NCBI GenBank assembly: GCA_016930775.1
Contig: JAFGGB010000102.1
Span: 1 to 39,825 of the forward strand
DNA length: 39,825 nt
DNA from: Deltaproteobacteria bacterium
GTDB taxonomy: Bacteria; Desulfobacterota; Syntrophia; Syntrophales; UBA2210
Direction: 5' to 3'
Each line of letters starts with the position of its first letter. The first letter of the stretch is position 1. Position numbers and translations under genes: made by a program. The notes beneath the pieces are model-generated. The model was not told the DNA's origin. It worked only from the letters and a program-made list of their open reading frames with translations, and did no database searches. Shown one piece after another: positions 1-39,825 of this stretch.

Positions 1-458
1 CCGCTATATGCCTGGGCGACCATGTCGTAGGCGGGACGCGCAGCATATTGTGGGAGAGAATCGTGGCCGAAGCCGCAGATGGAGCAGTAAATAACCTGGG
101 GATTGATCTTCTGAATGTCGGGCCAGTCGAAGCCGAGTTTTTTCATAGTCGTGGGACGAAAATTCTCCAGCACCACGTCCGAGACCTTGATAAGTCCCCG
201 AAGAATCTCCCGGCCTTTTTCCTGCTTCAGATCAAGGACCATGCTTTTCTTATTGCGGTTTAGACTGATGAAATAAGCGCTCAGATTCTTGTCGCGCTTG
301 CTGCCTACGTAGGGTCCAAACTCCCGGGCGTCGTCGCCGTGGGCCGGTTCGACATGGATCACCTCCGCGCCGAGATCGGCGAGAAACATCGAACACGTCG
401 GGGCCGCTAAAACGTGGCTCAAATCGATAACCCGTATGCCTTCCAAGGATCTGCTCAT
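1..458 (-). CDS. CaiB/BaiF (class III) CoA-transferase, C-terminus truncated by window edge
   Basis: My translation of the reverse strand from ATG at 458: MSRSLEGIRVIDLSHVLAAPTCSMFLADLGAEVIHVEPAHGDDAREFGPYVGSKRDKNLSAYFISLNRNKKSMVLDLK..., matching the class III CoA-transferase N-terminus (LADLGAEVIHVE, NRNKKSMVLDLK). Confidence 0.9.
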   Translation of the reverse strand, partial: MSRSLEGIRVIDLSHVLAAPTCSMFLADLGAEVIHVEPAHGDDAREFGPYVGSKRDKNLSAYFISLNRNKKSMVLDLKQEKGREILRGLIKVSDVVLENFRPTTMKKLGFDWPDIQKINPQVIYCSICGFGHDSLPQYAARPAYDMVAQAYS

Positions 459-537
459 AATTGATTCCTCCAGAGTTTTTTTAATGACTGTTCCCCGATA
501 CCGATTAATCTGCTCCGTTGCAGACCCATACCAAGGG

Positions 538-573
538 GAAAAGGCGCCCGTCATGGGAGTACGACGGGCGCCT
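538..573 (-). terminator. Rho-independent terminator downstream of the symporter
   Basis: Perfect 11-bp stem AGGCGCCCGTC (542-552)/GACGGGCGCCT (563-573), with a T run on the minus strand after the stem (GGCGCCTTTTCC). Confidence 0.8.
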
Positions 574-589
574 CGATAAATGGTTTGTT

Positions 590-2131
590 TTAAGATCTGG
601 CTTTGCCGTCGCCGAACACGAGATCAAGATGCTCCTTAGGGGGCGCCTTGGTCTGCGTCATTTTACTGATGATCATATAGGCAACGAAGGCCAGGATGAA
701 CGCCGGGAAAATCTCGTGAATGTTTTTCAACGCCGCGATCTTTGTCCTGAAGAGTTCGCGATAGACAGTGCAGCTGACTATTCCGATGAGCATTGACCAG
801 AAAGCGGCATGGCCGGTGCCCCATCGGAGATACAATCCTCCAAAGATGGCGGGGAAGAAGCTCGCGGCGAAGACCGCGCCTGCAAAGGCGGTCAGTTCTA
901 CGATGCCGGCTGGCGGCTTAATTGTCACGAGGAAGACTATTATGCAATACAGCCAGATTGCAGTTTTGGTCCGGGGAACTATTTTTTCTTTGGGCATAGG
1001 TTTCCAAACGTTCCACATGTCGCCTATGAGCGCGGTTCCGACAATCAGCATGACTGACGCAAGGGAGGACATGCCCGCAGCAAAAAGACCCGCCATGCAG
1101 ATGCCGCTTATAAGAGGGTTGTTAAACTTGGCCAGCATAAAACCGACGACCTGGTCCGTGTGCTTGACAAGAAAGGCCGCTTCTTCGGTTGAGGTCATTC
1201 CATGCACCAGGGCGCCCAGACCCATGACGCAGACCATGGAGATTCCGAGAAAAACAGGAGTCCAGATCATGGCGAATTTCATGCTTTTCGCGTTGTCGAT
1301 GGAATAGAATCGGATAAGGCACCGCGGCTCGGCTATCTGTTTCATGCCAACCGAAAAACCGATGCCGAGGATGTAAGCAAAGGAAACCAGGGCGCAGAAT
1401 GTCACAAGTCCGTCGCCCATGGGTTTACCCGATTTTGTTACGTGATCCACCATGGCGATTTTCGTCATCAGATCGCCGTAGCTGCCCACATAGATAAAGG
1501 GGATAAGAACCATGATAATGGCCACGGCGAACATCATAATGCCCTGAACGGCATCGGTCCAGAGGACGCTGTACATGCCGCCCCATACGGTATATGCACA
1601 GGTTACAAAGATGATGAGGAACACTCCCCATATATATGGAACGCCGAGTACCGATTTAAGCAAATGGGCGCAGCCTTTGGCAATTCCCGCCATATAAAAA
1701 ATCGTGGCGAAAATAATGACAAAGGCCGATAGAATCCGGATCGATTTTGAGAGAGAACTCTTGTATCGGAAATCAAAATAATCCGGTATCGTGACGGACT
1801 TTAGATAAGCCGTCTGGTTGCGCATGCGGGGGCCGAGGACGAGCCAGGTCATCATGCAGAAGCCCGTCCAGAAAACGCCCACCCAGGCCCAGCAGAGACC
1901 GGCGCTGAAGGCCGTTCCCGCTTGGCCTATATACGTATTGGTGCTGATAAAGGTCGAAAAAAAGGCAAGCGATACGACCCAGCCCGGTATATCGCGTTTT
2001 GCGATGTAATATTCCTTGACTCCGCGCTGTGCCTTTAATTTGAAAAACCATCCAATTCCCAAGCATATACCGACGTAAACTATTATGAGCGCAAGAATGA
2101 TCCAATTTTTCGCAATGTATTCCATGTTCAA
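590..2131 (-). CDS. Sodium:solute symporter (SSS family) permease
   Basis: 513-aa multi-TM protein with SSS-like segments (GWVVSLAFFSTFISTNTYIGQAGTAFSAGLCWAW); AGGAGG upstream. Confidence 0.88.
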   Translation of the reverse strand: MNMEYIAKNWIILALIIVYVGICLGIGWFFKLKAQRGVKEYYIAKRDIPGWVVSLAFFSTFISTNTYIGQAGTAFSAGLCWAWVGVFWTGFCMMTWLVLGPRMRNQTAYLKSVTIPDYFDFRYKSSLSKSIRILSAFVIIFATIFYMAGIAKGCAHLLKSVLGVPYIWGVFLIIFVTCAYTVWGGMYSVLWTDAVQGIMMFAVAIIMVLIPFIYVGSYGDLMTKIAMVDHVTKSGKPMGDGLVTFCALVSFAYILGIGFSVGMKQIAEPRCLIRFYSIDNAKSMKFAMIWTPVFLGISMVCVMGLGALVHGMTSTEEAAFLVKHTDQVVGFMLAKFNNPLISGICMAGLFAAGMSSLASVMLIVGTALIGDMWNVWKPMPKEKIVPRTKTAIWLYCIIVFLVTIKPPAGIVELTAFAGAVFAASFFPAIFGGLYLRWGTGHAAFWSMLIGIVSCTVYRELFRTKIAALKNIHEIFPAFILAFVAYMIISKMTQTKAPPKEHLDLVFGDGKARS

Positions 2132-2238
2132 ACCTCCTCGTTGACTAAAAGGTAAAAATCTTTGAAGATAGAATAGTTCTTACGCGCCAGGACTGGGTTG
2201 TCCGGCAGATCATGTCGCCTCTTTTTAAGGCTCTTTGT

Positions 2239-2349
2239 TCAATCTTCTCCTTCCTGATGGATCACTACATCAGATCTCTTTACGAGAATGGCGTTGATGA
2301 CTACCAACAGGATAATGCCCCAGTAGGCCATGCCAGTTAAAAAATCCAT
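2239..2349 (-). CDS. Small membrane protein, putative symporter accessory peptide (36 aa)
   Basis: Reverse-strand ORF MDFLTGMAYWGIILLVVINAILVKRSDVVIHQEGED*, one TM segment, preceded by GGGAGG; directly upstream of and co-oriented with the SSS permease; below the ORF-track length cutoff. Confidence 0.72.
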   Translation of the reverse strand: MDFLTGMAYWGIILLVVINAILVKRSDVVIHQEGED

Positions 2350-2806
2350 ACAACGAACCTCCCTTTCGAATTTGAGGGATGGAAGCATCCCACGTGTTTA
2401 CCGTACATAACCGTAAAGAATAAGCTACACCAAATTTGATTCATTAAAATACCACTATAAAGTGGGATTGCATGAAGACGCAGCGGGTGGAAAGACGGTC
2501 ATGGACATAGAGAGCATATTGCAACGGAGCAGGATATTGCTATTGGAACCAGGTTGGGAAATGAAGTGCTTCTTACTGCATTATGTAAAGTCTGTGAATC
2601 AATAAATTAAGACATATTAATGATTTGAAAAATATATGCCGAGAATGAGGAGCAACAAGCCTGATGCGGTTCTACGACTACAATGAATGTGGAAAATCTT
2701 TAGGTTCAAATATATGGTTTAATATCTAACACCATCAAATTCCCATATAATCACCAGTTGTTTTTGATGCTTCTTCACAATTGGGCGACTTGCATTATTA
2801 AGTTCG

Positions 2807-4828
2807 CTAAGCATCCAGCAGAAGGCGACTGGTAGTCTCTGCCTTCAGTAGAGGTATTTCTTTTGTCGATTCCCCCGCATGACTCGACGCCAACTCGAGG
2901 AGACGCGCTCTCAGGGTGATCTTCGTATTTGTAAGGCCGAGCTTGCGGCGAATACTCTCACGATAGAATTCAACGGTACGGAGTGAGACATTTAGAATAT
3001 TGCATATTTCTTTGTTCGTTTTTCCCTCACGAATCAAATTGGCAACGAGGATTTCTTTAGGATTCAGATTGAAGTATTTTGATGAAAGTCTACAGGAAAA
3101 AGAAGAAACGATTTCATTCAGGTTTGTCTCGATAATTGAGAGGTAGGCCTGTTGTTTTGAAGTCATTTGTGTGATTTTCAGCTTATCAATATAGGGAACG
3201 ACTAATTCCTTGACATTGAAGAGAACTTTTTCCTCCAGTTCGATTCGCACATCGTCCTTATGAGCCAGAAGAACTTTCAATGCTATATTTGCTTCTTCGA
3301 GATTTTTGGATTTTATTTGAAGTTCCTGTTCCCGATCAAGGAGAGCTTTTTCCGACCTTTTCGCTTCCGTTACTTCTTTAACTATGTGAACGGCGCCTAT
3401 GATATTTCCATCGGCATCCGTTAAGGGAGTAGAGGTTATTTCATAGATATCGTCTGGTTGATTTCCTTTGATTTCGTTCCTGATCGGTTTTCCGCTAATA
3501 AAATGCTGGTAGGGTGCAAAGGGGAGTTTACGGATCTCGGAGTTGCCGTACATAAGAAAAGAAAAGGACTGTCCTACGGCATATTCGGCTTTTATATTTC
3601 TTAGATTGACGGCCGCCCTGTTCATACGAAGAATTTTATTTTCATTGTCCACAATGAATATGGAGTCTGAAACGGAATTGAAGGTACGTTCCCAATCGGC
3701 GGCGTAACTCTTCAACGATACCAAAGTGGAGTCAAGCTTCATACAAAGATCTTTAAAAGTATGAGCAAGCTCGCCTATTTCATCTGAACTCGATATCGAA
3801 TCAAGTTCATTTATGCAATCCGACCGATTGCCTGAAACGAGCGAATCGGCGCTATTAATGGAACCAAGAATTATTGCAGCTTTTCGAAGTTTTACAAGTG
3901 GACGTACAATGCTGCGTATTGCTATTGAAACAAAAATGATGGACGCGATAACGGAAGAAAGGATTATGATAATAAAATGCTGGCGAAGCGTCATAATAGG
4001 CGCGAATGCTTCATCGATCGGACGTTGAGCTCCAATAATCCAGTTTGAATTAGGAACTTGCTTCAAGGCGATCAGCATGGGAATTCCAAGGGAATTGACT
4101 GTTTCTCCGACCCCTTCGAACCCTTTGATAGCCGCATCGAAGAGTTTGTTCCTGCCTTCCGAGATCATAGATAGGATTCTTTCATTTTCGGGGTGAAGAA
4201 TCATTGTTCTGGACTTGTTGAAAATGTAAATGTATCCATTTTTTCCGATTCTTGTTTGCTGGATGCCTTGAAGGGCCTGCGGTGAATTCAGTTGAACCGA
4301 ACATCCTATGAGACCTATGATGTTGTTGGCGTCATTCCAAATTGGCTCTGTGAAGGTCAGCACGGGCAAACCGGTGCGCACGGATCGATACGGCTCTCCC
4401 ATGACCCCCTTCTTGATCTTCATGGTTTCCTTGTAATATTGGCGGAAGGACAGATCGACTCCACGAATTTCTTCATGGGGTGGATAGTCTACCCAGAGAT
4501 GTCCATCCGCATCCAGGACAAACATGCCGTTTTGGAATTTTGGGAATATTGCCACCATTTGATGAAGCTGGTTTTCAATTTTTTCAACATGTTTGTTCGT
4601 TATTGCACTTCTATCGAGAGAGATTACAATTGCTTTTATTTCCTGTCTGGTATCCTGAAGAAAACGTGAAACAGCTTGAGATCCCGCTTCGGAGATGCTT
4701 TCAAGACCAGAATATGCGGAGTTGCGTAACGAGGTTTCGAGGTAATAAAGATACAGCATCCCCGTACAACCGAGCATCAGGGTAATCAGCGATGCAACTA
4801 TTATGGCTGTCTTGTTCTGCAAAGTCAT
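2807..4828 (-). CDS. Membrane-bound sensor-regulator: TM-dCache-TM-HAMP-PAS-coiled coil-LuxR-type HTH
   Basis: Two TM segments flank an extracytoplasmic Cache-like region (YIYIFNKSRTMILHPENERIL), then a HAMP-like region, PAS (WERTFNSVSDSIFIVDNENKILRMNRAAVNLR) and C-terminal LuxR HTH (LNPKEILVANLIREGKTNKEICNILNVSLRTVEFYRESIRRKLGL). ATG at 4828 chosen over 4873 because of an AAAGGGGGA SD. Confidence 0.85.
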   Translation of the reverse strand: MTLQNKTAIIVASLITLMLGCTGMLYLYYLETSLRNSAYSGLESISEAGSQAVSRFLQDTRQEIKAIVISLDRSAITNKHVEKIENQLHQMVAIFPKFQNGMFVLDADGHLWVDYPPHEEIRGVDLSFRQYYKETMKIKKGVMGEPYRSVRTGLPVLTFTEPIWNDANNIIGLIGCSVQLNSPQALQGIQQTRIGKNGYIYIFNKSRTMILHPENERILSMISEGRNKLFDAAIKGFEGVGETVNSLGIPMLIALKQVPNSNWIIGAQRPIDEAFAPIMTLRQHFIIIILSSVIASIIFVSIAIRSIVRPLVKLRKAAIILGSINSADSLVSGNRSDCINELDSISSSDEIGELAHTFKDLCMKLDSTLVSLKSYAADWERTFNSVSDSIFIVDNENKILRMNRAAVNLRNIKAEYAVGQSFSFLMYGNSEIRKLPFAPYQHFISGKPIRNEIKGNQPDDIYEITSTPLTDADGNIIGAVHIVKEVTEAKRSEKALLDREQELQIKSKNLEEANIALKVLLAHKDDVRIELEEKVLFNVKELVVPYIDKLKITQMTSKQQAYLSIIETNLNEIVSSFSCRLSSKYFNLNPKEILVANLIREGKTNKEICNILNVSLRTVEFYRESIRRKLGLTNTKITLRARLLELASSHAGESTKEIPLLKAETTSRLLLDA

Positions 4829-4979
4829 AACGCGATTCCCCCTTTCTATCGGCCGCCTGCGAGTGGCTTTCATGCACGAGGAAGTGTTGTTGCAACGTCA
4901 ACGACCTTCTTGAACTGGCGGCGACAATAGCGGAATTTGAAAAATTCTCAGATGATGAATATCAACTCTTCGGTCCGGT

Positions 4980-5798
4980 TCAGATGTCATGAATCTTTTC
5001 ACTGGCAATTTTTGCCGCGATATCTATAACGCCAGGAACGGATCTCACGGCGTCAAGAAGGCGATCCTGCGATTCCAGGGGATTCATGACTCCCGTGAGT
5101 GTTACGTGGCCGTCGTCTGTTACTGAAACCTGCACGTTTTTAGGGACCAGCAGGGTTTTCTTCACGACTGCTTCGATCCTTTTTTCGAGACTATAGCGTT
5201 TCATCGTCTCGAGGGCGGTTAGGCTGCAGGAATTGATAATATCGGACGAAGCCACGGCGATAATCATTTCGGCTGCCGTTTCATATCCCAGCTTATCTGT
5301 ATTGACGATGAGATCATAGAGCCCAGGGTCGTCCCAGCTAATATTGAAGGCATATTCCATGAACCCTCTCCGGTCGCTGTCGCTTTTCCGAATAGCTTTT
5401 TGGGCGTTGATTTCATCGATTTTCCATTCCTGCGCAATCCGCTTGACTCTTTGAGTTTCCGATGAATAAATTCTGACATGGAGAGCGCACCCGAAATCCT
5501 GAAGAAGAAAGGGAGAACCATGGCCGATAATGACGCCCTCGCCGCGCTGAGCCACGCGATAGACCACGGACTCTAGAAGTTCTTGGTAAGATTTCGGTTT
5601 CAGATCCAGAAGCCTGTTGAAAAAACCGGGGGCCTTTTCATCGAGGCTTTCGATATCCTTCAATGAAAGACCCATGTCAAGAAATTCCTGCTGGAGTCTG
5701 TCATCGTCATAAAGTCTGACGGAAAGACGGTTCGCTATATGTTGCGCTATGAGGAGGGATTCCGATCCGATGCCGGCGGTAATTGTTAGTAAAGCCAT
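4980..5798 (-). CDS. Cytidylate kinase-like family protein with C-terminal BON-like domain
   Basis: N-term LLTITAGIGSESLLIAQHIANRLSVRLYDDDRLQQEF and VIIGHGSPFLLQDFGCALHVRIYS resemble the cytidylate kinase-like family; C-term EAVVKKTLLVPKNVQVSVTDDGHVTLTGVMNPLESQDRLLDAVRSVPGVIDI is BON-like. Confidence 0.75.
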   Translation of the reverse strand: MALLTITAGIGSESLLIAQHIANRLSVRLYDDDRLQQEFLDMGLSLKDIESLDEKAPGFFNRLLDLKPKSYQELLESVVYRVAQRGEGVIIGHGSPFLLQDFGCALHVRIYSSETQRVKRIAQEWKIDEINAQKAIRKSDSDRRGFMEYAFNISWDDPGLYDLIVNTDKLGYETAAEMIIAVASSDIINSCSLTALETMKRYSLEKRIEAVVKKTLLVPKNVQVSVTDDGHVTLTGVMNPLESQDRLLDAVRSVPGVIDIAAKIASEKIHDI

Positions 5799-6023
5799 AG
5801 GGCAACCTCCTTTGAAATATTACGATGATTAATGAAAGACAGTACATTATTAACTCATAAGTCGCGTTCTGTCTAAACAATTTATAGAGACTCTTCAAAG
5901 AAAGGAAGCCTTCGGTCTCGTAGGTCTTGTTTTTCGGGGCAATAGAGAATAATGGAAGCTGTTTATTGTTGACGACCTTTGATTGTCTGGTAAGATAATT
6001 TCTCAGACGGGAGATTGCGCGAC

Positions 6024-6836
6024 ATGATCGGCAAGGGCATTCATGAGCATTTACAGAAGCAGAATGGCGAAACCATCGATCAATTCGCAAACGGAGCTGT
6101 TAAAATCCTACAAAAGAAAACTGGATATCGATTTTCTCTCGATGCCGTGCTTCTGGCTTCCTTTGTGCGGATTGCGGGAGATGAACGACTCATCGATATC
6201 GGAACAGGAAGCGGAGTTATAGCGCTTATCCTTGCAAGACGATTCCCAGGCATCGAGATAACGGGGATTGAAATTCAGGAGCAGATGGCTGCAATGGCCG
6301 CCAGAAACGCAGCTATAAATGATCTTTCGAAACGGATCAACATTCTGTGCGGCGATGCCCGGGAGCTTGGTTCGTTGTTTGGCCCATCGACTTTCGATGC
6401 CGTCATTTTCAACCCTCCTTACCGCAAAATTTCGTCGGGTCGGTTGAATGCTGTAAGAGAAAAAGCCATGGCGCGTCATGAAGTCAGCGGCTCCCTTCGA
6501 ATCTTTCTCGATTCTGCGCGTTCAATTCTGACGGATGGTGGAAAGGTCTTTTGTATTTATCCCGCCCGCCGAGGCGTAGAACTGCTTACGTCCATGCGTT
6601 CCTTCTCGATAGAACCCAAACGAATGCGGATTGTTTATTCACATTGCGACGGCGACGGAGAATTTATGTTGGTCGAAGGAACCAGGGGAGGGGGGGAAGA
6701 ATTAAAAATCTTGTATCCCCTCGTTATATACCGGTCGGCGAACTGCTATACCGATGAAATGCAGGGAATCTTCAAGAACCTTGTCCTTCCTGTTTCAAAC
6801 GGCGATTCAAAATTTCAAGGGTCATCACGCGTCTAA
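6024..6836 (+). CDS. Class I SAM-dependent methyltransferase, tRNA1(Val) adenine-N6-methyltransferase-like (TrmN6/YfiC)
   Basis: LIDIGTGSGVIALILARRFPGIEITGIEIQ (motif I) and DAVIFNPPYRK (NPPY N6-methyltransferase motif), with QKKTGYRFSLDAVLLASF N-term; exact start uncertain (6015 or 6024). Confidence 0.82.
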   Translation: MIGKGIHEHLQKQNGETIDQFANGAVKILQKKTGYRFSLDAVLLASFVRIAGDERLIDIGTGSGVIALILARRFPGIEITGIEIQEQMAAMAARNAAINDLSKRINILCGDARELGSLFGPSTFDAVIFNPPYRKISSGRLNAVREKAMARHEVSGSLRIFLDSARSILTDGGKVFCIYPARRGVELLTSMRSFSIEPKRMRIVYSHCDGDGEFMLVEGTRGGGEELKILYPLVIYRSANCYTDEMQGIFKNLVLPVSNGDSKFQGSSRV

Positions 6837-7266
6837 GAATTTCCTTGAGTTCGTCGTCCGATAGACCATCAAGACTCCGCTCAATCAGTTCCCGGTCTCG
6901 TTGTTTCATTTTACCGGCTGTTGACAGGGGAGATGACGCCCCCTTCGAATCTTTCGGCTTCTTCCCGATTGCAAAATGAATATCTCTGATGATTAACCCA
7001 GTAAAATGTGAATTGACTTTATCGATGATTTCCTGTTTCATAAACATCAATTGGTGAAGCCACATCGATGAGGTTACGTGAACAAAAAGGGTGTCATTAC
7101 GGCGAACATTAGGGTGCGTATTGGCTGCAATGAGAGGCCCGACGGCTTCGTTCCATGTCTTCGTCAATTCAGTATCGGGTAATGTCAGGGGCAATCCCCG
7201 GCGTTTGCAGATCTGGGAGAGCACATCGCCGAGCCGTTCCAGTTTACTCCGTCGTCTCTTGATCAT
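6772..7266 (-). CDS. DUF721 (DciA-like) domain protein
   Basis: LGDVLSQICKRRGLPLTLPDTELTKTWNEAVGPLIAANTHPNVRRNDTLFVHVTSSMWLHQLMFMKQEIIDKVN is typical of DUF721. Confidence 0.8.
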   Translation of the reverse strand: MIKRRRSKLERLGDVLSQICKRRGLPLTLPDTELTKTWNEAVGPLIAANTHPNVRRNDTLFVHVTSSMWLHQLMFMKQEIIDKVNSHFTGLIIRDIHFAIGKKPKDSKGASSPLSTAGKMKQRDRELIERSLDGLSDDELKEILRRVMTLEILNRRLKQEGQGS

Positions 7267-7334
7267 GACGTAGTCATGGCATAGTCATGACGCACAGTCA
7301 AGGGAGGCGATTGACAGAAAGGATTTCAAGGGCT

Positions 7335-7700
7335 ATGAGAAATATTACGCAACTATTGCAGCAGGTTAAAAGTCATGAAAACTACCATGCCGTAGGCATG
7401 ATACTGTGCCATAACGGAGTGGTGAGAAAAACATCGAGAAACGGAAGATTGATTAAAGAGATTACTGTAACTGCCGACTGGACTCGCCTCGATGAAACCA
7501 TCCGGAAGGCGAAGAAACGTCCTGGAATTGTCGAAGTTCTCGCAGACATACGGGAAGGACGGCTTTTTGCCGGTGAGGACATCATGTACGTTGTAGTGGC
7601 CGGAGACATCCGGGAGAATGTCTTTGCGGTCCTCATGGATACCGTCAATGAGATTAAAGCCGAAGTGACAAAAAAGGAGGAAGTCTATGATGAATGCTGA
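7335..7700 (+). CDS. Divergent MoaE-like molybdenum cofactor biosynthesis protein
   Basis: C-terminal EGRLFAGEDIMYVVVAGDIRENVFAVLMDTVNEIKAEVTKKEEV follows the MoaE pattern (G.L..GE.I..V.V....R...F....D.IK); shorter than canonical MoaE; start (7287 or 7335) uncertain. Confidence 0.62.
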   Translation: MRNITQLLQQVKSHENYHAVGMILCHNGVVRKTSRNGRLIKEITVTADWTRLDETIRKAKKRPGIVEVLADIREGRLFAGEDIMYVVVAGDIRENVFAVLMDTVNEIKAEVTKKEEVYDEC

Positions 7701-9033
7701 CTTGTTGGAAGAAAAACTCCGAACTGACGCTCGCATGATTTTCGATGAAGGACTGAGGGCTGCCGATCCCGGCGTTGCGGTCAGACGATTCGTCCGCCTG
7801 GCGCCAAACGGAGATATCACAGCAGGAAGCAGTCAATACAGAATTCAGGACATTGGAAGAATTTTCATTGTGGGCGCAGGAAAAGCTGCGGCGCCCATGA
7901 CCAAGGCATTGGAAGAGCTTTTAGGCGACGCTCTTACGGGGGGAGTAGTGACAACAAAGTACGGTCACGGAATGCCTCTCGATCGTGTCAGGCTTCGCGA
8001 GGCGGGTCACCCCGTGCCGGACGAAGAGGGACTCAAGGGCGCCAGGGAAATAATGGATCTGCTGTCCGAGGCTCGCGAAGGGGATCTAATCTTTTGTCTG
8101 GTTTCGGGAGGAGGTTCTGCGCTTATGCCCATGCCTGTTGAGGGCATTACCTTGAAAGACAAGCAGAGCGCCACTGGAGCGCTTCTGGCATGCGGCGCGA
8201 CTATTCACGAGATCAACGCTATTCGAAAGCACATATCGGCCGTAAAAGGAGGCAAACTCGCCCGGGCCGCGCACCCGGCGAAACTTATTTCCCTCATCCT
8301 TTCGGATGTTGTGGGCGACGATCTTGATGTCATAGCCTCCGGCCCCACCGTTCCAGACAGGAGTACCTTTGCCGATTGCATCGAAATCCTTGCCAAGTAT
8401 GCTATCCTGGATGTCGTCCCGCCGTCCGTCCGATCATATCTGGAAGCCGGAGTACGCGGCGAAAGCCCGGAGACGGTCAAAGCAGGAGATAAGGTTTTCG
8501 ATCATGAAGAACACTTCATAATCGGCAGCGCAAGCATATCGCTTGCCGCAGCGAAACAAAAGGCCGAATCATTAGGATATCATGCCGCTATCCTCTCGTC
8601 CTGTATCGAGGGGGAAACACGCGAGGTAGCCAAAGCGCTGGCCGCCATGGCAAAGGAGGAACTGTTGTCGTCTAACCCGCTGCAAAGGCCTGCCTGTCTC
8701 ATCTCTGGAGGAGAAACGACAGTTACTATTACAGGCAGCGGCCTCGGGGGTAGAAATATGGAGTTCGTTCTTTCCGCAGCGATGGAACTGAGCGGCTGGA
8801 GTCCTGTCTGCATGCTGAGCGGAGGTACCGATGGCACCGACGGCCCAACAGATGCCGCAGGCGCCGTGGCCGACGGCAGAACAATCTCCAGGGCCATGGA
8901 AAAGGGGTTGCGGGCCCCCGATTTCCTAAAAGGGAACGATTCCTATCATTTTTTTGAAAGTCTCGGCGATCTCCTTATAACGGGGCCTACGATGACGAAC
9001 GTGATGGATCTTCGGATTATCCTGGCGGGTTGA
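7687..9033 (+). CDS. Glycerate kinase (GckA/TtuD type, MOFRL domain)
   Basis: VGAGKAAAPMTKALEELLGD, LVSGGGSALMPMP, HISAVKGGKLARAAHPA, LILSDVVGDDLDVIASGPTVPD, SGGETTVTITGSGLGGRNMEFVLSAA, GTDGTDGPTDAAGAV. Confidence 0.95.
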   Translation: MMNADLLEEKLRTDARMIFDEGLRAADPGVAVRRFVRLAPNGDITAGSSQYRIQDIGRIFIVGAGKAAAPMTKALEELLGDALTGGVVTTKYGHGMPLDRVRLREAGHPVPDEEGLKGAREIMDLLSEAREGDLIFCLVSGGGSALMPMPVEGITLKDKQSATGALLACGATIHEINAIRKHISAVKGGKLARAAHPAKLISLILSDVVGDDLDVIASGPTVPDRSTFADCIEILAKYAILDVVPPSVRSYLEAGVRGESPETVKAGDKVFDHEEHFIIGSASISLAAAKQKAESLGYHAAILSSCIEGETREVAKALAAMAKEELLSSNPLQRPACLISGGETTVTITGSGLGGRNMEFVLSAAMELSGWSPVCMLSGGTDGTDGPTDAAGAVADGRTISRAMEKGLRAPDFLKGNDSYHFFESLGDLLITGPTMTNVMDLRIILAG

Positions 9034-9037
9034 GGTC

Positions 9038-10408
9038 TCAGACCTTTCGGAACCGCACCATCTCCCGGTCCGTTACCTCTTTGATCTCGTTAAGGATCTT
9101 GGGGAGCTTCATGATAATTCGATCCCACGACACGGTCTGGGGAATTTCGAAAAGCTGGCTTTGATTTTCCTTCTGGTACGCGAGAAGATCATCGGTTAAT
9201 CCCGTGTTAAGGTATTTATGGAACCGTTTATCGCTCACGAGGACTCTCAGCAGACGGTCATACAGGCTGAACGGCGAAATGAGATAATCGCCTGCACTGA
9301 GAATGGCGTTCTTGAAGACATTGTGCACGACAGCCTCCTCGGCATTACGGTCGTAGAGCAGTTCGCTGAAGGAAGCGTTATCGGCGTATTTTTTTATCAG
9401 TTCATCGGCCACATTCAGATACGTAGCTGTGATATCGTGAGTAAAATAATCTGTAATTTCCAAACCTTCTTCGACCATCAAGGTGGCAAGGATCGTCGTA
9501 ACGATATCGATTGCCATTTTATTGAGACCCTTGTCCGGTTCATCCGCCGAAACCGCCTGGTGTTTGTGGTCAAAAGAAAGCCGCGAAAACTGAACTTGCG
9601 CAATGTTGTTCGCTTTTCGGTACACTTCAATGAGTGTGAAAATCTCAACGCCCCAGTTGGTGGCGAAATGCATCCGTTTCAAAAGGCTTGTGTCGAAGAC
9701 AACCTCTCCTGATAGTTGGTAATTGAAGGCAAGCAGGAAATCTACGAGTCTTAAAAATTTATCCTCGCCTGTCTCGGAAAATTTTCGTTTGAGGGCCAAG
9801 AGCAGAGGGTCGAGCAACAATCGCTTCACCCGGCCGAACATGCGACCTTCGGCGACGCGGGCGTAAAAAGCTTTTGAGAACTCGTAATCAAGGGCCAGAA
9901 CGGGATAGAATAAACGGTCCAATTGCCGACGGTGAAAAGTCCTGATATCGGCGTCGAGTACGCCGATGCATTGGGCGCCCACGGATTGAGCAACGCCAAA
10001 GGACATAAACATATTTCGACCCTTGCCAGGCCTGTCGTTTTGAAATCCTGCCTCGCCGAGGCGCGTATAAAGATGACTGAAGCCCTCGCCGTTGTTATGC
10101 TGGATTATGTAGTTCTTTATGCCGCACCCCTTTACGAGGCGTGCTAGTTCAAGGGCCTCCTCGTCCGTTGCTGCATCGAGACCGAAAATTATCCGCGAAA
10201 GATAGGTGACTTTTGAAAGCTGCTTCAAAATATTAACAAAAACAGGCAGGTTTTCCTCTGTGGTGAATTCAGTGGCCAGTGTAGGAATTACCAAAACAGG
10301 ACGCTTGCGACGAAGGTTCGTTCGAAGCTTCGGGCTCAAATCCTCTATTTTTCGACCGAGGATGTAGAATGTTGTTATCTTTGCATGTTTTTGTGAAAAA
10401 TTGAACAT
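9038..10408 (-). CDS. GT-A-like glycosyltransferase, possibly glucosyl-/mannosyl-3-phosphoglycerate synthase-like
   Basis: VLVIPTLATEF...IIFGLDAATDEEAL...GKGRNMFMSFGVAQSVGAQCIGVLDADIRTFHRRQLDRLFYPVL: GKG plus DxD-type motif (DADI) as in GpgS/MpgS-like enzymes. Confidence 0.6.
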   Translation of the reverse strand: MFNFSQKHAKITTFYILGRKIEDLSPKLRTNLRRKRPVLVIPTLATEFTTEENLPVFVNILKQLSKVTYLSRIIFGLDAATDEEALELARLVKGCGIKNYIIQHNNGEGFSHLYTRLGEAGFQNDRPGKGRNMFMSFGVAQSVGAQCIGVLDADIRTFHRRQLDRLFYPVLALDYEFSKAFYARVAEGRMFGRVKRLLLDPLLLALKRKFSETGEDKFLRLVDFLLAFNYQLSGEVVFDTSLLKRMHFATNWGVEIFTLIEVYRKANNIAQVQFSRLSFDHKHQAVSADEPDKGLNKMAIDIVTTILATLMVEEGLEITDYFTHDITATYLNVADELIKKYADNASFSELLYDRNAEEAVVHNVFKNAILSAGDYLISPFSLYDRLLRVLVSDKRFHKYLNTGLTDDLLAYQKENQSQLFEIPQTVSWDRIIMKLPKILNEIKEVTDREMVRFRKV

Positions 10409-10488
10409 CGCCGCTATCCTCCTTTGCTTCTGGACAGAAAGTTCTCGTTAGTGCCGGAATTTTAAGACAAGTTACGGTAATGGAAGAT

Positions 10489-11832
10489 TTACAATATTGC
10501 CTTGAGGGCTCCCTCGACCTCGTTACGGATAAGCCCAAGATTATGCATGTCCGAAGCCTCAAAACGCAATACCAAGACAGGTTGGGTGTTCGAAGCGCGG
10601 ACAAGGCCCCAGCCTTTGGTGAATTGAATTCTGACTCCGTCTATATCTATAATGGGATACTTTTCTCTGAAATGATCAGTCATTTTTTTTACAACACTGA
10701 ATTTTACGGAATCAGGACAGTCGATCCTGATTTCGGGTGTACTGAAAGTTTCAGGCAGATCGCTCAACAGGTCGCTGATGCTGCAATTTTCTCTAGAGAG
10801 AATCTCCAGGAGCCTCAAGGCGGCATAAATCGCATCGTCATAACCGAAATAACGGTCGGCAAAAAAGATGTGTCCGCTCATTTCACCGGCCAGAAAGGCT
10901 TTTTCCTCCTTCATCTTTCCCTTGATCAGAGAATGGCCGGCTTTCCACATGATGGGACGGCCGCCGTGACGCGCGATATCATCATAGAGTCTTTGTGAGC
11001 ACTTCACTTCGCCGATAATCGTCGCATTTTTATTCAACGCCAGTATTGCTCTTGAAAAGAGAATGAGCAGTTCATCGCCCCAGAGAATCCGGCCCTTGTC
11101 TGTCACAATGCCTAATCGGTCTGCATCTCCATCAAAAGCAACGCCGACGTCTACCGTGTTCTCTCTCATAAGAGATATGAGATCTTCAAGATTTGCCGGG
11201 ACCGTTGGATCAGGAAAATGGTTTGGGAAATGACCGTCCATCTCGCAATAGAGGGGTATGACGGTGCAACCGCAACGTTCAAAGAGCGGAACAGCAACGG
11301 CGCCTCCAACACCATTGCCGCCGTCGACAGCTACGGTTAAGCCATGCCGAACTGTTACGTTGTTTAAGAGATATTCCTGGTAGTCGGAGGTCACTGAGTA
11401 TTGCGAGCAGTCGCCCTCGCCGGCGGCATAGCATCCCGATTCCACAATGTGATGGAGTTCTTTAATGTCGCTTCCATAAATAGTATCCGGGCCGATGCAT
11501 ATTTTGAATCCATTGAAATCAGGAGGATTATGGCTTCCCGTCACCATAACGCCGCCGCCCGCCTTAAGGCGCCGTATAGAAAAGTAAAGGACGGGAGTGG
11601 GACAAACGCCGACGTCAATCACATTGATGCCTGAAGACCGTAGGCCATCGATGATAGCTTCTGCGTATTCCGATGAAGAGAGGCGGCAGTCTCGTCCCAC
11701 TGTCATCATTTCCACGCCGCGCATACTTCCGAAGGTTCCGATTGCTTTGCCGAGTTTCGTGACAATGGAGGAATCAAGGTCCTTGCCAACAAGACCTCGA
11801 ACATCATATTCGCGAAAGATTTCCCTATTCAT
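10489..11832 (-). CDS. Phosphomannomutase/phosphoglucomutase
   Basis: FREYDVRGLVGKDL, MVTGSHNPPDFNGFKI (catalytic Ser loop), VGVAFDGDADRLGIVTDKG (metal loop), GEMSGHIFF. Confidence 0.95.
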   Translation of the reverse strand: MNREIFREYDVRGLVGKDLDSSIVTKLGKAIGTFGSMRGVEMMTVGRDCRLSSSEYAEAIIDGLRSSGINVIDVGVCPTPVLYFSIRRLKAGGGVMVTGSHNPPDFNGFKICIGPDTIYGSDIKELHHIVESGCYAAGEGDCSQYSVTSDYQEYLLNNVTVRHGLTVAVDGGNGVGGAVAVPLFERCGCTVIPLYCEMDGHFPNHFPDPTVPANLEDLISLMRENTVDVGVAFDGDADRLGIVTDKGRILWGDELLILFSRAILALNKNATIIGEVKCSQRLYDDIARHGGRPIMWKAGHSLIKGKMKEEKAFLAGEMSGHIFFADRYFGYDDAIYAALRLLEILSRENCSISDLLSDLPETFSTPEIRIDCPDSVKFSVVKKMTDHFREKYPIIDIDGVRIQFTKGWGLVRASNTQPVLVLRFEASDMHNLGLIRNEVEGALKAIL

Positions 11833-11934
11833 TCCCTTCCTGTTCCTAGAGAGATATTACGGCATCCTATAGCACAACTTGCACTGTTAGACAAGGAAGG
11901 GTGGCAACTATCTCATTGGAAAGATTTTATAATA

Positions 11935-11963
11935 TTGACAGATCAAGGGGGGCGTGATATTTT
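11935..11963 (+). promoter_or_regulatory. sigma70-type promoter for hflKC
   Basis: TTGACA (11935-11940), 17-bp spacer, TATTTT (11958-11963); predicted TSS about 30 nt before ATG 12001. Confidence 0.55.
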
Positions 11964-12000
11964 TCAAACCCCAATGACACAAAAGAAAAGCGAGGTGTAT

Positions 12001-13068
12001 ATGACATGGAAAGGAAGCGGCGGAGATCCTTGGAGCGCGGATCGCCCGCCTGACTTTAAAGAGGCATTCGACAAGATTAGAAAATCCTTCAAGATACCAT
12101 CCTCTTTTTCTTTTTCCCCACGAGGCGGGCTTATACCCTTTATTGTCATTGCGGCAGTGGTCGTGTGGCTTGCTTCAGGAATTTACTTTGTAGCGCCGGA
12201 CGAGTTGGGAGTTATTAAACGCTTTGGAAAAGCGGTAAGGGTGACCGAAGCTGGTCCCCACTATCATTTGCCGACGCCCATCGAAACTGTTTTAAAACCG
12301 AAGGTTACTCAAGTCAGGAGAGTTGAGGTTGGCTTTCGTACACTGGGCGACCGCCAGATAGGACCCAATAAAGTCATCCCAAGCGAAAGTCTTATGCTCA
12401 CGAAGTCTGAAAACATCATTAATCTATCCTTCATCGTTCAGTATAAAATAAACGATGCAATGAAATATCTCTTCAACGTCAAGGATCAGGAGAAAACCAT
12501 CAAAGATGCCGCTGAAGCGGCAATGCGTGAAACGGTTGGAGAAAACGAGATCGACGATACATTGACAACGGGGAAATTTAAGGTCCAGCAGGACACGAAG
12601 GACCGTCTTCAGTCCATACTGGACGGGTATCAATCAGGCATTTTCATCGTTGCCGTACAGCTTCAGGACGTTCATCCGCCCGATCAGGTTATGACGGCCT
12701 TCAAGGACGTGGCCAGCGCCAAGGAAGATAAATCCCGAATGATTAACGAAGCCTATGGATACAGTAACGAAATTATACCCAAAGCTAAAGGCATGGCAGC
12801 CAAGATCCTGAATGAAGCTCTGGCCTACCGGGAAGCAAAGATTATTAGAGCGCAGGGCGATGCAAGCAGATTCAATCAAATCCTTGCCGAGTATAGCCGG
12901 GCCAAGGACATTACCAAGAAGCGTTTGTATATAGAAACGATGGAAGAGGTTCTTCCTTCAGCCACCAAAATTATTATCGACGAACGTGCCGGCCGCAACA
13001 TTCTCCCTTATTTACCGCTTGGAGAAAGAACGCCGGAAATCCGCACGAAGGAAGAAACCAAGCGCTAA
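12001..13068 (+). CDS. hflK: FtsH protease activity modulator HflK
   Basis: GSGGDPWSADRPPDF N-term, single TM then SPFH/band-7 region (SGIYFVAPDELGVIKRFGKAVRVTEAGPHYHLPTPIETV); SD GAGGTG before ATG 12001. Confidence 0.92.
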   Translation: MTWKGSGGDPWSADRPPDFKEAFDKIRKSFKIPSSFSFSPRGGLIPFIVIAAVVVWLASGIYFVAPDELGVIKRFGKAVRVTEAGPHYHLPTPIETVLKPKVTQVRRVEVGFRTLGDRQIGPNKVIPSESLMLTKSENIINLSFIVQYKINDAMKYLFNVKDQEKTIKDAAEAAMRETVGENEIDDTLTTGKFKVQQDTKDRLQSILDGYQSGIFIVAVQLQDVHPPDQVMTAFKDVASAKEDKSRMINEAYGYSNEIIPKAKGMAAKILNEALAYREAKIIRAQGDASRFNQILAEYSRAKDITKKRLYIETMEEVLPSATKIIIDERAGRNILPYLPLGERTPEIRTKEETKR

Positions 13069-13079
13069 GGAGGTTAGCC

Positions 13080-13922
13080 ATGAAGAGTAAAATTAGCATT
13101 GTAATCCTGGTTCTCGTCATAGCGGCGGCTTCCTTTTCCATTTTTATCGTCGATCAGACGGAACAGGCCATTTTGATTCAATTAGGTAAACCCTTGGCAG
13201 GAATAACTGTGCCGGGGATCCACTTCAAGATACCATTCATACAGGAGGTAGTGTACTTCGAGAAGAGAATCCTCGATTATGATGCACAACCCACTGAAGT
13301 TCTCACACGGGACAAAAAGAATCTCGTTGTCGATAACTATGCCAAGTGGAAGATTACGGATCCATTGACATATTATAAAAATGTGAGAAATCAAATAGGC
13401 GCCAACGCACGGCTTGACGACATAATTTATGCGCAACTGAGGGTGGAATTGGGACAACACGACCTGACGGACGTAGTTTCAAAAACGAGAAGTCAAATCA
13501 TGGCAAGGGTTACGGAGGAAGTAACCAAGCGTGCCAAGGGATTCGGCATAGAGATTATAGACGTTCGAATCAAACGCGCCGATCTTCCTGAACAAAATGA
13601 AAAACACGTCTTCGATCGGATGAAGGCTGAAAGGGAACGCCAGGCGAAGCAGTATCGCTCCGAAGGCGCCGAAGAATCGCAAAAGATAATGACAAAGTCG
13701 GATATGGAAAGAGAAATTATCCTTGCTAAAGCTTACCGCGAGGCTGAGGAAACAAAGGGTACGGGAGATGCCGAATCGGTAAAGATATACGCCGATGCTT
13801 ACAGGAAGGATTCTGATTTTTTTGAATACTTGCGGAATCTGGAAGCTTACAAAAAGGCATTTAAAGATAAAACGACCTTTGTCGTGTCGCCAGATCTTAA
13901 ATTTTTGAAGGATCTGAAATAA
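13080..13922 (+). CDS. hflC: Protease modulator HflC
   Basis: FSIFIVDQTEQAILIQLGKPLAGITVPGIHFKIPFIQEVVYFEKRILDYDAQPTEVLTRDKKNLVVDNYAKWKITDPL; directly downstream of hflK with SD AAGGAGG. Confidence 0.95.
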   Translation: MKSKISIVILVLVIAAASFSIFIVDQTEQAILIQLGKPLAGITVPGIHFKIPFIQEVVYFEKRILDYDAQPTEVLTRDKKNLVVDNYAKWKITDPLTYYKNVRNQIGANARLDDIIYAQLRVELGQHDLTDVVSKTRSQIMARVTEEVTKRAKGFGIEIIDVRIKRADLPEQNEKHVFDRMKAERERQAKQYRSEGAEESQKIMTKSDMEREIILAKAYREAEETKGTGDAESVKIYADAYRKDSDFFEYLRNLEAYKKAFKDKTTFVVSPDLKFLKDLK

Positions 13923-13937
13923 AGAGTGAAAAAATTG

Positions 13938-13969
13938 TTGACAATGTAAAACAATATCCGATATATAGT
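13938..13969 (+). promoter_or_regulatory. Putative sigma70 promoter driving the LIV-operon leader
   Basis: TTGACA at 13938-13943 and overlapping -10 options in ATATATAGT (13961-13969; 17-20 bp spacing). Confidence 0.5.
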
Positions 13970-13972
13970 TAG

Positions 13973-14144
13973 ACACTATCATGGAAGGTTCATGAGATCG
14001 GCAATGTGCGGCAATAAGGCGACCGGATTTTTTAGCTTTTTCTTTTATTTTGAAGAGGTCTGCCTGCCGAGCTCATGACCCGTTGAAACAGTCGGAATGA
14101 GAGCCGTGGGCGGACCGAGAAGCCCACGGCTCTTTTTGTTTCAA
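13973..14144 (+). ncRNA. Candidate structured leader RNA/riboswitch-like element (class unrecognised)
   Basis: Long imperfect stem: GGTtCATGAG (13987-13996)/CTCATGACC (14072-14080), TCGGCA (13998-14003)/TGCCGA (14065-14070), GGCA (14010-14013)/TGCC (14061-14064), GACC (14021-14024)/GGTC (14057-14060); followed by an intrinsic terminator; ends about 55 nt before the downstream ATG. Confidence 0.5.
14101..14138 (+). terminator. Rho-independent terminator/attenuator upstream of the LIV operon
   Basis: Perfect 11-bp stem GAGCCGTGGGC (14101-14111)/GCCCACGGCTC (14122-14132) followed by TTTTT (14133-14137). Confidence 0.85.
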
Positions 14145-14198
14145 GAGCAAGGGTATCGCAACCGGATCCGTCCCACAGACTAATTGGAGGAGGTACAC

Positions 14199-15401
14199 AT
14201 GAAGCGTAGTTTGATGTATTTATGTGTCATGGTGGGCTGTATCGCAGGTCTTGCGGCGACAGCATCGGCAAAAACGGTAAAAATCGGGGCTGCCATGAAT
14301 CTTACAGGACCAGCCTCGACCTGGGGGCAGTACCATGCAAAGGGTCACCAGGACTATTTCGCTTATGTAAATGATGTTAAAGGAGGAGCGGCGGGAAACC
14401 ATTTGGAGCTTATCCTGGTGGACACCATGTACAAGGTTCCCGAGGCGGTGGCGACGGTCAGAAAATTTGCAATGAACGACAAGGTTGACATGATCGCAAC
14501 GTGGAGCGCCGGTGAAGGCATTGCTGCAAAACCGATCGTACAGCGATACAAGATACCGACGATTAACTATTCCACCAGCTGGGAAATTCTCCAGACGCCC
14601 TTAGATTACATGTATCTGCCCTTTGGCAGTTACGAACTGGATTGCTATGCCGTTCTTGAGTATATAAAGAGCATTCACGAGGGTGAGGCGCCGCCCAAGG
14701 TTGGACTCCTCACGTATAACAACGCTTACGGCCGATCAATCCACAAGCCGACTCAGGAGTACGCGCAAAAAAATAAAATTGAAATTGTCGGCATAGAAGA
14801 ATTCCCGGCAAAAACAGTTGACTTGACAACGGAACTCCTGAGACTCAGAAAGGCTGGAGCGGATTATGTGTTCATGCAGATGCTTCCCTCGGCGATAATT
14901 ACGGCCATGAAGTGTGCTGATCGCATTAAATACGAACCCAAATTTTTCGGAACCTGGACATCAACCGATCCTTCCTTTTTCGAGATGGGGAAGGGCATTA
15001 TTCGCGATCGTCTGAGGATACAGTTTCCCGGCTGTCTGCCGGTGGATGATGTGGAAGGAATGAAGCTGCTCAAGGAGCTGTGGCAACGTTATCAGACAGT
15101 CAAAGGGTTCGATGCCTCCTATTGGGAAGGAGTAGCCGTGGCGATGATAATGGAACGTTCAATAATCAGAGCTTCGGAGAAGTACGGTGCTGTGACATCT
15201 GAAACCATTAACAAAGCTATGGAATCATTTCAAAACGAGGATTTTGGAGGACTCATTCCGGCTGTCAGCTTCTCTCCGGATAATCACCAGGGTTCTTTCA
15301 CGGCGCGGATCGTTCAGGTCTATGAGGATGGTCGTTTCATACCTTTGACGAATTTTTTTGTTCCCGGCAAGGATGAGTTGAAAGTTATCGGAAACAAATG
15401 A
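14199..15401 (+). CDS. Branched-chain amino acid-type ABC transporter substrate-binding protein (LivJ/K-like)
   Basis: Signal peptide MKRSLMYLCVMVGCIAGLAATASA; KIGAAMNLTGPASTWGQYHAKGHQDYFAYVND; SD GGAGGAGG before ATG 14199. Confidence 0.92.
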   Translation: MKRSLMYLCVMVGCIAGLAATASAKTVKIGAAMNLTGPASTWGQYHAKGHQDYFAYVNDVKGGAAGNHLELILVDTMYKVPEAVATVRKFAMNDKVDMIATWSAGEGIAAKPIVQRYKIPTINYSTSWEILQTPLDYMYLPFGSYELDCYAVLEYIKSIHEGEAPPKVGLLTYNNAYGRSIHKPTQEYAQKNKIEIVGIEEFPAKTVDLTTELLRLRKAGADYVFMQMLPSAIITAMKCADRIKYEPKFFGTWTSTDPSFFEMGKGIIRDRLRIQFPGCLPVDDVEGMKLLKELWQRYQTVKGFDASYWEGVAVAMIMERSIIRASEKYGAVTSETINKAMESFQNEDFGGLIPAVSFSPDNHQGSFTARIVQVYEDGRFIPLTNFFVPGKDELKVIGNK

Positions 15402-16222
15402 AGGCATTTCGAGGACAGCCCAGCATTTTCGCCGAACGAGGCGAAAACAGCCAAGCCGATTTGACCGTGAAAGATCTGACGCTTCGATTCGGTGGCGTCG
15501 TAGCCCTCCGCAATGTCAGCATTGAAGTGCGGACGGGAGAACTGTTGGCGCTCATCGGACCAAACGGCGCCGGCAAGACTAGCCTCCTGAACTGTCTCAC
15601 AGGCTATTACCAGCCGCAGGAGGGTGCAATCTTCTTTAATGGCGAGGACATTACAACCTTGCCGACCCACGAACTGGTGGGCAGAGGTATCGGCAGAACT
15701 TTTCAAAACATAGAACTATTCCCGGGCATGTCGGTCCTCTCCAACATGCTTATGGCCCGGCATGTCCATAGCAATTACGGTCTTCCTGCGGCATTGTTTT
15801 TCTCGGGGGCCGTTCGGCGGGAAGAAGTGCGGCATCGTCGCATAGTCGAAGAAATCATGGACTTCCTGGAGATGCAGGGCATACGAAAAAAAGCAGTTGG
15901 TTCTTTGCCTTACGGGCTCAGAAAACGCGTAGAACTAGGGAGGGCGCTGGCGCTGGAGCCCAAACTTCTCGTGCTGGACGAGCCTTTTGCCGGCATGAAC
16001 CTTGAAGAAAAAGAGGATATGGTGCGCTTCCTCATGGAACTTCATGCCGCCTGGGGACAAACCATGATCCTCGTAGAACATGATATGTCCATAGTAATGA
16101 GCCTTTCAACACAGGTCGTCGTTCTTAATTTTGGGGAGAAGCTTGCCGAAGGAACGCCCGAGGAGGTTCAGAACAATCACGCTGTTGTTACGGCCTACCT
16201 GGGAACGGACATGATTATCTAA
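15398..16222 (+). CDS. ABC transporter ATP-binding protein (LivG-like)
   Basis: Walker A GPNGAGKTS, GIGRTFQNIELFPGMSVLSNMLMARH, LPYGLRKRVELGRAL signature, LLVLDEPFAGMN Walker B; ATGA overlap with the preceding gene. Confidence 0.95.
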   Translation: MKAFRGQPSIFAERGENSQADLTVKDLTLRFGGVVALRNVSIEVRTGELLALIGPNGAGKTSLLNCLTGYYQPQEGAIFFNGEDITTLPTHELVGRGIGRTFQNIELFPGMSVLSNMLMARHVHSNYGLPAALFFSGAVRREEVRHRRIVEEIMDFLEMQGIRKKAVGSLPYGLRKRVELGRALALEPKLLVLDEPFAGMNLEEKEDMVRFLMELHAAWGQTMILVEHDMSIVMSLSTQVVVLNFGEKLAEGTPEEVQNNHAVVTAYLGTDMII

Positions 16223-16250
16223 GAACTGTTGAGCGAGGCGTCTGATTTCA

Positions 16251-18230
16251 ATGGCGGATATGGCACGAGCGGAAGACCAATGCAAAGGCATCGAAGACGA
16301 GGCGTTGGCTCATCATACACTGCCCCAGATATTGGCTCTTCAGGCCGAACGATTAGGTCGCGGGCAGACAGCTCTCAGGAAAAAAGACTACGGCATTTGG
16401 AAAAGCTATTCATGGAGCGATTACCTTGAATTCACGCGATTGACAGCCCTGGGATTGAAGGCCCTGGGCTTCAATCGCGGAGACCGCCTCGCTATAATCA
16501 CCGACAATCATCCCGAGTGGCTCTTCAGTGAACTCGGCGCTCAATCCATGGGCGGCATTACGGTTAACCTGTTCACCTCATCCGTCAGCGATGAACTGGC
16601 GGGAATGCTGAACCGCACAGGGTCGGCCTTCGTAGTGGCCCAGGATCAGGAGCAGGTTGATAAGCTTCTGGATAAGCGGGATCGCCTCTGTCATGTAAAG
16701 AGAATTATATATATAGATAAAACGGGAATGAGGACCTATGAAGATGACTCGTGGCTCATGAGTTATCAGGAACTTCTCGAAGCAGGTCGCAAAAAGGGGA
16801 ATGAGGATTCGGAGCTTTTCTGCAAAGAACTCATGCAGGGCAGACCCGATGATAGCGCCCTCATGATCACGACCTCCGGAACAACCGGCGTTGCAAAACT
16901 CGCAATGCTTTCTCATAGCAATTTCACGGCAATAGCGTCAAGCTGGCTTGCTGTACTTGATCGACAATCCTGCAAAAACTGGTTTTCTATTTCTCCTCCG
17001 CCATGGATCGTCGATCAGATGTGGGGTATCGGCGTGGCCCTGCTCGGCGGCACGATTATGAACTTTCCCGAGACCGTGGAAACGATTACAGAAGATTTTC
17101 GAGAAATTGGGCCGAATGTTATAATAACTTCTTCGCGTTTCTGGGAGAACCTTGCATCGCAAATCCGTGTGAAAATTGCCGATGCGGGTTTCATTAACAA
17201 GTTGGTCTTCAGGCTTGCCGAAAAGATCGGCAACGCAGTGATCGATAATCAGTCAAGGGGACTGCCTGTTTCTTTCGGCCTCAGGATTGCCCACGGTTTA
17301 GCATCTATTGCACTCTACCGTCCCCTGCTGGATCGCATAGGCTGCGGCGCTGTCGTTTCGGCCTTTACGGGAGGCCATCCCATAAGTCCTGATGTAATCC
17401 GCTTTTTTCGGGCTATCGGACTTAATCTCAAGCAATGTTACGGGCTTACCGAAGCGTGCGGTATTTTCCAAGTGCAACCGGACAACGAAGTGAAAGACGA
17501 GACCGTTGGTCTCTCTCTCCCGGGAATTACAGTCAAAATATCCAGCGATCAAGAGGTTCTGGTGGGAGGAAGGAACATTTTCCGAGGATACTATAATGAT
17601 TTTGACGCCACACAGAAAGCCTTCGATGAGCAATGGCTGAAAACCGGCGATGCTGGCTATCTCGACGAAAACAATCATCTTGTGATAATCGGACGGAAGG
17701 AAGACATCATCAGAAATAAAGACGGCAGCGCTTTTTCTCCGGACTTCATTGAAACAAGGTTGAAGTTCAGCCCCTACATTCAAGAAGCTGTGACTTTTGG
17801 AGAAGGGAGAACTTTCATTACGGCCCTGATCAACATCGACATGGGCAACGTCGGCAGCTGGGCCGAAGATCAGATGATACCCTATACGACATACACGGAC
17901 CTCTCGCAGCAGACGGCCGTTGAAAATTTGATTCTTCAGGAGGTGCGGGAGGTAAACAAGCGTCTGCCCGTTCCAATGAGGATTAAGAAGTTCATCATCC
18001 TTTATAAACTCCTTGATGCCGACGATGAGGAGCTGACGAGAACGGGCAAGGTGAGGCGGCGGTTCGTTTACGGCCTGTATATTAAACTTATAGAAGCGAT
18101 GTACAATAACGAGGAGTCTGTTGCCGTAAAGGCTGTAATCAAGTATCGCGATGGTCAAGTCAACGTTCTCGAAACGATGGTAAAAATCGTCAACGTAGAA
18201 AGCGATCTCCCTCGGGAGAGTCAGGAGTAA
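16251..18230 (+). CDS. AMP-dependent synthetase/ligase (long-chain acyl-CoA synthetase-like)
   Basis: ALMITTSGTTGVAKLAMLSHSN (P-loop), QCYGLTEACGIF, WLKTGDAGYLDENNHLVIIGRKEDIIRNKDG. Confidence 0.93.
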   Translation: MADMARAEDQCKGIEDEALAHHTLPQILALQAERLGRGQTALRKKDYGIWKSYSWSDYLEFTRLTALGLKALGFNRGDRLAIITDNHPEWLFSELGAQSMGGITVNLFTSSVSDELAGMLNRTGSAFVVAQDQEQVDKLLDKRDRLCHVKRIIYIDKTGMRTYEDDSWLMSYQELLEAGRKKGNEDSELFCKELMQGRPDDSALMITTSGTTGVAKLAMLSHSNFTAIASSWLAVLDRQSCKNWFSISPPPWIVDQMWGIGVALLGGTIMNFPETVETITEDFREIGPNVIITSSRFWENLASQIRVKIADAGFINKLVFRLAEKIGNAVIDNQSRGLPVSFGLRIAHGLASIALYRPLLDRIGCGAVVSAFTGGHPISPDVIRFFRAIGLNLKQCYGLTEACGIFQVQPDNEVKDETVGLSLPGITVKISSDQEVLVGGRNIFRGYYNDFDATQKAFDEQWLKTGDAGYLDENNHLVIIGRKEDIIRNKDGSAFSPDFIETRLKFSPYIQEAVTFGEGRTFITALINIDMGNVGSWAEDQMIPYTTYTDLSQQTAVENLILQEVREVNKRLPVPMRIKKFIILYKLLDADDEELTRTGKVRRRFVYGLYIKLIEAMYNNEESVAVKAVIKYRDGQVNVLETMVKIVNVESDLPRESQE

Positions 18231-18232
18231 CA

Positions 18233-19111
18233 ATGGAGTTCTTTGTGCAGATTCTCATCAACGGTCTGAACATAGGCTTTCTGTACGGGCTGGCCGCCAT
18301 GGGATTTGTTATGATCTTCAAGTCTTCAAGTGTTCTAAATTTCGCCCACGGCGAACTTCTGGCCTTCGGCGCATTCTTTTTTTTGACGCTTGTTTCCGCT
18401 GCGAAGCTTCCTCTTCCCGTAGCCTTCATGGGGGCGCTGGCCCTCTGTTTCGCCCTTGGCTTCGTCGTGGAACGGATTTTTCTCCGGCCCCTTATTGGCG
18501 AACCTCTTATTTATGTCATTATGCTCACCGTGGGCTTGGCGTCAATTTTCAAAGGATTGATGCTGCTGGTCTGGGGAGGCAATCTCTATATGTTTCCGCC
18601 TATTCTCCCGGCGAAACTTTCAATTACGTTCGCAGGCATCACTATACCGCCCGTTTACCTTCTCTCTACTTCTATAGGCATCCTCTTTCTTATATTTTTT
18701 GGCCTCTTTTTCAAGTATTCCTCACAGGGCATCTATATGAGATCCGTGGCGGACAATCAATCGGCAGCTCTTTCTCTCGGCGTCCATGTACGCAGAGTCT
18801 TCGCCCTTTCATGGGCTATCGCAGCTCTTGTGGCAGGCATGAGCGGCATCGTTCTGGGCATAATAAACGGCGTCAATGTACACGATCTCTCTTCCATCGG
18901 ACTTAAGGTATTTCCCGTCGTTATTCTTGGCGGACTCGACAGCATCGGCGGCGCCATTCTGGGCGGTGTCATAATAGGTCTTCTCGAAAGCTTTACGGGC
19001 GGTTATTTATCTGCTTCGCTGAAAGACGTTGTTCCCTATATGGCTCTGATCGTAATTCTCATTATAAGACCATACGGCCTTTTCGGCCTTGTCGAAATAG
19101 AAAGAGTCTGA
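18233..19111 (+). CDS. Branched-chain amino acid-type ABC transporter permease (LivH-like)
   Basis: Multi-TM; NGLNIGFLYGLAAMGFVMIFKSSSVLNFAHGELLAFGAF, FPVVILGGLDSIGGAILGGVIIGLLE. Confidence 0.94.
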   Translation: MEFFVQILINGLNIGFLYGLAAMGFVMIFKSSSVLNFAHGELLAFGAFFFLTLVSAAKLPLPVAFMGALALCFALGFVVERIFLRPLIGEPLIYVIMLTVGLASIFKGLMLLVWGGNLYMFPPILPAKLSITFAGITIPPVYLLSTSIGILFLIFFGLFFKYSSQGIYMRSVADNQSAALSLGVHVRRVFALSWAIAALVAGMSGIVLGIINGVNVHDLSSIGLKVFPVVILGGLDSIGGAILGGVIIGLLESFTGGYLSASLKDVVPYMALIVILIIRPYGLFGLVEIERV

Positions 19112-19128
19112 GGAAGGTATCTTTCTTA

Positions 19129-20199
19129 ATGAAATCATTTCACTTCAGGCCGTGCGGCAATTTAAAGGAACGCTACGACGAGGAACTGAGAATTTTCGAA
19201 ACGGATTTCGGGCGCGCCGCTGCAATCATTGGAGGTCTTCTTTTCTTCTCCGCGGCGACGTTGCTCTGCGGTTCATATATTGTATACATTTTTAATATTA
19301 TAGCTATTTCATCCATAGGCGCCCTTGGCCTCAATATTCTTGTGGGTTTCACAGGGCAGATATCCTTGGGCCACGGAGCTTTTTTTGGCGTTGGCGCCTA
19401 TGGTGCGGCCGTCCTTGCCACGAGATTCGGGATTCCCTTTATTTTCGCAGTACCTGCGGCGGGATTCATTGCTGCCGTGGCAGGTATGATTTTCGGCATT
19501 CCCTCAGGACGACTCAAAGGATTATATCTAACCATCGCCACGCTGGCTGGTCAGTTTATCATCGAGTACCTCTTGGTTCATTGGGAGAGCCTAACACAAG
19601 GCACGATGGGCATTATTTTACCTGAACCGCAATTATTCGGGATCTCTGTGGTTGATGACCGCCGATTCTTTTTCGTCGTTTTTGTGATACTCATCATAAT
19701 GATCCTTATGACCTCGCATTTAATGCGCACTCGTTATGGCCGGGCTTTTATCGCCATCCGTGACAACGATAGGGCGGCAGAGGGCATGGGAATTCCTGTC
19801 TTTCGCTACAAAATCCTTTCCTTCGGCATCAGTTCCTATTATGCGGGGTGCGCCGGCGCACTCTGGGCCTACTACATGACAAGCATAACGGCGGAACCTT
19901 TCAATGTGGGTCTTTCAGTTGAATATATTGCCATGGTGATAATCGGAGGATTAGGCTCCATCGCCGGGTCGGTTTTCGGCGCAGCCTTTATTGTAGTTCT
20001 GAGTGAGACCCTTCGTTGGCTTACAGACACGATCATGAGCCTGTCAATCATTCAGGGCATGGAACTGACACTGGCGGCAATCAGGGAGCTGGTCTTCGGC
20101 CTCTCGATAGTTCTCTTTATAATATTTGAGCCAAGAGGACTTGCGGAAGTATGGCGGATAGTTCGTTCGAACTTCAGACTCTGGCCTTTTTCATATTGA
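19129..20199 (+). CDS. Branched-chain amino acid-type ABC transporter permease (LivM-like)
   Basis: ALGLNILVGFTGQISLGHGAFFGVGAYGAA, RYGRAFIAIRDNDRAAEGMGI, GGLGSIAGSVFGAAFIVVL. Confidence 0.95.
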   Translation: MKSFHFRPCGNLKERYDEELRIFETDFGRAAAIIGGLLFFSAATLLCGSYIVYIFNIIAISSIGALGLNILVGFTGQISLGHGAFFGVGAYGAAVLATRFGIPFIFAVPAAGFIAAVAGMIFGIPSGRLKGLYLTIATLAGQFIIEYLLVHWESLTQGTMGIILPEPQLFGISVVDDRRFFFVVFVILIIMILMTSHLMRTRYGRAFIAIRDNDRAAEGMGIPVFRYKILSFGISSYYAGCAGALWAYYMTSITAEPFNVGLSVEYIAMVIIGGLGSIAGSVFGAAFIVVLSETLRWLTDTIMSLSIIQGMELTLAAIRELVFGLSIVLFIIFEPRGLAEVWRIVRSNFRLWPFSY

Positions 20200-20259
20200 A
20201 AAGACCGGATTTTGAATATAACTGCAGAGAGTGCATGCTCGAAAGACAATATAAATGCA

Positions 20260-21063
20260 ATGAACGATAAACCTTTACTTCAAGTAAACAATATAAGCGT
20301 GGTTTATGCCGATGTAATCCAGGTACTCAAAGGAGTATCGCTAGCGGTAAAAAGGCACCAGATCGTTTCCCTGCTGGGCAGCAATGGCGCTGGCAAAACC
20401 ACATCCCTCAAGGCAATATCGGGACTCCTGAAGCCCGAAAACGGCAAAGTTACCGAGGGCACAATACTGTATAACGGAGACAATATCCAGAACAAGGCCC
20501 CAGAAGACATTACGAGAAAGGGCATTATACAAGTCTTGGAAGGACGACAACCCTTCAAGTATCTTACCATCGAGGAAAATCTCCGTGTTGGAACGGCCAC
20601 AAGATGGGGAAAGCCTTACCGGGAGGATCTGGATATGATCTACGAATATTTCCCCGCACTGGTGCCGCGCCGGAAGTCCATGGCCGGTTACTGCAGCGGT
20701 GGTGAACTGCAGATGCTCGTGATGGGTCGCGCATTGATGGCGCATCCCGATTTGCTCCTCCTCGATGAACCCTCCCTGGGACTCGCACCTCTCGTTGTGA
20801 AGGAAATATTCAAAATCATCAAACAGATAAATGAAGAGCAGGGGACGACGATTATTCTTGTTGAACAGAACGCGAATATGGCTCTCCAGATCGCTCACTT
20901 CGGATACGTTATGGAAAATGGTAAAATCGTCATGGAGGGTGAATCGAAGGAGCTTAAGGAGAATCCGGATGTTAAGGATTTCTATCTGGGGATGGGAACG
21001 AGGGGCGATACGAACTCCTACCGTGATGTAAAGGCCTATAAACGAAGGAAGAGGTGGTTGTGA
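20260..21063 (+). CDS. ABC transporter ATP-binding protein (LivF-like)
   Basis: LLQVNNISVVYADVIQVLKGVSLAV, GSNGAGKTTSLKAISG, YCSGGELQMLVMGRALMAHPDLLLLDEPSLGLAP; start assigned to MNDKPLL. Confidence 0.94.
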   Translation: MNDKPLLQVNNISVVYADVIQVLKGVSLAVKRHQIVSLLGSNGAGKTTSLKAISGLLKPENGKVTEGTILYNGDNIQNKAPEDITRKGIIQVLEGRQPFKYLTIEENLRVGTATRWGKPYREDLDMIYEYFPALVPRRKSMAGYCSGGELQMLVMGRALMAHPDLLLLDEPSLGLAPLVVKEIFKIIKQINEEQGTTIILVEQNANMALQIAHFGYVMENGKIVMEGESKELKENPDVKDFYLGMGTRGDTNSYRDVKAYKRRKRWL

Positions 21064-21083
21064 GAGGAGGAAAGGAGAGGGGT

Positions 21084-22331
21084 ATGGCGAGTATTTTCTT
21101 TGAGGAAAGGGAGGGTCGACCAAGAGAGCAACGACGGACCGAGCATAACCGTCGCCTCTCAGAAATGGTGAGGGCAGGCTATGAGAACGCTTCGAGAGTG
21201 CAACAAATCTTTAAAAGCCGATCCCTCACACCGAGCGATGTCGCAACGTTGGAAGATCTCGAAAGACTCCCCGTTATCTCGCGGGAGCAGGTGGCGGAAT
21301 ATGAGCGACAAGCGCCTCCCTTCGGAGGATTTGCCCGGAAAGATCTAACATTCGAACGGATATTCACGTCACCCGGTCCCATCTACGAACCTCATCTCAC
21401 GGAATCCAGCCTTTGGACGGCGGGATATCATGCCGCCGGTTTCACTGAAGGGGATGTGGTCCTTAACACCTTTTCATATCATCTCGTAGCGGCTGGCCTG
21501 ACATTTCATGAAGGTCTTCGCGCCTGTGGCGCGACAGTAGTGCCATCCGGAACATCTAATACGGAAATACAGGTTCAACTTCTGAAAGATCTTGGAGTTA
21601 CCGGTTTCGTAGGAACCCCCAGTTTTCTGAAGGCGATCATCGCTAAAGCCGAAGAAAAAGGTTTAGATATCGCAAAAGATTTCTACCTGAGAAAGGCAAG
21701 TTTTGTGGCGGAACCCCTGGAGCCGTCACTTCGGACCATATTTGAAGAGAGATACGGCATCGACACCTATCAGATGTATGGCGCTACGGAAGTTGGCGAC
21801 ATTGCGTTCGAATGTGCAGAAAAAAAGGGCTGGCACATAGTCGAAGACGCCGTTGTTGAGATTGTCGATCCCGACACCGGACGATCCATGAAAGAGGGAA
21901 CTCTCGGCGAAGTGGTTGTTACGCGCCTGAACAACATTTTTTTTCTCTTTCGCTTCGGTACGGGAGATCTTTCTTCGATTATTGAAGAACAATGTCCCTG
22001 CGGACGAACTTCCCTGAGGCTCAGCGGCATTCACGGACGTTGCGGAGACGCCGTGAAAATACGGGGGCTTTTCATTGCGCCGAGCCAGCTGAACAACATA
22101 AAAAAACACTTTAAGAATATCAAGTATCAACTTGTTATTGATAGGAAATCTTTTAAGGATTATCTGACGGTTGCGCTTGAAGGACCCACTATTGATGATA
22201 TGATTGTCAAAAGCTTTACCGATCGATTTGCCACGGAATGTACTGTCAGGATTGACGAGATATCCATCGTATCTCCTGGTTCAATAGCAGACAGCGCTCC
22301 TTTGATCGTCGATAGAAGGTCCTGGGATTAA
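21084..22331 (+). CDS. Phenylacetate-CoA ligase-like AMP-binding enzyme (PaaK family)
   Basis: LEDLERLPVISREQVAEYE, YQMYGATEVGDIAFECAEKKGWHIVEDAVVEIVDP, CPCGRTSLRLSGIHGRCGDAVKIRGLFIAPSQL; strong purine-rich SD before ATG 21084. Confidence 0.88.
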   Translation: MASIFFEEREGRPREQRRTEHNRRLSEMVRAGYENASRVQQIFKSRSLTPSDVATLEDLERLPVISREQVAEYERQAPPFGGFARKDLTFERIFTSPGPIYEPHLTESSLWTAGYHAAGFTEGDVVLNTFSYHLVAAGLTFHEGLRACGATVVPSGTSNTEIQVQLLKDLGVTGFVGTPSFLKAIIAKAEEKGLDIAKDFYLRKASFVAEPLEPSLRTIFEERYGIDTYQMYGATEVGDIAFECAEKKGWHIVEDAVVEIVDPDTGRSMKEGTLGEVVVTRLNNIFFLFRFGTGDLSSIIEEQCPCGRTSLRLSGIHGRCGDAVKIRGLFIAPSQLNNIKKHFKNIKYQLVIDRKSFKDYLTVALEGPTIDDMIVKSFTDRFATECTVRIDEISIVSPGSIADSAPLIVDRRSWD

Positions 22332-22341
22332 TATTAACGAC

Positions 22342-24072
22342 CTAAGGGTTCATGATACGTACGTCCCGCACCTTTAGCTGTATCTTTCTCTCACCGTTCC
22401 ATTCATTGATCTGGGGCGTATAAACAATTGAAAGCATTGCATCCCTCAGCATTGCCCCGTATTCGCCCTTCGAAAACCATATGGAATCGCAACGGTGTTC
22501 GTCATTGGCAAGCTGCATCTTCAGATGATTATTGCCAACAAGGGTTAACGACTGTGCCTTCACACCGCTCATGCATAGAAGAGGTTCCGGATTCATGGGA
22601 CCGAAGGGGGAGAGAAGATCGATCTGGTTTAAAAGATCAGTGGTGATTCCACTTATATCAAACAATCCGTCGATATGAGTTGTCGGAAGAGGAATGTGAT
22701 GGCCCAGATCCTCCCGGATCGCTCCTTCCAGAGCCTGACTGAAGAGATCTATATTTTCCTCGCGGATGGTGCACCCAGCGGCGTACTGATGTCCTCCGTA
22801 GGTCACAAGAAAAGGTGCACACCGTTTGGAAATTCCGCCAAAAAGATTGAACTCCTCGATGCTTCGACCGGAACCTCTTCCAATGCCGTCTTTGAGGCAA
22901 AAGAGAACCGTTGGTCGATAGTAACGGTCAACGAGTTTTGACGCCACGATTCCGATGACACCGGGATGCCATCTTTTTGAGGCGAATACAAAAGATCTCT
23001 GCTCTCCCAACGAAGGATCTCTCTCTATCGCCGCCACGACGGATTCGAGAATTGCAATTTCTACCTCCTTTCTTCTCTGATTGTAGGACTCGAGACGTTC
23101 AGTCAATACAGCCGCCTGACCCTCGTCTTTTGTCAAAAGGAGTTCCACGGCAGCGGTAGCTGTGCCCATACGACCGGCGGCGTTAATGCGCGGGATAAGA
23201 GCGAAGGAAAGAACCTCGGCCGTAAGGATTGATCTGTCGGCGCCGCTTCGTCTCTTCAGGGCTCTGAGCCCCGGTCTCGATGTTTTTGACAAGACATCAA
23301 GACCGACTTTTGCAAATATTCTATTTTCGTCAACAAGAGGAACGAGATCTCCGATGGTTCCGAGAGCCACCAGATCGAGGTAATCTTTCAAATTAGGATA
23401 GGGACGGCCATCCCAAAAAGCGGCGGCCCTGAGCCTGCTCCGTAAGGCAATAAGCACGTTGAAGGCAACGCCTGCGCCTGCAAGGTACTTACAAGGAAAG
23501 GAGCAATCTTCGCGATGAGGGTTAATAACCGCAACGGCAGCCGGAAGCCTGGAGGGAACCTCGTGATGATCGACTACAATACAGTCTACTCCGAGGCTAG
23601 TTGCATATGCCACTTCATCAAAATCGGAAACGCCACAATCTACAGTGACGATTAGTGAGCAGCCGCGTTCCTTTAACGTGCCTATGGCCCGTAGGTTCAG
23701 ACCGTAGCCCTCTGTAATGCGATCAGGAATGTAATAAGAGACTGAAGCGCCTATGCTGCGCAAAAACAATACCAGAATTGCCGTGGCGGTTATGCCGTCG
23801 GCGTCATAATCACCGTAGACAACAATATGTTCTTTCCCTGCGACGGCTCGAAGAATTCGGCTAACTGCTTCTTCCATATCGCGCATAAGGAAAGGATTAT
23901 GGAGGTCCTTGAGGGAAGGGGAAAGAAATCTACGTCCTTCGTTAACATCGCTGACGCCCCTGTTGATCAGCATGGTTGAGATTATTGGGAGTACTGAAAG
24001 GTTTGAGGAATATTCGTATATTCTTTCGGGCAATTTTTCATCGGCTATTATCCACCGCGTTGTTGGAAGCAT
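22342..24072 (-). CDS. recJ: Single-stranded-DNA-specific exonuclease RecJ
   Basis: VVYGDYDADGITATAIL (DHH motif I), VTVDCGVSDFDEVAYATSLGVDCIVVDHHEVPSRLPAAVAVINPHR, PRINAAGRMGTA, YGGHQYAAGCTI. Confidence 0.96.
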   Translation of the reverse strand: MLPTTRWIIADEKLPERIYEYSSNLSVLPIISTMLINRGVSDVNEGRRFLSPSLKDLHNPFLMRDMEEAVSRILRAVAGKEHIVVYGDYDADGITATAILVLFLRSIGASVSYYIPDRITEGYGLNLRAIGTLKERGCSLIVTVDCGVSDFDEVAYATSLGVDCIVVDHHEVPSRLPAAVAVINPHREDCSFPCKYLAGAGVAFNVLIALRSRLRAAAFWDGRPYPNLKDYLDLVALGTIGDLVPLVDENRIFAKVGLDVLSKTSRPGLRALKRRSGADRSILTAEVLSFALIPRINAAGRMGTATAAVELLLTKDEGQAAVLTERLESYNQRRKEVEIAILESVVAAIERDPSLGEQRSFVFASKRWHPGVIGIVASKLVDRYYRPTVLFCLKDGIGRGSGRSIEEFNLFGGISKRCAPFLVTYGGHQYAAGCTIREENIDLFSQALEGAIREDLGHHIPLPTTHIDGLFDISGITTDLLNQIDLLSPFGPMNPEPLLCMSGVKAQSLTLVGNNHLKMQLANDEHRCDSIWFSKGEYGAMLRDAMLSIVYTPQINEWNGERKIQLKVRDVRIMNP

Positions 24073-24099
24073 GAAATCTTTCGTGAAAATTTTGAGTGG

Positions 24100-24128
24100 A
24101 TGATAGTCGAGATTCCGTACCCTGTCAA
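24100..24128 (-). promoter_or_regulatory. Near-consensus sigma70 promoter for recJ
   Basis: On the minus strand TTGACA (complement of 24123-24128), 17-bp spacer, TATCAT (complement of 24100-24105), about 28 nt from the recJ ATG (24072). Confidence 0.65.
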
Positions 24129-24149
24129 GGCAGTGTCTTGACAGGGTAC
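24117..24149. repeat. Perfect 13-bp inverted repeat overlapping the recJ -35 element
   Basis: GTACCCTGTCAAG (24117-24129), 7-nt GCAGTGT, CTTGACAGGGTAC (24137-24149). Confidence 0.9.
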
Positions 24150-24238
24150 GTCAGGCAGGGCGGGATTTTCTCTTGCTATTTCAGTGTTGGAATGATAGGA
24201 AAAATTACGTTGAGAATGGCAGATAGGGTATGATGTAA

Positions 24239-24445
24239 TTGATAACACGGCGAATCTCTGTTGATCGGGAAAATGAAGCGTTTCTTAAATTCATACTTGA
24301 GGGTTATGATGGGATCGCCGGCATCACGAAGGCGGGCGGCGCCGTGAACATGGTTGAGATGCAGATACCCTGCGGCTTCATCGGAGATGTTGATGATCTG
24401 ATGGAATCTCTGAAAAGCGAGGTTCGATGGTGCGAACAGTCTTAA
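24239..24445 (+). CDS. DUF4911-like small protein
   Basis: 68-aa ORF, TTG start; ITRRISVDRENEAFLKFILEGYDGIAGITKAGGAVNMVEMQIPCGFIGDVDDLMESL resembles DUF4911; overlaps the next ORF. Confidence 0.6.
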   Translation: MITRRISVDRENEAFLKFILEGYDGIAGITKAGGAVNMVEMQIPCGFIGDVDDLMESLKSEVRWCEQS

Positions 24446-24867
24446 AGAAGTCTCCCGGATTGACGGTGTGCCTTTACGGGGCGGTTTTTTCCGCCATGTT
24501 AATCATCCTGATGGGCATGGGATCCTTGGGAGAGCGAGATGACGCCATTCCCGTACCCGACAAGAACTACTCGGCAACCTTCATTGATCAATTGGATATT
24601 CGAACTGAATGTACAGGCGTCAGCATCGATGGCAACACCTACATCAAGGGTAAGCGGGGAAAGGGTTCTCATACCATAACGTTAGACACTGTCAGCGAGA
24701 TGAAATTTTTCAAGAAAGGGTCGACACTGACGGTTGCCGTTGTTCTTCGCACCGGTGCGACTGTCGAATTGACTCTTGCCGGTGAAGAAAAGGCTTACGG
24801 CAAGTCCTCCTATGGACTCTTCAAGATTTCCCTTGCCGAACTCAAAAGCATGATCGTAAAAATGTAA
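24427..24867 (+). CDS. Hypothetical protein with N-terminal TM anchor and predicted beta-rich exported domain
   Basis: 146 aa; TM VCLYGAVFSAMLIILMGMG then alternating beta-like sequence; no family recognised; overlaps the upstream ORF. Confidence 0.6.
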   Translation: MVRTVLKKSPGLTVCLYGAVFSAMLIILMGMGSLGERDDAIPVPDKNYSATFIDQLDIRTECTGVSIDGNTYIKGKRGKGSHTITLDTVSEMKFFKKGSTLTVAVVLRTGATVELTLAGEEKAYGKSSYGLFKISLAELKSMIVKM

Positions 24868-24903
24868 AAAGATCCAGTGGCGGCTATTGCGCCGCCATAC
24901 GGT

Positions 24904-24930
24904 AAAAGCCTCCCCAGGGGGGCTTTTGTA
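24904..24930 (+). terminator. Probable intrinsic terminator/attenuator before the PpiC gene
   Basis: AAAAGCCTCC.../...GGGGGCTTTT hairpin (24904-24927), T-run inside the 3' arm. Confidence 0.6.
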
Positions 24931-24953
24931 TTCAGAAAGGAGTCGCCAAATAA

Positions 24954-25934
24954 ATGAGTGAACGAAGCTTCCGCAGGCTGTTGTTAATTTTTGCACTTTC
25001 AATTTCTTTTACGGCGCCAGTCGTTGCTGCCGAAAAAGGCATTGTAAAGAACCAAAATGCAGCCATAGTGAATGGCACGGCAATACCCATGAACGTTTTT
25101 GAAAAAGAAGTTGAATCGATGAAGAACCGCTATCAACATGCGGGACAGAAGATGGACGACAAGTCTCTTAATAAGTTGAGGAATGATATAGCAGACGGTC
25201 TCATAGCCAGGGAACTGCTCTATCAAGAATCGCAAAAACAAAACATTGCTATAAGCCCCCAGGAACTTGATCAGCAACTGGAAGCTTTGAAAAAGCGATT
25301 TCCCTCGAACGAGGAATTCAAGCGTCAGCTTGCCGCTATGAACATAAGCGAGGAAGAACTGAAAGGACACTTCAAGATGGGCCTCGCAATAAAACGTTTT
25401 GTCGATGTGCAAGTTGCAAGTAAAGTGTCCGTAACTGAGGAAGAAAAAAAGAGCTATTACAATGGAAACATTGCATCGTTCAAGCGCCAGGAGCAGGTGC
25501 GTGGTCAACACATTCTCGTAAAGGTCGATAAGGGCGCCACGGAGCAGGATCGCGTTGCGGCAAAAAAGAAGATTGATACGATCAAGGGCAAACTTTCTAC
25601 GGGAGGAAATTTCGAAGCCTTGGCCAAAGAATACTCTGATTGCCCAAGCGGCAGAAACGGCGGGGACCTAGGCTATTTTACCAGAGGGAAAATGGTAAAA
25701 CCCTTTGAGGATGCCGCTTTTTCTCTGAAGATTGGAGAGACAAGCGGCATAATTGAAACGGATTTCGGTTACCATATCATCAGAGTCCTAGATAAGAAGG
25801 CCGAAGGAACGGTGTCATATGACGAAGCAGTCAATTCAATTGAAGCTATGATGAAACAGCAGAAAATACAGGGAGAACTGGAGCGGTATATTCAGGAATT
25901 GACAGCGAAGTCTAAAATAGATCGATTTTTATAA
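24954..25934 (+). CDS. PpiC-type (parvulin) peptidyl-prolyl cis-trans isomerase, SurA-like, exported
   Basis: Signal-like N-terminus LLLIFALSISFTAPVVAAEKG; SurA_N-like helices; VRGQHILVKVDKGATEQD...FEALAKEYSDCPSGRNGGDLGYFTRGKMVKPFEDAAFSLKIGETSGIIETDFGYHIIRVLDKK. Confidence 0.95.
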   Translation: MSERSFRRLLLIFALSISFTAPVVAAEKGIVKNQNAAIVNGTAIPMNVFEKEVESMKNRYQHAGQKMDDKSLNKLRNDIADGLIARELLYQESQKQNIAISPQELDQQLEALKKRFPSNEEFKRQLAAMNISEEELKGHFKMGLAIKRFVDVQVASKVSVTEEEKKSYYNGNIASFKRQEQVRGQHILVKVDKGATEQDRVAAKKKIDTIKGKLSTGGNFEALAKEYSDCPSGRNGGDLGYFTRGKMVKPFEDAAFSLKIGETSGIIETDFGYHIIRVLDKKAEGTVSYDEAVNSIEAMMKQQKIQGELERYIQELTAKSKIDRFL

Positions 25935-25958
25935 GGACAGAGAGTTCGGAAATCGGAA

Positions 25959-26003
25959 AAACACAAAGAGGGCACCATGCTCGCATGATGCCCTCTTTGT
26001 GTT
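25959..26003. terminator. Bidirectional intrinsic terminator between ppiC-like (+) and rpmB (-)
   Basis: AAACACAAAGAGGGCA (25959-25974)/TGCCCTCTTTGTGTTT (25988-26003), with the inner CATG pair extending the stem; T run on the minus strand. Confidence 0.9.
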
Positions 26004-26043
26004 TCAAAATAACTGCCGGCAAATAAAATATTCTCTTAGATTA

Positions 26044-26241
26044 TTACAGAGCCTTTTTTACAGAGCCGGAACGAAGACATCGAGTACATACCTTCATTCT
26101 TTTCACGGCGCCCGTACCTCCATCGATAATCCGCAGCTTCTGCAAGTTCGGATACCATGTTCTCTTGGTCTTATTATTGGCGTGACTGACTTGGTTGCCC
26201 ACAACGGGTCCTTTTCCACAAATTTCACATACGCGCGCCAT
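26044..26241 (-). CDS. rpmB: 50S ribosomal protein L28 (Cys4 zinc-binding form)
   Basis: [38 protein letters not shown]...[14 protein letters not shown]; CxxC...CxxC. Confidence 0.96.
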
Positions 26242-26304
26242 AGCCCGTTCACTCCTTGGTTAAAAGTAGGCTCTCTCTTAATCGAAAGAACAAAAAACTG
26301 CAAG

Positions 26305-27591
26305 CTATTTTTTCATGGACATCGGTTGTCCCGTCGCTTCGAGCACACGCATCCAGAGGTCTTTCTTCACATCAACCTTTCGTCGCGATGTCACCGCCTT
26401 TATGGGGAGATGAACATATTCGTTGTGATAAAGGCCAAGGACCATGCCCGTTTTACCCGCCATGGCGGCATGAACGGCGTACTGGCCCAGGAGATCGCAA
26501 TAAATGCTGTCCGTCGCGGTCGCCGGCACACTTCTGATTATATAGCTGGGATCGATGTACTTCAAATTGATTTCCATTCCTATAGACAAGAAGTATTCTT
26601 CGATCTTGTTTTTGAGAAACAAACCTATGTCCTTCAGCCGCGGGTTGCCTGACTGATCGGCGCCAAGGGGTCCCTCATTGCTGAAAAGATCCTGACCGGC
26701 GCCTTCGGCCACAAGGATCACGGCGTGACGCCGCGACCTTAGACGCTTCTCAAGAACAGCGAGGAAACCATTTTCTCCATATAGATCAAAAGGAACTTCG
26801 GGAATAAGAGTGAAGTTTACATCGCTCTGGGCCAGGGTCGCGTTTACTGCAATATGGCCTGATTCCCGACCCATAATTTTGACGAGCCCTATGCCCATCG
26901 GCGCTCCTTTCGCTTCTACATGGGCGCACTGAATCACCTTAACAGCCTCGGAAATGGCAGTATCGAAACCGAAGGTTTTATCGATAAGATTCAGATCATT
27001 ATCAATTGTTTTTGGTATGCCGATGATTGCAATGGGGAGATTTCGGCGCGTAATTTCCTGAGTGATTTTATCCGCCGCGCGCATTGTTCCATCGCCGCCG
27101 ATTAGGAAGAGCATATCGATTGCTTTCTCAACCAAGGCATTGACCATGGTTCCAATATCCTGGTGTCCTCGCGAGGAGGAGAGAATGCTTCCTCCGAGAG
27201 TGTGTATATCTTTCACGAGATCGGGCGTCAGCGATAGGGGCAACAGTCCTGACTCAGGGACAAGACCTCGGAAACCAAAGGGAATGCCCAGGATATCCTT
27301 CACTCCGTATCGATAATGAAGAACCATGACGATAGCCCTGATAACATCATTAATGCCGGGGCACAGTCCTCCGCAGGTGACGATTGCAACCCTGGTGCGG
27401 GGAGAATTAAAATAAATCATCCGTTGAGGTCCGGCGAGTTCTAATGATTCCGGACGTCCCTTTGCGTCCTTTGAAAGATCAAAGGTATCAAGGTGATGAT
27501 CAAAAATAATCCGGTTTCTGCCTTCAACAAAACAGCAGGTCGGATCCGGAGAGGGGTATGCGCATTCCCCCAAATTCATTATTTCATACAT
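26305..27591 (-). CDS. 6-phosphofructokinase, PfkA superfamily (long form, probably ATP-dependent)
   Basis: VAIVTCGGLCPGINDVIRAIV, MLFLIGGDGTMRAADKI, GIPKTIDNDLNLIDKTFGFDTA, GRESGHIAVNATLA. Confidence 0.92.
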   Translation of the reverse strand: MYEIMNLGECAYPSPDPTCCFVEGRNRIIFDHHLDTFDLSKDAKGRPESLELAGPQRMIYFNSPRTRVAIVTCGGLCPGINDVIRAIVMVLHYRYGVKDILGIPFGFRGLVPESGLLPLSLTPDLVKDIHTLGGSILSSSRGHQDIGTMVNALVEKAIDMLFLIGGDGTMRAADKITQEITRRNLPIAIIGIPKTIDNDLNLIDKTFGFDTAISEAVKVIQCAHVEAKGAPMGIGLVKIMGRESGHIAVNATLAQSDVNFTLIPEVPFDLYGENGFLAVLEKRLRSRRHAVILVAEGAGQDLFSNEGPLGADQSGNPRLKDIGLFLKNKIEEYFLSIGMEINLKYIDPSYIIRSVPATATDSIYCDLLGQYAVHAAMAGKTGMVLGLYHNEYVHLPIKAVTSRRKVDVKKDLWMRVLEATGQPMSMKK

Positions 27592-29008
27592 ATTTTTTCC
27601 TCTCTTTGACCCACTTGACCACTGCCGGTCCCTTCAGGAACGTGTTTCCCCAAATGAGGCCGCTGAAACATTCCATCCCTCCGATGAGACAACCGCCCTT
27701 GGAAACGAAGAAAGGATGAGAAAGGATCGATCGGAAAGCGCCCATTCCTTTCATGCTCACTCTGCAATGTCTCTTTCCCTCTGTCAATGATTCTTCCAAA
27801 ATTCGAGGGAAATCGATTGCAGGAGTGATGTCGTTGAGAAATGGGAAAAAATGCGACATCTGTAAAAATGTTGAACGGACGAGTCGTGCGATCATATCAG
27901 GGGTCCAACATTCCGGAAACTCTTCCATTAAAAGAGAGACGGTCAACATTCTGGAACCATCCTTCTCTGCGTGGGGATGGGAGGACAGAAAAATATAATT
28001 GCCGTTCTGCGGTGGTTTCTCGGCGTCATTGATAATAACTGCCCGAGGAGCGAGTCGCTCGGGCAATATATTCTCGTTCAGGACTGATCTGATGATAAGA
28101 GGATAGAGGCAACAATTCCCGAAGTATTTTCGATGAACAGCCTGTCCGTTCAACAGAAGAGCGGTTGCGATGTTCTTCCGTGCAATTTCTCCAATATAGA
28201 CGAAATTTCCTGTATAAAGAGCGTCATCGGCCTCTTCGAACGAACCCTGGACTACGATTTCGGAACTGCCCGACAGGCTCACTTTGGTACATTCTCGCAG
28301 TACGGCGCCATTGTTTGTTTCGATATTCTGCAGCAAAATGTCGCGCAATTGCTCAGTCCCGGCTGTTATTTCTCCTATTTCCAGGAAGGGGATGGCAACG
28401 CCAAGCGCCGAGGCCAGCGGATCTGATGCCGCTGGAATGAATCGCGTATTTTCGATAACCTGAGCTGCAAGAAAAGATCGAATGTGGGAATCGGCGGATG
28501 CTTTTCGCATAAGCTCTTTAAACTGTCGTCTCTTTATGGCAATGGACAGGGGCAGCAAGGATCGGCGGAAGCTGCGGGGTGTTCCATTTTTCGGAGATGC
28601 GATATTTTGCCAGCGCTCCATGATCAATTCGGACAACTCGCGAGCGCTGTCGTACAATGCCGCCAACGACGGGCTTTGTCCGAATTCTCTTTCCATTTCA
28701 GCCTCAAGAGGGAATCGATCGCTTGCAATATCGATTCTCCTGTCGAGAAAGAGCACCTGTAAGATCGGCCGTCTGACCGTCAAAGGGGATTCAATCTCTA
28801 AAATTGAAAGGATTTCCCGGAGCGACTGAACGTCGATGAGGGAATCTGCTGCAAAGGGAAGAGGCGGCGCTCCTTCTGATGCTGTTGGACTATCTCGGCC
28901 ATCAATTTCGATAAGGAGGGTTTTGAGTCCCTGCTTCGATGCTAGGGCTGCTGTGGCAAGGTCAGTCAGGTTGTGACCGACAACGATAAGATCATAGCCA
29001 GTCCTCAT
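27584..29008 (-). CDS. FAD/NAD(P)-binding oxidoreductase-like protein (phytoene-desaturase-like fold), function unknown
   Basis: N-term YDLIVVGHNLTDLATAALASKQGLKTLLIEIDG resembles a Rossmann dinucleotide-binding beta-alpha-beta with degenerate glycine motif; C-term SKGGCLIGGMECFSGLIWGNTFLKGPAVVKWV. Confidence 0.6.
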   Translation of the reverse strand: MRTGYDLIVVGHNLTDLATAALASKQGLKTLLIEIDGRDSPTASEGAPPLPFAADSLIDVQSLREILSILEIESPLTVRRPILQVLFLDRRIDIASDRFPLEAEMEREFGQSPSLAALYDSARELSELIMERWQNIASPKNGTPRSFRRSLLPLSIAIKRRQFKELMRKASADSHIRSFLAAQVIENTRFIPAASDPLASALGVAIPFLEIGEITAGTEQLRDILLQNIETNNGAVLRECTKVSLSGSSEIVVQGSFEEADDALYTGNFVYIGEIARKNIATALLLNGQAVHRKYFGNCCLYPLIIRSVLNENILPERLAPRAVIINDAEKPPQNGNYIFLSSHPHAEKDGSRMLTVSLLMEEFPECWTPDMIARLVRSTFLQMSHFFPFLNDITPAIDFPRILEESLTEGKRHCRVSMKGMGAFRSILSHPFFVSKGGCLIGGMECFSGLIWGNTFLKGPAVVKWVKERKKYV

Positions 29009-29441
29009 GGAAATCCTCCGATGAACGAACAGGGATGCCTTCCTTTGTCAGTAGAGCCGCAGTTACGCCCATTCCTGCCGCCGGTCTGCCTTTCCGGATA
29101 ATGTATCGGACTCCACAGGAGGGACTTCTTTCTTTTAAGAGTATATATTCGACATTAAAAAGGCGCGCCAGCCGTGCCGCTTCTTCAGCGCCACGAATGA
29201 ACTTTTCCGTCATATCGCCTCCATGAGCATCACAGACGCAAGCCTTCCCTTCAAGAACATCCTTCCCGTCGCCTCCTATAATCTCGCAGGGAAACCGGGG
29301 AGTCGGCAAGCCGCCAAGTTGCTCGGGACAAAGCGGGAGGAGAGAGTGTCGGGCCGGGCAGTCCATGATTCCCTTAAGAATACGGCTTGATCCGTCATAC
29401 CGGCACTTGATTCCGAGAAGACAAGCGCTGACGATGACCAT
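28992..29441 (-). CDS. DUF523 family protein
   Basis: VSACLLGIKCRYDGSSR, LCPEQLGGLPTPRFPCEI, ILLKERSPSCGV are DUF523 hallmarks. Confidence 0.92.
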   Translation of the reverse strand: MVIVSACLLGIKCRYDGSSRILKGIMDCPARHSLLPLCPEQLGGLPTPRFPCEIIGGDGKDVLEGKACVCDAHGGDMTEKFIRGAEEAARLARLFNVEYILLKERSPSCGVRYIIRKGRPAAGMGVTAALLTKEGIPVRSSEDFHEDWL

Positions 29442-29446
29442 GAATG

Positions 29447-30112
29447 TCAGAATCCTTCAAGATGTGGATTGTGCAGCGACGGCGTCGACATTTGATTCGA
29501 ATTCTTGATGTGAACCTTTCGCCCGGAAACCTCAAGCCTGCCCTCTGCAAAATATTGGATTGCCTGGGGATAAATCCGATGCTCTTCCTTCAATATTTTC
29601 TGCTGCAGACTTTCTTCCGTATCGTCATCGCAACAGGGAACAACGGCCTGGATGATAATAGGACCGGTGTCCACGCCCTCATCGACGAAATGGACGGTGC
29701 AGCCTGAAAATTTTACACCGTAATCGAAGGCCTGACGCTGGCCATGCAGTCCCGGAAAGGACGGCAGCAAAGCGGGATGAATATTCATGACGCGTAAGGG
29801 GAAAGCCCTGAGTAATCGCTCCGTCAGTATTCGCATGAATCCTGCCATAACCACCAGTTCGACGCCATTATCGGTGAGCACGGAAATCATTTTGTCGTCG
29901 AAAGCCTCACGGCTTTTGTACTGACAGTGATTGATGACCGATATCGGTATGTTGTGGCGACGGCAGCGCTCTAAGGCATATGCATTCGGATTATTAGAGA
30001 TAACGATCTTTATTACAGCATCGAGTCTGTCGGACTCGATAGCGTCGACTATAGCTTGGAGGTTCGATCCGCTGCCCGATACGAGCACGCCTAGCGATAA
30101 TTCTCGCGCCAT
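29447..30112 (-). CDS. purN: Phosphoribosylglycinamide formyltransferase
   Basis: LGVLVSGSGSNLQAIVDAIE, VVMAGFMRILTERLLRAFPLRVMNIHPALLPSFPGLHGQRQAFDYGVKFSGCTVHFVDEGVDTGPII; start reassigned to MARELS at 30112. Confidence 0.97.
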   Translation of the reverse strand: MARELSLGVLVSGSGSNLQAIVDAIESDRLDAVIKIVISNNPNAYALERCRRHNIPISVINHCQYKSREAFDDKMISVLTDNGVELVVMAGFMRILTERLLRAFPLRVMNIHPALLPSFPGLHGQRQAFDYGVKFSGCTVHFVDEGVDTGPIIIQAVVPCCDDDTEESLQQKILKEEHRIYPQAIQYFAEGRLEVSGRKVHIKNSNQMSTPSLHNPHLEGF

Positions 30113-30116
30113 TTTT

Positions 30117-31163
30117 TTACTCGACACGTACACGCTCTGATCCGCAGACCTCGGGGACGACAGAACCGATGATCCGGGGCTCTTCGCCAATGTCCGTCAG
30201 AAAATCTGCAATTTTACCGGCGGACTTTCCAGGCACGATGAGGACCATTCCTATCCCCATATTAAAGACTCTGTACATTTCATGCGCCGCCACGTTGCCT
30301 AACTTCTGAATGACGGAGAAAATGGGAGGCACTATCCAGGAGTCCTTTGTAATCCTTGCACAGAGCCCTGCAGGGAGCATGCGTGGAATATTTTCAAGGA
30401 AACCTCCACCCGTTACATGAACCATTCCGTTTACCGTGAAAGATTCAAGAAGTTTAAGGAGCGGTTTCACGTAAATTCTGGTCGGTTCCAAGAGTTCCTC
30501 GCCCAGAGAGCGCAACAAGCCAGAGGGTTTGTCGGTCACAGTGAAACCGGCCATATCGAAGAGAACCTTTCTGGCAAGGGATAGACCGTTACTGTGGATT
30601 CCACTTGAAGGAAGGCCGATGATACAGTCTCCGGAAGCGACACAGGAGCCGTCGATCAGATGGTCCTTGTCAACGACACCGACACAGAAGCCTGCCAGAT
30701 CGTACTCATCGTCGCCGTAAAAACCTGGCATTTCTGCATTTTCTCCGCCAATGAGGGCGCATCCTGCTTCACGGCATCCCGCTGCAATGCCCTCGATAAT
30801 TTCAACGTTCCGATTTACGTCGATCCTTCCGACGGCTATGTAATCAAGGAAGAAGAGTGGTTCAGCCCCTTGGACGATGAGATCGTTGACCCCCATGGCA
30901 ACGAGATCGATACCGACCGTGCGATGCCGATTCATCATCTGAGCGACACGGAGTTTTGTTCCCACGCCGTCCGTCGAGGAAACGAGAATCGGATTACGGT
31001 AGCGACTTGGATCGAAGGCGAAAAGGCCGCCGAAACTGCCGATGTCGCCAAGGACTTCACGGCGGAACGTGGACCTCACGATAGGCTTTATTCGTTCTAC
31101 AAAAACGTTTGCGGCGTCTATATCGACGCCCGAGTGTTTATAAGATGCCTGTATATCGCTCAT
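30117..31163 (-). CDS. purM: Phosphoribosylformylglycinamidine cyclo-ligase
   Basis: YKHSGVDIDAANVFVERIKPIV, PILVSSTDGVGTKLRVA, MGVNDLIVQGAEPLFFLDYIAVG, HVTGGGFLENIPRMLP. Confidence 0.97.
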   Translation of the reverse strand: MSDIQASYKHSGVDIDAANVFVERIKPIVRSTFRREVLGDIGSFGGLFAFDPSRYRNPILVSSTDGVGTKLRVAQMMNRHRTVGIDLVAMGVNDLIVQGAEPLFFLDYIAVGRIDVNRNVEIIEGIAAGCREAGCALIGGENAEMPGFYGDDEYDLAGFCVGVVDKDHLIDGSCVASGDCIIGLPSSGIHSNGLSLARKVLFDMAGFTVTDKPSGLLRSLGEELLEPTRIYVKPLLKLLESFTVNGMVHVTGGGFLENIPRMLPAGLCARITKDSWIVPPIFSVIQKLGNVAAHEMYRVFNMGIGMVLIVPGKSAGKIADFLTDIGEEPRIIGSVVPEVCGSERVRVE

Positions 31164-31314
31164 GGATGAATTCCCCGCATTTTTCGATGAACTGACATCG
31201 TGAAGTAGCTTACTTGCGTTGAAAAGTCAATTCATTCCTTGTAATATACCGAAACATCTGATATAAATCCATCTCTTCCATAGCACGGCAAGGAATAATT
31301 CGAGCAGATTCCCC

Positions 31315-33753
31315 ATGACAGCGCCTCTCAAGGACATAGCAGAAAAGATAAGGAACATCTTCGAAACCATCCGGGTCTCTACAGGCGGCGATGAAGTAGG
31401 TTATCATGAGACTCTCGACGGGCTTATGGCCATTCTCTTCGACGGCATGATAGACAAAAGCGAAATGAAAGAGTGGCAGTCTTTCATCGAAAGCATGCAT
31501 CGCAAGGCTGTTCAGGTCGAACAGTCGCCGCCCGATAAAGGACAGCGCTTCCTTGCAGGCCTCCAGGAAGACATTTCTTGCATACGCTCAATCATTGCTG
31601 AAACCGGCGATTTGAAAAAGGAGAAAATGTCGAGCCTTGAAGATCTTCGAGCCTCATGGGAGATTCTTGATTCGCCCGTACGCTATGCACGTGGCGTTGG
31701 TCCCGGAATCGCGGCCCTCTTGGAACGGAAGGGCCTCAAAACCATTGAGGATCTGCTCTATTTTTTGCCCAGAGCATACGAAGATCGACGCCGGATCACC
31801 GCTATAGCCGATATCATGCCGGGCATGAGAGAGACTGCGACCGGTACGGTCGTGAAAACGGTCATCCAAAAAATCCGGAAAGGATCCATTTTTGAGGTTG
31901 TCTTCGACGATGGCACGGGCGCCTTGAGCGCCAAGTGGTTTCATGGAAATAAAAAATATCTGGAACAGACATTCCGCCGTGGCCGAAAATTTATGATTAC
32001 AGGAGAGGTGAGGGCCAATCTGTGGGGCAAGGAAATGATTCATCCTGACTATGAATTGCTGGATGCCGGATCGGGTGAGTCTCTTCACTTCAAAAGGATT
32101 GTTCCGCTCTATTCGGAAACAGAAGGACTCCATCAGAAACAACTTCGAAGGATTATGAAACACGTCGTCGATCTCCATGCTTCGGCTGTATGGAGCCCCA
32201 TACCCCGAGACATCTGTCTGAAAAACAGACTGATCGGCATGGGCGAGGCTATGAAAGAGGTTCACTTCCCTGATGGCAGGGAGGATATCCGGCGATTGAA
32301 CGATGGAACATCAAAAGCTCATCGCAGACTTGTCTTCGACGAATTTTTTTATTTCCAGCTCGGTCTTGCTCAGAGAAAAAAAAATATCGAATTCAATGAC
32401 GGCATCGCATTCAATCCCAGGCTCGATCTTGTGGAATCCTTTCTGTTCTCTCTTCCGTTTAAAATAACGGGCGCTCAGCGTCGTGTAATCGATGAGATCA
32501 TAGCGGACATGGCCAAACCATCGCCCATGAACCGGCTTCTACAGGGAGACGTCGGTTCCGGAAAGACCGTCGTAGCGATGGCGCCTTTTATTGTCGCCTG
32601 CGCTAATGGATACCAAGCGGCGCTTATGGCGCCGACTGAAATACTGGCCGCCCAGCACTATCAATCGTTCGAACAGTGGAGCAGAACAGCGGGACTCAGG
32701 ACAACCCTTCTAACGGGCAGTATGCTTTCCAGGGAGAGGCGCAAGCGTTTAGAAGAGATAGCAGCTGGTCATGTTGATATCGTCATTGGAACTCATGCCG
32801 TTATCCAGGAAGAGGTTGCCTTCAAGAACCTCGGCATGGCAATCATCGACGAACAGCACAAATTCGGCGTTATGCAGAGGGTTCTTCTTAGCTCAAAGAG
32901 CGCTCATCCCGATGTCCTCGTGATGACGGCCACTCCCATACCGCGCACACTTGCCATGACAGTTTATGGCGATCTCAGCATTTCCGTCATCGATGAAATG
33001 CCGCCAGGAAAAATTCCTGTAAAAACAAAGGTATTCTACGAGCATGAGCGTCAACAAGTTTATAATATCATACAAGGCCAAGTTGAAAAGGGCCGCCAGG
33101 TCTTCATCGTCTATCCAATCATCGAGGAATCCGAGAGCCTTGATCTCAAGGCGGCAACCACGATGGCTGAACATCTTGCGCGAAATATCTTTCCTCAATT
33201 CAAGGTTGGACTGGTGCACGGCAAACTGAAAGCATCAGAGCGCAACGCCATTATGGAGTCCTTTAAGAAAGACGAACTCGATATTCTTGTGTCTACAACA
33301 GTCATAGAGGTTGGCATCGATATTCCCACGGCCTCACTGATGATCATTGAGCACGCCGAGCGTTTCGGGCTCTCTCAGCTCCATCAGCTCAGGGGCAGGG
33401 TAGGGAGAGGCGCCATTGCCTCATACTGCATCCTCATGACGTCGGACCAAAGGTCCGAAGACGCCCGCAAGCGACTTCGCATCATGGAGCAAACAACGAA
33501 TGGATTCCATATTGCCGAGGAAGATCTGGCCATCCGGGGTCCCGGTGAATTTCTTGGAACTCGACAATCCGGTTTGCCCGATTTCCGAATCGCCAATATC
33601 GTCCGTGATGCGGCTGTGCTCTCGAAAGCGCGTGACGCCGCTGCGGCTGTCGTTGAGCGGGACCCTTTTTTAAAAGATTCAGGAGTTGATGCGCTGAAAG
33701 CTGTTCTCGCGAGACGATGGGAGGGAAAACTCAAGCTGCTAAAAACCGGTTGA
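31315..33753 (+). CDS. recG: ATP-dependent DNA helicase RecG
   Basis: RYARGVGPGIAALLERKGLKTIEDLLYFLPRAYEDR (wedge), LLQGDVGSGKTVVA (Walker A), DEQHKFGVMQR, VMTATPIPRTLA, LRGRVGRG. Confidence 0.97.
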   Translation: MTAPLKDIAEKIRNIFETIRVSTGGDEVGYHETLDGLMAILFDGMIDKSEMKEWQSFIESMHRKAVQVEQSPPDKGQRFLAGLQEDISCIRSIIAETGDLKKEKMSSLEDLRASWEILDSPVRYARGVGPGIAALLERKGLKTIEDLLYFLPRAYEDRRRITAIADIMPGMRETATGTVVKTVIQKIRKGSIFEVVFDDGTGALSAKWFHGNKKYLEQTFRRGRKFMITGEVRANLWGKEMIHPDYELLDAGSGESLHFKRIVPLYSETEGLHQKQLRRIMKHVVDLHASAVWSPIPRDICLKNRLIGMGEAMKEVHFPDGREDIRRLNDGTSKAHRRLVFDEFFYFQLGLAQRKKNIEFNDGIAFNPRLDLVESFLFSLPFKITGAQRRVIDEIIADMAKPSPMNRLLQGDVGSGKTVVAMAPFIVACANGYQAALMAPTEILAAQHYQSFEQWSRTAGLRTTLLTGSMLSRERRKRLEEIAAGHVDIVIGTHAVIQEEVAFKNLGMAIIDEQHKFGVMQRVLLSSKSAHPDVLVMTATPIPRTLAMTVYGDLSISVIDEMPPGKIPVKTKVFYEHERQQVYNIIQGQVEKGRQVFIVYPIIEESESLDLKAATTMAEHLARNIFPQFKVGLVHGKLKASERNAIMESFKKDELDILVSTTVIEVGIDIPTASLMIIEHAERFGLSQLHQLRGRVGRGAIASYCILMTSDQRSEDARKRLRIMEQTTNGFHIAEEDLAIRGPGEFLGTRQSGLPDFRIANIVRDAAVLSKARDAAAAVVERDPFLKDSGVDALKAVLARRWEGKLKLLKTG

Positions 33754-33811
33754 TATTTCCGTAAAAAATCATTAGTAACTGAAGAATCGAAGAACTGATA
33801 AGGAAGGAACC

Positions 33812-35128
33812 GTGAAAGAAGCAATCAAAGTTGGTTTGATCGGGCTTGGAACTGTTGGCTGTGGAGTATACAAGGTCCTGACGGAGCAGTCTGAACTGAT
33901 TCGAAAGAGGCTTGGGATACCCTTGATTGTATCAAGAATCGCCGACATAGATGTAGATCGCATTCGGCCAGTGCGGGTTCCAAGAGAGATAATCACAACG
34001 GATGCCGCTCGCATCATCGATGACCCGGAGATCGATATCGTTATTGAGCTTATGGGAGGTTTCGAGCCGGCGAAGACCTTCATCCTCGATGCGATAGATC
34101 GAGGCAAGCAGGTGGTAACGGCGAACAAGGCGCTTCTTGCAACCTATGGAGATGTCATCTTTAAAACAGCCGAGGCGGGTTGCGTCGATATCGGCTTTGA
34201 GGCCAGTGTCGGTGGTACGATCCCTGTTATAAAGACCATCAAGGAATGCCTGGTGGCCAACAACATCCGGTCGCTTTACGGCATTATGAACGGCACCTGC
34301 AACTATATACTCAGCAGGATGACAGACGGAGGAGAAGATTTTCAAACCGTACTGAAGGACGCTCAGTCTCTTGGTTTCGCCGAGAGTGATCCCACCTATG
34401 ATATCGAGGCAATCGACACCGCCCATAAGCTGGCTATCTGTCTTTCGCTTGCCTACGGTACGAGAGTAAAACTCGATGATATATATCGCCAGGGCATTTC
34501 TTTTATCAGCCAAAGCGACATTGAGTTTGCCAGGGAATTGGGATATACGATCAAGCTTCTTGCCATAGCCATTGACAGGGGAGGAGCTGTGGAAGCCCGG
34601 ATTCACCCGACAATGATTCCCTTCGATCACCTGTTGTCAAGCGTGGGAAGCAACTTTAATGCCTTCCATTTTGTCGGAGATTCCGCCGGTTCGGTTTTCC
34701 TCTATGGTCAGGGAGCGGGCATGATGCCAACCGCGAGCGCCGTAGTCAGCGATATCGTGGATATAGGCAGGGACCTGGCATCAGGAATAGCTAAACGTGT
34801 GCCTCTCAGGTCATATCAGGAACGGGAGATACGTGATATCTCTCTTCTGCCCATCGACGATATCGTGACTAATTATTACTTTAGATTTTCTGCCGTTGAC
34901 AGGCCTGGCGTTCTTTCGAAGATATCCGGGGTACTTGGATTAAACAATATAAGCATAGCGTCGGTCATTCAGAAAGGCCGCCGTCTTGAAGGCGCAGTGC
35001 CTGTTGTCATGACGACTCACAAAGCACGGGAAAAAGATGTACGACAGGCTCTCCAGGAAATAGACCGGCTTGATATAGTTCTCGATAAGACTATTATAAT
35101 TCGAATCGAAGACGAGGAACTTATATGA
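33812..35128 (+). CDS. hom: Homoserine dehydrogenase (with C-terminal ACT domain)
   Basis: IKVGLIGLGTVGCGVYKVLTE, KQVVTANKALLATYG, GIMNGTCNYILSRM, DPTYDIEAIDTAHKLAI; ACT region AVDRPGVLSKISGVLGLNNISIASVIQ; GTG start. Confidence 0.97.
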   Translation: MKEAIKVGLIGLGTVGCGVYKVLTEQSELIRKRLGIPLIVSRIADIDVDRIRPVRVPREIITTDAARIIDDPEIDIVIELMGGFEPAKTFILDAIDRGKQVVTANKALLATYGDVIFKTAEAGCVDIGFEASVGGTIPVIKTIKECLVANNIRSLYGIMNGTCNYILSRMTDGGEDFQTVLKDAQSLGFAESDPTYDIEAIDTAHKLAICLSLAYGTRVKLDDIYRQGISFISQSDIEFARELGYTIKLLAIAIDRGGAVEARIHPTMIPFDHLLSSVGSNFNAFHFVGDSAGSVFLYGQGAGMMPTASAVVSDIVDIGRDLASGIAKRVPLRSYQEREIRDISLLPIDDIVTNYYFRFSAVDRPGVLSKISGVLGLNNISIASVIQKGRRLEGAVPVVMTTHKAREKDVRQALQEIDRLDIVLDKTIIIRIEDEELI

Positions 35129-36354
35129 AGTATGTAATACTCCTCGGAGACGGAATGGCCGATTATTCCATAGAGTCTCTCGGAAATAAGACTCCGCTGG
35201 AAGCGTCCGCAACGCCTAATATGAACCGTATAGCCAGTGAAGGAACTATCGGTCTTATCGACACGATACCCCCAGGAATGACTCCTGGCAGCGATGTAGC
35301 CAATCTTTCCGTTATGGGTTACGACCCCATCCTGCGCCACACGGGTCGCGGTCCGCTCGAAGCGGCAAGCATGGGTTTGCCCCTCGGGTTTGAGGACGTT
35401 GCCTTCCGTTGCAATCTCGTGACAATCAGCGGCGATGAAGAACCTACGATGGAAGACTTCACCGCAGGCCATATTTCGTCTGAGGAAGCCGCCGAGATTG
35501 TCAAGAGTCTCAACGGGTCTCTCAGAACGGATCATTTTGTATTCTACCCGGGAGTAGGCTACAGACACCTTCTGGTTTGGAAGGGAGGCCCTGCGGATCT
35601 GGACACAACGCCGCCCCACGATATTACAGGAAAATCTATTCAGCCGCATCTTCCGAAAGGAGACATGGCGCCTGCCTTGATCGAACTGATGGAAGCAGCT
35701 GCAAAGCTCTTGAAAAACCATCCGGTGAATGAGGCCCGACTGAAGAACGCAAGGAGAGCAGTCACATCCATATGGCCTTGGGGGCAGGGAAAGGCGCCTC
35801 GTATGGAACCCCTGACAAAACGTTTCGGCTTGAGAGGGGGCGTCATATCGGCCGTAGATCTTCTTCGAGGAATCGGAGTTTACGCCGGTCTTGAAATACT
35901 GCCTGTTGAAGGCGCCACGGGGTACATCGACACGAATTACAGTGGAAAGGCCAGGACAGCCCTGGAGTTTCTGAAGAACGGCGATTTCCTGTTTCTGCAC
36001 GTCGAGGCGCCCGATGAAATGGGACATGAGGGCAATCTCGATGGTAAGATTCATGCCATTGAGGACTTCGATTCCAAAATTGTGGGAGCTCTCCTGGAAG
36101 GATTGCCCTCTCTCGGAGACTTCAGAATAGTTGTGGCGAGCGATCATCCGACGCCCATCGCCCTCAAAACTCATGTGGCAGATCCCAGTCCTTTTGCCGT
36201 TCTTTCTTCACGGAAGGATGAAAATGCCGCCAGGGGTTTCGCGTTCTCGGAAAGGGATGCTAAGGCTTCGGGTATATTCATAACTCCCGGTTGCCGCTTC
36301 ATCGATCACTTCATAGGCGACTGGAGGACCATTGTTGGACAGTCACGAGCATAA
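35125..36354 (+). CDS. ApgM-family phosphoglycerate mutase-like protein; candidate alternative homoserine kinase
   Basis: MKYVILLGDGMADYSIESLGNKTPLEASATPNMNRIASEGTIGLIDTIPPGMTPGSDVANLSVMGYDP; VEAPDEMGHEGNLDGKIHAIEDFD; ASDHPTPI; ATGA overlap with hom. Confidence 0.9.
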   Translation: MKYVILLGDGMADYSIESLGNKTPLEASATPNMNRIASEGTIGLIDTIPPGMTPGSDVANLSVMGYDPILRHTGRGPLEAASMGLPLGFEDVAFRCNLVTISGDEEPTMEDFTAGHISSEEAAEIVKSLNGSLRTDHFVFYPGVGYRHLLVWKGGPADLDTTPPHDITGKSIQPHLPKGDMAPALIELMEAAAKLLKNHPVNEARLKNARRAVTSIWPWGQGKAPRMEPLTKRFGLRGGVISAVDLLRGIGVYAGLEILPVEGATGYIDTNYSGKARTALEFLKNGDFLFLHVEAPDEMGHEGNLDGKIHAIEDFDSKIVGALLEGLPSLGDFRIVVASDHPTPIALKTHVADPSPFAVLSSRKDENAARGFAFSERDAKASGIFITPGCRFIDHFIGDWRTIVGQSRA

Positions 36355-36751
36355 AGTGCGTGTTACCTACGCCGACACTGATGCAATGGGCGTAGTGTAC
36401 AATGCGAATTATCTTCGCTGGTTCGAAATTGGGAGAACAGAAATGCTCCGCCAGATCGGCCTTATCTACAGAGACCTTGAGCAGAGCGGATATTATCTCC
36501 CGGTCACGGAAGCTTACTGCCATTATCTCTCGCCTGCTCGATACGATGATTTGATAATCGTGCAAACCACAATAGCTTTCCTCAGACACGCAAGCATAAA
36601 GTTCGACTACAGGATTTGGGATGAAGTGAAAGATCGACTGATTGCGGAGGGATACACACGTCATGCTTTCATTGATGAAAGCGGCAAGATCGCAAGAGTT
36701 CCGCAAAATGTGAAGGAATACATTAAAAAACGGCAAGCAAAAGGAGTGTAA
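36332..36751 (+). CDS. YbgC/4-hydroxybenzoyl-CoA thioesterase-family acyl-CoA thioesterase
   Basis: VRVTYADTDAMGVVYNANYLRWFEIGRTEMLRQIGL hotdog thioesterase motif; TTG start with GGAGG SD. Confidence 0.92.
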   Translation: MLDSHEHKVRVTYADTDAMGVVYNANYLRWFEIGRTEMLRQIGLIYRDLEQSGYYLPVTEAYCHYLSPARYDDLIIVQTTIAFLRHASIKFDYRIWDEVKDRLIAEGYTRHAFIDESGKIARVPQNVKEYIKKRQAKGV

Positions 36752-36755
36752 ACAA

Positions 36756-37457
36756 GTGATAACGAAACGTACAAAGGCACGTGACATCAGCAAAGTAGAC
36801 CAGTTCCAGGAATATGCTTGGAGCATTATCAGGCTTGTGACGGAACAGAGGACAAAAGTGTTTCTCGTTCTTGGAATAATACTTGCTGCAGGCGTCATAG
36901 CGGGAGGCCTTTCATATTACAATTCAACCTACGAGGCATCGGCCGACACTGTCTATGCCACGGCAATGGTCTCTGAAACCGATATCCATAAAGCCTCCGA
37001 TGAACGGGAAGTCAACACAAAGGCCATAGATCGATACACGGCCCTCATAAACAAGTACCCCCGAAGCGAAGCGGCCACAGTGGCTCTGTATCATCTGGGA
37101 AATCTGTATTTTAAAACAAATGATATCGATAAGTCGATTCAGTCCTACGAGGAGTTTCTGTCGAAAAACCATAAAAACGAGCTTCTGAAACAGATGACGT
37201 TATACAGTCTAGGTTATTGTTACGAAGTAAAAGGGGATTTTGAAAAATCACTTGAAACCTTCACCAGTTTCGACAGCCAAATCGCTCAAGGCGCCTTTAA
37301 ATCGTTGAGCTATCTCAACATAGCCCGAGTGAACGAGCGGTTGGGAAAGACGGCCAAGGCCCGTGAATACTATAGTAAAGCTCTTGAAAACATGGCCGAT
37401 CCAGGCATGGCTGCTGTCGCCAAGTACAAACTTTCGACCCTGATTGAGAAAGGTTGA
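36756..37457 (+). CDS. Membrane-anchored tetratricopeptide repeat protein (YfgM/BamD-like architecture)
   Basis: N-terminal TM VFLVLGIILAAGVIAGGLSYY; TPR units (AATVALYHLGNLYFKTNDIDKSIQSYEEFLSKN; LNIARVNERLGKTAKAREYYSKAL); GTG start after AAGGAG. Confidence 0.8.
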   Translation: MITKRTKARDISKVDQFQEYAWSIIRLVTEQRTKVFLVLGIILAAGVIAGGLSYYNSTYEASADTVYATAMVSETDIHKASDEREVNTKAIDRYTALINKYPRSEAATVALYHLGNLYFKTNDIDKSIQSYEEFLSKNHKNELLKQMTLYSLGYCYEVKGDFEKSLETFTSFDSQIAQGAFKSLSYLNIARVNERLGKTAKAREYYSKALENMADPGMAAVAKYKLSTLIEKG

Positions 37458-37460
37458 TAG

Positions 37461-39272
37461 ATGATTGTTAAGGAATTGTTGTCAGGGAACGAAGCTATTG
37501 CCAGGGGTGCTTTAGAATGTGGCGTCGCATTCGGCGCCGGCTACCCTGGGACGCCCAGTACGGAAATACTTGAAGCCTTCGCGAAATATGAAGGAGTTTA
37601 TGCAGAGTGGGCCCCAAATGAGAAGGTAGCCCTTGAAACGGCCATTGGCGCCTCTCTTGCCGGCGTCCGGGCCATTGCTGTAATGAAACATGTGGGTGTG
37701 AACGTTGCAGCCGACCCTCTCTTCACGGTGAGTTATACGGGCGTCAGAGGCGGTTTAGTTATAGTCACGGCCGATGATCCATCTATGCACAGCTCGCAGA
37801 ACGAGCAGGACAACAGGAATTATGCGCGATTTGCCAAAATTCCCATGATCGAACCGGCGGACAGTCAAGAGGCCAAGGACTTCGTGCGCCTGGCTTTTGA
37901 GATCAGCGAGAGATTCGATACGCCTGTTTTCCTCAGATCAACCACGAGAGTTTCCCACTCAAAGTCAGTAACGACTATCGCAGAACCGGACAAGCCAGGA
38001 GGCAACGCGTCTGTCCTTCGAAATCCCGAGAAATATGTCATGGTGCCTGCCATGGCCCGCCTTCGGCGAATAGAAGTTGAAAAACGAATGGCTGCACTGG
38101 CTGAATATGCCGAAACGTTCCATGAAAACAAGGTGGAATTCAACGACCTTAAAATTGGCATCATATCTTCCGGCATGCCGTACAATTATGCCAAGGATGC
38201 CTTCCCGAAAGCATCGTTTCTGAAGCTAGGCATGGTCTATCCTCTTCCCGTTCAGATGATAAGGGATTTCGCATCGGCCGTGGAGAACCTCTATGTTGTA
38301 GAAGAACTGGATCCCTTCTTCGAAGACCAGATCAAGGCTCTCGGAATTGAGGTGAGGGGCAAGACTCTGCTTCCCCGTACCAACGAATTCGATCCCACGA
38401 TAGTTTGTACGTCACTTTCTTCAGGAGAAAAGGCGACGCGAGAAGCGCCGCCTGATATTTCTATTCCTCCGAGACCGCCCAACCTCTGCCCGGGTTGTCC
38501 TCATCGAGGCCTTTTCTACGTTGCCGGAAAGCTGGATGCCTTCGTGGCCGGCGATATCGGGTGCTACACCCTGTCATACATGAAACCATTGCGAGGTCTT
38601 GATTCCTGTATATGCATGGGCGCCAGTTTCGGTATGGCCCATGGTATGAGCAAGGCTTTGGGATCGAAAGGAAAGGGGAGGGTAATCGGCGTCATCGGTG
38701 ATTCCACATTTGTGCATTCAGGCATTACGCCCCTCTTGAATGCCTCCTACAATAAGAGCGATGCTCTGTTTATTATCTGCGATAACGCTACAACAGCCAT
38801 GACGGGAATGCAGGACCACCCCGGCACCGGTCGCACTCTCCAGGGGCTGCCGTCGTACAGGATCGATTTCATTCAACTCGCACAGGCGCTTGGCATTGAG
38901 GATGTCCACACTGTCAATCCTTTCAACATTTCCGAAACGAAAGAGATCCTCAAAGCTTCCCTGGAAAGGGAAGGGCCTTCTCTCGTTATATCCAAGGAAC
39001 CCTGCGCACTACTCAAAACGCAAAAGAAAAAAGCCCGTCGCCCGCTGATGGTGGATATTGACAAATGTATAGGCTGTAAACTCTGTCTCGGCCTCAATTG
39101 TCCGCCCATATCATGGAAGAATGTGACGGGAGGCTTCGATGGTCCGCTTACAGCCCAAGGGAAACCTCGCAAGGGTTTCGCCGTGATCGACAGCGCCCTC
39201 TGCAATGGTTGCAGTCTCTGCATGCAAGTCTGTTCCGCAAAGGCCATCAAGGAGGTTGTAGCAAATGGATGA
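37461..39272 (+). CDS. iorA: Indolepyruvate ferredoxin oxidoreductase, alpha subunit
   Basis: LLSGNEAIARGALECGVAFGAGYPGTPSTEI, NLCPGCPHRGLFY, GDIGCYTL, TPP-binding region, C-terminal ferredoxin cysteines CIGCKLC...CNGCSLC. Confidence 0.97.
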   Translation: MIVKELLSGNEAIARGALECGVAFGAGYPGTPSTEILEAFAKYEGVYAEWAPNEKVALETAIGASLAGVRAIAVMKHVGVNVAADPLFTVSYTGVRGGLVIVTADDPSMHSSQNEQDNRNYARFAKIPMIEPADSQEAKDFVRLAFEISERFDTPVFLRSTTRVSHSKSVTTIAEPDKPGGNASVLRNPEKYVMVPAMARLRRIEVEKRMAALAEYAETFHENKVEFNDLKIGIISSGMPYNYAKDAFPKASFLKLGMVYPLPVQMIRDFASAVENLYVVEELDPFFEDQIKALGIEVRGKTLLPRTNEFDPTIVCTSLSSGEKATREAPPDISIPPRPPNLCPGCPHRGLFYVAGKLDAFVAGDIGCYTLSYMKPLRGLDSCICMGASFGMAHGMSKALGSKGKGRVIGVIGDSTFVHSGITPLLNASYNKSDALFIICDNATTAMTGMQDHPGTGRTLQGLPSYRIDFIQLAQALGIEDVHTVNPFNISETKEILKASLEREGPSLVISKEPCALLKTQKKKARRPLMVDIDKCIGCKLCLGLNCPPISWKNVTGGFDGPLTAQGKPRKGFAVIDSALCNGCSLCMQVCSAKAIKEVVANG

Positions 39273-39825
39273 CAGAGTTAAGAGCCTTCTCCTTGTGGGC
39301 GTAGGCGGGCAGGGAATCATCAGGGCTAGTGATATCCTCACCCTTGCTCTCATGAAGGAGGGATATGATGCTAAGAAGAGCGAGGTTCACGGAATGGCGC
39401 AACGCGGCGGCTGTGTTTCAAGTTATGTTCGATTCGGGGCGAAAGTGTATTCTCCGCTGGCAGGCCGTGGCGATGTCGATATTCTCGTGGCATTCGAGAA
39501 GATGGAGAGTCTGCGGTATCTTGATTACCTGAGGGAGGGGGGAAGGGTCATTGTTAATGATCTGGAAATCTTCCCGCCTGCCGTTAATCTCGGAGAAGCT
39601 CTGTATCCGGAAAAGGTAATTCCGACCATTGCAAAACGCTTTCCCGATGTTTGTCTTGTAAGCGCAACAGCCATCGCGGAACATGCCGGTGATGCACGGA
39701 TGGCGAACACGATCTTGCTGGGAATTCTCTCTCGATATCTCCCGGTATCCAGGGACATCTGGCACGATGTTCTCGGAAGGAGCTTTGCGGGCGCCCTGGC
39801 GGAAAAAAATATCAACGTCTTCGAA
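39265..39825 (+). CDS. iorB: Indolepyruvate ferredoxin oxidoreductase, beta subunit (truncated by window end)
   Basis: My translation: MDDRVKSLLLVGVGGQGIIRASDILTLALMKEGYDAKKSEVHGMAQRGGCVSSYVRFGAKVYSPL...; open to 39825; overlaps the iorA stop. Confidence 0.95.
   Translation, partial: MDDRVKSLLLVGVGGQGIIRASDILTLALMKEGYDAKKSEVHGMAQRGGCVSSYVRFGAKVYSPLAGRGDVDILVAFEKMESLRYLDYLREGGRVIVNDLEIFPPAVNLGEALYPEKVIPTIAKRFPDVCLVSATAIAEHAGDARMANTILLGILSRYLPVSRDIWHDVLGRSFAGALAEKNINVFE

Follow-up and report, generated by a model that had tools for sequence, protein, structure and literature searches.

Between the hflK-hflC genes and an operon for a LIV-type transporter and acyl-CoA ligases, a Syntrophales genome carries an RNA leader that raises a simple question: what does it sense, and by which part of the RNA? 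The window analysed here is a stretch of 39,825 nucleotides (GenBank assembly GCA_016930775.1, contig JAFGGB010000102.1). A reading of the sequence alone had left open a candidate riboswitch or an attenuator; the attenuator has held, whereas a riboswitch of unrecognised class is unsupported. Most probably (about 0.93), the leader is a ribosome-mediated transcription attenuator placed before the operon to sense charged tRNA-Phe. At the sequence level, this assignment is supported by an open reading frame (ORF), its codon run, two mutually exclusive pairings, and conservation. The features are as follows.

13938-13943, plus strand: promoter -35 box TTGACA, from the sequence
13961-13967, plus strand: promoter -10 box ATATAT/TATATA, from the sequence
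13983-13988, plus strand: possible Shine-Dalgarno GGAAGG, from the sequence, with non-ideal spacing for ATG 13992 and ATG 14004
13987-14010, plus strand: region 1, an upstream arm able to sequester region 2 in untranslated RNA, from the window fold
13992-14078, plus strand: leader-peptide ORF in its longest reading, MRSAMCGNKATGFFSFFFYFEEVCLPSS*, from translations and homologous ORFs in relatives
14004-14078, plus strand: shorter reading of the leader ORF from ATG 14004, stop TGA at 14076-14078
14028-14051, plus strand: regulatory codons TTT TTT AGC TTT TTC TTT TAT TTT (6 Phe, 1 Tyr, 1 Ser)
14057-14064, plus strand: region 2, GGUCUGCC, antiterminator 5' strand within the leader ORF, from alignment, pairing counts, and folds
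14101-14116, plus strand: region 3, GAGCCGUGGGCGGACC, common to antiterminator and terminator, from alignment, pairing counts, and folds
14122-14137, plus strand: region 4, GCCCACGGCUC plus U5, terminator 3' arm and U tract, from stem covariation and folds
14199-15401, plus strand: LIV-type periplasmic substrate-binding protein, the first controlled gene (Pfam PF13458, 146 bits)
15398-22331, plus strand: remaining operon, encoding LivG, a FadD-like acyl-CoA ligase, LivH, LivM, LivF, and a PaaK-like ligase, in the same order in relatives

The promoter proposed earlier, TTGACA at 13938 with an AT-rich -10, was found at these coordinates. Its TTGAC box lies at about -119 from region 2 and recurs in 48/48 homologous leaders, where about 6 are expected by shuffling; the window promoter was absent from the output of a strict consensus scan. 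The U-rich loop that had been described as capping an upstream stem exists (14028-14051) but is in fact the Phe-codon run of a short ORF. This ORF possibly starts at 13992 or at 14004. Its translation is given as MCGNKATGFFSFFFYFEEVCLPSS*, and the short-start peptide reads MCGNKATG-FFSFFFYF-EEVCLPSS, with six Phe within eight codons. When the leader was Markov-shuffled 5000 times, a single shuffle produced a closed ORF that begins with ATG and has six or more Phe within eight codons.

Downstream of the codon run, two structures compete for the same letters. The perfect 11-bp stem with a U5 tail is present as described earlier (14101-14111/14122-14132, then U5 at 14133-14137). The main helix of the antiterminator pairs GGUCUGCC (14057-14064) with GGGCGGACC (14108-14116), which also belongs to the terminator 5' arm, and the helix continues through 14065-14067 and GCUC 14071-14074. 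CTCAT (14072-14076) and the two ATGAG copies (13992-13996 and 14097-14101) were located as reported, and the proposed switch, in which CTCAT pairs either into the upstream stem or with the 5' side of the terminator, proved real and makes up the inner portion of the antiterminator. The whole leader folds better than 200/200 dinucleotide shuffles (z -3.8), with the terminator as the main contributor. The upstream stem and the terminator, both proposed from the sequence, form in the folds; the terminator stands out, while the upstream stem on its own is unremarkable against shuffles (z -1.25). Two further proposals, an outer pairing of TTGAAACA (14083-14090) with TGTTTCAA (14137-14144) and a TCGG/CCGA pseudoknot, correspond to complementarity that is present in the window but, judged by eye, does not recur in the alignments of relatives, and both were dropped.

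Ribosome states were modelled by removing the ribosome footprint from the window RNA before folding. Without a ribosome, the model shows the 1:2 pairing plus the terminator. When the ribosome is placed on the first Phe codon, as in a stall, the antiterminator is the minimum free energy (MFE) structure (-31.0 kcal/mol) and remains so when region 4 is included (-36.5 kcal/mol); when it is placed on the stop codon, the terminator forms (-27.2 kcal/mol). On pair counts and these state folds, the position of the ribosome is predicted to choose between the mutually exclusive antiterminator and terminator.

From these elements we infer translation of the leader ORF, stalling of the ribosome, and a response to Phe-tRNA, in the following sequence of events. 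RNA polymerase would start near 13974 and then transcribe the leader ORF of 24-28 codons with its six Phe codons. When Phe-tRNA is scarce, the ribosome would stall among the Phe codons, leaving region 2 (14057-14064) to pair with region 3 (14108-14116), and the terminator would be blocked; the antiterminator thus formed would allow transcription of the LIV/acyl-CoA-ligase operon. When Phe-tRNA is plentiful, the ribosome would reach the stop codon at 14076 and cover region 2, so that region 3 would pair with region 4 and transcription would stop near 14137. If translation is absent, the upstream arm could hold region 2, and termination would likewise follow.

Homologous leaders came from two sources. 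A DNA search against 60 genomes, one of them the window's own, matched 26; a pattern that omitted the Phe run picked up 33 stretches among GTDB species genomes. Nearly all of the latter are labelled Syntrophales, Syntrophaceae, Syntrophobacterales, or Deltaproteobacteria; one from an Opitutaceae genome (L077) looks like a chance match and was set aside. In nearly all relatives, a Phe-rich ORF with an EVCLLSS-type ending lies just 5' of the same LIV-type binding-protein gene. Forty-eight distinct homologous leaders were compared; the elements that recur among them are the Phe run, the position of the stop, the -35 box, the antiterminator, and the terminator, and the stop codon keeps a constant offset from region 2 in 42/48. 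Phe averages 5.4 per 12 codons in the ORF frame, while the two remaining frames average 2.5 and 3.0, and the third frame is closed by stops in 45/48. The sequence 5' of the Phe codons shows no conservation in the alignment of relatives.

The expectation that the stems would covary in relatives was borne out for the terminator, which is 93.5% paired in a 32-sequence alignment and whose double-changed cells exceed each of 500 shuffles; it was not borne out for region 2, which is invariant, or for the 1:2 pairing, which is weakly supported in relatives. In the same alignment, pairing reaches 94.6% for the antiterminator (GGUCUGCC/GGGCRGACC plus GCUC/GAGC), compared with 31-45% when it is slid. 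Region 2 does not vary across the 32 rows, most of which were collected with its motif as anchor, and because of this invariance the antiterminator has zero double compensatory changes in that alignment. Before region 4 is made, the antiterminator is the MFE structure in 44/48 leaders, against 195/960 with the region 3 letters shuffled. Once region 4 is present, the equilibrium fold favours the terminator in 37/48 homologues even with a ribosome upstream; kinetics would therefore have to matter in those homologues.

The same architecture is also found before other genes. A covariance model that begins at region 2, ends with the first terminator, and leaves out the codon run matches 148/155 genomes of the order and 178/395 drawn from the phylum (E <= 0.01), with ordinary terminators included among the weak matches. 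Codon runs were read individually in strong and middle-rank matches, and in the sibling leaders examined there the run follows the downstream gene:

Trp run, before trpE and trpD
Phe/Tyr/Trp run, before aroF and aroK
Val run, before ilvB
Phe run, before a lone acyl-CoA ligase (PRK06187-like)

For downstream genes outside the LIV operon, the names rest mainly on N-terminal sequences, that of aroF also on a nearby prephenate dehydratase, and rows such as L099, L102, and L106, for which the wrong strand was shown, were left out. The correspondence between codon identity and downstream gene is clear for the trpE, aroF, and ilvB siblings; for the LIV/ligase operon, we infer the link to Phe. As individual cases, L221, L222, L224, L226, and L231 are Val-run leaders with the same attenuator layout 5' of ilvB-like acetolactate synthase genes, and L225 (G038:C15) is a Phe-rich leader 5' of a 494-aa ORF. 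Outside the window's order, L132 and L137 have short ORFs ending FFFF, followed by region 2 and LIV-type binding-protein genes, and L153 has a short ORF ending FFFF 5' of region 2 with a candidate LIV-type gene downstream.

In relatives, the binding-protein orthologue follows the leader, and most of them keep the order SBP-LivG-FadD-LivH-LivM-LivF-PaaK, often flanked by hflC on the upstream and recJ on the downstream side; a few lack PaaK in the operon. The chances seem about even that the products of the operon take up phenylacetate or a different aryl acid and activate it with CoA, and that indolepyruvate-type ferredoxin oxidoreductases then carboxylate it to phenylpyruvate. Reductive carboxylation of an aryl acid to phenylpyruvate for Phe synthesis would make Phe shortage a sensible signal. 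This reading derives from the Phe leader on the transporter and ligases, the Phe leader on lone ligases, and the Trp leader on IorAB, as well as from a route reported for a methanogen in the source cited below.

The oxidoreductase link begins with the window genome's second-best covariance-model match (E 0.003), which precedes a paralogue of IorA (indolepyruvate:ferredoxin oxidoreductase alpha subunit) and encodes the leader peptide MCGKQTILWRWWRIYRSGRSVHCR* with a Trp run. The order PaaK-type ligase, Trp-codon leader with terminator, iorA, iorB is found in the window genome (G000:C116; locus L166 1711-5637 and L176), and the Trp-run leader precedes one IorA subtype in 10/11 relatives having that subtype. 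Another IorA lies in the window itself (37461-39269), about 23 kb 3' of the leader, and has no such leader in the 400 bases upstream; in several relatives, an IorA is located at a similar distance from the leader, about 22-31 kb. According to PMC4162585, citing Porat 2004, Methanococcus maripaludis makes aromatic amino acids from aryl acids through indolepyruvate oxidoreductase. This route would explain aryl-acid uptake, an aryl-CoA ligase, and IorAB under Phe/Trp control; it is reported for the methanogen, whereas for these bacteria it is suggested by leaders and genes. Elsewhere, IorAB has been interpreted as a catabolic (fermentation) enzyme (PMC5817080). Prephenate dehydratase, prephenate dehydrogenase, and CM_2 chorismate mutase were not found in the window genome (assembly 96.9% complete), and one of its DAHP-synthase genes is cut by a contig end. 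The missing Phe/Tyr-pathway genes are suggestive but may reflect an assembly gap; given this completeness, the cut gene, and the prephenate dehydratase present in most relatives, their absence was set aside as evidence.

A different substrate under the same Phe attenuator is a real contender, if somewhat short of an even chance: the operon could import phenylalanine itself or some other compound, and its CoA ligases could act on fatty acids or on acids of another kind. Amino acids are common substrates of LIV-type transporters, the sequences in the PDB nearest to the binding protein are distant amino-acid or LIV-type binders, and both the FadD-like and the PaaK-like ligase fall far short of the curated cut-off for any one equivalog. 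However, Phe leaders are also found where an acyl-CoA ligase stands alone, with no transporter, and Trp leaders lie before IorAB, which together point to aryl-CoA chemistry.

The genes on the other side of the leader suggest a further explanation, namely that the hairpin merely ends hflKC transcription or belongs to a stand-alone terminated sRNA, with the operon starting downstream of 14144. Indeed, hflK-hflC lies directly upstream here, and hflC does so in many relatives. Yet the TTGAC box stands between hflC and the leader, here as in all 48 homologues, the same leader precedes genes without an hflC match in the fetched DNA, and conservation of region 2 and of the Phe ORF would then be unexpected. 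For the sRNA, which had been raised from the sequence, the leader's link to the same class of gene and the conserved ORF and codon logic across paralogous leaders speak against it, and either version is improbable. Least probable is a new class of metabolite riboswitch in the 5' stem acting on the terminator: the window does have a stable upstream stem and mutually exclusive pairings, but no conserved aptamer, a 5' part unconserved in sequence, no Rfam match, and paralogues whose codon content tracks the downstream pathway. The sensor in place of the proposed ligand-responsive aptamer would be the ribosome translating Phe codons.

The earlier failure to recognise a known riboswitch class agrees with the Rfam covariance models (Phe_leader included), which gave 0 matches at gathering, both for the window and for 20 related loci. 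Two sub-threshold, unrelated matches occur in the window; a minus-strand ar14 match (23.6 bits versus a gathering threshold of 58.8) was taken as a chance hit on the terminator hairpin. The family is absent from Rfam, and no earlier report of these leaders was found in the open-access papers searched.

Returning to the Phe attenuator, its closest functional counterparts are the enterobacterial Phe leaders of pheA and pheST (Rfam Phe_leader), with a short ORF, clustered Phe codons, exclusive antiterminator and terminator, and a U tract. By all sequence tests the window leader would work in the same way. Unlike them, it has no sequence match to the Rfam models, its region 2 lies within the ORF, and the operon it is predicted to govern encodes a transporter and acyl-CoA ligases instead of prephenate dehydratase or Phe-tRNA synthetase. 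With the trp, aroF-type, and ilv leaders of the order and phylum, found before trpE, trpD, aroF, aroK, and ilvB, it has the region 2/region 3 layout in common, whereas their codon runs differ from its Phe run. The codon run of a leader reveals the amino acid whose supply a cell checks before it uses a gene. In this case, the Phe run would tie a transporter/acyl-CoA-ligase operon to phenylalanine, and a sibling would tie indolepyruvate oxidoreductase to tryptophan. In this mostly uncultured group, the direction of the oxidoreductase (biosynthetic or fermentative) and the substrate of the operon become directly testable.

The window leader departs from most of its relatives, and from many trp, aroF, and ilv siblings, in lacking a second terminator, that is, a further hairpin and U tract before the gene. 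A strict detector found one in 38/72 LIV leaders. Its 5' arm is complementary to region 4 (4:5 pairing; -14.0 versus -7.2 kcal/mol with the arm shuffled), with a few coordinated changes, but the leaders' own 4:5 pairs do not clearly outscore arms from other gene classes. The complementarity is suggestive of a pairing that would couple the two terminators in relatives. Tandem terminators with an antiterminator are also described for the rimP leader (Naville and Gautheret 2010, PMC2965389), which serves a different gene and for which that paper describes no leader-peptide system. Tentatively, these features could be combined into a wider scheme of aryl-acid salvage by attenuation, in which Phe leaders would control phenylacetate uptake and CoA activation, Trp leaders would control a carboxylating IorAB, and the second terminator of relatives would act as a relay (2:3 with 4:5, or 3:4 with 5:6). 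Contrary to most relatives, L024, like the window, has no second terminator.
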